In this document: positions 1-64,000 of the stretch, in pieces
Layout of the letters: each line of letters begins with the position of its first letter
How positions within the stretch are numbered: the first letter of the stretch is position 1
Position numbers and translations under genes: made by a program
Assembly: GCA_027687465.1 (NCBI GenBank)
Contig: JAQCQR010000001.1
Coordinates: 124,001-188,000 of the forward strand
Direction: 5' to 3'
DNA: 64,000 bases
Source: Coriobacteriaceae bacterium AF08-21
GTDB taxonomy: Bacteria; Actinomycetota; Coriobacteriia; Coriobacteriales; Coriobacteriaceae
The notes under the pieces: generated by a model
The model's input: the letters and a program-made list of their open reading frames with translations, nothing else
What the model was told of the DNA's origin: nothing
Database searches by the model: none

Positions 1-864
1 GCGCTCCATCTCGTGCGTCAAGTAGTACTTCGTCACGTCGAAGATGCGGTCATGGGGACCGAGGTCGTCTCTGAAGTCTTCCAGGTATTCCTTCATCTCC
101 TCGGCGAGGAACTTGGGCATGGCGATCCTTCGCACGGAGTTCGGAGTCTTCGGGTCGGTGATGGTGTCGATGCCCTTCAAACGCTGATACGACTTCGTGA
201 TGCTGAGCTCCGAAGTCTCGAAGATGAAATCGGATGGGGTGAGGGCGAGGAGCTCTCCACAGCGGATACCTGTCCAGTAGAGGACCTCGAAAGCGTAAAA
301 GGAAAGAGGCTTGTCCATGATGGCCTCCGAGAACCTCAGATACTCCTGCTTCGTCCAGAAGTTCATCTCTCCGCCTTTCTTCGAGCCCATCTTCGTTACC
401 TTCCTGCAGGGGTTGCCCGTCAGGTCGTAGTAGCGCTCGGCATGGTTGAAGATGGCATTTAGCTGGTTGTTGATGGTTCTGAGATATGTGGCCGAGTACG
501 GCTTGCCATTGGCATCCTTGTGGTCGATAAGCTGGTTCTGCCAGCGGACGACGTCGATGGGCTTGATCTCGGACATCCTCATTTTCCCGAAGAAGGGAAT
601 GATCTTGTCCTTGATCATGTACTCCTTGGTCAGCCAGGTGTGCTCCCTGATTCGAGGCTTGATCTCGGTGGCGTATACGTCGACGAAGTCCGCGAAGAGC
701 ATGTCCATGGTCCCGTTATGGACAGCAAGGAAGTCCTTCTCCCACATGAGCGCTTCAAGCTCGGTGGCAAAGCCTCTCTTGACCTTATGGCGCTTCGCGC
801 CCCTGCCATCTCGGTAGAAGCACTGTGAATAGAAGGTTCCGTTCTCGCTTCTATATACGGGCAT
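1..864 (-). CDS. int: Tyrosine recombinase (phage/ICE integrase), 3' end cut by window edge
   Basis: The reverse strand from an ATG at 864 reads without a stop to the window edge, giving 288 residues. The N-terminus (MPVYRSENGTFYSQCFYRDG) looks like an AP2-like arm-binding domain. A SAM-like core-binding domain follows at about 60-165, containing ADFVDVYATEIKPRIREHTW. The catalytic domain starts at about 180 and shows the first catalytic arginine in TGIRCGELLAL. The later HxxR and Tyr residues lie outside the window. Such enzymes integrate and excise an element by strand exchange at att sites. The start overlaps the stop of the preceding small HTH gene by 14 nt, so the two are translationally coupled, as is usual for xis-int pairs. 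Its position beside the 3' end of guaA fits a guaA-targeting element, but the target site is an inference. Confidence 0.9.
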   Translation of the reverse strand, partial: MPVYRSENGTFYSQCFYRDGRGAKRHKVKRGFATELEALMWEKDFLAVHNGTMDMLFADFVDVYATEIKPRIREHTWLTKEYMIKDKIIPFFGKMRMSEIKPIDVVRWQNQLIDHKDANGKPYSATYLRTINNQLNAIFNHAERYYDLTGNPCRKVTKMGSKKGGEMNFWTKQEYLRFSEAIMDKPLSFYAFEVLYWTGIRCGELLALTPSDFIFETSELSITKSYQRLKGIDTITDPKTPNSVRRIAMPKFLAEEMKEYLEDFRDDLGPHDRIFDVTKYYLTHEMER

Positions 865-1057
865 CTTCATCACCGGCAAAGAATCTTGCTTCGAAATGAT
901 CGGAGCGGACGCGGCCCTTGACCACAGCGCGACCCTTCTTGATCTGCTCCTCATTCATCTCCTGGATGATCTTGTAGGCGAACCCTTTCGACATGTTCAG
1001 CCTCTGTGCGACCTGCTCGGCGTTGAGCATGGTTGGCTTGCCTTCTTCCTGGTTCAT
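851..1057 (-). CDS. Small excisionase-like helix-turn-helix protein
   Basis: This encodes 68 residues from the ATG at 1057, chosen because AGGAGGA sits 4-5 nt upstream. An in-frame ATG at 1072 lies upstream of that ribosome site and is unlikely. The sequence MLNAEQVAQRLNMSKGFAYK is the helix-turn-helix of the excisionase/AlpA (HTH_17) type. Such proteins bend attachment-site DNA to direct the integrase toward excision, and some also act as regulators. It overlaps the integrase start by 14 nt and is read from a strong leftward promoter at 1103-1131 embedded in operator palindromes, so it is probably repressed by the divergent XRE protein. The family is assigned from the HTH pattern and context only. 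Confidence 0.75.
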   Translation of the reverse strand: MNQEEGKPTMLNAEQVAQRLNMSKGFAYKIIQEMNEEQIKKGRAVVKGRVRSDHFEARFFAGDEDARI

Positions 1058-1072
1058 TTGTCCTCCTAACAT

Positions 1073-1154
1073 CGTACGAATATGTACGTTATATATGAGC
1101 GAATCATAATCGTACGGTTTCGTACTGTCAAGAAATTGCGTACGTTTACGTACG
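1073..1154. promoter_or_regulatory. Three operator palindromes of the element's XRE repressor
   Basis: Three 16-bp imperfect palindromes of the form CGTACG-N4-(C/T)GTAC(G/T) lie at 1073-1088, 1111-1126 and 1139-1154, with centre spacing of 38 and 28 bp. The middle one fills the spacer of the leftward promoter. The right one overlaps the -35 and spacer of the rightward promoter. The left one lies in the 5' leader of the xis gene near its ribosome site. This is the layout of a lambdoid-like immunity switch, and repressor binding here is inferred. Confidence 0.75.
1103..1131 (-). promoter_or_regulatory. Leftward sigma-70 promoter for xis-int
   Basis: On the reverse strand TTGACA (1131-1126) is followed after 17 bp by TATGAT (1108-1103), which is close to consensus. 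The operator at 1111-1126 sits between the two boxes, so a bound repressor would block RNA polymerase. Confidence 0.75.
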
Positions 1155-1164
1155 GTGCTAGAAT
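1136..1164 (+). promoter_or_regulatory. Rightward sigma-70 promoter for the repressor gene
   Basis: TTGCGT (1136-1141) is followed after 17 bp by TAGAAT (1159-1164), with the operator at 1139-1154 overlapping the -35 box and spacer. The repressor start codon is 29 nt downstream of the -10 box, which suggests autoregulation. Confidence 0.7.
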
Positions 1165-1192
1165 TACGAGGTTTAGATTTTCAGGAGGGAAG

Positions 1193-1606
1193 ATGACGAC
1201 TGGCGAGAAGATCAGGCACTACCGTAAGCTGCGCGGGCTCTACCAGGGGGAGCTGGGTGAGAGGATCGGCGTCTCCGAGGGCGCGATCCGCCATTACGAG
1301 ACGGATTTCAGGACTCCCAAGCAGCCTCAGATCGAAGCCATCGCCGAAGCCCTCGACATCTCTCCGCTTGTCCTGAAGGACTTCGGTGTGGAGAACGCCC
1401 GTGACCTTCTGGGCCTCCTTCTGCAGCTGGAGGATGAGTTCGGAATCGTGCCCGCTGAGGATGGCTCTGGTCTTTCTATCGACGCGTCTGCTGAGAAGGC
1501 GCCCAAGACGACCCAGATGCTCAAGGCCTGGGCTGCGAAGCGAAACGAGCTGGAATCCGGCGAGATCACATCGGAGGAATACGCCGACTGGAAGGCCAAG
1601 TTCTAG
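1193..1606 (+). CDS. XRE-family transcriptional repressor of the integrative element
   Basis: This encodes 137 residues. The start is the ATG at 1193 preceded by CAGGAGGGA; the longer frame to 1082 runs through the promoter. The N-terminal XRE/Cro-CI helix-turn-helix spans about residues 5-60 (KIRHYRKLRGLYQGELGERI, then GVSEGAIRHYETDFRTPK). The remainder is acidic and helical, with no visible LexA/CI peptidase Ser-Lys pair. It is therefore unlikely to self-cleave, and induction may use another route. It is divergent from xis-int and shares three operators with it, so it probably silences excision genes and controls itself. Confidence 0.8.
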   Translation: MTTGEKIRHYRKLRGLYQGELGERIGVSEGAIRHYETDFRTPKQPQIEAIAEALDISPLVLKDFGVENARDLLGLLLQLEDEFGIVPAEDGSGLSIDASAEKAPKTTQMLKAWAAKRNELESGEITSEEYADWKAKF

Positions 1607-1936
1607 GAGTAAATATTTACTGAAACGCGAGCAGGTGGCTTTACCCCCGCAATTGGGAGTAAAACACCTGCTTTTCTTATGCCTGAAACCCACCATTCGA
1701 AGCGTGTTGAAGCCGATGAAATCGCTTGGGGGAGTAAATTTTTACTCCCCATTGTTGACCTGCGGTTTTGCTGAAAAGCCACCATATTTCGCCCCGTTGA
1801 GTTTCAGTTGAGTTTTGGGGCGCATTTTGATCGGCTGGGACAGGCAACTGGGACAATTTACTCCCCCAACAAACCTTTTACTCCCCGTCCGTGGGGTGCC
1901 GCCATGTCCGTCCTGTACGGCAATTGGGAGTAAAAC
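1606..1936. repeat. Cluster of GGGAGTAAA repeats between repressor and guaA
   Basis: No gene is apparent between 1607 and 2112. Copies of GGGAGTAAA or its complement lie at 1655-1663 (+), 1730-1738 (+), 1741-1749 (-), 1857-1865 (-), 1877-1885 (-) and 1926-1934 (+), with a shorter GGAGTAAA at 1606-1613. Two copies share the 17-mer GCAATTGGGAGTAAAAC (1649-1665, 1920-1936). Positions 1729-1750 form a near-perfect inverted pair, and 1608-1621 is the palindrome AGTAAATATTTACT. Clusters like this beside an integrase gene commonly are arm-type integrase or excisionase sites. The core TGGGAGTA also occurs at the very end of guaA (TGGGAGTAG). Confidence 0.55.
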
Positions 1937-1960
1937 TTCCTAAAACAGCAGGTCAAACGG

Positions 1961-2000
1961 GTAAAAAATACCCCCGATTTTCACCTGAAATCGGGGGTAT
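1961..2000 (-). terminator. Intrinsic terminator downstream of guaA
   Basis: A perfect 13-bp stem (1968-1980 with 1988-2000) with a 7-nt loop is followed on the reverse strand by a T6 run. It lies about 110 nt beyond the guaA stop. Confidence 0.85.
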
Positions 2001-2112
2001 CTCGTTCAATTTATTCCCCAAAGTTGCTGGGGGCTTTGCGTTTCTCCCGTACGCTGCGACACTCTGCGGTACTCAGCGGACGGAAAATCGACGTTTCAAA
2101 ATAACCCTTCGG

Positions 2113-3711
2113 CTACTCCCACTCGATGGTCGCGGGCGGCTTGGACGTGATGTCGTAGCACACGCGGTTGGCGCCGGGAACCTCGGCCACGATGCGGCCG
2201 GAGATGCGGGCCAGGACGTCGTAGGGCAGCTTGGCCCAGTCGGCGGTCATGGCGTCGCTGGACTCGACGGCGCGCAGGATAATCGGGCGCTGATAGGTGC
2301 GCTCGTCGCCCATAACGCCGACGGACTTGATGTCGGGCAGGACCGCGAAATACTGCCAGCAGCTGTGCTCGGAGTTGCGCTCACCGGTCTGCTCAAACAG
2401 ACGCTGGTTGTAAGCATCGAGCTCCTCGCGCACGATGGCGTCGGCATTCTTGAGAATCTCGAGCTTCTCCTTATCGACCGCGCCGATGATGCGGATGGCC
2501 AGACCCGGGCCCGGGAAAGGCTGGCGGAACACGATATGACCCGGCAGGCCCAGCGCCAGACCAAGTGCGCGGACCTCGTCCTTAAAGAAGTGGTCGAGCG
2601 GCTCGATAAGGTCGAAGTGCACGCCCTCGGGGAACGGGATCAGGTTGTGATGGCTCTTGATGGTGGCCGTCTTGCCGCCCGTCTTACGAGCGCCGGACTC
2701 GATGATGTCGGGGTAGATGGTGCCCTGAGCCAGGTACTTGACCGGCTTGCCATCGCACTCGAGCTGCTGGGCCACAGCGAAGAACTCTTTCCAGAACTGC
2801 GTGCCGATGATACGGCGCTTCTCCTCGGGCTCGGTCACACCGGCCAGAAGTTCGGCATAGCGGTCCTCGGCGTGGACGTGGATAAAGTCGACGTCGAACT
2901 GCTTGGTGAAGACCTCCTCCACCTGCTCGGGCTCGCCCTTGCGCAGCAGGCCGTGGTTGATGAACACGCAGGTCATCTGCTTGCCCACGGCGCGGGCGCC
3001 CAGCGCAGCCACGACGGAGGAGTCGACGCCACCGGACAGGGCCAGAATCACGCGGTCGTCGCCGACCTTCTCGCGGAACTCGGCCGTCATGGTCTCGACC
3101 AGGTTGTCCATGCTCCAGTTGGGCTCCAGGCCGCAGATCTCAAACAGGAAGTTGCTCAGCAGCTGCTGACCGTACTCGGAGTGCTTGACCTCGGGGTGGA
3201 ACTGCGTGGTGAAAATCTTGCGCTCGACGCACTCCATGGCGGCAACCGGGCACACGTCGGTGCTGGCGGTAACGGTAAAGCCCTCGGGCACCTCGGACAC
3301 GGCGTCGCGGTGGCTCATCCACACGGTCTGCTCCATGGGCGTGGAGTTAAAGAGCTTGGCGCCAGCCGTGCGTGTGATGGTAGCGCGGCCGTACTCGCCC
3401 ACCTCGGAGTAGCCGACCTTGCCGCCGAGCGTCACGGCCGTAATCTGATGGCCGTAGCAAAAGCCCAGGACGGGAAGGCCCAGGTCAAAGATGGCGGGGT
3501 CGATGGACGGAGCGTCCTCGGCGTACACGGAGGCCGGGCCGCCGGAAAGGATGAGCGCAGAGGCGTTCATCTCGCGAATCTCATCGGCCGAGATGTCGCA
3601 GGGAACGATCTCGGAATACACGTTGAGGTCGCGGACGCGACGGGCAATGAGCTGACCGTACTGCGCACCAAAGTCGAGTACGAGGACCTTTGCGGAAGCC
3701 TTTTGATCCAT
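2113..3711 (-). CDS. guaA: GMP synthase (glutamine-hydrolysing)
   Basis: This cytosolic enzyme converts XMP, ATP and glutamine to GMP, the last step of guanine nucleotide synthesis. It has 532 residues from the ATG at 3711, preceded by a GAGGGGG ribosome site, close to the usual 525. The N-terminal class I glutamine amidotransferase domain has its nucleophile Cys in GFCYGHQ (about residue 84) and its His in HPEVKHSEYG (about 172). The ATP pyrophosphatase P-loop is LSGGVDSS (about 222). The conserved dimerisation domain ends with ISGRIVAEVPGANRVCYDIT and KPPATIEWE. The intact 3' end next to the integrase locus suggests that the element integrates here and restores the gene end. Confidence 0.97.
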   Translation of the reverse strand: MDQKASAKVLVLDFGAQYGQLIARRVRDLNVYSEIVPCDISADEIREMNASALILSGGPASVYAEDAPSIDPAIFDLGLPVLGFCYGHQITAVTLGGKVGYSEVGEYGRATITRTAGAKLFNSTPMEQTVWMSHRDAVSEVPEGFTVTASTDVCPVAAMECVERKIFTTQFHPEVKHSEYGQQLLSNFLFEICGLEPNWSMDNLVETMTAEFREKVGDDRVILALSGGVDSSVVAALGARAVGKQMTCVFINHGLLRKGEPEQVEEVFTKQFDVDFIHVHAEDRYAELLAGVTEPEEKRRIIGTQFWKEFFAVAQQLECDGKPVKYLAQGTIYPDIIESGARKTGGKTATIKSHHNLIPFPEGVHFDLIEPLDHFFKDEVRALGLALGLPGHIVFRQPFPGPGLAIRIIGAVDKEKLEILKNADAIVREELDAYNQRLFEQTGERNSEHSCWQYFAVLPDIKSVGVMGDERTYQRPIILRAVESSDAMTADWAKLPYDVLARISGRIVAEVPGANRVCYDITSKPPATIEWE

Positions 3712-3979
3712 GGTTTCCCCCTCTTGTTGGCGGGGAGCCGGTGCCCACCCGCGTGAATGAACGAAAATAACCTCCATAGTGTACACGTTATATGGGGTTT
3801 CTCGTCCCTCGCAGCCATCAGCGCACGGCAAACGCACGACCTGGGCCCCTATTTGACAACAATTTAAGTGTTACCAAACGTTACAGATGATGTAATACGT
3901 TTGAACATTGGACGCCCTGTGCCACAATACTGCCGAACGACTCCGCCTCTGCGGCGGCAAATACGATAGGAATACCAGC

Positions 3980-4993
3980 ATGAAGCGCATCCTTCTCATC
4001 GCCACGGGCGGCACCATCGCATCGACCGAGGACGGCAACGGCCTCTCCCCCGCCCTGACCGGTGAGGAGCTCGCCCAGAGCGTCCCCGAGATCTCAGGCC
4101 TCTGCGAGCTCGACGTCGTGCAGCCCATGAACATCGACAGTACCAATATGCGTCCCAGTGACTGGATGCGTATCCGCGACGTCATCGTCGAAGGCTATGC
4201 CGACCACGACGGCTTCGTGATTCTGCACGGCACCGACACCATGAGCTATACCGCGGCAGCACTTTCCTATCTGATTCAGGACAGCCCCAAGCCCATCGTA
4301 CTCACCGGCTCGCAAAAGCCCATGGGCAACCCCTTTACCGACGCCAAGCTCAATCTGTACCAGAGCCTGCTCTATGCGCTCGACGAGCACTCGCACGATG
4401 TGTCGATTGTGTTTGGTGGCGTCGCCATTGCCGGCACGCGCGCCCGCAAGCAGCGCACCATGAGCTTTAACGCGTTCATTAGCGTCAACTATCCGCCCAT
4501 TGCCTACATCCGCAACGACCGCATCGTGCGCAACGGGCTCCACGGCACTCATCAGGGCGAAAACCCGGTGCGTTTCTACAACAGCATCGACCCGCGCGTG
4601 TTTGTCCTTAAGCTTACGCCCGGCGTGAACCCGGGTATCCTGGACGCCCTAGCCGATAGCTACGATGCTGTAATTCTTGAGACCTTTGGCATTGGCGGTA
4701 TTCCCGAGTTTGGCGAGTCCGGCGAGTCATTCCAGGAGGCGATTTTCCGCTGGGTCGATTCGGGCCGCACCGTCGTTATGACCACGCAGGTCCCCGAAGA
4801 GGGCCTCGATCTGGGCGTTTATGAGGTCGGCCGTGCTTACGCCGATCATCCGGGCATTCTGCGCGGCGACGACATGACCACCGAGACGCTTGTGGCCAAG
4901 ACCATGTGGGCACTCGGCCAGTCACGCGATGCCGCCGAAATCCAGCGCCTGTTCTACAGCCAAGTTAACCACGACCGTATCCCGATGGCGTGA
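3980..4993 (+). CDS. L-asparaginase, cytoplasmic (AnsA-like)
   Basis: This encodes 337 residues from the ATG at 3980 and has no signal peptide. The first catalytic Thr motif TGGTIAS lies at residues 9-15 and the second, HGTDTM, at about 83-88. Both are diagnostic of bacterial asparaginases, which hydrolyse L-asparagine to aspartate and ammonia. The lack of an export signal and the length near 340 favour the type I cytoplasmic enzyme. It is transcribed divergently from guaA with about 270 bp between, and no gene follows closely, so it is probably monocistronic. Substrate preference over glutamine cannot be read from sequence. Confidence 0.9.
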   Translation: MKRILLIATGGTIASTEDGNGLSPALTGEELAQSVPEISGLCELDVVQPMNIDSTNMRPSDWMRIRDVIVEGYADHDGFVILHGTDTMSYTAAALSYLIQDSPKPIVLTGSQKPMGNPFTDAKLNLYQSLLYALDEHSHDVSIVFGGVAIAGTRARKQRTMSFNAFISVNYPPIAYIRNDRIVRNGLHGTHQGENPVRFYNSIDPRVFVLKLTPGVNPGILDALADSYDAVILETFGIGGIPEFGESGESFQEAIFRWVDSGRTVVMTTQVPEEGLDLGVYEVGRAYADHPGILRGDDMTTETLVAKTMWALGQSRDAAEIQRLFYSQVNHDRIPMA

Positions 4994-5314
4994 TCTCTAA
5001 GGCAGCTCCACTTATCGCAACCTTAAACGACAGGTGGGCCCCCTCGGGCCGTGCAAAAATCGGAGTATTCTGCAATTTCTCCTCCGGAGGCATAGAATCG
5101 GCCGATTGTTAGACGAACTTTTAGGACGAGGGTTCCGTCTAGTAAATATTTATTCCTCATTTTTATTTAGTATGTGGATTAACTACTGCCAAAAAGGCAA
5201 AGCCAGCCGCTCGAGCTACCATCTACGGCCAAACTGGTGCTGAATACTCGCGATTTTGCACATCGCAACCAGGGGGACCCGCCCAAAGAGCGTCAAATAC
5301 AGCGGGGGAACGCC
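4994..5314. other. Intergenic stretch without a recognisable gene
   Basis: The stretch is AT-rich around 5130-5170. It contains a weak GGCCC-type hairpin near 5037-5056 but no clear terminator or ribosome site. A 69-codon frame at 5034-5243 has no ribosome site and no recognisable domain and was not called. Confidence 0.5.
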
Positions 5315-5533
5315 CTATTCGATACCCTCGAGAAGCTCTGACACCGTCATGCCGAGTGCGGGCGCGATCTTAAATAGAACCTTGAGCGTGAAATTTGCCG
5401 TTCCATCTTCGATTCGGTCGAGGTAGGGTCGGCTGATTCCTGTCGCCACACAAAAATCAACCTTGGAGATACCAAGGTCCCTGCGTGTCTCTTCGACCCG
5501 CCTGCCAAGAATCTGTTTCGCACGTTCGTCCAT
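5315..5533 (-). CDS. Small XRE-family helix-turn-helix regulator
   Basis: This encodes 72 residues, almost all of them a Cro/CI-type HTH: RRDLGISKVDFCVATGISRP and then YLDRIEDGTANFTLKVLFKI. The end (ALGMTVSELLEGIE) is typical of HipB/antitoxin-like or autoregulatory XRE proteins. The only in-frame start is the ATG at 5533, and no strong Shine-Dalgarno is visible. It is divergent from the uncharacterised gene at 5610, and a perfect 24-bp palindrome lies between them, so it probably represses both. A toxin-antitoxin role is possible but unsupported because the neighbour matches no known toxin. Confidence 0.8.
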   Translation of the reverse strand: MDERAKQILGRRVEETRRDLGISKVDFCVATGISRPYLDRIEDGTANFTLKVLFKIAPALGMTVSELLEGIE

Positions 5534-5562
5534 GCAGCCGAGTTTGAAATGGAGCCGAACAT

Positions 5563-5586
5563 AAACGTAAACTATAGTTTACGTTT
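5563..5586. promoter_or_regulatory. Perfect 24-bp palindrome, likely operator of the XRE protein
   Basis: The half-site AAACGTAAACTA is followed immediately by its exact reverse complement. It lies 30 bp upstream of the HTH gene start and 24 bp upstream of the divergent gene start, where it would overlap both promoters. Confidence 0.7.
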
Positions 5587-5609
5587 TGCCGAATACACAG
5601 GAGTTTTCT

Positions 5610-5999
5610 ATGTCGGGTTCTTCGGTCCGCATGTACCGAGCCACGCTTCGCACAAACAGCGCACCGCCCAAGCTCGTCATCGTTGAAGCAGAATGCCTTT
5701 CGCCCGATGAGCGCACAGCATTTGCATTGCTATCAAGTCGCGTCGTCGCCGTTCTGGTCCCTTGCCCGGCGAAAGGTGAACTTGCCATCCAATGCCAAGC
5801 GCACAGCTGCTCGCTCAATCAGGCTACCGTAATCGCAACCAGCCAACGCGGCCTGCCGCTCCTTTTAGAAGCCGGTATCGCACTCGCCCTTCGCGGCGCC
5901 GGATACGAAAACGAGGCCGCCGCCGACATGGTCTTTAAACCACGATCGAGCGGCGGCCTCGCAGCAGCCATTGAATATGCGTGCAGGCTCGTTGCCTAA
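5610..5999 (+). CDS. Uncharacterised 129-aa protein divergent from an XRE regulator
   Basis: I do not recognise the family. The start is the ATG at 5610, six nt after ACAGGAG; a longer frame to 5586 runs into the operator palindrome. There are no transmembrane segments. It contains a beta-rich middle (FALLSSRVVAVLVPCPAKGE), three cysteines, and an Ala/Gly-rich helical C-terminus (GIALALRGAGYENEAAADMV). It shares a control region with the small XRE gene and ends 9 bp from the convergent DUF1648 gene. A partner role (effector, toxin or ligand sensor) for the HTH protein is only a guess from arrangement. Confidence 0.65.
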   Translation: MSGSSVRMYRATLRTNSAPPKLVIVEAECLSPDERTAFALLSSRVVAVLVPCPAKGELAIQCQAHSCSLNQATVIATSQRGLPLLLEAGIALALRGAGYENEAAADMVFKPRSSGGLAAAIEYACRLVA

Positions 6000-6008
6000 A
6001 GGCGCAAG

Positions 6009-6392
6009 CTAAAAGCCCAGGCCAAAGCCCATACCGGTAATCGCCGAATACATAAAGTAGACGTTGATTACGTTGAGAAACACACCCGTGATGCAGCCGT
6101 TTCGCAGGTAGCGCTCGCACGTCAGACGTGCCATCACAGCGGAGTCTTCGTTGTTCTTTGCTTGACGACCGGCAGTAAAATACGTCGCCACGCCGAGCAG
6201 CAGATTGAGCACCGGCAGAGCCAACAGCTCGTAACTCTTACCCCAGCGCGTCACCTCGCCGGCGGCGTTAAACTTCGTTGCCACCTCGGGACCAATGTTG
6301 GGGATCACAAACGCCGCTACCACCAGCGGAAGCACCGCAAGCACCAGCAGCGCGATACCCATGTAGCCGGCTTTTTTACCATATTTAAACAT
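6009..6392 (-). CDS. DUF1648-like membrane protein
   Basis: This encodes 127 residues. A first membrane helix (GIALLVLAVLPLVVAAFVIP) is followed by the DUF1648 pattern VATKFNAAGEVTRWGKSYEL, seen in SdpI-type immunity/signalling proteins and related small membrane proteins. Further hydrophobic segments lie around 58-75 and 98-125. It starts 11 bp downstream of the ychF stop with its own AAGGACG ribosome site, so it is probably the distal gene of a two-gene operon. Function is unknown; it lacks the rest of SdpI. Confidence 0.65.
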   Translation of the reverse strand: MFKYGKKAGYMGIALLVLAVLPLVVAAFVIPNIGPEVATKFNAAGEVTRWGKSYELLALPVLNLLLGVATYFTAGRQAKNNEDSAVMARLTCERYLRNGCITGVFLNVINVYFMYSAITGMGFGLGF

Positions 6393-6403
6393 GCACGTCG
6401 TCC

Positions 6404-7480
<1,077 letters not shown>

Positions 7481-7607
7481 GACAGCTCCTTTTGGTACAG
7501 GTACTTCAAACTGCATAAGTATAGCGCCGCCGCAGCATCCGGGCGAATCCGGACACCGCGGCGGCGCAAATGAAGCAGAGATGCGTGAGGGTTCGAGACA
7601 GCAGTCC

Positions 7608-8978
<1,371 letters not shown>

Positions 8979-9048
8979 TCAATCCATCCCCGCACGCGGC
9001 CTGTACGGTTTGGAATTGTTACCTAGAAGTGGAGTTTTTTATCTCTAG

Positions 9049-9088
9049 AATCGGCCTTGCGGTGCATACCGGCTCTGCAAGGCCGATT
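9049..9088 (-). other. Intercistronic hairpin between PTS and phospho-glucosidase genes
   Basis: A perfect 12-bp stem, AATCGGCCTTGC (9049-9060) with GCAAGGCCGATT (9077-9088), encloses a 16-nt loop. There is no T run directly after the stem on the reverse strand. It is more likely a partial attenuator or an mRNA-stabilising structure than a full terminator. Confidence 0.5.
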
Positions 9089-9106
9089 GTTTCGATGGAC
9101 GATGGT

Positions 9107-10714
9107 TTACAGAAGACTCTCGAACTTCAGAAGACTCTCGAACTTCTCGCGAACCTGCGGGACGGTAAGGCCGATGATGACCTGGATTGACTGACCTTGG
9201 ACCACCAAGCCATGCGTACCGATCGCCTTGAAGGAAGCCTCGGGTGCAACGACGCTCTTGTCCTTGACGTTAACGCGCAGACGGGTAGCGCAGTTAGTTA
9301 CATCGATGATGTTATCCGTGCCACCGAGTAGATCGAGGATGTTCTCGGCAAGCACCAAGCGCTCATCATCTTTACTCTGGGCGACCGATTTGCCAGCAGC
9401 AGCGCCCTGCTTTTGCTTGTAGTCGGCCTTGGACTTGAGCTCGACCTCAACATCGTCATCCTCGCGACCGGGGGTCTTAAAGTCGAACTTGACGATCAGA
9501 AAACGGAAGACCACGACCCAAAGGGCGGTAAAGCACAGGCCGACAAGGATGGAGATGGTGTACTGCAGACCGTGTGCGGCCCAAAGGGGCAGCCAGTCCC
9601 ACGAGAGCATCGAGATGATGCCGCCGTCGAAGATGCCCACGACGCCAAGGAGGTTTTGAGCCATGCAGCCAAGCGCTCCGAGCACGCAGTGGACGACGAA
9701 CAGGCCGGGCGCGATGAACAGGAAGGTGAAGTCAAGCGGCTCGGTAATACCGCAAAGCATAGCGGTAAGGGTGACGGGGATGAGCAGAGCCTTGACGCGC
9801 TGCTTGCGCTCGGGCTTGGCGGTCATATAAAACGCAATGGCAACGCCAAGCGAGCCGAAGACTTTAGTCCATCCAGGGCAGGTATAGGCAGCCCAGGGTG
9901 CGGCATCCTTAAGAGCAATGCTCGGATCGGCAGCCAGTTGGGGCAGGATGTTAGCCCAAGCGGCAAAGATGCCGCCATTGACCGCCGCGTTGTCGTAATA
10001 GAACGGCGTATAGATAAAGTGGTGAAGGCCTGTAGGGATCAGCACGCGCTCGAAGAAAGCAAAGACGCCCACGCCAAACGTACCGGCGGAAAGGATGAAT
10101 CCCTGGAAGGCGGAGATAGCAGCCTGAACATGCGGCCACACCAGGCAGGCAATAAGAGCGACCGGAACCATAACGAAGAAACCGATCATATAAATGAACA
10201 CGGAGCCCGAGAACACGCCCAGCCACTCAGGAAGTTCGGTGTCGAAGAACTTGTTATGCAGCATCGTGGCGATACCAGAGATAATGAGCGCGCCCATGAT
10301 GCCCATGTCAAGCGTTTTGATGCTTGCGATAGTGGCAAGACCAGTACCGCTGCCCGCCTCGACAGAGTAGTCGACACCAAAGACAGGGCCCCACTGCCCC
10401 AAGATTGTGCTTACAAAGTAGTTGAAGGTAAGGTAGATGGCCAAAGTCTCCATGCAGCAGCGAGCGTTCTGCTTGTTCGCGAGCGAGATTGGCAACGCTA
10501 CGCAAAACAGCAACGGCATCTGGTTAAAGAGCGTCCAACCACCCTGGAGCAGCACATTCCAGCAATCAAACCAAAGATGACCCGCTGTGGCCATCTCGCC
10601 AAAGATCGCCTCGGTGGTAAACAACGTACCCAGGCCGACGACGATTCCGGAAAATGCGAAAAGAATTGCAGGCGTGTACATTGCACCGCCGAAACGTTGT
10701 ATCTTTTGCATCAT
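9107..10714 (-). CDS. PTS alpha-glucoside transporter, fused EIIC-EIIB
   Basis: This encodes about 535 residues from MMQKIQRFGGAMYTPAILFA. The ATG pair at 10711/10714 follows a GAGGGGG ribosome site at a slightly long spacing. The membrane EIIC domain (residues 1 to about 420) has about ten helices and the conserved ILIPTGLHHFIYTPFYY-type loop with LCGITEPLDF. A charged linker leads to EIIB, with the phosphorylated Cys in DVTNCATRLRV (about residue 472). It imports and phosphorylates alpha-glucosides for the adjacent GH4 enzyme. No EIIA domain is present, so a separate EIIA such as the crr-like gene at 38255 may serve it. The C-terminus carries an 18-bp tandem duplication. Confidence 0.9.
   Translation of the reverse strand: MMQKIQRFGGAMYTPAILFAFSGIVVGLGTLFTTEAIFGEMATAGHLWFDCWNVLLQGGWTLFNQMPLLFCVALPISLANKQNARCCMETLAIYLTFNYFVSTILGQWGPVFGVDYSVEAGSGTGLATIASIKTLDMGIMGALIISGIATMLHNKFFDTELPEWLGVFSGSVFIYMIGFFVMVPVALIACLVWPHVQAAISAFQGFILSAGTFGVGVFAFFERVLIPTGLHHFIYTPFYYDNAAVNGGIFAAWANILPQLAADPSIALKDAAPWAAYTCPGWTKVFGSLGVAIAFYMTAKPERKQRVKALLIPVTLTAMLCGITEPLDFTFLFIAPGLFVVHCVLGALGCMAQNLLGVVGIFDGGIISMLSWDWLPLWAAHGLQYTISILVGLCFTALWVVVFRFLIVKFDFKTPGREDDDVEVELKSKADYKQKQGAAAGKSVAQSKDDERLVLAENILDLLGGTDNIIDVTNCATRLRVNVKDKSVVAPEASFKAIGTHGLVVQGQSIQVIIGLTVPQVREKFESLLKFESLL
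9110..9145. repeat. 18-bp perfect tandem duplication at the 3' end of the PTS gene
   Basis: CAGAAGACTCTCGAACTT occurs twice back to back (9110-9127, 9128-9145). It adds a second KFESLL to the EIIB C-terminus, giving KFESLLKFESLL before the stop. Confidence 0.9.
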
Positions 10715-10858
10715 GACGGGGAATCCCCCTCTCTTCATTCGGAGCGCTGCGGTTTTGGCTTCACTCGAGACCGCAGACGCGCCGTTTGCGTGTACCTCGT
10801 GCAATAGGACGGGTGGGCCCGCTTCCCTGACTTCTTGCGCTTCTATTTTTATCATATC

Positions 10859-11019
10859 ACTTATCTAGACAAGTTAGTATAAATACTACGGTCGGTAAAC
10901 GGTTGATTATTGGCCGTAAACGGTATATGTCCAGTATTTCGCCTGCTAAATCTGATATAGGTGATAGCTGCAATTCATATTTCTTTTTTACTTGTCTAGA
11001 TATGCTTGTCTATATCTGC
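10859..11019. promoter_or_regulatory. Operator sites in the divergent PTS / dehydrogenase control region
   Basis: ACTTATCTAGACAAGT (10859-10874) is a nearly perfect palindrome. Related copies are ACTTGTCTAGATATGC (10990-11005) and GCTTGTCTATATCTGC (11004-11019). The CTTGTCTAGA-type site resembles operators of GntR/HutC-family sugar regulators such as TreR. The GntR gene two genes away at 12162 is the obvious candidate. A pair of GTAAACGG elements (10895-10902, 10915-10922) lies between and is unexplained. Confidence 0.65.
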
Positions 11020-11070
11020 AGACATACCTATACTTCATTACAACATTCACCACCACGTTAAGGAGTCACC

Positions 11071-12096
11071 ATGAAAAGCGCGGTCTTCTATGGAAAGCAC
11101 GATCTCAGGGTCGAGGATTCGACAAAGCCGGCGGTGGGCAAGCGCGACGTTCTGATCAACGTCAAGGCTTGCGGCGTCTGCGGTACCGACGTTCATATCT
11201 ATGAAGGCGACAAGGGTGCAGCCGACGTTACCCCGCCCACGATCCTTGGTCATGAGTTTGCGGGCGTTGTCGAGGCCGTGGGCAGCGACGTCGCTGGCTT
11301 TAAACCGGGCGATCGCGTGTGCATCGACCCAAACCATCCCTGCGGCTGCTGCGAACCCTGCCGCGACGGAATCAACCACTACTGCGAGCATATGACCGGT
11401 TACGGCACCACCGTTAACGGCGGCTTTGCCGAGTACTGCTCCGTCGATATGCAGCAAGTCTACAAGTTGGGCGATCACACCAGCTTTGAGCAGGGTGCTA
11501 TGACCGAGCCCGTCGCCTGCTGCCTGCACGGCATCGATATGTGCAACATCAAGCCCGGCAGCACGGTTGTCGTCATCGGCGGTGGCATGATCGGTCTGCT
11601 CATGATGCAGCTTGCCAAAAACGCCGGCGCCACCAAGGTTGTCTTGCTCGAGCCCGTCGAGGGCAAGCGCGAGGTTGCGCTCAAACTCGGCGCCGATCTG
11701 GCAATTGATTCCATCCACGAGGACGTCCCGGCCCGCCTGAAGCAGGAGGGCGTCGGCAACGTCGATGTCGTTATCGAGTGTGTTGGCAAGCCCGTCACCA
11801 TCGAGCAGGCCATCCAGATCGCCGGCCACAAGGCTACGGTCATGATGTTCGGCCTCACCAAGCCCGATGAGACAATCACCGTCAAGCCCTTCGAGGTCTT
11901 CCAGAAGGAGCTTGTGCTCACCTCGTCCTACATCAACCCTTATACGCAGCGTCGCGCGCTCGAGCTCATCGACTCGGGCAGGATCGACGTTTCCTCGATG
12001 GTCGCAAAAGTGGCCTCCCTCGACGAACTCGGCGCCATCCTGTCAGACCCGGCCCTGCGTGCCATGGGTAAATATATAATCGACCCCAGCAAGTAA
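11071..12096 (+). CDS. Zinc-dependent medium-chain dehydrogenase (sorbitol dehydrogenase-like)
   Basis: This encodes 341 residues and starts after AAGGAG. The catalytic zinc ligands are Cys in ACGVCGTDVHIYEG and His-Glu in GHEFAGVVEAVG. The structural zinc lobe is CGCCEPCRDGINHYC. The Rossmann motif is VVVIGGGMIGLL. Such enzymes oxidise polyols or secondary alcohols with NAD(P). It is divergent from the alpha-glucoside PTS gene across shared operators and followed 65 bp later by a GntR regulator, so it belongs to the same regulon. That context suggests action on a sugar or sugar-alcohol product, but the substrate cannot be named from sequence. Confidence 0.85.
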   Translation: MKSAVFYGKHDLRVEDSTKPAVGKRDVLINVKACGVCGTDVHIYEGDKGAADVTPPTILGHEFAGVVEAVGSDVAGFKPGDRVCIDPNHPCGCCEPCRDGINHYCEHMTGYGTTVNGGFAEYCSVDMQQVYKLGDHTSFEQGAMTEPVACCLHGIDMCNIKPGSTVVVIGGGMIGLLMMQLAKNAGATKVVLLEPVEGKREVALKLGADLAIDSIHEDVPARLKQEGVGNVDVVIECVGKPVTIEQAIQIAGHKATVMMFGLTKPDETITVKPFEVFQKELVLTSSYINPYTQRRALELIDSGRIDVSSMVAKVASLDELGAILSDPALRAMGKYIIDPSK

Positions 12097-12161
12097 ATCG
12101 ATTGACACCTGCGCGGGCGGCCCTCACCCGTCGTTCGCGCACCCAGCTCTAGGAGACCGTC

Positions 12162-12917
12162 ATGGCGCGAGCCATCTTCCAAACTATTTATGACAACGTG
12201 AAGCAGTCGATTGACGACGGCACATACGCCTATCAGAGTTATCTGCCTTCGGAGACTGAGCTCACGCAGCTGTTTGACTGTTCGCGCATGACGGTCCGTC
12301 GCGCCATCTCGATGCTTGCGGCAGATGGTTACGTGCTCCCCCAGCAAGGCAAAGGCATGCGCGTCATTCGCAACATCAGTGACGAGAAGAGTCGTGGTGG
12401 CGGCGGACTCGAGACCTTTAAGGAAATCGCGGTCAACCGAGGCTTTGAGCTCAAGACTGTCACCACCGTCTTTGAGCTCCTCATCTGCAGCAAGGCGCTC
12501 TCCAAGATTACTGGGTTTCCCGAAGGCTGTGAGCTCACACGCGCCAAACGCATCCGTTATGCAGACGGACAAGCCGTGTGCTCCGACGACTCCTATTACC
12601 TAAGCTCACAAGTACCGGGGCTGACACCCGAGATTGTCAACGACTCGATCTATCGTTACCTCGAAGAAGATCTTGGCATTAAGATTGCCACGGGCAAACG
12701 CGATGTAACGATCGAGCATCCCACGCCCGAGGATACGCGTGTGCTCGATCTTGACGACTTTAACGCACTCGCCGTTATACGCGGGCAGACCTACAACGCC
12801 GACGGCATCCTTATGGAATACACCGAGACCAAACAGGTCCCCGGGTTCTTTTTGCTCCATGAAACCGTGACGCGCAACGGTAGCGGTCGAACCGGCCACC
12901 AAAGCAGCATGAACTAA
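12162..12917 (+). CDS. GntR/HutC-family transcriptional regulator
   Basis: This encodes 251 residues from the ATG at 12162 after TAGGAG. The N-terminal winged helix has LPSETELTQLFDCSRMTVRR and AISMLAADGYVLPQQGKGM. The C-terminal UTRA ligand-binding domain (about 85-240) is typical of HutC-type regulators that sense phosphorylated sugars. It lies directly downstream of the dehydrogenase and near the phospho-alpha-glucosidase/PTS operon, whose control region holds matching palindromes. It is probably a repressor relieved by a sugar phosphate. The regulatory sign is inferred. Confidence 0.88.
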   Translation: MARAIFQTIYDNVKQSIDDGTYAYQSYLPSETELTQLFDCSRMTVRRAISMLAADGYVLPQQGKGMRVIRNISDEKSRGGGGLETFKEIAVNRGFELKTVTTVFELLICSKALSKITGFPEGCELTRAKRIRYADGQAVCSDDSYYLSSQVPGLTPEIVNDSIYRYLEEDLGIKIATGKRDVTIEHPTPEDTRVLDLDDFNALAVIRGQTYNADGILMEYTETKQVPGFFLLHETVTRNGSGRTGHQSSMN

Positions 12918-12926
12918 CCATCTATT

Positions 12927-12998
12927 AGTTGCGGTGGAATAGTTCCTAGAATGGCCAGCTTAAGGGCAAAACAGGAACTATTCCACCGCAACTTTTTT
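12927..12998 (+). terminator. Long-stem terminator after the GntR gene
   Basis: A perfect 21-bp stem (12927-12947 with 12973-12993) is followed by a T run. A second hairpin (GGCCGG 12999-13004 with CCGGCC 13024-13029) follows at once and precedes the convergent ferredoxin gene, so the pair probably works in both directions. The stem is unusually long for a simple terminator. Confidence 0.8.
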
Positions 12999-13048
12999 GG
13001 CCGGCGGGGCAGTACCTGTCCCACCGGCCATCATTTACGCACTTTTAG

Positions 13049-14302
13049 CTAGTCCGCGAGCTTTTCCACCTGGTCGAGCACCTTGTTGAGCTTTTCCTTT
13101 GCCTCGGCCTTGACCTTCTCAGCTTCTTCGTGAGCCTTCGCCTTCTGGGCAGCCTTTTCCTCGGCCTCGGGGTCAACGACAACCAAGTTGGACGCATCGT
13201 GTTCAACCAGCTTGAGCGCATGCTCGGGACAAACCTTGACACAGGCGCCGCAGCCTAAACAATACGTGGACTCCAACGCAAAGCGGCCGCTTCCCACCAA
13301 ATCGCAGGCGAACGTGGGGCATACATTGACGCACTCGCCGCACGACGTGCACTTGTCAAAATCGCATTCCGGCGTGCTCACCTGCATGTTCTGGGCAAGC
13401 TCGGGGTGGTTTTGCAGCGTCGAGAGCACCAGCTGCCGCCCGTGCGTGAGCGAACGGCGACGCTTGGTCGTCGTGGTGCCGCACATGGTGTTGAGCGTAC
13501 GCTCCAACTGGGTAATCTGGTGGCGATGGGCTTTGAGCTTCTGCGTCACCGAGGCCAGCGCCGCCGTTGCCGGGTTGAGCTTGGTCACCGTCAGGCCCGT
13601 GGTGCGAGCGATCTTTTCCATGTACTCCTTGCGCTCGTACTCGCGGCGCTTATGGCATTTGAGGCTCTTGGGGTCGACCTCCAAGCCCATACCCGTGCCA
13701 GACCACTCCTCGGCCTTCGCAATGGCCTCGCCCAGAATATCCTCACCGCCGGTGTTGCGGCATTTATCGCACACGCCCAACGGCAGGTACACGCTCACGT
13801 TGGGATAGTCGGCCAGTACCGAAAACCAGGTCTCGGCCGTAATATCGCCCACACAGGCAACAACAACCTCGTTCTCGCGCGGCATGCGCTTAAGGGCGCG
13901 CGTGCAGGTGACGTAGGCGGTCTCGTGGCTCGTAGCCGCCGAGACAATGTCGTCGTAGACGTTTTTGGGCGCCAGGCGCGGCGAGATGATTGCCTCGGTC
14001 GGACAGGCAGCGGCGCACAGGCCGCACTTGCGACAGGAGTCGAGGATCTCGATGGCGTCTTCCTCGACCTCGATAGCGTTGACCGGGCACACGTCCATGC
14101 ACGCGGTGCAGCCGCTCTTTTCGTTTTTGCAGGTCAGGCACGGAATGGTGTTGCCGCGCGGACGCTCCTTGTAGTCGGCAGGATTCCACTGCGGCGCCGA
14201 CGGATCGAGTGCATCGGTCACACCGCCAAGCGGGTTTTTAAGAAAGTCGAAACCCTTGCTGATCTCGATAATGTCATCAAACAGATCGTGTTCCTGCGCC
14301 AT
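13049..14302 (-). CDS. Four-cluster 4Fe-4S ferredoxin-like protein
   Basis: This encodes 417 residues from the ATG at 14302, with AGGGAGGGG upstream. Two CxxCxxCxxxCP-type 4Fe-4S motifs lie in the N-terminal quarter: CTACMDVCP, and CRKCGLCAAACP. A middle domain with scattered cysteines (VCDKCRNTGG, LKCHKRREYE) follows, then two more clusters (CTSCGECVNVCP, CLGCGACVKVCP). The end is a charged Lys/Glu/Ala-rich coiled-coil tail. It is soluble with no signal peptide and is likely an electron carrier or a subunit of an anaerobic redox complex, but the partner is unknown. The nearby dehydrogenases are separate transcription units. Confidence 0.75.
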   Translation of the reverse strand: MAQEHDLFDDIIEISKGFDFLKNPLGGVTDALDPSAPQWNPADYKERPRGNTIPCLTCKNEKSGCTACMDVCPVNAIEVEEDAIEILDSCRKCGLCAAACPTEAIISPRLAPKNVYDDIVSAATSHETAYVTCTRALKRMPRENEVVVACVGDITAETWFSVLADYPNVSVYLPLGVCDKCRNTGGEDILGEAIAKAEEWSGTGMGLEVDPKSLKCHKRREYERKEYMEKIARTTGLTVTKLNPATAALASVTQKLKAHRHQITQLERTLNTMCGTTTTKRRRSLTHGRQLVLSTLQNHPELAQNMQVSTPECDFDKCTSCGECVNVCPTFACDLVGSGRFALESTYCLGCGACVKVCPEHALKLVEHDASNLVVVDPEAEEKAAQKAKAHEEAEKVKAEAKEKLNKVLDQVEKLAD

Positions 14303-14453
14303 GCGCGGCCCCTCCCTGAGCAGTGCAAACAAGCAAAAGATAATGATACGCTATCGGCCCACGCCTCGGGCAAATTACACGCGGAGCACCTTTGCGGCAA
14401 ATAGCCCATGGCCTATCGCCGCCTCGATTGCACAAGGTCAATCAAGCGCCAAA

Positions 14454-15522
14454 CTATGCCTCGCACATGAGCTGCACGAGCTTTTGTTTGGTCACCTTGG
14501 CCTGCTCGTTGGCCATATTTCGCTCGTTTCTAAAGACCGCATCCGCAACGCTCATCAGGTCGGCATCGGAAATCTCGCCAAGGCCCAGCTCCTCGAGCGT
14601 CGTCGGCAGACCAACGCGCTGGCAAAACTCGAGCACGTGATCAAGCTCGGGTGCACGCTCCAGGCGCAGCTGCACCACCAGGCCAAATGCCACGGCTTCA
14701 CCATGCATGGCCTTGCACTCGGGCAGAATCGTCAGACCGTTGGCGATGGCATGCGCCAACGCCAAGCCACCGCTCTCAAAGCCAACACCCGAAAGCAGAG
14801 TATTGCACTCGATCAGGCGCTCAACCGCCGGCGATGTACGCCCCTTTTTGAGATCGCGCTTGGCAGCGACACCGTACTCCATGAGTGTGTCATAGCAGGC
14901 ACGAGCCGCAACCAAGGCCAAGTGTCCCGGCGCGCCACCGTGCTCGTTGGCGCCGTGCGCCGCGACGCACGAACGCGCCTCGAAGTACGTTGCCAGCGCA
15001 TCGCCCATACCAGCGACCGTCATACGCAGTGGAGCCGCCGCGACCACGTTGGTATCGACCACGACCAGGTCTGGATTCTTCTCGAGCATCAGGTAGCGGT
15101 CGAACGACCCATCCTCGTGATACAGCACCGAAATCGCGCTGCACGGACCGTCCATCGAAGCCGCCGTGGGGCACACGCACAACGGCAGCTCGGCATAAAA
15201 CGCTACTGCCTTGGCGATATCGAGCATTTTGCCGCCGCCAATACCCACCACCATGTCGCAATACTCGGCCCGGGCTTCCTTGGCCATTTTCGACAACGGC
15301 ATCTTCCGTACACGGACCGTTGTAAATTTTAAAGAACGGCTCGCTTAGATCTTCATCCAGAAATCCATCGACGACCTGCCTGCACAGCCGATCCTCGGTG
15401 CCCTGGTCAAACAAGACATAGGCAGCGCAGCCCAACCATGACAAATACCTGCCCTGACGCGAAAGTTCGCCCGGCCCTTGAACATACCGGCCGGGACCTC
15501 CATAAACCATGGGAAGCGCCAT
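14454..15522 (-). pseudogene. Glycerol dehydrogenase paralog, broken by a one-base frameshift
   Basis: Two overlapping reverse frames together make one GldA-like protein. The N-terminal part (MALPMVYGGPGRYVQGPGEL to NGPCTEDAVVE, 15522 to about 15291) continues in another frame as MAKEARAEYCDMVVGIGGGK down to 14454. Removing one base from the T4 run at 15287-15290 (AAAA on the coding strand) joins them. It also restores the same residue spacing as the intact neighbour at 15636. The C-terminal part keeps the NAD loop VVGIGGGKMLDIAKAV and metal-binding regions. It is either a true pseudogene, a slippage-expressed gene or a sequencing error in a short homopolymer. Confidence 0.8.
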
Positions 15523-15590
15523 ACGAGAATCCGCCCTTCATCAAACAACGATTGGTGCAAAGTAACCTAACCCCTTTGCACCATAGCAAA

Positions 15591-15623
15591 AAGGGGCAAA
15601 GCCATCTGTCGGCTTTGCCCCTT
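15591..15623 (-). terminator. Terminator downstream of gldA
   Basis: A 13-bp stem, AAGGGGCAAAGCC (15591-15603) with GGCTTTGCCCCTT (15611-15623), is followed on the reverse strand by TTTTT. It separates the intact gene from the broken paralog. Confidence 0.85.
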
Positions 15624-15635
15624 CCTTACCTTAGT

Positions 15636-16736
15636 TTACTCATCCATAAGGTAATAATGACCCAGTGCGTCGGCACCCAGGATGGCGTTGGCGACCATCT
15701 CAGGCGTCACCTCAAACGGCATGTTGCACATGGTATCCTCGGGCGCGCACGCGGCCTCGGCAACAATCATGGCCTGCTCGCGTGTAAGCTCGGCAACGCC
15801 AAGTTCCTTCATCGTGACCGGCAGGCCCAGCTCAATGCAGAAGCCCAAGACTTCCTCGAGCTTCTCGGTCGGGGCATCCTCGAGTACCAGCTGGACGATG
15901 GTGCCGAAGGCGACCTTCTCGCCGTGATACATGCCGTGGCACTCGGGCAGCATCGTCAGGCCATTGTGGATGGCATGAGCAGCAGCAAGGCCCGAGCTCT
16001 CAAAGCCAATGCCCGAAAGCAGCGTGTTGGCCTCAATGATGTGCTCGACGGCAGGCGTGAGCGCACCCTTCTCCAGTGCAACCTTGGCCTTGACGCCATC
16101 AGCCATGAGCGTCTCATAGCAGAGCTTGGCGAGCGCCAGGCCGGCCATACCGCCCTTGCCGCCGGCGCAAGTGCCACCGTCGGCATCGTGCGTCGCCTGA
16201 GCCTCAAAGTAGGTTGCGAGCGCATCGCCCATACCGGAAACCGTCAGGCGCACCGGGCTCGCCGCGATAACCGTCGTATCCATCAGGACAATGTTGGGGT
16301 TTGCCTTAAGGAAGAGATATTTATCGAACTGGCCGTCATCGGTATAGAGCACCGAAAGCGCCGAACACGGAGCATCGGTCGAGGCGATGGTGGGGCAAAT
16401 GATAACCGGGGACTCCAGGTAATAGGCGACGGCCTTCGCGGTGTCGAGAATCTTGCCGCCACCGACACCGACGATGATGTCGCAACCGTTGTCGCGGGCG
16501 AGCGCAACCAGGCGATCGACCTCGCCCTTGGAGCACTCGCCGTTAAAGTCCTCAAACAGCAGCTCGGCCTTAGCCTCGGCAAAACCGCCCTCGATCTTGG
16601 CACCGACGCGCTTCTTGCCCGAAGGCGTCACGATGACGAGGGCCTTAGCGCCGAGCGGCTCGACATAAGAACCGAGCTTGGCCAGCTCGTCCGGGCCCTG
16701 GATGTACTTGCTGGGGCTATTAAAAATTGCAGCCAT
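15636..16736 (-). CDS. gldA: Glycerol dehydrogenase
   Basis: This encodes 366 residues of the iron/zinc-type GldA family, which oxidises glycerol to dihydroxyacetone with NAD. The N-terminal motif is YIQGPDELAKLGSYVEPLGA. The NAD-binding motif is IIVGVGGGKILDTAKAVAYY. SGMGDALATYFEAQ carries the metal-binding Asp, and metal His residues lie in AAHAIHNGLTMLPECHGMYH. It has its own terminator, and an iron alcohol dehydrogenase gene with a separate terminator lies upstream. A related broken copy lies just downstream, so this pair arose by tandem duplication. Confidence 0.92.
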   Translation of the reverse strand: MAAIFNSPSKYIQGPDELAKLGSYVEPLGAKALVIVTPSGKKRVGAKIEGGFAEAKAELLFEDFNGECSKGEVDRLVALARDNGCDIIVGVGGGKILDTAKAVAYYLESPVIICPTIASTDAPCSALSVLYTDDGQFDKYLFLKANPNIVLMDTTVIAASPVRLTVSGMGDALATYFEAQATHDADGGTCAGGKGGMAGLALAKLCYETLMADGVKAKVALEKGALTPAVEHIIEANTLLSGIGFESSGLAAAHAIHNGLTMLPECHGMYHGEKVAFGTIVQLVLEDAPTEKLEEVLGFCIELGLPVTMKELGVAELTREQAMIVAEAACAPEDTMCNMPFEVTPEMVANAILGADALGHYYLMDE

Positions 16737-16766
16737 AACTATCCCATTCTCTAAAAGAAAAAAGAA

Positions 16767-16798
16767 AGGGGCTCCGTACAGATACGTGCGGAGCCCCT
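16767..16798 (-). terminator. Terminator of the iron alcohol dehydrogenase gene
   Basis: The stem AGGGGCTCCG (16767-16776) with CGGAGCCCCT (16789-16798) is followed on the reverse strand by a T-rich tract. Confidence 0.85.
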
Positions 16799-16819
16799 CG
16801 TTACGATAACAAGAGTCGA

Positions 16820-18043
16820 TTAGAAATCGATGTCGGTGTCGTAGTAGCAGGCCTTGAGAATCTTCTCGAAGTCGGCAGCCTTGGTCTCACGCGGGTTCTC
16901 GGGCGTGCAGGCGTCCTGCTCGGCGTTCGCGGCGATCTCGGGCAGCTTGGCGAGGAACTCCTCCTCGGAAACCATCTGCGGGTTCTCGGCGTCGACCTTC
17001 ACGCCGCCATTCGCGTAATCCTTGATGGACTGCGGAATGTTGAGCTGGTCGTTGAGGTCGCGAATCTTCTGGACGAGCGCAGCGATGAGCTCCTCGTTGG
17101 TCTCGCCGGGAAGGTGCAGGATCTCCTTGGCCACGTAAGCGTAACGCTCGGCAGCACGCGGGTCCTTGGAGTTCCACTGGATGACCTTGCCCAGGTACAT
17201 AGCATTAGCGGCACCGTGGATGATGTGGCCGTTCTCGAAGGCAGCACCGGTCTTGTGAGCCATGGAGTGAACGATGCCGAGCAGGCCCGAGGAGAAGGCG
17301 ATACCGGCGATGCACTGAGCCTCGTGCATGTGCTGACGGGCCTCATGGTCGCCAGCATAGGACTTGGGCAGCCACTCGACGATCTCGCGGATGCCGTGCA
17401 GGGCGTTGGCGTCGGTGAACATGGAAGCGCAGGTGGAAACGTAGGCCTCCATGCAGTGGGTCAGAGCGTCCATACCGGTGTGAGCGCACAGCTTGGCAGG
17501 CATGGTGTAGGTGAGCTCGGGGTCGACGATGGCGACATCAGGGGTGATGTTGAAGTCGGCCAGCGGGTACTTGATGCCCTTGGCGTAGTCGGTGATGACG
17601 GAGAAGGCAGTGACCTCGGTAGCGGTACCGGAGGTAGAGGAGATGGCGCAGAAATGGGCCTTCTGACGCAGCTCAGGGAAGCTGAACGGCTGGATGATGT
17701 TATCGAAGGACTCCTCGGGATACTCGTAGAAGACCCACATGGCCTTAGCGGCATCGATGGGCGAGCCGCCGCCGATGGCGATAATCCAGTCGGGCTCGAA
17801 CTCGCGCATGGCCTCGGCGCCCTTCATGACCGTCTCGATGGACGGATCGGACTCGACGCCCTCGAACAGCTTGACCTCGAAGCCGCCCTCTTTGAGGTCG
17901 GCCTCAACGTCCTGCAAGAACCCGCCGCGGCGCATAGAGCTGCCGCCAGAAACGATGATGGCCTTCTTGCCCTTGAGGTTCTTCACCTCGTGGCGAGCGC
18001 CCTCACCAAAGTACAGATCGCGAGGATTGGTAAAACGTCCCAT
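16820..18043 (-). CDS. Iron-containing alcohol dehydrogenase
   Basis: This encodes 407 residues from the ATG at 18043, chosen for AGGAGGC just upstream. The NAD-binding GGGSPIDAAKAMWVFYE and the family signature region STSGTATEVTAFSVI are present. Metal ligands occur in AHTGMDALTHCMEAYVS and GIVHSMAHKTGAAFENGHII. These type III enzymes reduce aldehydes or ketones to alcohols in fermentation (BDH/1,3-propanediol dehydrogenase relatives). It neighbours two glycerol dehydrogenase genes, which hints at glycerol or diol metabolism. It is monocistronic, with a long 5' region and its own terminator. The exact substrate is uncertain. Confidence 0.92.
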   Translation of the reverse strand: MGRFTNPRDLYFGEGARHEVKNLKGKKAIIVSGGSSMRRGGFLQDVEADLKEGGFEVKLFEGVESDPSIETVMKGAEAMREFEPDWIIAIGGGSPIDAAKAMWVFYEYPEESFDNIIQPFSFPELRQKAHFCAISSTSGTATEVTAFSVITDYAKGIKYPLADFNITPDVAIVDPELTYTMPAKLCAHTGMDALTHCMEAYVSTCASMFTDANALHGIREIVEWLPKSYAGDHEARQHMHEAQCIAGIAFSSGLLGIVHSMAHKTGAAFENGHIIHGAANAMYLGKVIQWNSKDPRAAERYAYVAKEILHLPGETNEELIAALVQKIRDLNDQLNIPQSIKDYANGGVKVDAENPQMVSEEEFLAKLPEIAANAEQDACTPENPRETKAADFEKILKACYYDTDIDF

Positions 18044-18543
18044 ACTGTGCCTCCTAAACAAGCCCCTCTTAGACTTGCGTATATAACGGAGCACCCGATT
18101 GGCTCCGTTAGGACCGTTTTGCGCGTTGCCGGCGATGACAATGCGCGATGTCTAAACATCTCAACGCTCAGACAAACACTATTTTACCGTTCTGGTTGGT
18201 CAGTTATTCACCTAAAGCCAACAATGATGAAACGTTTTTTCTATCCCTGAAGACCCTTGTGGGGCATTCATACTCCCAAGCTGGGCAAACGTTTTATCAA
18301 GGTTGACCACATATCCCGGGCAGGACTGTGCCCCTCCAAAATGCACCCCGTTCGCCGCCAAAAATCGACCGTTTGCGGCACCGTGATACCACTCAGTCGT
18401 CCCAGGTGCCGACATTTGTGCGGCATCCGTCTTCGTGGTGCAAAGGTGCATGTCCAAGTGCGGCACCCCCGGTGTGCCACATGCGGGTAAACTAGAACCT
18501 TATATAGAGACATTTGAACCCTAACCGCAGCAAAGGAGGCCCC
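18044..18543. other. 500-bp divergent intergenic region with TGCGGCA repeats
   Basis: I see no convincing gene. The octamer core TGCGGCA or TGCCGCA-like variants recur near 18373, 18409, 18418, 18458 and 18474, partly as inverted pairs. The region must hold the promoters for the iron alcohol dehydrogenase (left) and the TPR-like gene (right). No confident -35/-10 pair was found. Confidence 0.4.
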
Positions 18544-19620
18544 ATGGCATTCGATCCCATCCAAGAGGATTGCCATCGCCTCGTTCTTGAGGCCTTGCGC
18601 CGCGACAATATCCCGCTCACCGACGGTGCCGCCGTAGAGCGTCTGATGGAACAATTCACTCGCAACCCCGCGCCGCTCATCGTGCACGACCGCGACCGCG
18701 CCGGGCACCTCATTGCCAAGGTGGTCGAGGCTGTCGACTACCGCATTCCCTTTATCCCTGACGACAACCAGGCAGAGCAGGAAGAGACCGCTGCCGAGAA
18801 CATGCTTCGCGAGGCAGCCGCGCTCGACCCCACCAACTGGGACGCCCAGCGCATGCTGACCGCCCTCACCGCCAACTCCAACGAGGAGTACGTACAGTAC
18901 TTGGTATCCAAGCGCGATGAAGTCGAGCACGACCTGGCACTCAAGATCGCCTCGGCGCAGGACCCCTACGAGCGCGAGGCCGCTGGCGACCTTATGCGCC
19001 GCCCCTACCTGCGCTGGCTTGCCGCCCTTGCGTCGCGCGCCCTCATTAGCGGCCGTTATCGCATGTCGCTCGAAGCCGCGAATCGCAGCTTGGACTTTGC
19101 GCCTAACGACCCCGCCGGTGTCCGCCACACCGCGATGCTTGCCATGGCAAAGCTCGAATACCCCGCCGAGGAGCTCAAGCGCTTTCGCTCCGCTCACTCC
19201 GTGCCGTACCTCGCGAATACCCCGCTGCGCCGCCGTCCCAAGGATGCAGAGCGCGACTTGGACCCGTGGACGCTCATCGCACTGATGAGCGCAGCCTGGC
19301 GCGAGCTGGACTACGAGGGTGCCGAACACTACCTGCGTATCCTTGTGCGTTCGTGCCCCCACGCCGCCGAGGCGCTCTACTTCCAAACCGAGTTTCCCGA
19401 TGGCGTCTATGCCCGCGTTAACGTGGGCGTGGGCTCCACCGACGAGCTTGTCCTTGCGCTGTCCGAGGCGACGCCGATACTGCAGGAGGGCCTGGGCGCT
19501 CCCGACAACGCCAGCTTTGCCGCCTGGGTCGCCACCAACGACATCGTGCGTTCCCAGATCGACGAGCGCATCCTGCGGGCGGCCGAGCAGGGCTTGCCGT
19601 TTAAGGGAGGAGACCTCTAA
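18544..19620 (+). CDS. TPR-like helical repeat protein
   Basis: This encodes 358 residues starting after AAAGGAGG. It is all-helical, with TPR-like segments such as ENMLREAAALDPTNWDAQRM, SLEAANRSLDFAPNDPAGVR and WRELDYEGAEHYLRILVRSC. There is no signal peptide or catalytic motif. The next gene begins inside its stop codon (TAATG), so the two are co-translated, and that protein has a similar repeat make-up. Both precede a murT-gatD fusion gene. A scaffold role is likely for this repeat class, but no specific function can be assigned. Confidence 0.7.
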   Translation: MAFDPIQEDCHRLVLEALRRDNIPLTDGAAVERLMEQFTRNPAPLIVHDRDRAGHLIAKVVEAVDYRIPFIPDDNQAEQEETAAENMLREAAALDPTNWDAQRMLTALTANSNEEYVQYLVSKRDEVEHDLALKIASAQDPYEREAAGDLMRRPYLRWLAALASRALISGRYRMSLEAANRSLDFAPNDPAGVRHTAMLAMAKLEYPAEELKRFRSAHSVPYLANTPLRRRPKDAERDLDPWTLIALMSAAWRELDYEGAEHYLRILVRSCPHAAEALYFQTEFPDGVYARVNVGVGSTDELVLALSEATPILQEGLGAPDNASFAAWVATNDIVRSQIDERILRAAEQGLPFKGGDL

Positions 19621-20663
19621 TGGATCCGAGCGTCTACATCCCCGCCTACCTGGAGCGCGCCTACGTTGCGTCGCACCCCGAACTCACCGATGCAGCACGC
19701 GAGCTTGTCCATAACGACATTAGCGCGAATCCCCAAAAGTATGCGCAGTCCGAGCATGCCCAGGCGCTGCTGTCCTATGCCGGTGTTCATCGCCACCTGC
19801 TCGACGAGCTCCATCGCATCGAGGACATGGGCAGCGACGAGGAGTTCGAGCAGACGCGCAATCGCCTGTTCGACGACATGCGCGACGAGCTGCTCAAGAT
19901 TGTCCGCGTCGATGCACTGGCCGTCGACGCGCAGCTGCTCGCCATCATCCTGGCCGACACGCCCGTTGACGCCTGCCTGGGCGACCTGATGAAGCTCGAG
20001 GTGACCACGGCCGATTACCTGCAGCAAAGCGTGCCCGGGTTCGATATGGAGGCCCCACGCTACTGGGCCAACAAGGTTTTGACGGACGGCGTGACAGCGG
20101 CAGATCTCACCGTGAACGAGCCGGCTCTTATCGGGTGGCTCCACACGCTCGAGGCTATCTCGCAGCTGTGCATGGCGAGCGCTCGCTACCGTGCTGCCGC
20201 CGACTACGCCCGCCGCGTCCTTAAGGCAGAAGGCTATCCCACCCGAGCCGCAGGCACCGTGCTGCTCGCCCTCGCTCGCTTGGAAGATCAGGACGGCTTT
20301 TTTGCCCTAGCCCACCAGCTCGAGGAACAGGTGGGAGCCGATGCACTCGAGAACTCCCCCTGGTACCTGCTCGCCCGCACAATCCTCTTGTTCAAAACGA
20401 ACAAGATGCGTCCAGCGGTGCGTGCACTACGTGAGTTCGCCAACCGCTGCGAGGGCGGCGCGTTCTTCTTGCTGAATCCCATGTACCAGACACCGTACCT
20501 TCCCTGCCGGCCCGAGCCACGCGATCCCTGGGATCTTTCGCACCAGGCCGTTTGGGAAGCGGACGGCATTATCTCGGACACTCCCGACTTTGCCCCCTGG
20601 GCCAATGCCTGCGAAGACGTGTCGCAGCTTGCCCAGGAATTTGCGCGCCGCTATGGATTTTAG
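19620..20663 (+). CDS. TPR-like helical protein, partner of the preceding gene
   Basis: This encodes 347 residues whose ATG shares one base with the preceding stop. It is helical, with TPR-like elements such as ISQLCMASARYRAAADYARR and VLKAEGYPTRAAGTVLLALA. Its C-terminal region (YLPCRPEPRDPWDLSHQAVW) is aromatic and Pro-rich. The overall composition matches the upstream protein, suggesting distant paralogs that act together. The murT-gatD fusion starts 45 bp downstream in the same direction, so a three-gene operon is plausible. The function is unknown. Confidence 0.68.
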   Translation: MDPSVYIPAYLERAYVASHPELTDAARELVHNDISANPQKYAQSEHAQALLSYAGVHRHLLDELHRIEDMGSDEEFEQTRNRLFDDMRDELLKIVRVDALAVDAQLLAIILADTPVDACLGDLMKLEVTTADYLQQSVPGFDMEAPRYWANKVLTDGVTAADLTVNEPALIGWLHTLEAISQLCMASARYRAAADYARRVLKAEGYPTRAAGTVLLALARLEDQDGFFALAHQLEEQVGADALENSPWYLLARTILLFKTNKMRPAVRALREFANRCEGGAFFLLNPMYQTPYLPCRPEPRDPWDLSHQAVWEADGIISDTPDFAPWANACEDVSQLAQEFARRYGF

Positions 20664-20708
20664 TGACGCACTCGACCCGACCATGTCGTTTACGTTAGGA
20701 ACGGTTTC

Positions 20709-22886
20709 ATGAACCTCCGCTCATCTCTTGCCTGCACCTCGAGCGATATCGCTCGCTGGGGACTGCGCTCCGTCCTCAAGCGCCAGGGTGGCGTACTCCC
20801 CGGCCGCATTGCCATGAAGATCGACCCCGAGCTGCTAAGCGACCTCGCGAGCCTGGTCGACCGCAGCGTGGTGATCACCGGCACCAACGGTAAGACCACC
20901 ACCTCCAACCTCATCGCCGACGCCGTTGCTGCCAGCGGTGCTACCGTGGTGTGCAACCGTGCCGGCAACAATATGGAGCCTGGTGTGGTGGGTGCCCTGC
21001 TCGAGGCCCGTGGCGGCCTTAAACACACCAGCAGAGGCAAGCGCGTGGGCGTTTTTGAGTGCGATGAGCTTTACACCGTACGCGTTCTGCCCAAGCTCAA
21101 GCCGACGTACTTTGTGCTGCTCAACCTGTTCCGCGACCAGCTAGACCGCTACGGCGAGATCGATCACACCCAGGAGGTCATCGCCCACGCGTTGGAGCTC
21201 TCGCCGACAACGACGCTTATCTATAACGCCGACGATCCGCTGTGTGCCGCGATCGCCGCGCGCGTTCCCAACGCGAGTATTGCCTTTGGCATCGACGGCG
21301 CCACCAACACCGAGTCTGACCGCATTAGCGACTCGCGCTTTTGCTCGCAGTGCAACGCGCCGCTGGAGTATGACTACGTGCAATACGGCCAGCTCGGCGC
21401 CTACCATTGCCCCTCGTGCGGTTGGGCCCGCCCCGCGCTTGTCCGTCGCGTGACGGGCGTGAAGCTCGGCTGCGACGGCTACGGCTTTGACCTGGTCTTT
21501 GGATCTGCGCCCGACGCGGGCGCCGGACACATTGTCACACGCTACAACGGCCTGTACATGGTCTATAACGTTGCCGCTGCCTTCTTTGCCGCGCACGAGT
21601 TGGGCGTGGACACGGCGCTTCTACAGCCTACGCTCGATGCCTATGTGCCCGCCGGTGGTCGTATGGGGCGCTGGGATATCGCCGGCCGCACCGTCGAGGC
21701 CAACCTGGCCAAGAATCCCGTAGGCTTCGATCGACAAATCCAGTCCATCAAGACGGCAGACGGCAGACTCTGCGCTTTCTTCCTCAACGACAACGATGCC
21801 GACGGCCACGATGTATCGTGGATCTACGACGTCGACTTTGAGCGCATCGCCGACACGCCGGGTCTTGTCGCCTTTGCCGGCGGCACGCGCGCACACGACA
21901 TGCAGGTGCGCCTCAAGTACGCCGGCATCGATGCCGCGATTATCTCGGACGTCGCGCAGGCAATTGGCGCCGTGGCAGACGAGGCCGCCGATGACACCTT
22001 CTACGCCGTCGCCAACTACACGGCCTTCCCGCCGCTGGTCAAGGAGCTCGACGGACTGAAGGGCGCCACTTCCGACGCTGTTGCCGGGCGCGCCGTAGCC
22101 CGTGCCGACGGCAGCGCTCTTCCTGTCGGCATCGCACCAGTCGAGCTTTCGCGCCCGCTGCGCATCGTCTACCTGTATCCCGATGCCCTTAACCTCTACG
22201 GCGACGGCGGCAATGTTATCGCGCTCGAGCGCCGTTGCGCCTGGCGTGGCATTCCCGCGCGTGTAGACGAGGTCCGTATGGGCGAGGTGCTCGACCTGAC
22301 GGACGCCGACATCGTCATGATGGGCGGCGGCTCCGACCGCGACCAGCTAGCCGTGGCACACGAACTGCTCGCCCAAAAAGACAAGGTCGCGGCCTATGTT
22401 GAGGATGGCGGCTCGCTGCTTGCCATCTGTGGCAGCTATCAGCTGCTCGGCCGTTCGTACTATATGGGCGAGGATCGCATCGAGGGTCTGGGGGTCATTG
22501 CCGCCGAAACCGTACGCGGCTCCGACCGCCTGATCGGCAACGTAGCCGTCAAAACCGACCTGGCACCTGAGCCCTTTGTGGGATTCGAGAACCATGGCGG
22601 CCGCACGCTTTTGGACGCCGATGCCACGCCGCTCGGAACGTCCGTCGTCACGGGCACCGGCAACAACGGCGATGATGGCCTTGAGGGCCTCATCTACAAG
22701 GGCGTCATCGGCACGTACCTGCACGGACCGGCACTGCCCAAAAACCCCGAACTCACCGACTGGCTGATCGCGCACGCCCTCGAGCGCCGCGGCGGCGCGC
22801 AGGCCAACGCTCTGCTGCCGCTCAAACCCCTCGACGACATCTACGAGCACGCCGCCCACGACGCCGCCATGAAGCTCCTCCCCTAA
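20709..22886 (+). CDS. MurT-GatD fusion, lipid II isoglutaminyl synthase
   Basis: This encodes 725 residues. Residues 1 to about 470 are MurT, with the Mur-ligase ATP loop VVITGTNGKTTTSNLIADAV, a four-Cys zinc ribbon (CSQCNAPLEY ... CPSCG) and the C-terminal DUF1727 domain. From about 484 comes GatD (LRIVYLYPDALNLYGDGGNV), a class I amidotransferase with nucleophile Cys in LLAICGSYQLLG and His in GTYLHGPALPKNP. The complex amidates D-glutamate in the lipid II stem peptide at the cytoplasmic face. In most Gram-positive bacteria the two subunits are separate adjacent genes, so the single chain is notable. The start follows AGGA. Confidence 0.93.
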   Translation: MNLRSSLACTSSDIARWGLRSVLKRQGGVLPGRIAMKIDPELLSDLASLVDRSVVITGTNGKTTTSNLIADAVAASGATVVCNRAGNNMEPGVVGALLEARGGLKHTSRGKRVGVFECDELYTVRVLPKLKPTYFVLLNLFRDQLDRYGEIDHTQEVIAHALELSPTTTLIYNADDPLCAAIAARVPNASIAFGIDGATNTESDRISDSRFCSQCNAPLEYDYVQYGQLGAYHCPSCGWARPALVRRVTGVKLGCDGYGFDLVFGSAPDAGAGHIVTRYNGLYMVYNVAAAFFAAHELGVDTALLQPTLDAYVPAGGRMGRWDIAGRTVEANLAKNPVGFDRQIQSIKTADGRLCAFFLNDNDADGHDVSWIYDVDFERIADTPGLVAFAGGTRAHDMQVRLKYAGIDAAIISDVAQAIGAVADEAADDTFYAVANYTAFPPLVKELDGLKGATSDAVAGRAVARADGSALPVGIAPVELSRPLRIVYLYPDALNLYGDGGNVIALERRCAWRGIPARVDEVRMGEVLDLTDADIVMMGGGSDRDQLAVAHELLAQKDKVAAYVEDGGSLLAICGSYQLLGRSYYMGEDRIEGLGVIAAETVRGSDRLIGNVAVKTDLAPEPFVGFENHGGRTLLDADATPLGTSVVTGTGNNGDDGLEGLIYKGVIGTYLHGPALPKNPELTDWLIAHALERRGGAQANALLPLKPLDDIYEHAAHDAAMKLLP

Positions 22887-22892
22887 CGCCCC

Positions 22893-22933
22893 AACCGCCA
22901 CAAAGGGGACAGGCACCTTTGTGGCGGTTTTGA
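22893..22933 (+). terminator. Terminator after the murT-gatD fusion
   Basis: The 14-bp stem AACCGCCACAAAGG (22893-22906) with CCTTTGTGGCGGTT (22916-22929) has a 9-nt loop and a short T run. Confidence 0.75.
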
Positions 22934-22950
22934 CCCGTCCCAGCGGTTTG

Positions 22951-23085
22951 TCTCAATCTGTAACATCTAGACCGTTAAAAGTCGTCTTACTGTTACAGAA
23001 TGAGATGTTCGTCCCGACGCCTGCCTTTTGTCTCGATCTGTAACACATAGAGCCGATTTATCAGCCCAGATGTTACAGGTTGAGA
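22951..23085. repeat. Two tandem copies of a 55-bp inverted-repeat unit
   Basis: TCTCAATCTGTAACA (22951-22965) pairs with TGTTACAGAATGAGA (22991-23005). TCTCGATCTGTAACA (23031-23045) pairs with TGTTACAGGTTGAGA (23071-23085). Each is a 15-bp arm with one or two mismatches, and the units repeat with an 80-bp period. They lie between a terminator and tRNA-Glu. Confidence 0.8.
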
Positions 23086-23185
23086 TATTTGAAAATCGGA
23101 ATAGAAGCCTACTCCTATGTGGTGGTTTTCCAGTTTGCCAACGATATACGCGCCGGCAAAAAAGTCTGCTATACTCTTTCCCGCT

Positions 23186-23262
23186 GTCCCCATCGTCTAG
23201 CGGCCAAGGACGCCACCCTTTCAAGGTGGATATCGCGGGTTCGAATCCCGCTGGGGGCACCA
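23186..23262 (+). tRNA. tRNA-Glu (anticodon TTC), CCA encoded
   Basis: The cloverleaf is complete. The acceptor GTCCCCA pairs with TGGGGGC. The anticodon stem CCACC / GGTGG encloses CTTTCAA with anticodon TTC. The T-arm is GCGGGTTCGAATCCCGC. The discriminator A is at 23259 and an encoded CCA at 23260-23262. A -10-like TATACT lies at 23170-23175. Confidence 0.95.
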
Positions 23263-23274
23263 TTTAAACTGAGA

Positions 23275-23306
23275 AGCCCGTTGCCCTCGCGGTAACGGGC
23301 TTTTTG
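23275..23306 (+). terminator. Terminator of tRNA-Glu
   Basis: AGCCCGTT (23275-23282) pairs with AACGGGCT (23294-23301), with further pairing inside, and is followed by TTTTT. Confidence 0.85.
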
Positions 23307-23481
23307 CTGCCGATATGCCGGGATTCGAACCCGACAGGGTGCAGAGCTGAGGAAACGCGTAAGCGTTTTCCAGCGCAGCACGCAAGGAGCGGAGCGACGC
23401 AGCGAAAGCGGGCGGCGCCAGCCGCACGCGGACATCGCGGTAGCGGGCTTTTTGCTACCCATACGCCGGGATTCGAACCCC
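23289..23481. repeat. Duplicated terminator plus tRNA T-arm-like segment
   Basis: A 45-bp segment at 23289-23333 recurs at 23437-23481 with 40 of 45 identities. Each copy has GCGGGCTTTTTGCT-type terminator sequence followed by GCCGGGATTCGAACCC, the reverse complement of a tRNA T-arm. No full tRNA surrounds either copy. The 100 bp between is GC-rich with small hairpins such as GAAACGCGTAAGCGTTTTC. Confidence 0.8.
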
Positions 23482-23530
23482 GAAGGCATAAAATCACACT
23501 GTCATCCAAGGGCCCGTGGACAAAAAATAG

Positions 23531-23719
23531 CAAATATGAGTACTGTTACCAATTTAGTAACAGCGATTTCATGCCATCAGAAGGCGATTTGGACACAAGG
23601 CGTCCTACGGCGGAGGAATTGCAGGCATTTATCAGCTAAGTACTTGGACATATGTTGCGTAACACTGCATATTTTGCAAAAAGATAATGCTACAGGGCTT
23701 GTGACAGTACTCATATTTG
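23531..23719. repeat. 189-bp MITE-like element with perfect 16-bp terminal inverted repeats
   Basis: CAAATATGAGTACTGT (23531-23546) and its exact complement ACAGTACTCATATTTG (23704-23719) bound an AT-richer 157-bp interior without a convincing gene. No clear target-site duplication is visible at the ends. Confidence 0.65.
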
Positions 23720-23794
23720 ACGTTTTTCGCCCACGACCCCTTATTGCGTGGGCGAATCAGTTGCAAAGCGGGATCCAAAGCGTCCTTCGCACAC

Positions 23795-23826
23795 AAAAAC
23801 CGGAGCCCGCATGATGCGGACCCCGG
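23795..23826 (-). terminator. Terminator of the glutamine synthetase gene
   Basis: On the reverse strand CCGGGGTCCGC and GCGGGCTCCGG form a stem followed by TTTTT, about 30 nt beyond the stop. Confidence 0.8.
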
Positions 23827-23857
23827 CTCAATACCGTGACGATATGTCGGTTACGTT

Positions 23858-25945
23858 CTACACGTAGAACAGAATGTCGTCGTAGGTCGGAACCGGCCAG
23901 TAGTCGGCGGCCACGATCTCCTCCATTGCGTCCACGGCGGCACGCAGCGTATCCATAGCGGGAACGACCTCGTGCGCGTACACGTTGGCCTGCTCCTGGC
24001 CATCGAGGGCCTCGGCCTTCTGATGCACGGCGTCGAGCGCCTTGATGGAGTCGTTGATGGCGGTGATGCCGTTGCAGAGCTTGTTGAGCGTGTTCTGCTC
24101 GCACTGCATGGCGGCATCGGCACCGGCGGCACGGATTGCCTCCAAGCCCTTGGCGACCTTGGTGGCATAGGCGGTGATGACCGGACGATAGGTACGACGT
24201 GCCTCGCGAATCATCGTGGTAGCCTCGATGTTCATGAGCTTGTTGTACTTCTCGAGCTTGCAGTCGTAGCGGCACTGGGCCTCGGCACGGGTCAGGACGC
24301 CTGTCTCCTCAAAGAGCGCGATGGCCTTATCGGAAACGAAGGCGGGCAGAGCGTCGGCCGTGGTCTTGTTGTTGGCAAGGCCGCGCTTCTCGGCCTCGAT
24401 GGGCCACTCGTCGGAGTAACCGTCGCCGGAGAACAGGATGCGCTGGTGATCGGTCAGCACCTTCTTGCAGTACTCGAGCGCGGCGTCCTGGAACTTATCC
24501 TCGGGCGTACCCTCGAGTGCGTCGGCGAAAGACTTGAGCGACTTGGCCACGGCGGCATCGAGCACCAGATTGGAGTCGGAGACGTTCTGCTCGGAGCCGC
24601 AGGCACGGAACTCGAACTTGTTGCCGGTGAAGGCAAACGGGGAGGTGCGGTTGCGGTCGGTGTTGTCCTGCATCAGCTTGGGCAGGGTATCGGCGCCCAG
24701 GTCAAGCACGCCGCGCGTGGCATGGACGGAAGCCTTGCCATCGATGATCTTCTCGACGACCTCGGTGAGCTGGTCGCCCAGGAAGATGGACATAATCGCC
24801 GGAGGAGCCTCGTTGGCGCCCAGACGATGATCGTTGCCGGCCGAGGCAACGGAGGCACGCAGGAGTTCCTGATAGTTATCGACGGCCTCGATCACCGCGG
24901 TGAGGAAGACGATGAACTGCAGGTTGTCGAGCGGAGTGTCGCCCGGGTCGAGCAGGTTCTCGGACTCGGTGCCAAGCGACCAGTTGTTGTGCTTGCCCGA
25001 ACCGTTGATGCCCTCGAAGGGCTTCTCGTGCAGCAGGCAGACCAAGTCGTGGCGGGAGGCGATGAGCTTCATCTTCTCCATCATGACCAGATTCTGGTCG
25101 ATGGCCTCGTTGACCTCGCCGTAGACAGGGGCGAGCTCATGCTGGCAGGGAGCGACCTCGTTGTGCTTGGTCTTGGCAGGAATGCCAAGCGCCCACAGCT
25201 CATCGTCCAGGTCCTTCATATAGGACGAGACGGTGGGGCGGATAGCGCCAAAGTAGTGCTCCTCGAGCTCCTGGCCCTTGCAGGGAGCAGCACCAAAGAG
25301 GGTGCGCCCGGTGATGACCAGGTCCCTGCGCTTGCGGTAAGCGTCCTTCTTGATCAGGAAGTACTCCTGCTCATCGCCCACGGAAGGAACGACCTTCTTG
25401 GGGGTCTTGCCAAACAGCGCCAAAACGCGCTTGGACTCACGCGAGAGCGCGGTCATGGAGCGCAGCAGCGGGGTCTTCTTGTCCAGGGCCTCGCCCGTGT
25501 AGGAGCAGAAAGCTGTGGGGATGCACAGGACATCGTCCTTAATGAATGCGGGGCTGGTGGGATCCCAAGCGGTGTAGCCACGGGCCTCGAAGGTGGCACG
25601 CAGGCCGCCGTTGGGGAAACTGGAGGCGTCCGGCTCGCCCTGGATGAGGTTCTTGCCCGTAAACTTGGTAATGGCGGTGCCGTCGTGGTTGGGCTCGAGG
25701 AAGCTGTCGTGCTTCTCGGAAGTAATGCCCGAAAGCGGCTGGAACCAGTGCGCGTAGTGCGTCGCGCCCTTGGAGATGGCCCAGACCTTCATGGCGTGGG
25801 CAACGGCGTTGGCCACATCCAGGTCGAGCGGCTCACCGTCCTCGAGGGTTGCAGCAAGGCGCTTCCAAATGTCCTTGGGGAGGTAGTCCTTCATGACTTC
25901 CTCAGAGAACACCATGGTCCCGAAGCGGTCAGTAAGTTCGGCCAT
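23858..25945 (-). CDS. glnN: Glutamine synthetase type III
   Basis: This encodes 695 residues from the ATG at 25945 (AAGGGAG upstream), matching the roughly 700-residue GSIII class and far longer than GSI (about 450). Conserved segments include [15 protein letters not shown] (metal/Glu site), [40 protein letters not shown], and [15 protein letters not shown] (ammonia/ATP site), plus the GSIII-specific C-terminal helical region. It makes glutamine from glutamate, ammonia and ATP in the cytosol. It is monocistronic with its own terminator. No PII or regulator gene lies nearby. Confidence 0.95.
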
Positions 25946-26157
25946 ACGGAACTCCCTTCGTATCGGCACCGCGTGAGAAGCGGTGTTGATTACTAACGAA
26001 CGAGTCATAGATTAGGCTCGTCGTGTTTCCGCAACATTACCGTTATGTTGCTGTCACGAAACCAATCAATGAGGTTACCGCATCGCGGCGGCGTTGCCGC
26101 CCTCAACAGCCAATCAACTGTATAAATTGCAGACCTCTCCCCATGGTTTAAGGGTAG

Positions 26158-26231
26158 TCAATTTGGGATGGGGCTCTATTAACTGGTATTTCGCATCAGA
26201 TACCAGTCTTTATAGCCCCATCCCAGATTGA
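26158..26231. repeat. Long interrupted hairpin between glnN and metF
   Basis: The outer TCAAT/ATTGA pairs. Next TGGGATGGGGCT (26164-26175) pairs with AGCCCCATCCCA (26214-26225), and ACTGGTAT (26182-26189) with ATACCAGT (26200-26207). Small internal loops separate the helices, and a 10-nt apical loop closes the structure. There is no T run. It could be a small structured RNA, a palindromic repeat element or a bidirectional insulator in the 426-bp gap. Confidence 0.6.
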
Positions 26232-26371
26232 CCGCTCTGCTATAGGGAATGTCGATAGCAAGGCATCTTTGATTGGTATCCCCGAATAGCGAGTGAAACT
26301 CCACCGTGACACAGTGGTGCTGTAGAATCCTTACAACACATCACACTATTACGTATCTAAAGGAGCACGAT

Positions 26372-27244
26372 ATGCGCGTCGACGAGGTTTTTAAGCAGGC
26401 AGCATCCCAGGGCACCGCACCCGTTTCGTTTGAGATGTTCCCGCCCAAGGGCGAGCTTACCCTCAACACGGCTCGCGAGGTGGCAGGCAATCTGTGCAAG
26501 CTTTCGCCGAGCTTTGTCTCGGTCACCTGCTCTGCCGGCGGCTCGGGCAATGGCGCCACCACCGCCCCCATCGCGCATATGATTACGAGCGAATTCAATA
26601 CGCCCTCGGTGGCGCACCTCACCTGCGTGGGCCGCTCGCACGCCGATATCGTCGCCAAGATCGACGAATACCGCTCCGCCGGCGTAGAAAACATCCTGGC
26701 CCTGCGCGGTGATCTGCCCACTGGCGCGACCGAGGATGACAAGCCCGCCTCGGACTACGCCTACGCCCGTGACCTCATCCCCGAGCTTGTCGACGCCGGC
26801 TTTTGTGTGGGCGCCGCGGCCTACCCCGAGGGCCACATTGCCTGTGAGGACCTCAACGCTTCGGTCGAATACCTCAAGCAAAAACAGGACGCCGGCGCGA
26901 GCTTCTTTGTGACGCAGCTCTTCTTTGACAACGAGTGCTTCTACCGCTTCCGCGAGCTTGCCGACAAGGCGGGCATCACCGTGCCCATTACCGCGGGCAT
27001 CATGCCGTTTATGGGCAAGTCGCAAATCAGCCGCATGGTCTTTATGTGCGGTGCGTCGCTGCCCTCCCCCGTCATCAAGATTCTCGCCAAGTACGAGAAC
27101 GACCCCGAGAGCCTGCAGGCAGCCGGTGTAGATTATGCCGCCCGTCAGCTTTGCGACCTCAAGGAGCACGGTGCCGCCGGTCTGCACCTGTACACTATGA
27201 ATCGTCCTGCGATCGCCGCGACCATTATGGAGCGCCTAGGGTAA
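26372..27244 (+). CDS. metF: Methylenetetrahydrofolate reductase
   Basis: This encodes 290 residues from the ATG at 26372 (AAAGGAG upstream). It is a TIM-barrel FAD enzyme with VSFEMFPPKGE at the N-terminus, SVTCSAGGSGNGATT, NILALRGDLPTG and ITAGIMPFMGKSQISRM. It reduces 5,10-methylene-THF to 5-methyl-THF, the methyl donor for MetH. Its stop overlaps the next start (TAATG), and metH follows, so the three genes form a methionine-synthesis operon with supply, reactivation and transfer steps together. Confidence 0.95.
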   Translation: MRVDEVFKQAASQGTAPVSFEMFPPKGELTLNTAREVAGNLCKLSPSFVSVTCSAGGSGNGATTAPIAHMITSEFNTPSVAHLTCVGRSHADIVAKIDEYRSAGVENILALRGDLPTGATEDDKPASDYAYARDLIPELVDAGFCVGAAAYPEGHIACEDLNASVEYLKQKQDAGASFFVTQLFFDNECFYRFRELADKAGITVPITAGIMPFMGKSQISRMVFMCGASLPSPVIKILAKYENDPESLQAAGVDYAARQLCDLKEHGAAGLHLYTMNRPAIAATIMERLG

Positions 27245-28032
27245 TGGAAAAACCGCACATCGATACAACCGTTGTTGAAGTGCCGGCCGACCTTGCGTCG
27301 CCGGCGCTTTACCGTATCGACGCTGCCCACCACCCTCGTGTCGACCGTGCCGAGATGCTGCGGTATCTGGGCTACGGCGGCCAGCAGATTGAGCCCGAGC
27401 TGTCCCGACGAATTGAGCTTGTAGTCGAGCGCCTAGAGCTGGATATCGAGCCCCGCGGCGTGCGACGCGTGTTTGCCGTCGATGCCACGGGCGTCGACGA
27501 GCAGGGCGAGCCCTGCATCCGCTTGGTTGGCACCAATGTTAAGCTGCGGGGTCGTGATATCTATCGCCACCTTAAGGACGCCCGCCTTGCCGCACTCATG
27601 GCATGCACCCTCGGCATGAACGCCGAGCGTCGCCTGCGCACCACGGGAGCCCAGCAGCCTCTGGAAGGCGCCGTGCTCGACGCCGCATGCTCTGCCTATG
27701 TAGAAGCCGCCGTCGAGCAGATGGACCAGCAGGTCAAGGCTGCGGCCGCTGCACACGGGCTCGCCGGTAACTGGCGCTTTAGTCCCGGCTATGGCGACTG
27801 CCCGCTCTCGGCCCAGCGCTCAATCGTGGCTGCGCTCAACGCTACGCGGCTCATCGGGCTTACCGTCACGCCCACCAGCCTGCTCATGCCCACCAAGAGC
27901 GTGACCGCGGTGATCGGTCTGTTCGACGGCGAGGTCCACGACGCCCAGAGCCGCCCCACCTGCAATATCTGCCGCATGCGCGAGCACTGTCGCTTCCGCG
28001 CCGCCCACACCACCTGCTATTCCAGCCATTAG
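27244..28032 (+). CDS. Stand-alone methionine synthase reactivation (SAM-binding) domain protein
   Basis: This encodes 262 residues and starts inside the metF stop. The core resembles the C-terminal activation domain of MetH: YRHLKDARLAALMACTLGMN, AVLDAACSAYVEAAVEQMDQ, FSPGYGDCPLSAQRSIVAAL, and TVTPTSLLMPTKSVTAVIGL. In the full-length enzyme this domain binds SAM for reductive remethylation of cob(II)alamin. Here it is a separate gene, and the downstream MetH lacks it. A Cys cluster (CNICRMREHCRF) near the C-terminus could bind a metal. The ribosome site AGGAG for metH overlaps its end, so they are co-translated. Confidence 0.88.
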   Translation: MEKPHIDTTVVEVPADLASPALYRIDAAHHPRVDRAEMLRYLGYGGQQIEPELSRRIELVVERLELDIEPRGVRRVFAVDATGVDEQGEPCIRLVGTNVKLRGRDIYRHLKDARLAALMACTLGMNAERRLRTTGAQQPLEGAVLDAACSAYVEAAVEQMDQQVKAAAAAHGLAGNWRFSPGYGDCPLSAQRSIVAALNATRLIGLTVTPTSLLMPTKSVTAVIGLFDGEVHDAQSRPTCNICRMREHCRFRAAHTTCYSSH

Positions 28033-28042
28033 GAGCTCATTG

Positions 28043-30601
28043 ATGTTTACTCCGCTTATCACTCATGATCTGGACGGTGCCGCGCTGGCGGCGCCCGTTG
28101 ATGCCGCACGCCGCAATGGCGCCACGTACAAGACGCGCACAATCGACGACCTTCGCATTAAGGACGATCGTCTGCGCGCCGCCATCGAGGGCACGGGACA
28201 CCTGCTGTTCGACGGCGGCATGGGTACCATGCTGCAGGCGGCCGGCATGAAGGCCGGCGCCCTGCCCGAGCTGCTCAACTTTGAGGAGCCTCAGGTCATT
28301 ACCGACATCCAGCGTCAGTACGTCGAAGCCGGCTGCGATGTGATCACCGCCAACACCTTTGGCGCCAACGCCCACAAGCTCGACGGTACCGCCACCGTGG
28401 CAGATGTCTTTGCCGCCGCTGTCGCCTGCGCCCGCGCGGCCGGCGCCCACTACGTCGCCGGCGATATCGGCCCCATCGGCGCGCTGCTTCGCCCCTTGGG
28501 TACCCTCAGCTTCGACGAGGCCTACGACCTCTTTGCCGAGGAAGTGCGCGCCGGCGTCGCCGCGGGCGTGGACCTCTTTATTATCGAGACTATGACCGAC
28601 CTGGCCGAGATCAAGGCGGCCGTCCTCGCCTGCCGCGAGAACTCCGACCTGCCCGTCTTTGCCACCATGACCTTTGAGGAAGACGGTCGCACCTTCCTGG
28701 GCACGAGTCCCGAGGTTGCCGCCATCACGCTCGATGCCATCGGCGCCGACGTTTTGGGCATCAACTGCAGCCAGGGACCGGCCGAGCTCCGAGGACTCGC
28801 CGCTCGCATGCTCACCGTTACGGACAAGCCCGTTATGGTGCAGGCCAACGCAGGACTGCCCCACGTGGACGACGACGGCAACACCGTCTTTGATATCCAG
28901 GCGCCCGAGTACGCCGTGGCCGTCGCCGGTATGATTGAGGACGGCGTAAGCGTCGTGGGCGGCTGCTGCGGCACCACGCCGGCGCACATGGCAGCGCTGC
29001 GCACGCTTATCGATAACCACACGCCCAGTCCGCGCCACCGCAAGCCCAGCATGTCGGTCACAAGCGCCCAGACCGTGGTGGACCTCCCCTGCGACGGCCA
29101 CAAGATCGCCGTCATCGGCGAGTGCATCAACCCCACCGGCAAAAAGCGCCTGCAGCAGGCCCTGCGCGACGGCGACCTGGACTACGTGGTGAGCCAGGGC
29201 ATCAGCCAGCAGGAGCAGGGCGCCGACATCCTGGACGTCAACGTGGGCCTGCCCGAGATCGACGAGGTCAAGATTATCCAACAGGCCACCGAGCAGCTCC
29301 AAGGCTCCACGCTGCTGCCGCTGCAGATCGACTCCACCGACCCCGCCGCCGTCGAGGCCGCCGTACGTCGCTACGCCGGCAAGCCCATCATCAACTCGGT
29401 CAACGGCAAGCAGCAGATCATGGACGAGATCTTCCCGCTGGTCGCCCACTACGGCACCAACGTTGTCGGCCTTACGCTCGACGAAGGCGGCATCCCCGAT
29501 ACCGCCGAGGCCCGCTTTGCCATCGCCGAGCGCATCGTGGCCGAGGCTGCCCGCTACGGCATCGGCCCGGACCGTATCCTCATCGACTGCCTGGTCATGA
29601 CCGCCTCGACCAATCAACGCCAGGCCGAGCAGATCCTGCGCGCCATGTCCCTGTGCAAGGAGCGCCTGGGCGTCAAATGCGCGCTCGGCGTGTCGAACAT
29701 CAGCTTTGGTCTGCCTGCCCGCCCGCTGCTGGGCTCGGTCTTTTTGGCCGCCGCCTTTGGCGCGGGCCTCGATGCCCCCATCATGAACCCGGGCTCCAAG
29801 CGCTTTATGGACACCGTCTACAGCTATCGCGTCCTGAGCGTTGAGGACGAGGGCTCGACCGGATACATCGAGCGCTATGCCGGCTGGACCGATCCGTATA
29901 AGATCGCCGCCAACCCGGCAGCAGCTCAGGCCGCATCGACCGACACCGTGCCCGCTGCCGGCACCGCCGGCACCGACGGCAACGACGACCCGATTCGTCG
30001 CATGGTCGTCTCGGGCCGCAAAGGCGAGATCGCTGCCGAGACCGAGCGTCTGCTGGCAGACCACGACGCCATGGACCTTATCAACAACCACTTTATCCCC
30101 GCCCTCGACGAGGTGGGCGTCCTCTTTGACCAGGGCAAGTTCTTCTTGCCGCAACTCATGGCCTCGGCCGAAGCCGCACGCGTGGGCTTCGACACCATCA
30201 AGCGCCTGATGCCCGCCGGCGAGATTGCCGACAAGGGTAAGATCTGCGTGGCCACCGTCAAGGGCGACATCCACGATATCGGCAAGAACATCGTCAAGAT
30301 GCTGCTCGATAACTACGGCTACACCGTCTTTGACCTAGGCCGCGATGTCGACCCGCAAGAAGTGCTCAAGACCGTGCAGGAGCGTGACATCAAGCTCGTC
30401 GGCCTCTCGGCGCTTATGACCACCACGGTCGTCGCCATGGAAGAGACCATCAAGTTGCTCCATGCCGAGGTTCCGTGCGTCAAGATCATCGTGGGCGGCG
30501 CCGTGCTCACCCCCGAATACGCCAAGCAAATCGGCGCGGACTACTACGCCAAGGACGCCGCCGAGAGCGCTCGTATCGCCGAAGAGGTCTTTGGGAAGTA
30601 A
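28043..30601 (+). CDS. metH: Cobalamin-dependent methionine synthase lacking the reactivation domain
   Basis: This encodes 852 residues from the ATG at 28043 (AGGAG 7 nt upstream), against about 1,200 for full MetH. The homocysteine S-methyltransferase domain has zinc ligands in GINCSQGP and VVGGCCGTTPAHM. The pterin-binding domain has IGECINPTGKK and ILDVNVGLPEID. The B12 cap is followed by the cobalamin domain, with the axial His in VKGDIHDIGKNIVKML and [10 protein letters not shown]. The missing fourth domain is encoded by the gene just upstream. It transfers methyl from 5-methyl-THF to homocysteine. Confidence 0.95.
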   Translation: MFTPLITHDLDGAALAAPVDAARRNGATYKTRTIDDLRIKDDRLRAAIEGTGHLLFDGGMGTMLQAAGMKAGALPELLNFEEPQVITDIQRQYVEAGCDVITANTFGANAHKLDGTATVADVFAAAVACARAAGAHYVAGDIGPIGALLRPLGTLSFDEAYDLFAEEVRAGVAAGVDLFIIETMTDLAEIKAAVLACRENSDLPVFATMTFEEDGRTFLGTSPEVAAITLDAIGADVLGINCSQGPAELRGLAARMLTVTDKPVMVQANAGLPHVDDDGNTVFDIQAPEYAVAVAGMIEDGVSVVGGCCGTTPAHMAALRTLIDNHTPSPRHRKPSMSVTSAQTVVDLPCDGHKIAVIGECINPTGKKRLQQALRDGDLDYVVSQGISQQEQGADILDVNVGLPEIDEVKIIQQATEQLQGSTLLPLQIDSTDPAAVEAAVRRYAGKPIINSVNGKQQIMDEIFPLVAHYGTNVVGLTLDEGGIPDTAEARFAIAERIVAEAARYGIGPDRILIDCLVMTASTNQRQAEQILRAMSLCKERLGVKCALGVSNISFGLPARPLLGSVFLAAAFGAGLDAPIMNPGSKRFMDTVYSYRVLSVEDEGSTGYIERYAGWTDPYKIAANPAAAQAASTDTVPAAGTAGTDGNDDPIRRMVVSGRKGEIAAETERLLADHDAMDLINNHFIPALDEVGVLFDQGKFFLPQLMASAEAARVGFDTIKRLMPAGEIADKGKICVATVKGDIHDIGKNIVKMLLDNYGYTVFDLGRDVDPQEVLKTVQERDIKLVGLSALMTTTVVAMEETIKLLHAEVPCVKIIVGGAVLTPEYAKQIGADYYAKDAAESARIAEEVFGK

Positions 30602-30626
30602 CACAACGGAAACAACCGAGCACCAA

Positions 30627-30664
30627 AACGTGCCGCACGCGCCACTTGGCACGTGCGGCACGTT
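30627..30664. other. Perfect 13-bp stem hairpin between metH and the PFL-family gene
   Basis: AACGTGCCGCACG (30627-30639) pairs with CGTGCGGCACGTT (30652-30664), with a 12-nt loop. A -10-like TAGAAT overlaps the right end (30664-30669). Without a T run it may be a terminator-like barrier or an operator for the downstream gene. Confidence 0.6.
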
Positions 30665-30709
30665 AGAATAGATAAGACTATGCTCGTTTTGGCAGATAGG
30701 AGCGCAAGG

Positions 30710-32074
30710 ATGGCGATCACGCCCGCAGAAATCGCGGAAACCCGCGGCATGGTTGAGGAACAGAACCTCGACATCAGGACCATCACCATGGGTGTTTCGC
30801 TCATGGGTTGCGGTGACGAGAACCTCGACCGCATGTGCACGAAGATCTACGACCATGTGACGCACACGGCTGAGCATCTGGTCGAGACCGCCGAGAACCT
30901 CGAGCGCGAGTACGGTATCCCCATTGTCAACAAGCGCGTTTCCGTCACCCCGGTGGCGCAGATCGCCGCGTGCTGCAAGGATGAGGACCTCACCCCCATC
31001 GCGCATGCCCTCGACCGCGCGGCCGAGACGCTCGGCATCGATTACCTGGGCGGCTTCTCCGCACTCGTCCAGAAGGGCATCGGCGACGCCGACCGCCGCG
31101 TCATCCAGTCCATCCCCCAGGCGCTCGCCACCACGAGCCGTGTCTGCTCCAGTGTCAACGTCGCCAGCCTGCGCGCCGGCATCAACATGGACGCCGTGCT
31201 TATGGCCGCCCAGACCATCATCGATGCCGCTAAACTCACGGCCGACCAGGATTCCGTCGGCGCTTCCAAGTTTGTCTGCTTTGCTAACATGGTCGAGGAC
31301 TCCCCGTTTATGGCGGGCGCCGTCCACGGCGGTGGCGAGGCCGACGCCGTCATCAACGTAGGCGTCTCGGGCCCCGGCGTTATGGCCGCAGCCCTGGAGA
31401 CGCTGCCCGATTCCGCATCGATGATGGAAGTCGCCGAAAAGATTAAGCAGACCGCCTTTAAGATCACCCGTGCCGGCGAGCTCATGAGCCGCGAGGCCGC
31501 CCATCGCCTGGGTGTCGAGAAGGGCATCGTCGACCTGTCGCTGGCTCCCACGCCTGCCATCGGCGACTCCGTCGCGCGCATCCTCGAGATCATCGGCGTG
31601 GGCACCTGCGGTGGCCCGGGCACGACCTGCGCGCTCGCCATGCTCAACGATGCCGTCAAGAAGGGCGGCGTCATGGCCAGCTCCAGCGTGGGCGGTCTCT
31701 CCGGCGCTTTCATCCCCGTGTCCGAGGACGCCGGCATGATCGCCGCCGTCGAAGCCGGTGCGCTTTCGCTCGAGAAGCTCGAGGCCATGACCTGCGTGTG
31801 CTCCGTCGGCCTGGACATGATCGCCATCCCCGGCGACACCCCGGTCGAGACCATCGCCGGCATCATCGCCGACGAGATGGCCATCGGCGTCATCAACAAC
31901 AAGACCACGGCCGTCCGCGTGATTCCCGCCATCGGCAAGGGCGTGGGTGACTGCGTCGAGTACGGCGGCCTGTTCGGCCGTGCACCCATCATGCCGGTGA
32001 ACCCCAACGCCGGCACCGTGCTTGCCCACCGCGGTGGACGTTTCCCGGCGCCGCTGAACTCGCTGAAGAACTAG
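30710..32074 (+). CDS. PFL-family protein (UPF0210 / DUF711)
   Basis: This encodes 454 residues, matching the usual length of about 450 for this widespread family related in fold to pyruvate formate-lyase. Characteristic segments are [74 protein letters not shown] and [20 protein letters not shown]. No glycyl-radical motif is evident. The biochemical role of the family is unknown. An ACT-domain gene often precedes it in other bacteria but is absent here. The start is supported by GGAG eight nt upstream. Confidence 0.88.
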
Positions 32075-32091
32075 CTGAGGGGGACTGGCGA

Positions 32092-32225
32092 GGAGCCCCG
32101 GGGAGGGCAAATATATAAGGTCGCCTGCTCGGACAGTCCTGGCTCGCACGGAGAGCACATTAAGTGCTCTCCGGCTCGTGCGGAACTCGCGATCGACCTT
32201 ATATATTTGCCCTCCCCGGGGCTCC
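32092..32225. repeat. 134-bp element with perfect 32-bp inverted arms and an internal hairpin
   Basis: The arm at 32092-32123 (beginning GGAGCCCCGGGGAGGGCAAA) is exactly complementary to 32194-32225. Inside, GGAGAGCAC (32150-32158) pairs with GTGCTCTCC (32164-32172), flanked by further imperfect pairing of GCACG/CGTGC. It lies 18 bp after the PFL-family stop. Neither side has a classic T run. Confidence 0.88.
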
Positions 32226-32390
32226 CGCACAACGGGCCCTCGGTTGGGTTCTATCCCTTTGGCAGTCGCTTCGCTTCTGCCCTACTTTGCTGGTATGACG
32301 GTTTGGCGTTGGATCGGTTCTTTCTGATATATGCTGGTTGCGGCTCTTCTTTTGGGAGGAGTCGCTTTTTTGTTGCTAGGAGGTTGGCCC

Positions 32391-33278
32391 GTGGCTGATG
32401 GGGAGAATCGTTCTGAGCTGCTTTCCACAGATTGGAATCTGGAGTGGATGCGTCTGCAAGCTGATCGGCGGCGGGCTGACGATTCTTTTGAGTGGGATAA
32501 AAGGGCTCGGCATTTTCGGCCGTTGGAGACTGCCCCTTATGCTCGGGATTTTATAAAGCTGCTGGCGCTTGAGCCCAGCGAGTCGGTACTCGATATGGGG
32601 TACGGGGCTGGGTCGATTGCTATTCCGCTTGCTCAGGCTGGGCATCCTGTGATTGCTGCTGACTTTTCCCCTGCCATGTTGGGCACGCTTGATGCTGGCA
32701 TTGAGTACTATGGGCTCGAAGATCGCATTACGCCGCTTGAGCTTGCTTGGGACGATGATTGGGATTTGGTTGGGCCGGTTGCCAAGACTGTGGATGTTGC
32801 CTTTGCCAGTCGTTCCGTCACCACAAATGACCTAAAAGGTGCGCTTGCCAAGCTCGACCGTACGGCTCGTCGCCGTTGTGCTGTCACGATGGTCGCCAAC
32901 TCCAGCCCGCGCTATGACCTGCACGTGATGAACGCTATCGGCGCCTCGGTTACCTGCAGCAATGGCTTTGTGTACGCCTTCAACATCCTCATTCAGATGG
33001 GTGCGTTGCCGCAGGTTACATACTTTGAATCGCCTCGTCGCGATACCTTCGATAGCCTTGAGGCAGGCGTGGCGGATTTTTCCCGTATGCTCGAGCATGG
33101 CAACGAGGATAAGATCGACCGCCTGCGCGACTATATCGCTCAGCACATGATCGAAAACCCCCATGCCGGCGAGCCGGGCTCCAAGGGCGTGCCGCAGGGG
33201 CGCTATATGCTCGACCATATCCGTAAGGTTCGCTGGGCGTTTATTGCATGGGAACCGGTCTCTGCGCCCAGCTCATAG
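32391..33278 (+). CDS. Class I SAM-dependent methyltransferase
   Basis: This encodes 295 residues from a GTG at 32391, selected because AGGAGG precedes it by 7 nt. The SAM-binding motif I is VLDMGYGAGSIAIPLAQAGH, motif II VIAADFSPAML, and a Rossmann-like fold follows. The target is unknown. An upstream in-frame ATG at 32331 without a ribosome site would add a hydrophobic MLVAALLLGGVAFLLLGGWP, which could be a membrane anchor; I consider it less likely. The first 150 bp use T-ending codons more than neighbours, which may mean recent transfer. It lies alone between a long inverted repeat and yhbY. Confidence 0.75.
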   Translation: MADGENRSELLSTDWNLEWMRLQADRRRADDSFEWDKRARHFRPLETAPYARDFIKLLALEPSESVLDMGYGAGSIAIPLAQAGHPVIAADFSPAMLGTLDAGIEYYGLEDRITPLELAWDDDWDLVGPVAKTVDVAFASRSVTTNDLKGALAKLDRTARRRCAVTMVANSSPRYDLHVMNAIGASVTCSNGFVYAFNILIQMGALPQVTYFESPRRDTFDSLEAGVADFSRMLEHGNEDKIDRLRDYIAQHMIENPHAGEPGSKGVPQGRYMLDHIRKVRWAFIAWEPVSAPSS

Positions 33279-33436
33279 CCTGTTCGCAGCCCGCACCGCC
33301 CACTCACTCGGCATCCGCATTCTTTTTGAACTGGGCAAACGCGCTCCACACCGCGCCGTTCCTGCGCTATCGTGGGACAGCTCACGTAGATTAAGGCCCC
33401 GTCGCGGGGCGCCCCATACATAGAAAGCGAGAACCC

Positions 33437-33736
33437 ATGGCACTGACAGGAGCCCAGGTCAAGCAGCTTCGCAGCATGGCCCATCACCTCAACCCCGCCA
33501 TCATCATCGGTAAGTCCGATGTCAACGAGGGCACCGTCGAGCAGACGGTCGCCTACCTGGAGAAGCATGAGCTCGTTAAGTGCTCCGTGCTCGATGGCTC
33601 CAGTCTTTCCGCCCGCGAGGCCGCCGAAGAGCTCGCTGAGCGTTGCCACGCCGAGGTCGTCCAGGTCATCGGCCGCAAGTTCTCGCTGTATCGCGAGTCC
33701 TCGCGCAAGGACATCGAGAAGATCAAGCTCGTCTAA
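33437..33736 (+). CDS. yhbY: YhbY-family RNA-binding protein (CRM domain)
   Basis: This encodes 99 residues, a single CRS1/YhbY domain. It begins MALTGAQVKQLRSMAHHLNP, then IIIGKSDVNEGTVEQTVAYL, with the signature GRKFSLYRESS at the end. YhbY binds pre-50S ribosomal particles and assists assembly. The length matches the E. coli protein (97). It is monocistronic and followed by a terminator. The ribosome site (GAAAGCGAGAA) is weak. Confidence 0.92.
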   Translation: MALTGAQVKQLRSMAHHLNPAIIIGKSDVNEGTVEQTVAYLEKHELVKCSVLDGSSLSAREAAEELAERCHAEVVQVIGRKFSLYRESSRKDIEKIKLV

Positions 33737-33773
33737 GAGTCAATGATCCGGCGAACCAACACATAGCAAGCTT

Positions 33774-33807
33774 ACGGGTGCCCAAGTACTTCGGGCGCCC
33801 GTTTTTT
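33774..33807 (+). terminator. Terminator of yhbY
   Basis: ACGGGTGCCC (33774-33783) pairs with GGGCGCCCGT (33793-33802), followed by T6. It abuts the convergent regulator gene stop. Confidence 0.85.
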
Positions 33808-36805
33808 ATCGCTCGACCAGCACGCGATTGAGCCGCCCCTCCACCAAGCGCTCGTATAGACGCCGCGTCTCGGGCTCGGGCACGCCATTGACCTGCTCCC
33901 TCAGATGGTGCATATGCCCACTGTATAGCTCGACGATATCGCGCCTCCGCCCCGCCGCACTGTAGACACGCATGGCGCAGCGCACCATATCCTCACGCGC
34001 CGTTTCCTGTCGAAGACCCGACTCCGCCAGCCAAATCGCCGACTGCAGATCGTTTTCTTCTAGAGCGGCATTTGCTCCCTTAATCATGCAATCGATGTAC
34101 TTTGACTGCATAATGCGTCGCATACGCAAAAAGTAGGTGGGATTACAGCCATTGGGAACATACAGCGGTCCGGCATAAAGCTGCTCAATCTTAAGGCACA
34201 GCTCAACTAAATGGGGCCCGCGCGCACCCGTGCGATTTCCCAAAACCTCGCGGCTTATCTGGTCAAACAGCCGTACATCGGTCTTGACGTAGTCGCCGTT
34301 GAGTCCGATGCATTCATTTTGGATGAGCACACACGACTTGCCATCCGGCGTCGGTCCCAAAGCCGACCGCAAGCGCGATATCGTCGAGTACAGGTTATTG
34401 CGGGCGCTATTGAACTCGGCATGGGGCCACAGCTCCATGGCCAGCGTCTCACGATCGACGAGCGCATCCATGCCCAGTGCAAGCCGCTCGGCAAGTGTCG
34501 CCGCCTTCTTGCGGCGCCACATTTTGTCCGTGATGGGAAACCCGTCGCGCTCGGCGCGAAACGCACCAAACATGCGAATCTCGATATGGTCGATGGTATC
34601 AACGGCTTCAACCTCGCCGGCCTGGAACAGGCGCTCGCCCTCCCCTTCCAAATCGTCGCGCAGCGAGTACCGCGACAGCTCGCGCACGGGAAGCTTCTTG
34701 CGTATCCTGGCCGCCGGCTCGCCCAGACAATGCATGGCAAGGCGCGCAAAGAGCCGATACGATGGCTCTAGAATCCCCGCACGATTCATGGACATCCAGG
34801 CCGCAAGGTCGCTGTCTCGGCCCGCACAGGCCAAATGCAGCGCCACCATCCAGGCTTCTGCGCCACCAACCTGCGTCTGGCTTATATCGAGTAGCTCCGC
34901 TTCCTCGCGCACCGAAACCATCGAGGTGTTACGCAGATATGCCGCGCGCTCCAGCAGCAATGCGTTATCGCGCATATACGCAATCGACTCCTCGGCAAGT
35001 TTGAGCACTTGGACCGCACGGAACTTTGCATTAACCGGCCGTCCCTCTGCCAGCGACTGCCAGCCTTCTAGCAACAGGCCAAACAGCTGAATCTGGTTGT
35101 CGCGCATGCGCACGGCAAAACGATCGAGCTCGTTGAACGCCGCGTCGTCGGTTACCGGCAAGCCGGAAAGGAGCCGCCGTGCCGCCAACACCATGCGCAC
35201 CCAGATAGCCATCGCCTTAAGCCCGCGTACGTCGAGCGCCTCCCGCACCACCGTCATCTCGTCGTCGCGCTCGTCGGTTCCCGCAAACGACCCGTCAAAG
35301 AGCTCCACCAGCATGCTATCGGCCCGTATAACAATCCCCGCGATGTCGAGCTCGCAATCGTAGGCCTTGCTCGTTTTGAGCTGCTGTAGAACGCCGCCGT
35401 CATCTCCCCGTTCGGTCAGGCATCGCTTGACCTCGATATGCGCAGACAACATATCGAGTGCGGTATGGGATGTCTCGATTTCTGGCACGGCCAGGTTCAT
35501 AGGGAGCCCAAGCCCGTTGTCCCCATAGCAAACAGCCGTCAGTGTCTGGGCCACCCTCCATGAAACAGGGTCTATTTCGCAGGCCGCCCGTTCGCCCCCG
35601 CGCTCGATAACCGATGCCATATAGCGAGCGAGCTTTGTATTGGACACGCTGACCGCTGCCAGATATACGCCAAGCGCCTCGGCAGGCGTTGGCTCTGGAG
35701 CCGAATCGTCGGCATCGATCGTGCCCAGCGCCGCTCGGCAGATATCGGCCCCGTGCCCCGTCAGAGCCAGATCGACCCCATACTGCCCAGCAAGTTCAAG
35801 GACCGCATCACGGTCCAAAAAGGCGTCCGCCAGGCCCATCGCCGCATCGCATCTACCCGCCTTAAGCAAAATCCGGGCCGCCCTCGGAACAAGTTCGGGG
35901 CGAACCTCGGCCACCAACTTACGCAAACGCAAGCGTCCGTTATCCTCCGTGCCCAGACACGTAAAACTCCGCTCGGCGGGATCCAAGCCAAAGATCGGGT
36001 AGTCGCGTACAAAGTAGGACTGGTCGACCATCGACAGCCTCACCCCGCAAGCCTCGAGTTCCGCGATATTGCCCTCGCCCATCAAAACCATGAGACATGC
36101 CACGCAAAACAGCGCATTATTGTCGAGCGAAGCCAGATCGACAAGTGCCGCGCCATATACGTTGACAATCTCGTTTTCGAGCAGACCGGCTACGTCGCCT
36201 TGGCCATACAGACCCGTCTGCAATGCCGAAACGAGCTCGGGCACGCCCTGCGTGAGCTGATAAAAGTCGAGCGATGTGCTGATCGAAAACGCCGATGCCC
36301 ACGCCGAATACTCATAGGCATGCACCTTGAGCATCTGCGCATTGATCTTAACCGAATCGCCCAGCCCATGAATCAGCTGACGATTTGAAGGACGACAGGA
36401 GATAAAGACCCCTATCCCCATAGCGCGCAGGCCGCGAATCCTGTCGATGAGGTCTTCGGTATCGTGCTGATCGAGGTTTGGCACATTATCAATCGCGATA
36501 AGGGAGTGCGGTTTGTCTTTGAGTTCTTCGGTAACCACCTCGAGCTGCATAAACACCTCGCGCCCAATGGCGCGATCGGCCTCGATAATCCGCACGGGGC
36601 CTCGCGTCGGGTCGCATTTAACCTCATGGGTGTACTGCAGCAGCACCGAGGTCTTCCCAAACCCGTCGGGCGCATAAAGAACCACGATGCCGGCCTTTCG
36701 GCCCTTGGCGATAAGCTCATTCATCAAGCGTTCGCGTCGCACCATATAGCCTCCGCCCAGCGGCATCAGCTCGAGGTCGCCTATACCGCTCAAATCGTTT
36801 ACCAT
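33806..36805 (-). CDS. Large AAA-ATPase transcriptional regulator with C-terminal SARP/BTAD DNA-binding module
   Basis: This encodes 999 residues from the ATG at 36805 (GAGGAGC upstream). An N-terminal MalT/STAND-like NTPase has Walker A in VVLYAPDGFGKTSVLLQYTH and Walker B in SLIAIDNVPNLDQ. A long helical TPR-like middle follows (about 250-720). Then comes an OmpR-type winged helix (RMFGAFRAERDGFPITDKMW, about 755-850) and a bacterial transcriptional activator domain (VRLFDQISREVLGNRTGARG, about 860-990). AfsR-type SARPs usually carry the winged helix and BTAD at the N-terminus, so the order is reversed here. No co-transcribed target is adjacent, so its regulon is unknown. Confidence 0.85.
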   Translation of the reverse strand: MVNDLSGIGDLELMPLGGGYMVRRERLMNELIAKGRKAGIVVLYAPDGFGKTSVLLQYTHEVKCDPTRGPVRIIEADRAIGREVFMQLEVVTEELKDKPHSLIAIDNVPNLDQHDTEDLIDRIRGLRAMGIGVFISCRPSNRQLIHGLGDSVKINAQMLKVHAYEYSAWASAFSISTSLDFYQLTQGVPELVSALQTGLYGQGDVAGLLENEIVNVYGAALVDLASLDNNALFCVACLMVLMGEGNIAELEACGVRLSMVDQSYFVRDYPIFGLDPAERSFTCLGTEDNGRLRLRKLVAEVRPELVPRAARILLKAGRCDAAMGLADAFLDRDAVLELAGQYGVDLALTGHGADICRAALGTIDADDSAPEPTPAEALGVYLAAVSVSNTKLARYMASVIERGGERAACEIDPVSWRVAQTLTAVCYGDNGLGLPMNLAVPEIETSHTALDMLSAHIEVKRCLTERGDDGGVLQQLKTSKAYDCELDIAGIVIRADSMLVELFDGSFAGTDERDDEMTVVREALDVRGLKAMAIWVRMVLAARRLLSGLPVTDDAAFNELDRFAVRMRDNQIQLFGLLLEGWQSLAEGRPVNAKFRAVQVLKLAEESIAYMRDNALLLERAAYLRNTSMVSVREEAELLDISQTQVGGAEAWMVALHLACAGRDSDLAAWMSMNRAGILEPSYRLFARLAMHCLGEPAARIRKKLPVRELSRYSLRDDLEGEGERLFQAGEVEAVDTIDHIEIRMFGAFRAERDGFPITDKMWRRKKAATLAERLALGMDALVDRETLAMELWPHAEFNSARNNLYSTISRLRSALGPTPDGKSCVLIQNECIGLNGDYVKTDVRLFDQISREVLGNRTGARGPHLVELCLKIEQLYAGPLYVPNGCNPTYFLRMRRIMQSKYIDCMIKGANAALEENDLQSAIWLAESGLRQETAREDMVRCAMRVYSAAGRRRDIVELYSGHMHHLREQVNGVPEPETRRLYERLVEGRLNRVLVER

Positions 36806-37253
36806 GCCCGCTCCTCAACTCGACCGTATGGACACTGTAGCCGCAAGACCATACAAGCCGCGCTATGAATAGAGCGACCTTGTGTTTTAGGTTGTCTTTT
36901 GGTACGCAAGCGGCAAGTTTTTGTACAGCGAGGGCCGATTGTTATTAATCCCCCGACTAATCGGTCTTTAAGCAGGTAAATGAGCTTGTCAGCTTGTCCC
37001 ATCTAAGCGGCAGTGTAACGCAAATGAACAAGGTTCAGCTATGTCATTCAACTCGCCTAGCACCCGCTACCGTCTACGACCTTTTAGTGGCATTTTTGCA
37101 TAGAATCTGATATGGAATGAATCAAACTGTTGGGCATCCGGCATTCGTCAAGCTTGCGGCAAGATTTTGGTCAAGTGGACAGAAAGGGATAGCAAAAAGG
37201 CCCCCGCAAAGCGGAGGCCTTAGGCAAGGCTATGTCGAGGTGCAGGATTCGCG
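36806..37253. other. Intergenic region without a gene
   Basis: AT-rich DNA between the SARP regulator start and nagB. Only the nagB terminator at 37198-37221 is recognisable. No convincing promoter pair or repeat was found. Confidence 0.5.
37198..37221 (-). terminator. Terminator of nagB
   Basis: On the reverse strand AAGGCCTCCGC pairs with GCGGGGGCCTT (one mismatch) and is followed by a T run. Confidence 0.85.
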
Positions 37254-37982
37254 CTACTCGCAGAGCGAAAGGGCGGCCTCGTCGGCAACGACAACGCAGT
37301 TGGTGTGCAGCTGCAGGATCGAAGCCGGGCACTCGGGCGTAACCGGACCATAGCACATATCGTGCACGGCCTGAGCCTTGGCCTCGCCGTTGGCGACGAC
37401 CAGGATCATGCGGGCATACATGATGGTCTGGGTACCCATGGTGTAGGCCTGACGGGGAACGTCGTCGATGCTGTCGAACAGGCGGCTGTTGGCCTGAATG
37501 GTGCTCTCGGTAAGGTCGACGCAGTGCGTGCCCTTGGAGAAGTGGTCATCGGGCTCGTTGAAGCCGATGTGGCCGTTGTTGCCAATGCCAAGCAGCTGCA
37601 GATCGGGATAGCCGGCGGCAGCGACGACCTTATCGTACTCAGAGCAGGCAGCGGCGGCGTCGGGGTTGGAACCGTCGGGCACATGCGTGTTGTTCAGGTC
37701 GATGTTGATGTGATCGAAGAAGTTCTCACGCATGAAGTAGTGATAGCTCTGGGGATCGTCGTGCGAAAGGCCGCGATACTCGTCCAGGTTGTAGGTGCTG
37801 ACCTCGGCAAAGTCGACGTCGCCCTTCTTGTACCAAGCAGCGAGCTGCTTGTAGGCACCGATCGGGGTGGAGCCGGTGGCAAGGCCCAGCACACAGTCGG
37901 GCTTGAGGATAACCTGCGCCGAGATAATATTGGCGGCCTTACGGCTCATATCCTCGTAGTCTTTAGCTTTAATGATCTTCAT
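37254..37982 (-). CDS. nagB: Glucosamine-6-phosphate deaminase
   Basis: This encodes 242 residues from the ATG at 37982 (AAAGGACG upstream), the short form seen in B. subtilis. Motifs include LGLATGSTPIGAYKQL (phosphate loop), YNLDEYRGLSHDDPQSYHYF with the catalytic Asp, and LLGIGNNGHIGFNEPDDHF. It converts GlcN-6-P to fructose-6-P and ammonia, catabolising amino sugars. The genes crr and glmM lie upstream on the same strand, so amino-sugar breakdown and synthesis (GlmM) genes are clustered. A 270-bp gap with hairpins separates it from crr, so separate control is likely. Confidence 0.95.
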   Translation of the reverse strand: MKIIKAKDYEDMSRKAANIISAQVILKPDCVLGLATGSTPIGAYKQLAAWYKKGDVDFAEVSTYNLDEYRGLSHDDPQSYHYFMRENFFDHINIDLNNTHVPDGSNPDAAAACSEYDKVVAAAGYPDLQLLGIGNNGHIGFNEPDDHFSKGTHCVDLTESTIQANSRLFDSIDDVPRQAYTMGTQTIMYARMILVVANGEAKAQAVHDMCYGPVTPECPASILQLHTNCVVVADEAALSLCE

Positions 37983-38140
37983 TACGCGTCCTTTCTCGTA
38001 CAAGAGAGGCAAGGCTCCCCTTACAAGCACTTGCCCGCGGCCCGCGTCGGCCGCAACCAACGTGTGCGGCCACCAGGGCGAGGTCGCGTAATGTATGTGT
38101 CTCGTGTCTAGCCGCGTCGAGGCCCCTGCCCGTCCACGGT

Positions 38141-38214
38141 GACCCGAAGCCTTTTAGCTTCGGACAAATCCCATCTTGCCACGGAGGGCGTCCTCTTTCA
38201 AGGGCGCCCTCCGT
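38141..38214. other. Two hairpins in the crr-nagB gap
   Basis: ACGGAGGGCG (38181-38190) pairs with CGCCCTCCGT (38205-38214), and CCGAAGC pairs with GCTTCGG around 38143-38162. No T run follows on the reverse strand, so termination of crr is possible but unproven. Confidence 0.5.
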
Positions 38215-38254
38215 AAACGTGTTTGAATTGTAGGCTAATGGCCACGTGCACTTG

Positions 38255-38752
38255 CTAGCGCTCGCGAGCAACGATGAGCTGGTCCATCTCTTCGACATGC
38301 ACGCCAACGGAACCCTTGATGCTCGAGAACTCAACGGAGTTGCACACCAAGATGGGAACCGTCACATCGTAGCCCTCGGCAGCAATTGCCTCGCGATCGA
38401 ACTCAATGAGCACATCGCCCTTATGGACGATGTCACCCACTTGCGCATGTACGGTAAAGTGCTTGCCCTCAAGCTGAACAGTGTCCAAACCAACGTGGAT
38501 GAGCACGTCCAAGCCATCGACCGTGTTGAGCGCAACAGCGTGACCCGTGGGAAAAATGGCCTCGACCTTGGCGTCTGCCGGCGCAATCACACGCGTGCCG
38601 GTAGGCTGAATCGCCACGCCCTGGCCCAAAAGGCCGGTGGCAAACGTCTGGTCGTTTACCTCGGAGAGCGGAATGACGTCGCCCGAGATGGGAGCATCCA
38701 GCGTAAGGACTCGACCACGCATACCAAAAGACCTTAGGACTTTAGTGAACAT
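38255..38752 (-). CDS. crr: PTS glucose-type EIIA (Crr family)
   Basis: This encodes 165 residues from the ATG at 38752 (GAGGGGGAGC upstream). It has the EIIA-Glc fold with LDAPISGDVIPLSEVNDQTF near the N-terminus and active-site His motifs in FPTGHAVALNT and DVLIHVGLDTVQLEGKHF. It passes phosphate from HPr to EIIB domains. The alpha-glucoside EIICB at 9107 lacks EIIA, so this protein may serve it or an amino-sugar PTS. It lies 70 bp downstream of glmM. It could also regulate other transporters by inducer exclusion, as known for EIIA-Glc. Confidence 0.92.
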   Translation of the reverse strand: MFTKVLRSFGMRGRVLTLDAPISGDVIPLSEVNDQTFATGLLGQGVAIQPTGTRVIAPADAKVEAIFPTGHAVALNTVDGLDVLIHVGLDTVQLEGKHFTVHAQVGDIVHKGDVLIEFDREAIAAEGYDVTVPILVCNSVEFSSIKGSVGVHVEEMDQLIVARER

Positions 38753-38822
38753 GCTCCCCCTCGGACATACCAATCAATCAAATAACCTTAACAGTTTACC
38801 ACTTGGCACCCGTTTTTGACCA

Positions 38823-40160
38823 TTAGGGAAGTTCGCGCTTGACAACCTCGACGATGTCGTCGACAACGCGCTGGGTCAGCTCGTGCGTCTCGGCCTCGGC
38901 CATCACGCGGACCAGCGGCTCGGTACCGCTCGGGCGCACCAGAATGCGGCCGCGGCCGTCAAGCTCCTTCTCGGCGGCAGCGACGGCATCCCAGATGGGC
39001 TGGCAATCGTCCAGGCCGGCCTTGTTGTCGGAATGCACGTTGACGAGTACCTGCGGGTACTTCTTCATGATGCCGGCAAGATCAGTGAGGGTACGACCGG
39101 TGCGCTTGAGCACGGCCAGCAGCTGCAGAGCCGTCACCAGGCCGTCACCGGTGGTGTTGTGCTCCAGGAAGATGATGTGGCCGGACTGTTCGCCGCCGAT
39201 GACGGCGCCATCCGCGAGCATGCGCTCCAAAACGTAGCGGTCCCCCACGGCGGTCTGAACCATCTCGAAGCCCTGCTCCTTCATAGCGATGGAGAAGCCA
39301 AGGTTGCACATGACGGTCGAGACGATCTCGGAGTTGGCGAGCTTGCCGCGGGCGGCGAGGTCAGAACCGCAGATAGCCAGGATGTAGTCACCGTCGATCT
39401 CATTGCCCTCGCCGTCGACGAACAGCACGCGGTCGGCGTCGCCGTCGTGGGCCAGGCCGATATCGGCGTGGGTGCGCAGCACGAGCTCGCGCAGGGGCTC
39501 AAGGTGAGTGGAGCCGCACTCAACGTTAATGTCGGTGCCGCAGTAATCAGTGTTGATGGCATGGACCGTGGCGCCCAGGCGCTGCAGCGCAGCGGGCGTG
39601 GTCTGGCAGGAAGCACCGTGGCCGCAGTCGACGGCAACAACCAGGCCATCGAGCTTAAGGCCGTCGAGCGTGCTGATGGCATGATCGACATAGGCCTTGC
39701 GGGCGTCTTTCATCTTGATAATGTGGCCCACGCCGGCACCGGTCGGCAGCGTGTCGGCAGCCATGGCCTCCTCGGACATGACCCAGGCGCTGATCTCTTC
39801 CTCGACAGCATCGGGAAGCTTCATACCCTTGCGGCTAAAGAACTTGATGCCGTTGAACTCCGGCGGATTATGCGAAGCAGAGATGACGATGCCGCCGTCG
39901 AGCTCGTTTTGGACGGTGAGCAGCGCCACGGCCGGCGTAGGGATAACGCCGCAGCAATGCGGACGGCCGCCCTCTGCCATAATGCCAGCGGTCAGAGCAC
40001 TCTCGAGCATGGTACCCGAAAGACGCGTGTCGCGGCCGATGCAGATGTCCGGGCCAAGGAACTTGGTCGCCGCGCGGCCCAGGCGAAACGCGAGGTCGCA
40101 CGAGAGGTCGGCATTGGCGACGCCACGGACGCCGTCGGTACCGAAGATGTTCTGGGGCAT
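38823..40160 (-). CDS. glmM: Phosphoglucosamine mutase
   Basis: This encodes 445 residues from the ATG at 40160 (GGAAGGAGC upstream). The phosphoserine loop is GGIVISASHNPPEFNGIKFF. The metal loop is LAHDGDADRVLFVDGEG. The sugar-binding loop is GGEQSGHIIFLEHNTTGDG. The C-terminal phosphate site is RPSGTEPLVRVMAEA. It converts GlcN-6-P to GlcN-1-P for peptidoglycan precursors. It follows the rplM-rpsI operon, separated by a terminator. Confidence 0.96.
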   Translation of the reverse strand: MPQNIFGTDGVRGVANADLSCDLAFRLGRAATKFLGPDICIGRDTRLSGTMLESALTAGIMAEGGRPHCCGVIPTPAVALLTVQNELDGGIVISASHNPPEFNGIKFFSRKGMKLPDAVEEEISAWVMSEEAMAADTLPTGAGVGHIIKMKDARKAYVDHAISTLDGLKLDGLVVAVDCGHGASCQTTPAALQRLGATVHAINTDYCGTDINVECGSTHLEPLRELVLRTHADIGLAHDGDADRVLFVDGEGNEIDGDYILAICGSDLAARGKLANSEIVSTVMCNLGFSIAMKEQGFEMVQTAVGDRYVLERMLADGAVIGGEQSGHIIFLEHNTTGDGLVTALQLLAVLKRTGRTLTDLAGIMKKYPQVLVNVHSDNKAGLDDCQPIWDAVAAAEKELDGRGRILVRPSGTEPLVRVMAEAETHELTQRVVDDIVEVVKRELP

Positions 40161-40218
40161 AGGATCGCTCCTTCCCTAGCAGGCGATATACAACCGCCCA
40201 CCCTAGTCGAAAAAGAAA

Positions 40219-40252
40219 AGCGGGACCCGCCGAGGAATCGGCAGGCCCCGCT
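40219..40252 (-). terminator. Terminator of the rplM-rpsI operon
   Basis: A 15-bp stem with mismatches (AGCGGGGCCTGCCGA with TCGGCGGGTCCCGCT on the reverse strand) is followed by TTTT. Confidence 0.88.
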
Positions 40253-40283
40253 TGTACATTGTATCTCGAAAGGAGATAAAACC

Positions 40284-40679
<396 letters not shown>

Positions 40680-40681
40680 CT

Positions 40682-41125
40682 TTAAGCCTCCAGCTCAATC
40701 TTCGTGGGGTTCTGGGCAGCATGCGGATGCTCGGCACCAGCGTAGACCTTAAGCTTGGTCATCTGGGCACGGCCGAGGGTGGTCTTGGGCAGCATACCGC
40801 GAACGGCGCGCTCGATGACCTTCTCCGGGTGCTTCTCCATAGCCTGGCGGAAGCTCTCAGCCTTGAGGCCGCCGTTGTAGCCGCTGTGGCGATAATAGGT
40901 CTTCGTGTCGGCCTTGTTACCGGTAAGCTGGACCTTATCGGCGTTGATGACGACAACGAAGTCGCCGCAGTCGCTGTTGGGCGTGAACTGGGGCTTGTTC
41001 TTACCGCGCAGGATCATTGCGATCTGGGTGGCAAGACGGCCCAGGACAGCACCATCGGCGTCGACGAGAACCCAGTTGCGCTGGACCTCGCCCTGCTTGG
41101 CGTAGTGAGTCGATTTCGAAATCAC
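40682..41125 (-). CDS. rplM: 50S ribosomal protein L13
   Basis: This encodes 147 residues from a GTG at 41125, preceded by GGAGG. Signature segments are [40 protein letters not shown] and [20 protein letters not shown]. It is the first gene of the L13-S9 operon. The 60-nt leader can fold GTTAC-GCAGAG / CTCTG-GTAAC, possibly an autoregulatory L13 leader, although that is not proven. Confidence 0.97.
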
Positions 41126-41191
41126 TTAGACTCCTCCATGTACAGTACGTGTTGTTACAGAGATTCACGGGGCTCTGCAAGTAACCCGTCC

Positions 41192-41219
41192 ATATTACCC
41201 CGCTCGCCGTACGAGTCAA
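41192..41219 (-). promoter_or_regulatory. Promoter of rplM-rpsI
   Basis: On the reverse strand TTGACT (41219-41214), a 16-bp spacer and TAATAT (41197-41192) lie about 65 nt upstream of the GTG. Confidence 0.75.
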
Positions 41220-41319
41220 CAGGTATTTTGGCTCCGACCAGAGTTTCTGCACATGTCATCCACGAGCCGTGATTTTTCCAACTCTTTAGCTGTTGTCATT
41301 TTTTGAGGGTTCGCCGTCG

Positions 41320-42198
41320 CTAGCGCTCAACGAACTCTTGGATTTCCGCGAGCAGGCGCTTTGCCTCCTGACGGCCCTGGATATACAGGTCCAAAAGCTT
41401 TGCCGGATCGTGCTCGACATGGCCGACCTCGACCGGCTTTTGCGGAGCGATGACCAGCGCGCGGCCCTCGCGCTCATACTTCCACAGGTGCATGCGCTGG
41501 AGGTTATAGCGGTCGTGGCGCGTCTCGATAGCCTCGAGCAGGTAGGGGTAGTCGGCATAGCGGGCGCGCGCGGCAGGCATAAACTCGTAGGGCTTTTTCT
41601 CGTACGAGCGGTCCTGGGTGACGATGACGACCGCACGGTCGAAGCCCGCCTCCTCGAGCACATGCTCGATAGGAACCGAATCGGCCACGCCGCCGTCGAC
41701 GTATTTGTGCCCGTCGATCTCGACCGGCGGCGTCACCAGCGGCAGCGAGGTGGAGGCGCGCACAGCATCGAGGTCGAGCACGGCGCTTTTGACCGGCAGG
41801 TAGGCAGCGGTTCCAAACAGCATGTCCGTCGCGACGGCGTACATCTCGATGGGGCTCGCGTCGAACGCCTCGTTGTCAAAGGGATCCAGGCGGTCCTGGA
41901 TATCGTTGAAGATAAAGTCGTAACCCACGATGGAGCCCGTGGATGCGAAGGATGCGGCACCCATGTAGCGGTTGTCATTGCAGAAGGTCAGGTTGATGCG
42001 ATTGACGCGACCGATCTGGTGTGACTTGTAGTTGACGCCGTTGAGGGCACCGGCCGATACACCGTAGACAGTCGGAATCTCGACGCCGGCCTCCATAAGA
42101 ACGTCGAGCACGCCTGCGGTAAACTGCCCGCGAAAACTACCGCCCTCCAAAACGAGCGCGACCTTGCCGGCGTTCTTTGCCTTATCTTCTGCAGTCAT
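41320..42198 (-). CDS. Patatin-like phospholipase family protein
   Basis: This encodes 292 residues from the ATG at 42198 with a strong AGGAGGT. The oxyanion motif is LVLEGGSFRGQFTAGVLDVL, the nucleophile elbow GVSAG, and the catalytic Asp lies in YVDGGVADSVPIEHV. It is a predicted cytosolic or peripheral acyl hydrolase of the bacterial YjjU-like patatin group. It sits alone on its strand, followed by rplM. No lipid-metabolism partner is adjacent. The physiological substrate is unknown. Confidence 0.88.
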   Translation of the reverse strand: MTAEDKAKNAGKVALVLEGGSFRGQFTAGVLDVLMEAGVEIPTVYGVSAGALNGVNYKSHQIGRVNRINLTFCNDNRYMGAASFASTGSIVGYDFIFNDIQDRLDPFDNEAFDASPIEMYAVATDMLFGTAAYLPVKSAVLDLDAVRASTSLPLVTPPVEIDGHKYVDGGVADSVPIEHVLEEAGFDRAVVIVTQDRSYEKKPYEFMPAARARYADYPYLLEAIETRHDRYNLQRMHLWKYEREGRALVIAPQKPVEVGHVEHDPAKLLDLYIQGRQEAKRLLAEIQEFVER

Positions 42199-42285
42199 GT
42201 TGACCTCCTGCGATTGCGTTTTGGCTTTCTTCTACCCAGTTTTGGGATGGAGGGCGCGCAGGTTTTTTGAGGCGGCAGGTGAAGC

Positions 42286-42516
42286 GGAAAGTGCGTCCCA
42301 GTTTGAGGCGGGATTCCGGGATGGACTTTCCGCTTGGACCGCCGTTAGGAAAGCGTGTCCCGTTCTGAGCGCGGATTCCGGGATGAACTTTCCGCTAGCC
42401 ATTCATTTGGAAATTGCATCCCATTCCGAATGAGGATTCCGGGATGCAGTTTCCGCTTGAAACGTCATCCGGAAACCGCATCCCAGTCTGAACCGGAATT
42501 CTGGGATGGATTTTCC
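42286..42516. repeat. Four tandem ~62-bp units, each an inverted repeat (REP/BIME-like array)
   Basis: Left arms of the form GGAAAnnGC(A/G)TCCC lie at 42286, 42348, 42409 and 42471. Right arms GGGATGnAnTTTCC lie at 42318, 42380, 42441 and 42503. Each arm pair can form a stem of about 14 bp with a loop of about 18 nt. The period is 61-62 bp. Arms are conserved and the sequences between units are not. The array lies upstream of the patatin gene and before the prophage. Confidence 0.88.
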
Positions 42517-42594
42517 GCCTGGGGCGACGTTGATGCGGGGCATGGCAGGTTGCAGTCCGATCGGCATCGCATCTGCATAGGGTTGAAGCTTTGC

Positions 42595-42726
42595 GCGGAG
42601 AATCCGCGTATTTGCTTCGCAAATCCGCACCGGCTTCGGCCGCCTGCTGGCGTCCTCGCCCGCGGGCTACAAACGCTTCGCGTTTGCTTAACGCTCGCGC
42701 CCTGCACAGAGTTCGATTCTCCGCGG
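42595..42726. repeat. GC-rich composite hairpin region with T-arm-like end, near the prophage boundary
   Basis: CGCGGAGAAT (42595-42604) is exactly complementary to ATTCTCCGCG (42717-42726). The right end contains GTTCGATTCTCC, T-arm-like, but no tRNA cloverleaf surrounds it. Inside are small palindromes such as AAACGCTTCGCGTTT. It could be a relic att region or a member of the same class as 23289-23481. Confidence 0.5.
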
Positions 42727-42744
42727 TATCTATAAGTAATAAAA

Positions 42745-42774
42745 AAGCAGGTAGGTGCGTTTACCTACCTGCTT
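42745..42774 (-). terminator. Terminator at the left end of the prophage
   Basis: A 12-bp perfect stem, AAGCAGGTAGGT with ACCTACCTGCTT, is followed on the reverse strand by a T run. A second terminator-like hairpin (AAGCGGGG ... CCCCGCTT, 42973-43005) is nearer the endolysin stop. The 230 bp between them hold no gene. Confidence 0.85.
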
Positions 42775-43010
42775 GTAACTATTGGTGGAGCTAATGAGAA
42801 AAACGGCGAACTCCACCAGTACCGCCAGCCGCGCAGCTATCCAACTTGATACTTGCGTTGTAAGAGTATCGAAAAACTGGTTTGTTGTCGTTGGGACGTG
42901 CCAAAAATAGCCATTTCCGGTGTTTGCAAAATACCAGATGGGCGGCTTGCTGTAAGCCCGTATAACGGCAGAAAGCGGGGCACCCCTTGTCAGGGTACCC
43001 CGCTTGAACA

Positions 43011-44075
43011 CTAATAAGAAAGCTTCTGGCCGGGGTAGATCGTATAAGGTGCCCCAATGCCGTTCTTGCTTGCGATGGTGTGCCAGTCGATACCGAGCGA
43101 AGCGCCAATCTCGCTGAGCGTGTCGCCGCTCTTGACGGTGTAGACGCGCGCAGCGCCAACGCCCGCCCTCTGGTTGACGATTGCCTGAACCTCGCTGAAG
43201 CGGTCGCCCAGAACGTCGCTGCGCGTCGGCACAACGCCGAACATTCCGCGTTCCACATCATCTGCGAGCTGAGAAGCGGAAGCGCCGTCAATGTAGTTGA
43301 TGAGGTCTTGCACCTCTCGGTAGCGGTCGCCGAGCTTTTCGCGGCGCTCATCGTCAACGCCATACTCGCCGCGCATGACCGCTGCTGCAAGGTCAAACGT
43401 CGTGCCCTCCGGCGAAGGCTCGGCGACCTCTGCGGGCGGAACGTCGGGCGCTGCCGCGCCGGACGGGTTGGCAAACTTGCCCCACGCTTCGCGCGTCATA
43501 TAGGCGATATCGAGATCAAGCGGCGCATTGAAGCCATTGAGACGGCCATTCGACGTGTACTGGTGGATTGCGCAGCTACCCCAAGCGCCGAAGCCGCCAT
43601 CGGGAAGCCACGGCGAAGACTGGTAGCCGGTGCGGTTGTTGTTAGCGTACTGTGCAACCCAGAGCGCGTGATTCGGCGCGATCTTCGACCAATCCTCTTC
43701 GGTGCAAACGCTACGGCTCATATAGACGATGCAGCGAACGCCGGTCTGATCGTAGACGTAATCGAGGAACTGCTTTGCCTTGTCGGTTCCGATGCGCCCG
43801 TACATCTCATAATCGAGAACGGGAATGCCGTTGCCGAAGTAGTTACGGCAGCTTGCGACGAAGTGCTTAGCCTGAGCGATGGGGTCTTCTCCGTTCATGA
43901 AGTGATAGAAGCCCCAGAGCTTGCCGAGCTTGATAGCCTGCTGAATCCACGGGTTGCAGGTGTTGTGAACGATGGTGGTTCCCTCTGTCGCCTTGCAGAT
44001 AACAAAATCGCAAGGCACCTGCGCGAGGTCAAGCCCGCGCTGGTAGTTAGAAATATCAATGCCGTTGAGTGCCAT
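43011..44075 (-). CDS. Phage endolysin: GH25 muramidase + two CW_7 repeats + LysM
   Basis: This encodes 354 residues from the ATG at 44075 (AGGGGGC upstream). The N-terminal GH25 lysozyme (about 1-200) starts NGIDISNYQRGLDLAQVPCD and has VLDYEMYG with the catalytic acidic residues. A Pro/Ala linker is followed by two CW_7-type wall-binding repeats (AAAVMRGEYGVDDERREKLG and ADDVERGMFGVVPTRSDVLG). A C-terminal LysM ends the protein (YTVKSGDTLSEIGASLGIDW). It cleaves peptidoglycan at lysis. No signal peptide is present, so export depends on the holin. It overlaps the C39 gene by 20 nt. Confidence 0.93.
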   Translation of the reverse strand: MALNGIDISNYQRGLDLAQVPCDFVICKATEGTTIVHNTCNPWIQQAIKLGKLWGFYHFMNGEDPIAQAKHFVASCRNYFGNGIPVLDYEMYGRIGTDKAKQFLDYVYDQTGVRCIVYMSRSVCTEEDWSKIAPNHALWVAQYANNNRTGYQSSPWLPDGGFGAWGSCAIHQYTSNGRLNGFNAPLDLDIAYMTREAWGKFANPSGAAAPDVPPAEVAEPSPEGTTFDLAAAVMRGEYGVDDERREKLGDRYREVQDLINYIDGASASQLADDVERGMFGVVPTRSDVLGDRFSEVQAIVNQRAGVGAARVYTVKSGDTLSEIGASLGIDWHTIASKNGIGAPYTIYPGQKLSY

Positions 44076-44766
44076 AGAAGCCCCCTCTGATGCAGTAGAA
44101 GTAATGAAAATCGACATGCTCTAGCTCTTCGAGCGTGAAGGCGCGCGCTGAGTTCCCAGCGCTCGCCGGGTCGCGTATCCAGTAGCCGTCATCGTCGCCG
44201 CGCCAGATAAGCACGACGTGCCCGCCGTAGTCCCTATCGCCGAGCGTTCCGCTCATGCCAGCGAAGGCAAGCCACCCATCGGACACGTTTTGAAGGACGG
44301 GTGCGAGATCGTAAAAAATCGGCGTGCTCTCGATGCCGTATTCCGGGTAATGCTCGGCAATCCACGCGCAGAACTTGCCGGGGTCGTTCACGCCATCGGT
44401 AAGGCACGTGTCGCCCACGAACGATGCGAGCGTGAGCGGCGTAATGTCCTGAAGCGTCATGTATTTGACAGCCATAGCCGCGCATGTAAGGCCGCAACCG
44501 TGGTCGCCGATTGTTCCGCCCGCATAGGGTATGTAGTCCCATTGCGGGTCGGTCTGAAGCCATAGCGGCATGCTGTTTCCCTCGGCAATCGGCCTATCGA
44601 CAACGATTGCAAGGCGGTCTTCCTCAGCCGCCGCGTATCCCTCTTCGCGCGCTTCGGCGAGCGCGCCCGCGTCGCTCTCGATATGGCCGACGATGAGCCA
44701 GCCGCAGAAGAGCATTGACGCGAGCGCGCCGGAAAGCACGAGGGCGACAGCCTTTAGCCTACTCAT
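44056..44766 (-). CDS. Membrane-anchored C39-like cysteine peptidase in the lysis cassette
   Basis: This encodes 236 residues starting at the ATG at 44766, which overlaps the holin stop (ATGAGTAG). An N-terminal hydrophobic anchor (AVALVLSGALASMLFCGWLI) precedes a C39-type papain-like fold. The Cys lies in GTIGDHGCGLTCAAMAVKYM, the His in GGHVVLIWRG, and Asp/Asn in YWIRDPASAG. Related phage proteins act as wall peptidases or process other proteins. Together with the GH25 enzyme it may give a two-enzyme lysis system. The target bond is unknown. Confidence 0.8.
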   Translation of the reverse strand: MSRLKAVALVLSGALASMLFCGWLIVGHIESDAGALAEAREEGYAAAEEDRLAIVVDRPIAEGNSMPLWLQTDPQWDYIPYAGGTIGDHGCGLTCAAMAVKYMTLQDITPLTLASFVGDTCLTDGVNDPGKFCAWIAEHYPEYGIESTPIFYDLAPVLQNVSDGWLAFAGMSGTLGDRDYGGHVVLIWRGDDDGYWIRDPASAGNSARAFTLEELEHVDFHYFYCIRGGFYGTQRH

Positions 44767-45019
44767 CGCGCTTCGGCTCGGTGTAGGTGAGCGCTTGCGC
44801 GGAATCGCCAACGCCAGCCGTGGTCGGGTCGGTCACGATGCCCAGAATCGCGAGCACGGCGAAAAGCGCGTTGATGATCGCGGCCAACTGCTCGTTCAAA
44901 ACGCCGAAGTCCCACTGGTAGCCGAACGGTGCGGCGACCACCTGCACGAGCAGCAGGACGGCGGGAATGAGGGTCAGCCAAAAAGTCTTGTTTTTGATTC
45001 GTGCGGTGAAGTTAATCAT
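44759..45019 (-). CDS. Phage holin (phi-LC3 type)
   Basis: This encodes 86 residues from the ATG at 45019 (AAGGAGAACTGAA upstream). MINFTARIKNKTFWLTLIPA begins the first membrane helix, a second spans IINALFAVLAILGIV, and the motif GIVTDPTTAGVGDSAQALTY with a charged tail is typical of phi-LC3 holins. It forms membrane pores that release the endolysin. It lies between the membrane coiled-coil gene and the C39 gene. Confidence 0.93.
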   Translation of the reverse strand: MINFTARIKNKTFWLTLIPAVLLLVQVVAAPFGYQWDFGVLNEQLAAIINALFAVLAILGIVTDPTTAGVGDSAQALTYTEPKRDE

Positions 45020-45020
45020 T

Positions 45021-45467
45021 TCAGTTCTCCTTTTCATAGATGAGGTCTACGCGGTCGTAGATGTGATCGACCTTGTTTGCCATGTCGTGCGAGTGCTCGC
45101 GCGATTCCCTGATTTCGTCGTGCAGCGCTGCTGTGGATGCCCTGAGAGATTCCATAGCGGCTTGCAGCCCTTCCGAAATGTTGTTGCTTCGCTCCATCTG
45201 CGCAGCGATACGGCCTTCCATTTCCGAGCGCTCGCGGTCGCGCTGCGCGCGCTCGTTGAGTTCGTCGCGCTTGCGCTCTTCGCGCTTCAGCTCTAGCTCT
45301 GCCTGTCGCGCTGCGTTTCGCTCTTCAAGCTCCGCCTTGCGCTCGTTGTTGCGCTGGTACTCGTTAAGCAACTGCTTTGCGAGGATTCCGAAGCCGATAG
45401 CAACGAGGAACGCGAAGAACCATTCGGCACCGAAGGCCGCCGCATGGTCTAAAACGCTTTCCGCCAC
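45021..45467 (-). CDS. Membrane-anchored coiled-coil protein of the lysis module
   Basis: This encodes 148 residues from a GTG at 45467 (GGAGGG upstream). One N-terminal transmembrane helix (AEWFFAFLVAIGFGILAKQL) is followed by a long highly charged coiled coil rich in Arg/Glu (RNNERKAELEERNAARQAEL). It ends with a second helical region. The layout resembles phage second holins or spanin/antiholin-like proteins. It ends one base before the holin frame and overlaps none, fitting a lysis operon. The precise role is unknown. Confidence 0.7.
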   Translation of the reverse strand: MAESVLDHAAAFGAEWFFAFLVAIGFGILAKQLLNEYQRNNERKAELEERNAARQAELELKREERKRDELNERAQRDRERSEMEGRIAAQMERSNNISEGLQAAMESLRASTAALHDEIRESREHSHDMANKVDHIYDRVDLIYEKEN

Positions 45468-45468
45468 G

Positions 45469-45918
45469 TCAGCCCTCCGTCACCTCTCGCCAGACGGTTT
45501 CGGTTCCGACAGCCCCCGGCTCCCAGACGTTGTTAGCAACGAGGGATTCCCAGACCTTGCCGTTATGGCGCACGACAGCGCCCTTCGGGTAAGGGTTCTC
45601 GTTGCTCGGCGGCACCCACTCGGGAATGCTCGACGGGTCATCACCGCCACTTGCATACTCAACGACCTTCGCCCAAAGGCTCGGAGCTGCCGTGGGCGAC
45701 CAATCGGGTTGCGACGTGTGCGCCTGAAGGCATACGTAAAGAACTCCCTCGTAACTCACGCGCTCGCCCTCTGCGTAGGCGTGGCCGTCCCCGTCCCACT
45801 CCGCGAAAAGCACGGAGCACTTGGCCGCAACGTCCGACGATAGGGACGGGGCTTGCGCCTTGAAGATTGCGATGATCGCGCGAACCATGCCCTCTTCGTC
45901 TTCGGTAAGTGCCATCAT
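45469..45918 (-). CDS. Phage protein with two carbohydrate-binding (CBM5/12-like) modules
   Basis: This encodes 149 residues with a start at 45918 or 45915 (AAAGGGGAA). After a short helix, two similar modules follow. One is YAEGERVSYEGVLYVCLQAH ending SLWAKV. The other is YPKGAVVRHNGKVWESLVAN ending WREV. Both match the Trp-rich chitin/cellulose-binding CBM5/12 pattern used by phage tail or lysis proteins to hold glycans. It is the first gene after the DGR terminator, so it belongs to the lysis transcript. Glycan specificity is unknown. Confidence 0.75.
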   Translation of the reverse strand: MMALTEDEEGMVRAIIAIFKAQAPSLSSDVAAKCSVLFAEWDGDGHAYAEGERVSYEGVLYVCLQAHTSQPDWSPTAAPSLWAKVVEYASGGDDPSSIPEWVPPSNENPYPKGAVVRHNGKVWESLVANNVWEPGAVGTETVWREVTEG

Positions 45919-45942
45919 TTCCCCTTTCTCTCGGTAACAAAA

Positions 45943-45966
45943 AAGCCCCCGCTAGTGCGAGGGCTT
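45943..45966 (-). terminator. Terminator at the end of the DGR transcript
   Basis: On the reverse strand AAGCCCTCGC pairs with GCGGGGGCTT (one mismatch) and is followed by T6. It separates the reverse transcriptase from the lysis genes. Confidence 0.88.
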
Positions 45967-45990
45967 GGGTGCCTAATTTCGTGTTTCCTT

Positions 45991-47100
45991 TTAGCCGAAA
46001 AGCTCCTTATAGAGCGCGTCCATGCGTTTTACCGTCTCGTGCGCGTTCAGGCGCTTCATGCTGCCGCGCCATGACTGGTAGGATTGGTTGACCTGCTCGA
46101 CGGTCATAACCCCTTTGGCGACCAACGCGGCTTGCTTCTTCAACTTGCGCCGCTGTCGCGTCACGGAGGAACGGCACGGGCGAACAACCACTTTTCCGCC
46201 CTCGCCATACGAAAACCTCTTCTTAAGGAACGTGAATCCGCGCGTGAGCTTCACAACGCGCGTCTTCTTGCGGTTGATGATGATTCCCAGATCGTCGCAG
46301 AGCGATTCGATGAGCGAAAACGCGTCCCAAAGCGTCTGCTTGTCAAGAGCGATGCAATAGCTATCGTCCATGTAGCGCCCGCTCGCCAAGATGCCCGGAA
46401 GGGACAGCATCAGATGGTCAACCGGAGACGGTAGGGCGACCGCTAGAATCTGATTCGGCTCGCTGCCAAGACCCAAGCCGCGCGCTCCGTGAGCGTCTAT
46501 CTGGTCTGCCATGACGCGCTTAACCCGCTCATCGTCAATGGCGCGGTCGATAAGGCGCTTGCAAGCGTCGTGGTCGATGTTTGCGAAGTAGTCCGCGAAA
46601 TCGACCTGCAAGATGTAGCCTTCCGTTCCGTGCTTTCGGTGGTGCTCGACAAGCTGGCGCTTCATCCGGCGAATCGCGTAGTCGGTTCCGCGCCCCTTGA
46701 CGTTCGCGGCGCATCCTTCGGTGAGGGTAGGCCAGATCGCGGGAGCGAGGGCGTGACGGCTCAAAGACTTCTGTATCACGCGCTCCGAGAAGTGCACAGA
46801 GCAGATGTGGCGAAGCTTGCCGCGCTCGAACAAGTCGAACTCGATGAAGCCGCGCCGGAAGTCGGCGCCCGTGAGAAGGTCGCGGCGCGCCCTCATGATG
46901 TTTGGAACGACGCGCGCCATGTAGCGCTGCACGCTCGATTTCCAGCGAACGCCAGCGGCAGCGCCGTTGGCGGCATCGTATAGGTTATCGAGGTCGGCGA
47001 CGGCTTCCAGCGTGCATCCCTCGATGCGCCTAGCCCGATTCTCCGCGCGCTTGGCATCGCGCCTTGCGCGTCGCGCAGCCCTGCGCTCTTCAGAGTTCAT
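45991..47100 (-). CDS. DGR reverse transcriptase
   Basis: This encodes 369 residues. An Arg-rich N-terminus (RRAARRARRDAKRAENRARR) precedes RT motifs. These are the template-binding KLRHICSVHFSERVIQKSLS, motif A with catalytic Asp (ILQVDFADYFANIDHDACKR), the DGR-type motif LGLGSEPNQILA (GxxxNQ where most DGR enzymes have GxxxSQ), and motif C GRYMDDSYCIAL (YMDD). KKTRVVKLTRGFTFLKKRF follows as the thumb. There is no maturase or endonuclease domain. It copies the TR RNA into adenine-mutated cDNA that replaces the VR. It is preceded by the TR and avd gene in the classic order. The start codon has only a weak ribosome site. Confidence 0.95.
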   Translation of the reverse strand: MNSEERRAARRARRDAKRAENRARRIEGCTLEAVADLDNLYDAANGAAAGVRWKSSVQRYMARVVPNIMRARRDLLTGADFRRGFIEFDLFERGKLRHICSVHFSERVIQKSLSRHALAPAIWPTLTEGCAANVKGRGTDYAIRRMKRQLVEHHRKHGTEGYILQVDFADYFANIDHDACKRLIDRAIDDERVKRVMADQIDAHGARGLGLGSEPNQILAVALPSPVDHLMLSLPGILASGRYMDDSYCIALDKQTLWDAFSLIESLCDDLGIIINRKKTRVVKLTRGFTFLKKRFSYGEGGKVVVRPCRSSVTRQRRKLKKQAALVAKGVMTVEQVNQSYQSWRGSMKRLNAHETVKRMDALYKELFG

Positions 47101-47311
47101 GAGGGCACCCCGCGCGGCTCACAACCGGCATCCAGCAGCCGCTTGACGGTTGACCATGAAACGCGGTCGGAAGCCGAGAACCGCGCCATGCAAGCAGCGA
47201 ACGGCAACCGTCGCGGGGTGCATATTTACGGGCTTGCGCCCGACGGTCGCCCCTTCCTTCCTCAAATGCACGGCGCGCGGCGCTTATGGCCGCACGGTCT
47301 GGCAAGGCTTG

Positions 47312-47440
47312 GGAATCACGGCAGGGGGCGTATCCAGTCGTTCGTCGGGGCATTGTTGTTGGCATTGCCGTTGCTGTTGACATTGCACGCGTTGGACGAA
47401 GACCCGCCCATGACGGAGCGCAGCCACCAATTGACGCGAT
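47312..47440 (-). repeat. DGR template repeat (TR)
   Basis: This 129-bp repeat aligns without gaps to the VR at 48009-48137. The two differ at 14 positions, every one an adenine in the coding-strand TR. Ten AAY codons and one AGC lie at positions matching VR codons. Read in the VR frame it would encode WWLRSVMGGSSSNACNVNSN and then GNANNNAPTNDWIRPLP followed by TGA. It lies 28 bp downstream of avd. The 211-bp spacer to the RT gene is GC-rich noncoding DNA that probably forms the 3' part of the template RNA needed for priming. Confidence 0.96.
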
Positions 47441-47468
47441 GATTTCCAAGGGACAACGCGCGACCATC

Positions 47469-47879
47469 TTACCCCTTCCCAATGAGCTTCACGCCCGCGC
47501 GAGCACCCTTTATCAGCTTTATGTCGCTCTCTATGCTCTCTGATATCGCTTCGAACCGCGCGACCTTCACCGGCAGATTCATAGCCATAAGGCATTGCAG
47601 GTCTTGGTATAGCTGCTGCAAGTCCGCTATCGCAAGCGTCATGTAATGCTTGCGCTCTTCGACGTTGCGAGCCGTGTTCGGGTAGAAGGCATCAGCCTTA
47701 ACCAGATTGAACACCAAGCTTCGCGCCGTCTCCGCCATGGGGACGGCGAGGATGAAGCGATAAGACTTCGGCACCGCCGACGAAGCCACAAGACGCGTCA
47801 CGTCGTTTCGAATCGAAACAGCAGTGTTGAAATACTCGAACGAGCTTAGGTTGCGGTTCCGCACATATACGCCGCTCAA
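47469..47879 (-). CDS. avd: DGR accessory variability determinant (Avd-like four-helix protein)
   Basis: This encodes 136 residues, basic and all-helical. The sequence follows the Avd/four-helix-bundle pattern: SSFEYFNTAVSIRNDVTRLV, PKSYRFILAVPMAETARSLV, ERKHYMTLAIADLQQLYQDL and a final helix. In the Bordetella phage system Avd forms a positively charged pentameric barrel that binds the RT and template RNA. It lies between the target gene and TR, as in that system. The TTG at 47879 is the only start before an upstream stop, and a GGAGGGG site lies 11 nt away. A GTG at 47864 is an alternative. Confidence 0.9.
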   Translation of the reverse strand: MSGVYVRNRNLSSFEYFNTAVSIRNDVTRLVASSAVPKSYRFILAVPMAETARSLVFNLVKADAFYPNTARNVEERKHYMTLAIADLQQLYQDLQCLMAMNLPVKVARFEAISESIESDIKLIKGARAGVKLIGKG

Positions 47880-47986
47880 TTTTCAACATCCCCCCCTCCG
47901 TGATTTTTGAAAATTGCTTCGCCCGCGCTTCGCGCGGGGACGCAAAGGCGCATGCGCAAGGCATGCGCCAGACCAGTACCTAGTAC

Positions 47987-48003
47987 GGCTGATTTTATCA
48001 GCC
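47987..48003 (-). other. DGR hairpin/cruciform just downstream of the VR
   Basis: GGCTGAT-AAA-ATCAGCC on the coding strand is a perfect 7-bp stem with a tiny loop, starting 5 nt after the VR ends and overlapping the target gene stop codon. In the Bordetella phage DGR, a similarly placed hairpin is needed for efficient retrohoming. Confidence 0.8.
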
Positions 48004-48900
48004 TAGGAGGAAGCACGGCAGGGGGCGTATCCAGTCGCTCGTCGGGGCAAGGTGGTTGGCATAGCCGTGGCCGATGACAGAGCACGCGTTGGACGAAGAC
48101 CCGCCCATGACGGAGCGCAGCCACCAAGCGACGCGACCGCCCGCGATGCGGCTTGCGGTGTCAGTGAAGATGGGGAACTGGCTATCGAAGCCTACAGAGT
48201 AGCCCTTGCTTCCCCAGACCGGGCACCCGTAAACCTCCATCTCTGAGGGCGACCAAATCTTGCCCAAGTCTGCCCAGCTCCAACCGCTCGCTTCTGTGAG
48301 ATTTCCCGAAGACGAATATCGCTCTTCGAGAAGCACGCGCTGCGAGAGAATGGCGCTCTGAAGCGCAGTCGGCAGCGCTGGCAGGAAGTCGTTGATTTCC
48401 CAGTCGTGCAGCTTCGAAACCAAGTAAGGGTGCTTTTCCTCGGCGGTACCGTTGTTGTCGTTCGTATCTCGCCACTGAAGGTAGCTGGTGTTTGATGCCT
48501 TGTCTCCGGTGACGCTCACGGGCGCGAGCGGCACCATGACGATATGGTGCCCCTTGGCGGTGTCGCCGCAGTTGTAATACTGGTCGATTGCTCCGATTCG
48601 GTAGCGCACCGTCTGCGCGGGGACGTTAGCGCCCGCCGTGATGGGCACGTCTATATAGTCGCCGATGCGCAGACCGGCGAAGTTGGCGTTTCGCGCGCGG
48701 TTGCGAAGCCACGTGTAAATGTCGGTGCTCCCGATCTCGTTTGCGAAGACCGAAGCGAGCGAGCGCCCAGCGTAAGAGTTTGTGTTGTGCTGTCGGTCGT
48801 ATTCCTCGGCAGTCGTTACGGCGTTCGCCGTGTTGCGCGCAGAAGAATCCTTCAGATTGTAGGCGGTTCCGCCGATAGAGAACTTCGACAAGTCGGCCAT
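47998..48900 (-). CDS. DGR target: phage tail-tip protein with C-terminal variable lectin-like domain
   Basis: This encodes 300 residues (GGAG upstream). A short N-terminal attachment segment (MADLSKFSIGGTAYNLKDSS) leads to a formylglycine-enzyme/C-type-lectin-like fold. Conserved features are LRIGDYIDVPI, WSPSEMEVYG, AWWLRSVMGG and the closing WIRPLP. The C-terminal 43 residues are the VR. Residues differing from the template are A258, S274, I276, G277, H278, Y280, H283, L284 and S288. N271 and N282 are also encoded by mutable AAC codons. It lies 15 bp downstream of the BppU-like shaft gene, so it is probably the receptor-binding tip. The ligand is unknown. Confidence 0.93.
   Translation of the reverse strand: MADLSKFSIGGTAYNLKDSSARNTANAVTTAEEYDRQHNTNSYAGRSLASVFANEIGSTDIYTWLRNRARNANFAGLRIGDYIDVPITAGANVPAQTVRYRIGAIDQYYNCGDTAKGHHIVMVPLAPVSVTGDKASNTSYLQWRDTNDNNGTAEEKHPYLVSKLHDWEINDFLPALPTALQSAILSQRVLLEERYSSSGNLTEASGWSWADLGKIWSPSEMEVYGCPVWGSKGYSVGFDSQFPIFTDTASRIAGGRVAWWLRSVMGGSSSNACSVIGHGYANHLAPTSDWIRPLPCFLLG
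48009..48137 (-). repeat. DGR variable repeat (VR)
   Basis: This is the copy of the TR at the 3' end of the target gene. Its last 24 or so coding bases are GC-rich and identical to the TR apart from one A/C difference, fitting the initiation-of-mutagenic-homology segment. Thirteen upstream substitutions fall in codons such as AAT to GCT, TCT, TAT or CTT and AAC to CAC, ATC or AGC. NNY codons can never be stops, so diversification preserves the frame. Confidence 0.96.
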
Positions 48901-48915
48901 TGCTTTTCTCCTTCC

Positions 48916-49917
48916 TTAGTTGAGCGTCGCCGTCTCGCCGCTCACGGTCGCCTGAGCGACGGTTACGGTCTCGCTAGAAAGTGCGGTGCGTCTGTTGGTG
49001 GGCATGTACGCCGTTTCGCCAAGGACTATGTAGCCGTCCTGTAGCTCCACAAGCGCCGTCGCAAGCGTCGCGTTCTCTTCGCGCAGCTCTTGCACCTCGT
49101 CATCTGAGGGCGGCTCGATAGAAGCAATAGAGTTTGCGATGTTAAGCGCGTTCTGCGCAGCGGCGGTGGCATCCTCCGCCGCGCCGTTTGCCGCAGCAGC
49201 GGCGGCGTTGGCGCTTGAAGCGGCTGTGTTCGCCGCGCTCGCGGCGGCGTTGGCGTTGGATGCTGCCGCGTCGGCGTTCTGCTTCGCGGTGTTGGCGGCT
49301 GATGCCGCGTTGTTTGCAGCCGTGGTTGCAGCGTCGGCGTTCTGCTTGGCGGTGTTCGCCGCCGAAGCTGCGCTTGTCGCCGCCGCTGCGGCATCGTTTG
49401 CAGCCTTCGCGGCGTTGGTCGCGCTCGTAGCAGCCGAGTTCGCCTTGCTCGCGGCGCTGTTCGCCGCGCTGGCCGCGCTGTTTGCTGAGCTTACGGCTTG
49501 ATTGCCACGGTCGATGAGGTCTTGCACGGCATCGTCCCAGTTCTGCGCGGGCTGCTGCCCGTCAAGAGCGCTGCGCAGGATTTCGATTGCGAAGCGCTCC
49601 GTCGAATAGGTCTTGCCGCTCTTCGTGATCGTGAAATAGGCTTCGTCGGTGTAGCCGGACACGCTGCAAAGCTTGGATTCGTCAACCGTGATCGTGGCGG
49701 CGTTACCGCTCACCGAGCACTGGCCGCGATAGTAGTTGCGCTTGTTCGGCAAAAGCACCACGAGCCATGCCGTAGCGCCCGAAAGCGCGAACTCAGCGCC
49801 GTTGTCGTAGATAAGCGCCTTGATGGTGGTTCCGCCATCGTCGCCCTGACCCACCTTGACGCAGGCTCCCGTTCCCTCCTTCGAGATATCGAGTTCGAGC
49901 GTTCGCGTGTTGCTCAT
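48916..49917 (-). CDS. BppU-like baseplate/receptor-binding shaft protein with Ala-rich coiled coil
   Basis: This encodes 333 residues. The N-terminal 120 or so residues are beta-rich, like the baseplate upper protein N-domain (ELDISKEGTGACVKVGQGDD, TAWLVVLLPNKRNYYRGQCS). Residues about 140-260 are a long Ala/Asn/Ser heptad repeat (AASAANTAKQNADAATTAAN), a trimeric coiled-coil fibre. A second helical segment and a short beta tail end the protein. The ATG overlaps the previous stop (ATGA). The DGR target follows after 15 bp. It probably carries the variable tip protein on the tail. Confidence 0.85.
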   Translation of the reverse strand: MSNTRTLELDISKEGTGACVKVGQGDDGGTTIKALIYDNGAEFALSGATAWLVVLLPNKRNYYRGQCSVSGNAATITVDESKLCSVSGYTDEAYFTITKSGKTYSTERFAIEILRSALDGQQPAQNWDDAVQDLIDRGNQAVSSANSAASAANSAASKANSAATSATNAAKAANDAAAAATSAASAANTAKQNADAATTAANNAASAANTAKQNADAAASNANAAASAANTAASSANAAAAAANGAAEDATAAAQNALNIANSIASIEPPSDDEVQELREENATLATALVELQDGYIVLGETAYMPTNRRTALSSETVTVAQATVSGETATLN

Positions 49918-50099
49918 TGCTCGCCGCCTTCCTCGACCGATATATTGCTTATTCCTTGAATGACAGTAAGCGCCTGAGAAACAAGTTCCGCAAGCCGCTG
50001 AACGGCGGCGTTTGTATCAATGACTGCTTCACGCAGCCCGTATTCCTGAGAAGGCTCGCTCATGACGGGCTTTTCATTGATTGGCTCGTTCATATTCAT
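49914..50099 (-). CDS. Small phage protein between tail-associated and shaft genes
   Basis: This encodes 61 residues from the ATG at 50099, which overlaps the preceding stop as TGATG. Its own stop overlaps the next start as ATGA. The sequence is MNMNEPINEKPVMSEPSQEY followed by a helix (NAAVQRLAELVSQALTVIQG). There is no recognised domain. Tight coupling on both sides supports a real gene, perhaps a baseplate or chaperone component. Confidence 0.7.
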   Translation of the reverse strand: MNMNEPINEKPVMSEPSQEYGLREAVIDTNAAVQRLAELVSQALTVIQGISNISVEEGGEQ

Positions 50100-53065
50100 C
50101 AACTCCAAACCAGGTTTTCATGGAACTGCCCGTTTAGCCATCCGAAACCGTTGCTCCCACATCTGCACTGAACGCCGTCGCTGGTGATGCGCACGTAATG
50201 CGTTCTGTCAAACTGAATAACCACATCGTTAGCGTCAAAGAACAATCCTCGTTGGCCAAACCCACCGCCAAGCAGGTTCACGTACCAATCGCTTCCCGAT
50301 CTCATTGAAAGGCGCTCGTTCGAGTTCGACATGAACCCGTCAACCTCGGGGGTTTCGAGCACGACCTGCCTGTAGTACGTGCTCGCATCTAGAAACGCCT
50401 TATTAAACGTCTCGAAACCGACACCGTTTATAGTGCCGGACGGAGAATCGACAGCATGAATAGACGCGATGTTCAGATAGTTGTTATTTCTCGTGAAAAA
50501 GCTTGCTCCCGTGTAGTTGTCAGAGGTCGTGCCAACGTTTACGTACGTCCCAGAGTTACGCGTGGTTTCTATCCTGTCGGTCGATATGGTGTTCGCACGG
50601 ATGTACTCGCCGTTGATGTAAATAAGGCCGTTTGACAGGTAGATTCCCTGTGTCTTGCCGTTGTTGGTCAGACGGTTGAAAACGTCTCTCTGCGTGAGCG
50701 ATGCATCCAGATCGTCCGTTGACTGGTTGCCGGACGTGAGGGCACGAGCCAAAACGGGCGTTGTGTATGTCACTGTTCCGTCTGACCATGTTATAGCGCT
50801 CCGCGTCCAGTAGTAACGGCCTGAAACCCACGCGGGCTGGTAGTATTGCCAGCTACCGCCCGTCTGTGTGCTGCTGCTCGTGCTCAGATAGTATTGCTCG
50901 CGCACCTGAGACACGCCGATGCCGTCAGTATCGGCCATGCGCCGTGCTGATGTGTACTCTGTTGTTCCATCGGCGAGCGTGAGCTTTAGGCGCGTCCATA
51001 GGTACTGCCCCTGCTTCCAGTTCGCGTAGGTTGTCCACGTGGTCGGCGCTGTCGATGAGCTAGAAGAGTTTCCATATTGCACATCAACGGCGGTTACCGT
51101 CTTGCCCGCCGTGCCGTCCCCAACCGTGGCGTCGCCGGAAAGCGCGAACTCGCCGGTTGTCAAATCCCAGTAGTTCTTTCCCGCCTTGTCGGCGATGATG
51201 CCAGCGGTCAGCAGGTCGGCGTCGAGAACGCCTGTGTCGATATAGGTTCCGTTGATGTAAACCTTGCCGTCCTTCAGGTAGATACCCTGAACCTGACCGT
51301 TGTTCGTGAGACGGTCGAAGATGCTCTTCTGACCGAGGGATTCGTTGAGAGCGTCAACGTAGAATTGCGCCTGCTTCTTTGCGTCGGTTCCTGCCGATGC
51401 AGCCTGCTCCGATGCGTACTTCTTCGCTTCTTCCAAGCGTTTAGCGTCCGCCTGCTCAGCCGCTTCGACAGCAGCCTTCTGCGCTTCGCTCGCGGCATCG
51501 CTCGCGATTTGATCCACCGTCTCGCCATCAACTGTCGCCGAAGCGGAAAGCGCGAACTCGCCGTTGGTCAAATCCCAGTAGTTGTTTCCCTTCTCGTCGG
51601 TGAGCAGACCGGCGCGCACGCGGTCGGCCTTCATGGTGCCAGCGTTGATAACATCGGCAGTCACCATGCCGCCCGTGAAGAACGTTCGCCAATCCCATTG
51701 ACCGTCTGACGTAAGGCCAGCGGCCAACCGCTGACCGCGCCCGTTGACGTTGATAGCCCACATGTCGGCGGTAGCCTTGACCGGCAAACCCGTTTCGGGG
51801 TTCAGCGGTACGTTGCTCCAGATCTCGCCAAGCTCGAACGTCTCGACATGGTAGGTGCCAACCGCGTTGAACTGAGCGTTGAGCGCTTGCTGAAGCTGAA
51901 TGAGCCACGATACCGACGTGCCAGCCGCCGCGTCGTAGAGCGCGTTTTGCTTGCTGTTGCTCTTAAGCGCGTTGTTAACACTCGCCCACATGTCGGCCAT
52001 CGTGTCCGTAAGCGTGCCGAACGTAACGGTAGCATCGCCGGTGAGCAAGTCGCGCTCAATCTGAGACACGCGGCCATGAAGGCGCACGCCCTCGGCAGAA
52101 AATCCCTTGTCGATGATCGCCACGTCATCGCCAACGCCCACGCCCTCCCACGAGCGCCCGAACGCGTATAGGTCGATAACGGAAGCGGTGTAGGTTACTT
52201 TCGGCTCCTTCACCTGCTCTAGGTAGTCTTGCGTTTCCCGCAAGAGCTGCGCCGCGTCCTCGCACTGCTCGTTGACGTAGGCCGCTACTGCGGGCAGAAT
52301 GCCGCCCTCGCCGTCAGGGTGCCCCCAAACGGCGGTGGCTTCGGCATCCTCCACGTAGTCTTTTCCGTCGTTGATATCGCCGAAGGTAAGGCGGCGACCG
52401 TAGCCGCCGCCCTCAGTCTCAACGCCTTTGCCGTAGCCGTAAACGCGCGTCTTCGGGTTGTCGCTCGCAACCGAGCGCTTGACGGAAACGAGGTCTTTAG
52501 TCCATGTGAACCGCTTAGCGCTGCTCTGGTTGCCGCGCTTCGCGCGCACGCCAACGCGACGGCTAACGATGCTCGAGCCGTCGTGGACGATGAGCGTTTC
52601 AAGCTCGCCGCCCCACGTCTCGATGATTCCGGCCAAGCCCTCGCGCACGCTCTCATGGTAGAAGGTGCGCGAAGCGCTGCCGCCCTGATCGCACGTGCCA
52701 ACCTCCCAGCGCGTGTCTGCGAGAATGGACGTGAGGGCTACCGACACTCCGCCAGAAGGCCGCTTATCGTCCAACCAGTCGTCCCACGTCTCGTTAACCG
52801 AGTTGATGCAAACGGCTTGCGTCTCTGGCGCGCCGTCATCGTCGTGTACGCGGTCGATGGTGTCCACGATGTGTTCGTGGCACACGCTATGAAGGTCAAT
52901 CCAAACTACGCGGTCGCCCTTCACGAGGTCTTCGGAGCACGTGATCTTCAGCTCGTCCGTCCCGTCAAGAGCGTCCGTGTGCGTTGCTTCGCTTACCGTG
53001 AGCCTGCCTAGGTTGTCGCCCCACCTGCTGAACCGGGTGAAGCCTATTCGTCTGATTAAAGCCAT
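50099..53065 (-). CDS. Phage tail-associated (Tal-like) minor structural protein
   Basis: This encodes 988 residues from the ATG at 53065 (GGTGGAGAG upstream). The N-terminal 350 or so residues match the gp27/Tal-type hub (LTVSEATHTDALDGTDELKI, VSQIERDLLTGDATVTFGTL). The C-terminal half has duplicated modules. NYWDLTNGEFALSASATV (about 491) recurs as NYWDLTTGEFALSGDATV (about 627). FDRLTNNGQVQGIYLKDGKV (about 581) recurs as FNRLTNNGKTQGIYLSNGLI (about 791). An Ala/Glu-rich coiled coil lies at about 520-575. It caps the tail tube and connects to the receptor-binding proteins. Confidence 0.88.
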   Translation of the reverse strand: MALIRRIGFTRFSRWGDNLGRLTVSEATHTDALDGTDELKITCSEDLVKGDRVVWIDLHSVCHEHIVDTIDRVHDDDGAPETQAVCINSVNETWDDWLDDKRPSGGVSVALTSILADTRWEVGTCDQGGSASRTFYHESVREGLAGIIETWGGELETLIVHDGSSIVSRRVGVRAKRGNQSSAKRFTWTKDLVSVKRSVASDNPKTRVYGYGKGVETEGGGYGRRLTFGDINDGKDYVEDAEATAVWGHPDGEGGILPAVAAYVNEQCEDAAQLLRETQDYLEQVKEPKVTYTASVIDLYAFGRSWEGVGVGDDVAIIDKGFSAEGVRLHGRVSQIERDLLTGDATVTFGTLTDTMADMWASVNNALKSNSKQNALYDAAAGTSVSWLIQLQQALNAQFNAVGTYHVETFELGEIWSNVPLNPETGLPVKATADMWAINVNGRGQRLAAGLTSDGQWDWRTFFTGGMVTADVINAGTMKADRVRAGLLTDEKGNNYWDLTNGEFALSASATVDGETVDQIASDAASEAQKAAVEAAEQADAKRLEEAKKYASEQAASAGTDAKKQAQFYVDALNESLGQKSIFDRLTNNGQVQGIYLKDGKVYINGTYIDTGVLDADLLTAGIIADKAGKNYWDLTTGEFALSGDATVGDGTAGKTVTAVDVQYGNSSSSSTAPTTWTTYANWKQGQYLWTRLKLTLADGTTEYTSARRMADTDGIGVSQVREQYYLSTSSSTQTGGSWQYYQPAWVSGRYYWTRSAITWSDGTVTYTTPVLARALTSGNQSTDDLDASLTQRDVFNRLTNNGKTQGIYLSNGLIYINGEYIRANTISTDRIETTRNSGTYVNVGTTSDNYTGASFFTRNNNYLNIASIHAVDSPSGTINGVGFETFNKAFLDASTYYRQVVLETPEVDGFMSNSNERLSMRSGSDWYVNLLGGGFGQRGLFFDANDVVIQFDRTHYVRITSDGVQCRCGSNGFGWLNGQFHENLVWS

Positions 53066-53793
53066 CTCTCCACCCACTCAAGAATCGCTGTGCCGTTGGT
53101 GATGTTCAGGTGGCAGCGCCCGTTTATCTCGAAGTAATCCGAGTCAATCGTTACCGGTGCGGTCTGGTTGTTGACCGTTGCTCGCTCGGTCGCCATGTCA
53201 AGCCGTATGGTGCTCGAAGACGTGAGCGCGGTGTTGATAGCCACGAACTCGCCGGTATCGACGTTCGTAATCCGCCACGTGCTTCCAGCGGCGGGCTTCG
53301 CCGTTACCTTCAGATGTGCGGGTCGGTTTCCTCCGGCGTTGACGTAGACGTTGCCCGCCAAAACCTCCATGCGGCGCTTCTGGCCGTAATAGTCGGGGTC
53401 GCCGATGTGGAACGTAACGGTGGTTGTCGGGCAATCGTCCGTGATCTCGTCTAGGTCGGTGCTTCCGCTCACGATTGCGAGCAGGTAGCGCGTCGGGTCA
53501 TCGGGAAGGTAGAGCGGCGCGGGTTCGTCAGTCCAGAGAGCCGCCGCGAGCCTGTGCCGCATCTCCGCGACCTCGCGGCGGTCTTCAGTCCTAAGCCAAA
53601 TCTCAACGGGAAGGTCGTAGCCGCCACGGTAGGCGCTCTTGAAGACCTCGCCGTGCCGCCCCGGCACGCTCTCGAACGTCGCGTTGACGGTCGCCATGAT
53701 GGGGCGGCGCACCTTGCAGTAGACCAGCTTCGACAGGTCGGTGCCGTTGAATATGATTCGGTCGTGCTGGTTCCTAGTCCGTCTAAGTTGCAA
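53056..53793 (-). CDS. Distal tail protein (Dit family)
   Basis: This encodes 245 residues. A TTG start at 53793 is supported by AAGGGGGG and an 11-nt overlap with the tape measure stop. Siphovirus Dit-like features include IIFNGTDLSKLVYCKVRRPI, SVPGRHGEVFKSAYRGGYDL, and ELRHRLAAALWTDEP-type and ITDDCPTTTVTFHIGDPDYY segments. It forms the hexameric hub between tail tube and baseplate. It overlaps the start of the next gene by 10 nt. Confidence 0.87.
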   Translation of the reverse strand: MQLRRTRNQHDRIIFNGTDLSKLVYCKVRRPIMATVNATFESVPGRHGEVFKSAYRGGYDLPVEIWLRTEDRREVAEMRHRLAAALWTDEPAPLYLPDDPTRYLLAIVSGSTDLDEITDDCPTTTVTFHIGDPDYYGQKRRMEVLAGNVYVNAGGNRPAHLKVTAKPAAGSTWRITNVDTGEFVAINTALTSSSTIRLDMATERATVNNQTAPVTIDSDYFEINGRCHLNITNGTAILEWVERWL

Positions 53794-56437
53794 CTGGCAC
53801 CCCCCTTTGCTTCAGCTTGCTTGCAATGCCAGCGCCGATCTGCTGGCCTGTCTCGTATGCGTCCACGCCATCACGAATCTGTGCGTTAAGCTCGACGCTC
53901 ACGGTTACGACCTGAGTTGGCGGCTGCTTCCCGAAAGCCCCGATCTGCGTCAGCGCATCGGCCATGAGGTCTGACAGTCGGTCAATGGGAAGAACTGCCT
54001 CCCGTCCCGCTTCGCCAACGCCGATGATCGACGGCGCGTCGAAGATTCCGCCTTTCGCGTACCAGCTCACGCTGACGCTAGGCAGCTTGATTGGCCCGAA
54101 GTCGTTCCAGCTCACGTTGAAGTGCGGCATCTTCGGCTTCGGGATGCTGATTCGAATACCGCTGAACGCGTTCATGATCTTTCCCGGAATGCCGGAAATC
54201 GCGTTCCACGCGCTTTCAATCGGGTTCTCGATGAAGCCCCTGATGCCGTCGAACACGCCCTGAACCTTCGAGCCAAGGCCGGGGAACCCCAGTTTGTCGC
54301 CGATGCGGTCTGCGATGCTAACCGCCGTGCTCTCGGCAGCGTCAAGCTTCGAGCCGATGTTGTCCTTGATGGCGTTGAAGGCGTTTGCCGCTTGGCTCTT
54401 CGCCGTCTCCCAATCGCCGTTCATCGCGGCCTGCAGAGCACCAGCCGCCGAGCTGCCAACGGTCTTCGCGGTGTTCATGTCGTTCTGTACCGTGGAAGCG
54501 ATTTGCCCGAAGGCCGAATCGGTGTTGCCGGTCAGGTTGTTCCACCCGTTAGACACGGTATCGACCGCGCCTTGCGCGAGGTTCCCGACGTTGGTTTTCA
54601 GATCGTTCCAAGCGTTCGAAGCTCCGGTTTTGATGTTCTCCCAAGTGTCGGAAGCCCCTTGCTTCAGCTGTTCCCACTTCTCGCCAACGCCGGTGCAGAA
54701 ATCCGAAACGCCAGTGCTGACCTGCTCCCAGATTCCGCCCCAAAACTCAGGAACGCCCGCGAAGAAATCCTGCACGCCTTGCCACTTCTCCGAAATCCAG
54801 CCGGTGAAGTCAGACCACATCTGCTTGCCCGTCTCGGTCTGAGTGAAGAACCACGTAAGGCCACCCACGGCGGCTGACACGGCGGCAACGCCAAGGCCGA
54901 TAGGATGGGCGGCGATAAGCCCGGTGAAGCCCGTCCAGCCGCTAGAAAGCGTGCCGGTGAGCATGGTTCCCAGACCGCCCGCCTTGCTGACGATGTTTGA
55001 GAACCCGGTACCTATCTTGCTCAGAAAGCCCGTATCTCCCATGAGCTTCTTAGCGCCGCCCCAAAGCTCGCCAGCGGTCTTGAAGGCGCTTCCCACGCCC
55101 TCCGCCGCTTCCATCGTCTTACCAATGGCGGTAGTCACGCCGCCGAAGGCGACCGCGCCGAGCGCGAGGTTGTTAACAAGCGTCTGCTGCTCTGGCGACA
55201 GGCTCTTGTACCAGCCCGTGACGGTTTCGAGCGCGGGCGCGAGCGTGTTAAGAAGGCTTGTCCCGATCTCGGTTACGGCGGTCTTGACTGGCATTGCCGC
55301 TTCGCCGAGTTCCTGCATGCTCTGGTTCATCTCGTTCTGCGCGTCGCGCGAAGCGAGAAGGTCTTTGTTCGTCTCTTGGTACTGCCGCCCAGCGTCGGCG
55401 TAAAGCCCGGTGAGCGTCTCGGTGATGAGCTGCGACCGCTCCTGCTCGCTTCCGCACGCGGCAAGCGCGGCATTGAAGGCATCTTCTTTCGTCTGGCCTT
55501 CTGCGACGGCCTGATTGAAGGCGGCCTGAGCCGAAGAGTGCCCGGAAAGCGCCGCGCTCCACTGCTCGGCTGATGCCGTAGACCAGTTGAGAGCGTCGGC
55601 AAGACCGCCTGTGACGGTTCCCGTGTGCGCCGTCTCCTGCGCGGCTTCCGCAAGGTTTTCGAGCGGCAGCGCGTCGCCGAACGTCGCGTATGCGCCCGCA
55701 GCAATGTCAGTCCACTGCTGAAGATCCTGCTGGTTGGTGGTAAGGCGCGCTAGGTTCTGGCTCGCTTCCGTCGCCGTGTCGCTCTGCCCAAGGATGCGGT
55801 AGAACATCGCGTAGGTCGATGAAGCCTGTTCGGCAGTGCCGCCAGCGCTCACCCAAGCGGTTTCCAACTGCCCGCTCTGCTGTATGGCTTCCTCTTGGCT
55901 AGATGCAAGGCCGGTAAGTGCACCGGCAGCGCCGATGATGCCGCCAGACAATGCCGTTCCTGCGCTCGACACCTTGGAACCGGCGTTTGAAATCTTGTCG
56001 GCGTTGTCCTCGATGGTCTGGCCGAGCTTGCCAAGAGCCGTCTTCGAGCCTTCGGCCTGTCGCGCGGTGTCCGCAAGCTCTGTGCCGTAGCTGTCAAGCT
56101 GGCGCTCGCACTGCATGATCGCGCGTTTCAGGCTGTCGTACTGCCGTTCTTCCTGAGCCGTGAGCTTCGCGCCGCTCTGCTTCTTGCTCTCCAACTGAGC
56201 GAGCGCTTGCTTGTAAACGTCAAGCTTCTGCTTCGTCTCGTCGTATGCCGAGTTGAGCGCCTTTACCTTCTGCTCTAGCAGCTCGGTGTTGCCGGGGTCG
56301 AACTTCAGCGCCTTGTTGATATCGCGCAAGTCGCTTTGGGTGTTGCGCGATTCCTGCTGAACCTTCTTCAGGGCGCTTTGAAGCTCGGTCGTGTCCCCGC
56401 CGAACTTGATAACAAGACCCTTGTAGGAAACAGCCAC
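53783..56437 (-). CDS. Phage tail tape measure protein
   Basis: This encodes 884 residues from a GTG at 56437 (GAGGGG upstream). The N-terminal long coiled coil (SALKKVQQESRNTQSDLRDI) is followed by the PhageMin_Tail region (LGQSDTATEASQNLARLTTN), hydrophobic segments at about 420-540 that may insert into the membrane, and a Trp-rich repeat region (DTWENIKTGASNAWNDLKTN). The C-terminus is Gly/Ile-rich. It sets tail length and helps DNA ejection. The tail chaperone genes lie directly upstream. Confidence 0.93.
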   Translation of the reverse strand: MAVSYKGLVIKFGGDTTELQSALKKVQQESRNTQSDLRDINKALKFDPGNTELLEQKVKALNSAYDETKQKLDVYKQALAQLESKKQSGAKLTAQEERQYDSLKRAIMQCERQLDSYGTELADTARQAEGSKTALGKLGQTIEDNADKISNAGSKVSSAGTALSGGIIGAAGALTGLASSQEEAIQQSGQLETAWVSAGGTAEQASSTYAMFYRILGQSDTATEASQNLARLTTNQQDLQQWTDIAAGAYATFGDALPLENLAEAAQETAHTGTVTGGLADALNWSTASAEQWSAALSGHSSAQAAFNQAVAEGQTKEDAFNAALAACGSEQERSQLITETLTGLYADAGRQYQETNKDLLASRDAQNEMNQSMQELGEAAMPVKTAVTEIGTSLLNTLAPALETVTGWYKSLSPEQQTLVNNLALGAVAFGGVTTAIGKTMEAAEGVGSAFKTAGELWGGAKKLMGDTGFLSKIGTGFSNIVSKAGGLGTMLTGTLSSGWTGFTGLIAAHPIGLGVAAVSAAVGGLTWFFTQTETGKQMWSDFTGWISEKWQGVQDFFAGVPEFWGGIWEQVSTGVSDFCTGVGEKWEQLKQGASDTWENIKTGASNAWNDLKTNVGNLAQGAVDTVSNGWNNLTGNTDSAFGQIASTVQNDMNTAKTVGSSAAGALQAAMNGDWETAKSQAANAFNAIKDNIGSKLDAAESTAVSIADRIGDKLGFPGLGSKVQGVFDGIRGFIENPIESAWNAISGIPGKIMNAFSGIRISIPKPKMPHFNVSWNDFGPIKLPSVSVSWYAKGGIFDAPSIIGVGEAGREAVLPIDRLSDLMADALTQIGAFGKQPPTQVVTVSVELNAQIRDGVDAYETGQQIGAGIASKLKQRGVPVAT

Positions 56438-56533
56438 GTAATCACCCCTCTTCGTTTGTCAAAGTGCCCATGAGTGCTTGAAGCAGCGCGCCCGCGCGGG
56501 TGCGCTGCCGTCAAGAACTCACTTCATGTCACG

Positions 56534-56812
56534 TCATGACCAGAACGCGGCTTCGGCTTTGCACGCCTTCTCGTCCTCGTCGTAGTGCTCCGCAGCGTCG
56601 GCGTAGAACGCGTTGATCTCAAACAGGTCTTGCACCTGCCGGTAGCTCATCATATGAAGGTCTGATAGCGTCAGGCCGCATTGCTGGCAGTTGTAGATGT
56701 ATCGCGCGTCGCACGCGTCGCTAAGCTCGCTTGGCAGCGGCGGCGCTTTCCTCTTCGGCGGGCGCGGCTTCCACGTCCTCGGTCGCCGAAGGAAAAAAGT
56801 TGTCCTCGACAA
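56534..56812 (-). CDS. Tail assembly chaperone, frameshift extension (gpGT-like)
   Basis: This frame overlaps the upstream chaperone gene by 92 nt and has no convincing start of its own; the apparent TTG at 56812 lacks a ribosome site. Reading through a shift at the T6 run at 56793-56798 would give a fusion of about 199 residues ending in FEINAFYADAAEHYDEDEKA. The central part, LSDACDARYIYNCQQCGLTL, is small and Cys-containing. In siphoviruses the frameshifted product bridges tape measure and tail tube proteins during assembly. Confidence 0.72.
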   Translation of the reverse strand: MSRTTFFLRRPRTWKPRPPKRKAPPLPSELSDACDARYIYNCQQCGLTLSDLHMMSYRQVQDLFEINAFYADAAEHYDEDEKACKAEAAFWS

Positions 56813-57134
56813 TGCGCATCACGTCGGAAGCCCAACCGTCCTTGCGCTCCAAGTTGTACGCGTCCAACGGGAAGGACGAAACCCACTCATCGAATCCGGT
56901 ATCGAACTTCGGCGTTGCGGTCTTGATGCACGCGTAGAAGATTTCGAGCAGCGGGACGATAGCAGGCACGTCGCTAGTCATGAGAGAACCGGCGATCTTA
57001 GAAACCGCGTCCGCTATGTCCTTCGGGCGCTTCCTTCCGCCCTCGACAACCTCGTTGAAGCATCGAGAATAGGCAATCGGTGTGAACGCGTTGAAGGTCG
57101 CTTCGTAGCTCTTTTCGCCAACCTTGATAAGCAA
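56721..57134 (-). CDS. Tail assembly chaperone (gpG-like)
   Basis: This encodes 137 residues starting MLIKVGEKSYEATFNAFTPI, then a helical core (FNEVVEGGRKRPKDIADAVS) and an acidic Ala/Glu tail. Position between major tail protein and tape measure, and a second overlapping frame, are the hallmarks of the siphovirus tail chaperone pair. The slip site UUUUUUC lies at about residue 113. The start is 10 bp downstream of the major tail protein stop. Confidence 0.82.
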   Translation of the reverse strand: MLIKVGEKSYEATFNAFTPIAYSRCFNEVVEGGRKRPKDIADAVSKIAGSLMTSDVPAIVPLLEIFYACIKTATPKFDTGFDEWVSSFPLDAYNLERKDGWASDVMRIVEDNFFPSATEDVEAAPAEEESAAAAKRA

Positions 57135-57144
57135 TCGCTACCTC

Positions 57145-57741
57145 CTAGACGGTCGGTTTGGTCTTGTGTGCCAGCTCGATATTGACCGCATCAAAGAAGG
57201 TGTCGTAATCGGCAAGGCCGGTGAAGCTGTCGTAGCCACTCGTGCGAATGTCGGTGGCGGGGATGGTGATGGGTCGCCACGTGAACGGGTAATCGAGCTG
57301 CGTAATCTCCGGCGTGTCCTGAACGGTGTTAAGCTCCTGCGTCGGCTTAGAGAGCTGGCACATGAGAAGGCAGCGGCGGCGACCGAGCACGTGCCCCGGC
57401 TGCTCGCACATGAAGGCGAACTTTTTAGGCGTTCGGTCTGCGCTCAGGATGGTTCGCCCGTCCTGCGCAATCTCGTAGCCCACGAGGTCTGCGATGAGCT
57501 GGCGAAGCTCTACCGTTCCCTCGGTGTCGTAGAAGCTCATGGTGCCGCTTCCGCCGTTGTCCTGCTGCTTGTCAAGCCAAGGCTCGTTGTCGGCGTAGCT
57601 AGTCGCCGTCTCAACGGTCGGCTCCATGCTGATAGCGACTGTGCCCGCGACGTGCACGGGGTCTTCGTAGGTAAGCGCGTCTTCGTCGGTGCAGATCGCG
57701 AAATGCGAGTTCTTCACGCCGAAGAATCCGTTTCGTGCCAT
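57145..57741 (-). CDS. Major tail (tube) protein
   Basis: This encodes 198 residues (TTAGGAG upstream). It begins MARNGFFGVKNSHFAICTDE, contains VAGTVAISMEPTVETATSYA, and is beta-rich as expected for the phi13/TP901-type tail tube family. It sits between the tail terminator-like gene and the chaperones, the conserved position. It polymerises into the tail tube. Confidence 0.85.
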   Translation of the reverse strand: MARNGFFGVKNSHFAICTDEDALTYEDPVHVAGTVAISMEPTVETATSYADNEPWLDKQQDNGGSGTMSFYDTEGTVELRQLIADLVGYEIAQDGRTILSADRTPKKFAFMCEQPGHVLGRRRCLLMCQLSKPTQELNTVQDTPEITQLDYPFTWRPITIPATDIRTSGYDSFTGLADYDTFFDAVNIELAHKTKPTV

Positions 57742-57751
57742 TTGTTTTCTC

Positions 57752-58081
57752 CTAACTCTCGGCGACGTTCACGGTGAACGCCGCTTCGGTAAGCTCTTCT
57801 GAATCAATCTCTGTGATGCCAAGCGTGTAAGGGCACTCGGCGGCTTCGAGCGCGGCGCGTATGCGCTTCTCGGTCGCGTAGTCCCGGTGCCGCGTGTAGA
57901 GCGCGATATCGTAGGGCATCCACGATAGGTAGGTATTGTTGTCGGCGTATGCCGATTCGCTGTATCCCGCGACAAGGCAGATGAAGGGCGGTGCCGGTTC
58001 CTCGCCGTCCGCGAAGCGCTGGTTAGCCCACGGTATGCCCAGCGAATCGAGAGCGGCGCAAAGCTCGTCTAGCCCGATCAT
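57752..58081 (-). CDS. Tail terminator/completion-like protein
   Basis: This encodes 109 residues whose ATG overlaps the preceding stop (ATGA). The sequence MIGLDELCAALDSLGIPWAN, PPFICLVAGYSESAYADNNT and YDIALYTRHRDYATEKRIRA fits the small proteins that close the tail tube and join it to the head. The assignment rests mainly on position between the gp10-like protein and the major tail protein. Confidence 0.7.
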   Translation of the reverse strand: MIGLDELCAALDSLGIPWANQRFADGEEPAPPFICLVAGYSESAYADNNTYLSWMPYDIALYTRHRDYATEKRIRAALEAAECPYTLGITEIDSEELTEAAFTVNVAES

Positions 58082-58449
58082 CTGCCATCGCCCCCCATAT
58101 CCGCGAACTCGCGCGCCACCTGGTCTGCCACCTCGGCGATAACGCCGTCGCCGGGAACGTCGCCGTAATACTCGCCGGTCTGGTTCGTGATCTTGTGGCC
58201 GTTCTCCAGAAGGTGCGTTAGCTGGTATCGCCGGTTATGCACGGTGCATTCGGTGCCCGTCTCGTCGGTCGTTACGTCGGCCTTCCAGCCCTTCTTGTAA
58301 GCGCCGGTGCGAACCTTGCTCTTCTGCTTCAGGAGCTTCACCGCGCGCTTTCCGGATTCCTCCAAGTTCTCCGCGAGCGCGGAAACGTTATCGTCCACGC
58401 ACTCTTTCATGCAGCTTCGGATGAAGCGCTCGATGCTCTGCTCAGCCAC
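58078..58449 (-). CDS. HK97 gp10-like head-tail joining protein
   Basis: This encodes 123 residues from a GTG at 58449. A helical first half (LAENLEESGKRAVKLLKQKS) and a pattern VRTGAYKKGWKADV ... YQLTHLLENGHKI match HK97 gp10/putative tail component proteins. It overlaps both neighbours by 4-8 nt. Confidence 0.85.
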   Translation of the reverse strand: MAEQSIERFIRSCMKECVDDNVSALAENLEESGKRAVKLLKQKSKVRTGAYKKGWKADVTTDETGTECTVHNRRYQLTHLLENGHKITNQTGEYYGDVPGDGVIAEVADQVAREFADMGGDGR

Positions 58450-58753
58450 GGTCGCCCACCACCTCTGCGAGCGTCAGCCGCACGAAGTCGGGGCTCGACC
58501 TGTCAACGCGCGAGACCGTGAGCCGCGTATCGTCGAACTCGACTAGCCGCTCCCCGTTGTAGGCGCTCTTCCGAATCTGCAACACGGCTTCGGGGTGGAT
58601 GCCAGCGGCGGCGGCTGCGTAGTATGCCGCGTCGCCCATGCTGAACACATTGCAGAAGACCTTGCGCTTCGTCTCCTGCACCTGCTGCACGCCGTATTCG
58701 TCCTTCTTGACGGTCTTAGTGATGAGCTGGCACGTGCCAGCCCACATGCTCAT
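58442..58753 (-). CDS. Phage head closure protein
   Basis: This encodes 103 residues (MSMWAGTCQLITKTVKKDEY) with a beta-rich fold, YNGERLVEFDDTRLTVSRVD and a short C-terminal strand, typical of SPP1 gp16-like head closure/adaptor proteins. Its start overlaps the preceding gene by 4 nt. It closes the head-tail interface. Confidence 0.8.
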   Translation of the reverse strand: MSMWAGTCQLITKTVKKDEYGVQQVQETKRKVFCNVFSMGDAAYYAAAAAGIHPEAVLQIRKSAYNGERLVEFDDTRLTVSRVDRSSPDFVRLTLAEVVGDRG

Positions 58754-59052
58754 TTCACGCCCCCGAACTCCGAGCTGCCGCGCATCATGGTTAGCAGATC
58801 GTCGAAGCTCTGAGTAAGGCGGTCGGCATCGGGGTTGTCCATGCCGAAGTTCGCCTTGCAGTAGACCTTCACCGCGAGCCGAACCGTGCTGTTCGAATCG
58901 TCGGCGGCTACGGTATCGGCAACGCCGCCCGCGCGCATCGCGGCGCGGGCGGCTTCGATGAGGTCTTCGATCTCAGCGTCAAAGTCGGTGCAGTCGGCGG
59001 GAATCCTCAGCGCTTCGCGGCACGCGTCAAGCAGCTTCGGCTTCTCTGTCAT
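58750..59052 (-). CDS. Head-tail connector protein (gp6-like)
   Basis: This encodes 100 all-helical residues. LLDACREALRIPADCTDFDA, EIEDLIEAARAAMRAGGVAD and VRLAVKVYCKANFG fit the phage gp6-like connector family that docks under the portal. It lies 14 bp downstream of the capsid gene and overlaps the next gene. Confidence 0.83.
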   Translation of the reverse strand: MTEKPKLLDACREALRIPADCTDFDAEIEDLIEAARAAMRAGGVADTVAADDSNSTVRLAVKVYCKANFGMDNPDADRLTQSFDDLLTMMRGSSEFGGVK

Positions 59053-59066
59053 CTGTCACCACCTCG

Positions 59067-60347
59067 TTACTTTGCGGCGGTGCCGATGGTGAGCTGTCCG
59101 AAAGCCTTAGGCACGACAAGCCCGCCGTCAAAGAGCAGGTAGCCGTCAAAGCAGCGCTTCTGCGTACCAGGCTCGACATAGGGCGTAACGTCCACGCCGT
59201 CGAAGATGTTTCCACGGAACAGGTCGGGATAACCAGCCTTGATGATGCCATCCGCCATAGAATCGTCGCGCTTAACGAGCTTGCCAAAGATATGACCCTC
59301 AACGGCGGGGTCTTCGGTCTTCTCGTCAACGAAGTAAGAACGCCCGTTGGCATCCTCGACCATAGCAATATGGTTCCAAATGGTGTTGCCGTTGGCATAG
59401 ATAATGCAGCCCTTCGGCGCGGGGTTGCCGTAGGTGTAGAGCATGCCCAAAAGCTTGGTGATATCAGCCTTCTTCAGGGTGCCAGCGGTTGCGCAGTTAA
59501 TCTTGTTGCCGGAATCCATGCCAAGCGTGGTGTCAACCGTCTTGGCGTGAACTCGCGCGTTGGCAGCGACGGCAAGGCGCGCGCCAGTCTCGTTGACGAT
59601 GTACTGCTCAAAGCCGTTGATAGACTGAACCGCCATCTTGCGGCTCATCTTGACGGTCTTCTTGATCTCCTCACCCGTAAGGGTGATGGTGTCGAACTCG
59701 TTCTGCTCCTCATCGGTGGGCGCTGCGCCCTCATCGGTCTTCGCCGCGTCGCCAGCCGTGATGCCCTTATGGCGGATAAGCTCGAACTGATGCGGGAAGT
59801 TGTCCTTATGGATGTCGCCGTAGAGAACAGCCGTGTTGTCAATCAGCGTGAAAATCTGCGTCTGAAGCTCGACGGGGATAACCGCATCGGTGTTGCTGGT
59901 CAGATGCGTGAACGCGGTGCGGCGCTCGACAAGCGCGTTGTAAGCGTCGCGCTCAACCTGCGTGAAATCGGTACCCTCGATGAGCTGCACGCCGCTCCGG
60001 CGGGCAATGTCCTTCACCCAAGCGCGGCGGGCGGCGGCGTTGTAGTCGGTCGTGTCGCGCACCTGCGGCAGAGCTCCGCGAGCGCTCGCGGAAGTGCCCA
60101 GCGGCACGGCATCGACGCGGCGGGCGCTGCCGTTCTCGATAGCGGCGCGCGCGGCGGCGACGGTCGCGGCGTGGCTGTCGCGGCGCTGCGCTGCGGCGGC
60201 GTTTCGCTTCTCAATCTCGGCGGTAAGCGCGCTCATGCGCTCTGCGTCCTGCTCGCTCGGCTCAGCATCGGTGCCGTCATCGGCCTTGTACTTGTCAACA
60301 AGCCCCTGAAGCTCGTTAAGCAGGTCATCCATAGTCAGTTCGTCCAT
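59067..60347 (-). CDS. Major capsid protein (HK97 fold)
   Basis: This encodes 426 residues from the ATG at 60347 (TTTAGGACA upstream). The N-terminal 100 or so residues form a coiled-coil scaffold (LLNELQGLVDKYKADDGTDA, MSALTAEIEKRNAAAAQRRD), probably removed by the prohead protease. The HK97 shell domain follows: DAVIPVELQTQIFTLIDNTA, GEEIKKTVKMSRKMAVQSIN, and the C-terminal VEPGTQKRCFDGYLLFDGGL. It assembles the head shell together with the protease just upstream. Confidence 0.93.
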   Translation of the reverse strand: MDELTMDDLLNELQGLVDKYKADDGTDAEPSEQDAERMSALTAEIEKRNAAAAQRRDSHAATVAAARAAIENGSARRVDAVPLGTSASARGALPQVRDTTDYNAAARRAWVKDIARRSGVQLIEGTDFTQVERDAYNALVERRTAFTHLTSNTDAVIPVELQTQIFTLIDNTAVLYGDIHKDNFPHQFELIRHKGITAGDAAKTDEGAAPTDEEQNEFDTITLTGEEIKKTVKMSRKMAVQSINGFEQYIVNETGARLAVAANARVHAKTVDTTLGMDSGNKINCATAGTLKKADITKLLGMLYTYGNPAPKGCIIYANGNTIWNHIAMVEDANGRSYFVDEKTEDPAVEGHIFGKLVKRDDSMADGIIKAGYPDLFRGNIFDGVDVTPYVEPGTQKRCFDGYLLFDGGLVVPKAFGQLTIGTAAK

Positions 60348-60351
60348 TGTC

Positions 60352-60987
60352 CTAAACCTTTCTGCTCTTGGCGATTGCCAGCGTCGCCCTCGCGATTGCA
60401 AGGGCACTCTTACGGCGCGCAAGCTCCTTGCGCGACTGCTCAATCACTCCGTTGAGCAGGTTTCTTGCTGAAATCTCCGTATTGGGGTCAGCCGGAAGGC
60501 TCACCGCCGACACGTCGAAAACCTTTTTGACGCGCGTAATGGTCGTGGTGTGCGTGTCCCGGTCGTATTCGTCCGCGCCCACGCTGAAAGCCCACGACAT
60601 GCGCGTAATAAGGCCGTTAGTAATCTCTTCGTAAAGGTCGCGCGCGGCCTGAGATCCGCTAAGGTCTGCCGCGATGAAAAGCCCGTGCTTGTCAGGCTCG
60701 ACAATGAGCGTGTTGTTGCTCATGCGCGCAAGCACCTTGCCCGCATGGTCGTACTGCATGATAACGTCGCTCATGTCCGCGCCGTCGAAAGCGCCGGGGT
60801 CGATGATCTCGCGATACTCGTTGCCGTCCCAGTCGGTGAAAAGCACGTATGGGTCGTTGAATGTCGATGCGTAGCCCTCGACGTAGTAATCGGTGTCAAA
60901 GCGCTTGTTCGCGCTTCCGTCAGCCGTCCGCACGTTGAGCGGCACGGCAAGGGAACGGTATTGCCGCTCACTCGGTTTCGCTGGCAT
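60352..60987 (-). CDS. HK97-family prohead protease
   Basis: This encodes 211 residues. The catalytic His lies in MQYDHAGKVLARMSNNTLIV and the Ser in RMSWAFSVGADEYDRDTHTT, with VFDVSAVSLPADPNTEISAR at the end of the domain. An Arg/Ala-rich tail follows. It trims the capsid scaffold during maturation. Its start overlaps the portal gene by 20 nt and it is followed at once by the capsid gene. Confidence 0.93.
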   Translation of the reverse strand: MPAKPSERQYRSLAVPLNVRTADGSANKRFDTDYYVEGYASTFNDPYVLFTDWDGNEYREIIDPGAFDGADMSDVIMQYDHAGKVLARMSNNTLIVEPDKHGLFIAADLSGSQAARDLYEEITNGLITRMSWAFSVGADEYDRDTHTTTITRVKKVFDVSAVSLPADPNTEISARNLLNGVIEQSRKELARRKSALAIARATLAIAKSRKV

Positions 60988-62245
60988 CGTCTACCTCCTT
61001 GCTGGTTCCAACGCCGCTGCTCGCGTCGATAGCGGCTATGTTCGCGTTCGTCTGCGCGGCTTGCGCCGCCTGTTCCGCCGTGTGCTCGCTGATGAGCGCA
61101 AGGTCGATATACTCGCCGCGTATGACGTGGCGCTCGCCGCCGCCGTAGTGTTGGGATTGGAAAACATCGGCAACCTGATTGCCGTTCCAGATACCACGGT
61201 CGAAGAGCGCGACCGAGACGTTAAGCTTCGTAGTGTTGCTGGCGAACTCTAGTCGGTTCGCGCTGAACATGATTGAGTTTCCGTGCGCTATCTCGTTCGC
61301 CGTGTACGTCATGGATGTGATAACGAATCCGAGCTGAACAGCGAACGGCTCGATGCGTCCTTCGTAGTAGCTGTTGAAGGTGTCTTCGTCCGCGCAGTTC
61401 GTGACGATATCCTCATTGGAGCCGAAGAAGCGGTAAGCGCTCTTCTCGATTCGCTCCATCTGCGCCGCATCGACCGTGTAACTGTTCGGCGTTATCTGTT
61501 GCACGTCTGAAAACAGCTTGTCATATACGGCGATGCCGCCCGCGTTGTCTGCGGAAAGCTGAGCGTTGAACGCCTTGCGCGCCTTCTCTTGGTCGCCCTC
61601 GTTGCGGTTCTGGCTCAGCTTGCCGATAAAGCGAATTGCCGCGCCCTGATTGATAGCCGACTGCTCGGCTTCGTTCTGCGCGTGCATCAGCTCCAACGTC
61701 GGCTGAAGAACGTTCGTGCCGTCGCCGAACAAATCGCTTTGGTACTGGTGGCGTGTCATAACGCCCACGCGCGACCACTCGACAAGCACGCTGTCGCCGG
61801 TCGGGAACGTGAGCATTAGCCAAAGCTCGCCGTCAACGTCGTATGCTTCGCACTGGCTCGGAAGAACGGGGTAGTAGCCCGTTATAGTGGTGCCGTCTCC
61901 CGCGTCTATCGGGATGATGAGCGCCGTGTCGTTGACCTGAAGAATCGTCCAGATGCGCTTGATAAACTGCGGGGTTGTCATCCACGGGTTAGGCTGCTGC
62001 CTGAGAGCGCGCGCCGCGACAGGCTGAGCAGAGCCCGAAACCTCGGGCTTCAGCTTGCTAGCATGGTCTGCGCCGCTCTCGATGATGCTTCGCGTCAGCT
62101 CGGCTTCGTAAAGCCCACCCTGCCATGTTGTGAAGCTCGGCGCATAGGCCGTGAACGTGCTGAAGTAGCCGTTGACAGCTTGCATCTGCGGACGGTGGAA
62201 CACCGCATCGAAGAGCGAGCGCACGAACGGTTGTGATCTGCTCAA
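60968..62245 (-). CDS. Phage portal protein (HK97 family)
   Basis: This encodes 425 residues from a TTG at 62245, selected because AGGAGG lies 6 nt upstream and the terminase stop is only 2 nt away. The N-terminus LSRSQPFVRSLFDAVFHRPQ precedes the portal core: ITGYYPVLPSQCEAYDVDGE, GVMTRHQYQSDLFGDGTNVL, and AYRFFGSNEDIVTNCADEDT. It forms the dodecameric DNA entry ring. The C-terminus is Ala/Gln-rich and may contact connectors. Confidence 0.92.
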   Translation of the reverse strand: MSRSQPFVRSLFDAVFHRPQMQAVNGYFSTFTAYAPSFTTWQGGLYEAELTRSIIESGADHASKLKPEVSGSAQPVAARALRQQPNPWMTTPQFIKRIWTILQVNDTALIIPIDAGDGTTITGYYPVLPSQCEAYDVDGELWLMLTFPTGDSVLVEWSRVGVMTRHQYQSDLFGDGTNVLQPTLELMHAQNEAEQSAINQGAAIRFIGKLSQNRNEGDQEKARKAFNAQLSADNAGGIAVYDKLFSDVQQITPNSYTVDAAQMERIEKSAYRFFGSNEDIVTNCADEDTFNSYYEGRIEPFAVQLGFVITSMTYTANEIAHGNSIMFSANRLEFASNTTKLNVSVALFDRGIWNGNQVADVFQSQHYGGGERHVIRGEYIDLALISEHTAEQAAQAAQTNANIAAIDASSGVGTSKEVDDASETE

Positions 62246-62247
62246 CT

Positions 62248-63984
62248 CTAACCTCCTATCATCGCGCGGTAGTCGTCCGCAATGTTCTTCATCGCGATGA
62301 ACGCGTCGCACTCAGCAGCCCACGCGTCTATGCGGTTGCGCGGGTCTTGGTTCTTCTTGTCCGGCTGAATGTTTCCGTTCACGTCGGTTCGAATGGCGAC
62401 GTTCGAGCGGCACCATTCGGCAATCGGGTTGGCGTTGTCCACGATGCGCCCTTCCTTGTAGAGCGCTCGAAGCTCCTTCATCGGCATTGAAAGCGTTTGC
62501 GCGCCCTGAATTACCTTTTGCAGGTTGTCAGCCCCGAAGTAGTCTTCGTATGCGTCCACGGTGGGAACGTCGCGCATGTGCCACGGGTCGTAACCGCACG
62601 CAACGGCATAGATTCCGTACTTGTCCTGAATTTCTGCCACCCAATCCAGAACGTCGCGCTTGTCCATGATGGGCGTTTCGCACGCTCGCATAAGCCCGCG
62701 CGCAATCCACGCGTCGTAAGGCACGCCGTCGCGCCCTCCACGCCGCCCCTCACGCTCTGCCTGTTCCAGCGCGCGAAGCGGAATCCAAGCCATGTGAAGC
62801 GCATATATGTTCGGGTCGTTCGGTCGCTGCATGAGAAGGCACGCAGCGGTGAGGTCGGTCGTATCCGCCGCGTCAACTCCTAGCACGGCATACGTAAACG
62901 TTCCGTCTCCGGGGTCGAATGTCGCTTCGTTGTGAATCTCAGACCACGTGAGCCAAGCTTGCGACTGGTTTTCAATCAGGTTGAAGTCTTTAACCAGCAG
63001 CGTAGGAAGGTAGGTCGCATCGTCCTTCGCTTTGGAAACGTTCTGGCGAAGCGCCGAAAGCGATTTGATGGTGCCTAGGCCGGGGTTCGCCTTGACCCAA
63101 GCGCCTTCGTCCTGCCATTCCTCGCGCTCGTCAAGCTCGAAGATGAACGCAATGAAGCGCTCTGCCTTCTCGCCGGTCGCCTTGCCGTCAAGCCATTTGG
63201 TCGCATACTCGTATTGGGCATCGAAGATGCTGTTTCTGACGAATCCGTTAGTCGTGATCTCCAACACGAGCGGTTGGCGGCGCGCGGACGTTCCCTGCAT
63301 CGTCAGGTCGTATAGGTCGCGGTTCTTCATCGCGGCCAGCTCGTCAACGATAGCGCCGGAAATGTCCAATCCGTCAAGATGGTTCGTGTTGGCGCTCAGC
63401 GCGCGGATGCTCCCCATGTTCAGATCGCAGTAGAGGTCTGCAACGCGCTTGCGGATGTGCTTTGCGAGCGCGGGGCTTGTCTGAACCATGCGCCACGCGT
63501 TGTTGAATCCCTTTGCCGCCTGATCGTGGGCGGTGGCGACGTTGTATACCTCCGGCGCGCCCTCATCGTCGTTCACGAGCAAGTCAAGCTCTATCGCAGA
63601 CGCAAGCGCGGTCTTTCCGTTCTTGCGCCCCATAATCCAGAGCACTTCGCGATATTGCCGCACGCCCTCAGCGTCAACGAACCCGAAAACGACCGACAGA
63701 ATGGCGCGTTGGAAAAGCTCTAGCTTGAAATCGTGCCCTAAGCGCCCGGACGGTAGGCGGCAGAAGCTTTCGATGAACCGAACGTGCTTCTGCGCGAACT
63801 CTTCGCGGTAGTGGTACGGATAGAGCGGGTCGGTGTTGTCCATGTCGCGCAGGACATGGGCGGCAACCTGCTTCATCTTCTCGCACGCTATGATCTCGCC
63901 GCTCAGTATGCCGCCGAAGTATTCGCGTATCGCGCGCTCGCACGAGCCGCCCTTAGACTTCGCCCTAGCCGTACCGCGTTTCAT
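62248..63984 (-). CDS. terL: Terminase large subunit (5' end uncertain at window edge)
   Basis: This encodes at least 578 residues. The ATPase Walker A is VLWIMGRKNGKTALASAIEL, Walker B is LDISGAIVDELAAMKNRDLY, and the coupling region is PLVLEITTNGF. The nuclease domain has TYAVLGVDAADTTDLTAACL and later acidic residues. It packages phage DNA into heads through the portal. The ATG at 63984 has no ribosome site, and the frame stays open to the window edge, so the true start may lie outside. The small subunit should lie to the right. Confidence 0.92.
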   Translation of the reverse strand: MKRGTARAKSKGGSCERAIREYFGGILSGEIIACEKMKQVAAHVLRDMDNTDPLYPYHYREEFAQKHVRFIESFCRLPSGRLGHDFKLELFQRAILSVVFGFVDAEGVRQYREVLWIMGRKNGKTALASAIELDLLVNDDEGAPEVYNVATAHDQAAKGFNNAWRMVQTSPALAKHIRKRVADLYCDLNMGSIRALSANTNHLDGLDISGAIVDELAAMKNRDLYDLTMQGTSARRQPLVLEITTNGFVRNSIFDAQYEYATKWLDGKATGEKAERFIAFIFELDEREEWQDEGAWVKANPGLGTIKSLSALRQNVSKAKDDATYLPTLLVKDFNLIENQSQAWLTWSEIHNEATFDPGDGTFTYAVLGVDAADTTDLTAACLLMQRPNDPNIYALHMAWIPLRALEQAEREGRRGGRDGVPYDAWIARGLMRACETPIMDKRDVLDWVAEIQDKYGIYAVACGYDPWHMRDVPTVDAYEDYFGADNLQKVIQGAQTLSMPMKELRALYKEGRIVDNANPIAEWCRSNVAIRTDVNGNIQPDKKNQDPRNRIDAWAAECDAFIAMKNIADDYRAMIGG

Positions 63985-64000
63985 TGATGAAGTCAATGAG

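What the first reader, a model, noticed from the sequence alone, without database searches (positions are those of the whole stretch)
45991..48900. Complete diversity-generating retroelement in a Coriobacteriia (probably Collinsella) prophage
All parts are visible: target gene with 3' VR, post-VR hairpin, Avd-like gene, TR and YMDD reverse transcriptase in the Bordetella-phage order. TR (47312-47440) and VR (48009-48137) align over 129 bp without gaps. All 14 differences are adenines in the coding-strand TR, with no other base changed. Eight of ten TR AAY codons differ in the VR. Ten AAY codons alone allow 16^10 (about 10^12) nucleotide combinations with no stop codons. This is the strongest unusual system in the window and the VR appears to have been mutagenised already.
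Basis: partly seen in the sequence, partly recalled or inferred. Interest (0 to 1): 0.95.

Follow-up and report, generated by a model that had tools for sequence, protein, structure and literature searches.

The report
Diversity-generating retroelement in Collinsella prophage
A virus dormant in a gut bacterium carries an intact-looking machine that rewrites the tip of its own tail protein; such machines are known, but this one uses an RNA whose role the RNA database does not state and which may hold the template in place for copying.

Summary
On the minus strand of a Collinsella siphophage prophage lie, in BPP-1 order, a DUF6273 gene with a 3' variable repeat, a hairpin, Avd, the template repeat and a reverse transcriptase (RT). 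The repeats align over 129 nt; all 14 differences are at template adenines. Two need correction: 47440 lies on the 5' edge, and 47316 (TR A, VR C) is a fixed mark seen in 19 of 20 loci, the window included. Across those loci 233 of 491 template adenines but 4 of 1959 other bases differ, and non-adenine changes are shared by TR and VR, so VR is repeatedly overwritten. DGRs in this bacterial class and DUF6273 targets are published.

Unexpected: the TR-RT spacer is Rfam RT-2 RNA (RF03077), where BPP-1 has Phage_DGR RNA. In 396 genomes all 22 RT-2 hits precede an RT and 21 have a TR/VR pair. The TR tail just 3' of the mark is complementary to, and covaries with, an RT-2 segment usually followed by GGA: a possible docking helix that sets where copying starts. 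In the window it has only 4 pairs.

The parts
47998..48900 (-). target gene, 300 aa, DUF6273 domain, in the tail-tip gene region
   Evidence: Pfam PF19789 E 9.6e-10, 39 bits over cut-off 23.5; 21 of 22 family members match it; AlphaFold model mean pLDDT 79.8
48009..48137 (-). variable repeat (VR) at the 3' end of the target gene
48013..48013 (-). fixed C of the A/C mark (IMH side)
47987..48003 (-). inverted repeat GGCTGAT-AAA-ATCAGCC right after VR; contains the TGA stop codon of the target gene
   Evidence: energy z -3.25, 1 of 200 shuffles as good; comparison in 20 loci
47469..47879 (-). Avd homologue, 136 aa, TTG start, four-helix bundle model
47312..47440 (-). template repeat (TR)
47316..47316 (-). 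fixed A of the A/C mark (IMH* side); in frame it makes TGA
47085..47307 (-). RT-2 RNA (Rfam RF03077), structured spacer between TR and RT, runs 16 nt into the RT gene
   Evidence: 96 bits, cut-off 40, E 4.3e-23, full length 1-222; covariation
47258..47261 (-). proposed docking site GGAA for the TR tail TTCC (47312-47315); 4 pairs only in this window
47255..47255 (-). adenine of the GGA that follows the docking site: proposed priming nucleotide (inference)
   Evidence: for the place; analogy to BPP-1 (A56 recalled)
45991..47100 (-). reverse transcriptase, 369 aa, YMDD
   Evidence: PF00078 2.2e-8, phrog_1423 6.8e-62; family profile matches the BPP-1 DGR RT 8ub7_A at 6.2e-35, best of 16
48916..49917 (-). 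neighbouring gene with BppU_N domain (context)

Best explanation
A complete phage diversity-generating retroelement that diversifies the C-terminal part of a tail-tip protein by mutagenic retrohoming. Proposed cycle: the TR-spacer transcript folds its spacer (RT-2 RNA) into a scaffold for RT and Avd (inferred from BPP-1); the TR tail just 3' of the A/C mark pairs with a spacer segment that is usually followed by GGA (supported by covariation across the family; only 4 pairs in this window); RT starts a cDNA next to that helix, probably primed by a spacer adenine (inferred), so the mark itself is not carried into VR (shown by its fixity); RT misreads template adenines (shown by the near A-only changes); the cDNA replaces VR between the A/C mark and the short homology at the 5' edge (shown by shared non-adenine changes up to about 3 nt from the mark); the hairpin after VR helps target recognition (inferred). 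New tail tips let the phage bind other receptors (inferred).
For: A-only TR/VR differences, p 2e-11; 233 of 491 A versus 4 of 1959 non-A in 20 loci including the window and 808 of 1724 versus 13 of 4530 in 59 loci found through the RNA pattern (one of them, L054, is the contig of L001), with control templates C 0, G 0, T 1 pairs against A 59 of 80; VR follows its own TR at 8070 of 8348 ordered non-A comparisons; RT profile closest to the BPP-1 DGR RT; Avd fold and phrog_3206; hairpin; RT-2 RNA in place, with covariation; all 22 genome RT-2 hits beside an RT, 21 with TR/VR; AAC codons become mostly Tyr (TAC 32) and Ser (AGC 25) of 137, the leading two outcomes reported for the BPP-1 RT in E. 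coli (PMC12875486, passages).
Confidence: 0.96

Rival explanations
1. The cassette is a DGR that is no longer active in this prophage; VR is a frozen record of past homing.
For: Decayed cassettes exist in the family: L048 lacks most of Avd, the TR and most of the RT; L042 has TR and VR with non-adenine differences. No activity data here.
Against: RT, Avd, TR, RT-2 RNA, mark and hairpin are all present and readable; 0 of 97 non-adenine bases differ between TR and VR in the window's 123-nt core, so little drift has built up since the last homing.
Confidence: 0.12
2. The RT belongs to another class (group II intron, retron, DRT defence) and the repeats are an ordinary duplication.
For: NCBIfam best hit is the group II intron maturase model (57 bits against a cut-off of 300); 34 PADLOC families match weakly to moderately, best a generic RT model at 3.9e-17.
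Against: All four NCBIfam hits are far under cut-off; the profile's best solved match is the BPP-1 DGR RT; A-only differences do not come from ordinary duplication.
Confidence: 0.01
3. For the RNA: RT-2 is not part of the DGR mechanism but a leader or regulator of the RT gene that happens to sit there.
For: Rfam's table calls it only 'RT-2 RNA; Gene; sRNA', and it overlaps the RT start codon. One pattern locus, L109, shows neither RT nor TR/VR.
Against: It begins 7-11 nt after the A/C mark in the loci compared, 19 nt in L039; BPP-1 has its DGR RNA at the same place; the TR tail covaries with it.
Confidence: 0.06

Closest known systems
Bordetella phage BPP-1 DGR (mtd-avd-TR-brt)
   Same: gene order, A-specific mutagenesis, Avd fold, RT relationship, structured RNA between TR and RT
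   Different: target is DUF6273, not Mtd; spacer is RF03077, not RF03022; a single A/C mark instead of five IMH mismatches (PMC3240598 passages); hairpin loop AAA instead of GRNA
Eggerthella lenta prophage DGRs (mtd-avd-TR-ert; PMC8778435, passages)
   Same: same bacterial class, same order, TR of 130 bp in one clade; VR substitutions at 10 sites were seen among chemostat isolates of DSM2243
   Different: not compared by sequence here; the passages seen do not mention an RNA between TR and RT
Roseburia phage Shimadzu DGR (L049)
   Same: annotated tail fibre, Avd, RT; RT 47% identical; A-biased TR/VR, A/C mark and RT-2 RNA at 144.9 bits
   Different: other host phylum (host genus by name); a second target is reported for it (PMC11792537 passage), none found here
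Faecalibacterium phage Pioen and other DUF6273 DGR targets (PMC11792537, PMC10743442, passages)
   Same: DUF6273 target; in Pioen, Roos, Lelie and CP11 the VR maps to the C-terminus of DUF6273; Pioen has RT-2 RNA at 175.1 bits
   Different: Pioen RT only 31% identical
Rfam RT-2 RNA (RF03077)
   Same: full-length match
   Different: no DGR label in the Rfam table; the TR-tail docking lies outside the model

Membership tests
Diversity-generating retroelement | TR and VR repeats whose differences fall on TR adenines | tested here: met
Diversity-generating retroelement | RT of the DGR group next to the TR | tested here: met
   best solved relative is the BPP-1 DGR RT, 6.2e-35, next 1.9e-12; YMDD present
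Diversity-generating retroelement | RT motif (I/L/V)GxxxSQ (recalled) | tested here: inconclusive
   window LGSEPNQ; relatives vary between NQ and SQ
Diversity-generating retroelement | Avd or equivalent accessory protein | tested here: met
   place and fold; 7 of 19 family members match phrog_3206; the window protein itself has no hit at 0.001 in Pfam, PHROGs or NCBIfam
Diversity-generating retroelement | IMH/IMH* difference at the 3' end that is not transferred | tested here: met
   A/C mark in 19 of 20 loci; in the 59 pattern pairs A/C in 41 of 44 readable, 15 unreadable
Diversity-generating retroelement | inverted repeat just after VR | tested here: met
   short (4 pairs) in L004, L039, L041, not found by the script in L049, only a distant one in L005
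Diversity-generating retroelement | retrohoming activity | not testable with these tools
   needs reads or cultures; concerted TR/VR change shows past activity only
BPP-1-type phage DGR RNA (Rfam RF03022 Phage_DGR) | covariance model match in the spacer | tested here: not met
   no RF03022 match at E up to 1 in window 45900-49000; BPP-1 itself matches at 104.7 bits
BPP-1-type target hairpin | 4-nt GRNA loop | tested here: not met
   loop AAA; L004 and L039 have GATA and GACA
RT-2 RNA (Rfam RF03077) | score above gathering cut-off, full length | tested here: met
   96 bits over 40, positions 1-222
DUF6273 | Pfam score above cut-off | tested here: met
   39 over 23.5 bits
C-type lectin fold | structural match | tested here: inconclusive
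   [not shown]

The most novel reading that the evidence does not exclude
Rfam RT-2 RNA is the template-holding and priming RNA of a second large DGR lineage: the TR tail, starting one base 3' of a near-universal A(TR)/C(VR) mark, docks by base pairing onto an RT-2 segment followed by GGA; the helix end defines the first copied base, the GGA adenine is the primer, and the single A/C difference gives homing its direction. This gives a role to an RNA family whose role Rfam's table does not state, and a one-base definition of IMH.
Probability: 0.6. Interest if true: 0.68.

Novelty: new member of a known kind. Interest (0 to 1): 0.5.

Why it matters
The cassette adds a well-preserved DGR from Collinsella prophages; a prophage about 91% identical in its late genes sits in a Gordonibacter, a different family, in keeping with a tail that can change its receptor. 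The wider gain is mechanistic: an RNA family whose Rfam name says only 'RT-2' can be tied to DGRs by searches that use the RNA alone, and the covarying TR tail suggests where the template is held and why the 3' boundary of homing is so sharp. Both can be tested at once by mapping cDNA ends.

Tried and rejected
Second VR: the TR finds only its VR in the window (other hits are 10-13 nt). In 43 genus genomes, 8 have matches: TR/VR pairs at the cassettes, the lone VR of the decayed cassette in G010, and one 41-bp match at E 9.5e-4 in G028. The window ends inside the prophage, so a distant second target is not excluded. Second RT in the window: none (next hit E 0.012). Sequence search of Avd and target against PDB: nothing meaningful. 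PDB Foldseek for the target: one match under E 0.01. TGA at the mark as a universal stop signal: rejected, since the L034 group and many pattern loci have GGA/GGC instead; the A/C difference is what is kept.

Against a universal rule: three phage DGR loci (L058, L062, L063) have neither RT-2 nor the A/C mark, and L044 and L047 lack RT-2; 12 of the 25 RT-bearing genomes are not among the RT-2 genomes (their RT matches are at most 38% identical, or a remnant in G010). So RT-2 marks one lineage, not DGRs at large.

Print: four papers hold 'diversity-generating retroelement' and 'Collinsella', two were listed, neither on this subject by title; no paper holds 'candidate structured RNAs', 'RT-2' and 'reverse transcriptase'; of 30 papers, 15 were listed, none on RT-2 by title. 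The library is open-licence only; three papers asked for by DOI are not held, so a published link between RT-2 and DGRs cannot be excluded. What I recall of BPP-1 A56 comes from no call.

Rows dropped before counts: one search used 20 of the 24 non-duplicate loci with a pair (L044-L047, distant, left out; the minus-strand cassette of L029 and L038 duplicate L003 and L004; L042 and L048 gave no pair in that scan). The 8070 of 8348 are ordered comparisons, not independent. Searches used 59 of 60 rows (20 core, 39 pattern loci; L128 dropped because the script mis-set its mark). In the test of tail bases 5-8 the site was chosen with the locus's own tail, which favours the observed value; the test of mean run length has no such bias. 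The pair test allowed three non-adenine breaks, that one.
Full report
Observation. The cassette lies on the minus strand: target 48900-47998, hairpin, Avd 47879-47469, TR 47440-47312, RT 47100-45991. TR and VR differ at 14 of 129 positions, all at template adenines (28 of 129), p = 2e-11. Eight of ten AAY codons differ. The order is that of BPP-1 as annotated.

Two of the 14 differences are not clean evidence of mutagenesis. The one at 47440 is the outermost base. The one at 47316 (TR A) against 48013 (VR C) recurs as A/C in 19 of 20 loci, the window among them (the exception L040 has C in both). A mutagenised base would vary among G, C, T and A; this one does not. It is the IMH*/IMH difference. 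Between the two lie 123 nt with 12 of 26 adenines changed and 0 of 97 others.

Relatives. RT relatives were found, with overlap between searches, in IMG/VR (2 loci), GTDB genomes (3 loci), 60 phage records, 10 of 58 related genomes, 9 of 43 genus genomes and 25 of 296 class genomes. In 20 aligned cassettes TR adenines differ at 233 of 491 and other bases at 4 of 1959. Where the TRs of two loci differ at non-adenine bases, VR carries its own TR's base in 8070 of 8348 ordered comparisons; between the window and L001, 7 of 7 TR differences are mirrored in VR. VR is therefore repeatedly overwritten from its own TR. The mirrored changes include the base 3 nt before the mark (G in some loci, C in others, in TR and VR alike), so the transferred stretch ends within about 3 nt of the mark. 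AAC codons end as TAC 32, AGC 25, unchanged 21 of 137; no stop codon among AAY products.

Context. TerL, portal, protease, capsid, tail tube, tape measure, Dit, tail-tip protein, BppU-type gene, then the cassette, a CBM5/12 gene, a weak Rz-like spanin match, holin and endolysin. The late genes are about 91% identical (95% over one 1-kb piece) to a prophage in Gordonibacter An230 (19693 bases of window 42000-64000 aligned) and 90-91% (98% over the last 446 bases) to one in C. aerofaciens (19477).

The spacer RNA. 211 nt lie between TR and RT. The 182 nt after the mark are strongly conserved (48 invariant columns in 20 loci) and fold with covariation: 96.3% of cells paired, score 0.336 against 0.122 for shuffles (0 of 500 reach it) and at most 0.074 when slid (the structure was derived from the same alignment). 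cmscan identifies Rfam RT-2 RNA, full length, 96 bits. Of the relatives scanned, 13 of 13 and 9 of 12 (not L044, L047, L048) have it, as do 4 of 7 phage DGR loci (not L058, L062, L063). BPP-1 has RF03022 Phage_DGR RNA at that place.

Those loci were found by their RT. Two searches that use the RNA alone were made. Under a stricter test, templates other than A give C 0, G 0, T 1 pairs against A 59 of 80. The 80 form 67 clusters at 95% identity and 47 at 80%. A covariance search of 396 class genomes gave 22 hits in 19 genomes, none in 14 control genomes; all 22 precede an RT, 21 have an A-specific pair, the last (L193, same place as L042) has a degenerate one. Many of the 19 genomes had also come up in the RT searches.

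The mark and the docking helix. In the 59 pattern pairs, 44 gave a readable 3' mark: A/C in 41, C/T in 2, A/T in 1; 15 gave none. The mark mostly sits in G-A-TT (TR) against G-C-TT (VR); by the window's frame it is the third base of TGA/TGC or, in others, GGA/GGC, and in the latter it would be silent, so the protein does not explain it (frames of the other loci were not checked one by one). BPP-1 has a different first mismatch, C/A at TR 120. The TR tail starting at mark+1 is complementary to a spacer stretch: mean longest Watson-Crick run 5.97 over 37 distinct tails, against 3.99 (sd 0.17, highest of 2000 shuffles 4.57) with other loci's spacers; tails begun 3 to 8 bases later give 4.3 down to 3.0. 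Tail bases 5-8 pair in 69% against 33% (highest shuffle 47%), a test that favours the observed value because sites were chosen with the own tail. The partner is followed by GGA in 48 and GGG in 5 of 59. In 25 of 37 the helix has 5 or more pairs, and in only 1 of these would the mark base pair too, so the helix ends at the mark. The TR tail lies outside the Rfam model. In BPP-1 the longest TR-tail pairing, G-U allowed, is TR123-129 with Sp48-54 (no significance test), two bases before A56, which I recall as its priming nucleotide; PMC12875486 (passage) states that an internal spacer adenine primes. By analogy the GGA adenine is a candidate primer. In the window the helix has four pairs only.

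Assessment. The DGR is a new member of a known kind; Coriobacteriia prophage DGRs with evidence of activity are in print (PMC8778435, passages), and more than 30,000 DGRs have been catalogued (PMC8144416, abstract and passages). The assignment of RT-2 RNA and the docking helix are what may be new; I could not exclude that others have noted them, since the papers I looked for are not held.

Noticed in passing
L029 3465-6419 (+) and 12023-14930 (-): One C. aerofaciens contig carries two complete DGR cassettes in convergent orientation, the RT genes 5.6 kb apart (58% and 97% RT identity to the window).
   Followed up: partly
L048 5907-6311: Decayed cassette: the reading frame runs from the first half of Avd straight into the last quarter of the RT, with the TR gone; the target gene is still open and its VR differs from a relative's TR at 14 places, 13 of them adenines, one of which is the A/C mark.
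   Followed up: partly
L042 (G234): TR and VR differ at several non-adenine bases (A>C 5, others 7) and the TR has few AAC codons, as if the TR itself had been mutagenised; Avd looks shortened.
   Followed up: partly
L109: RT-2 core pattern without a detected RT or TR/VR although 6.2 kb of downstream DNA is held.
   Followed up: no
window 42783-64000 versus L050/L051: Late genes about 91% identical to a prophage of Gordonibacter, a different bacterial family.
   Followed up: yes
window 49936-51487: No alignment here with either of the two related prophages although both flanks align: the C-terminal part of the tail-tip gene 50099-53077 looks like a second, non-DGR variable region of the tail.
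   Followed up: no
window 33806-36805: Large host-type protein with a BTAD domain over cut-off and a STAND NTPase match under cut-off.
   Followed up: no
L004 about 10641-11104: Direct repeat of about 217 nt at a spacing of 246 nt.
   Followed up: no
[not shown]
   Followed up: no
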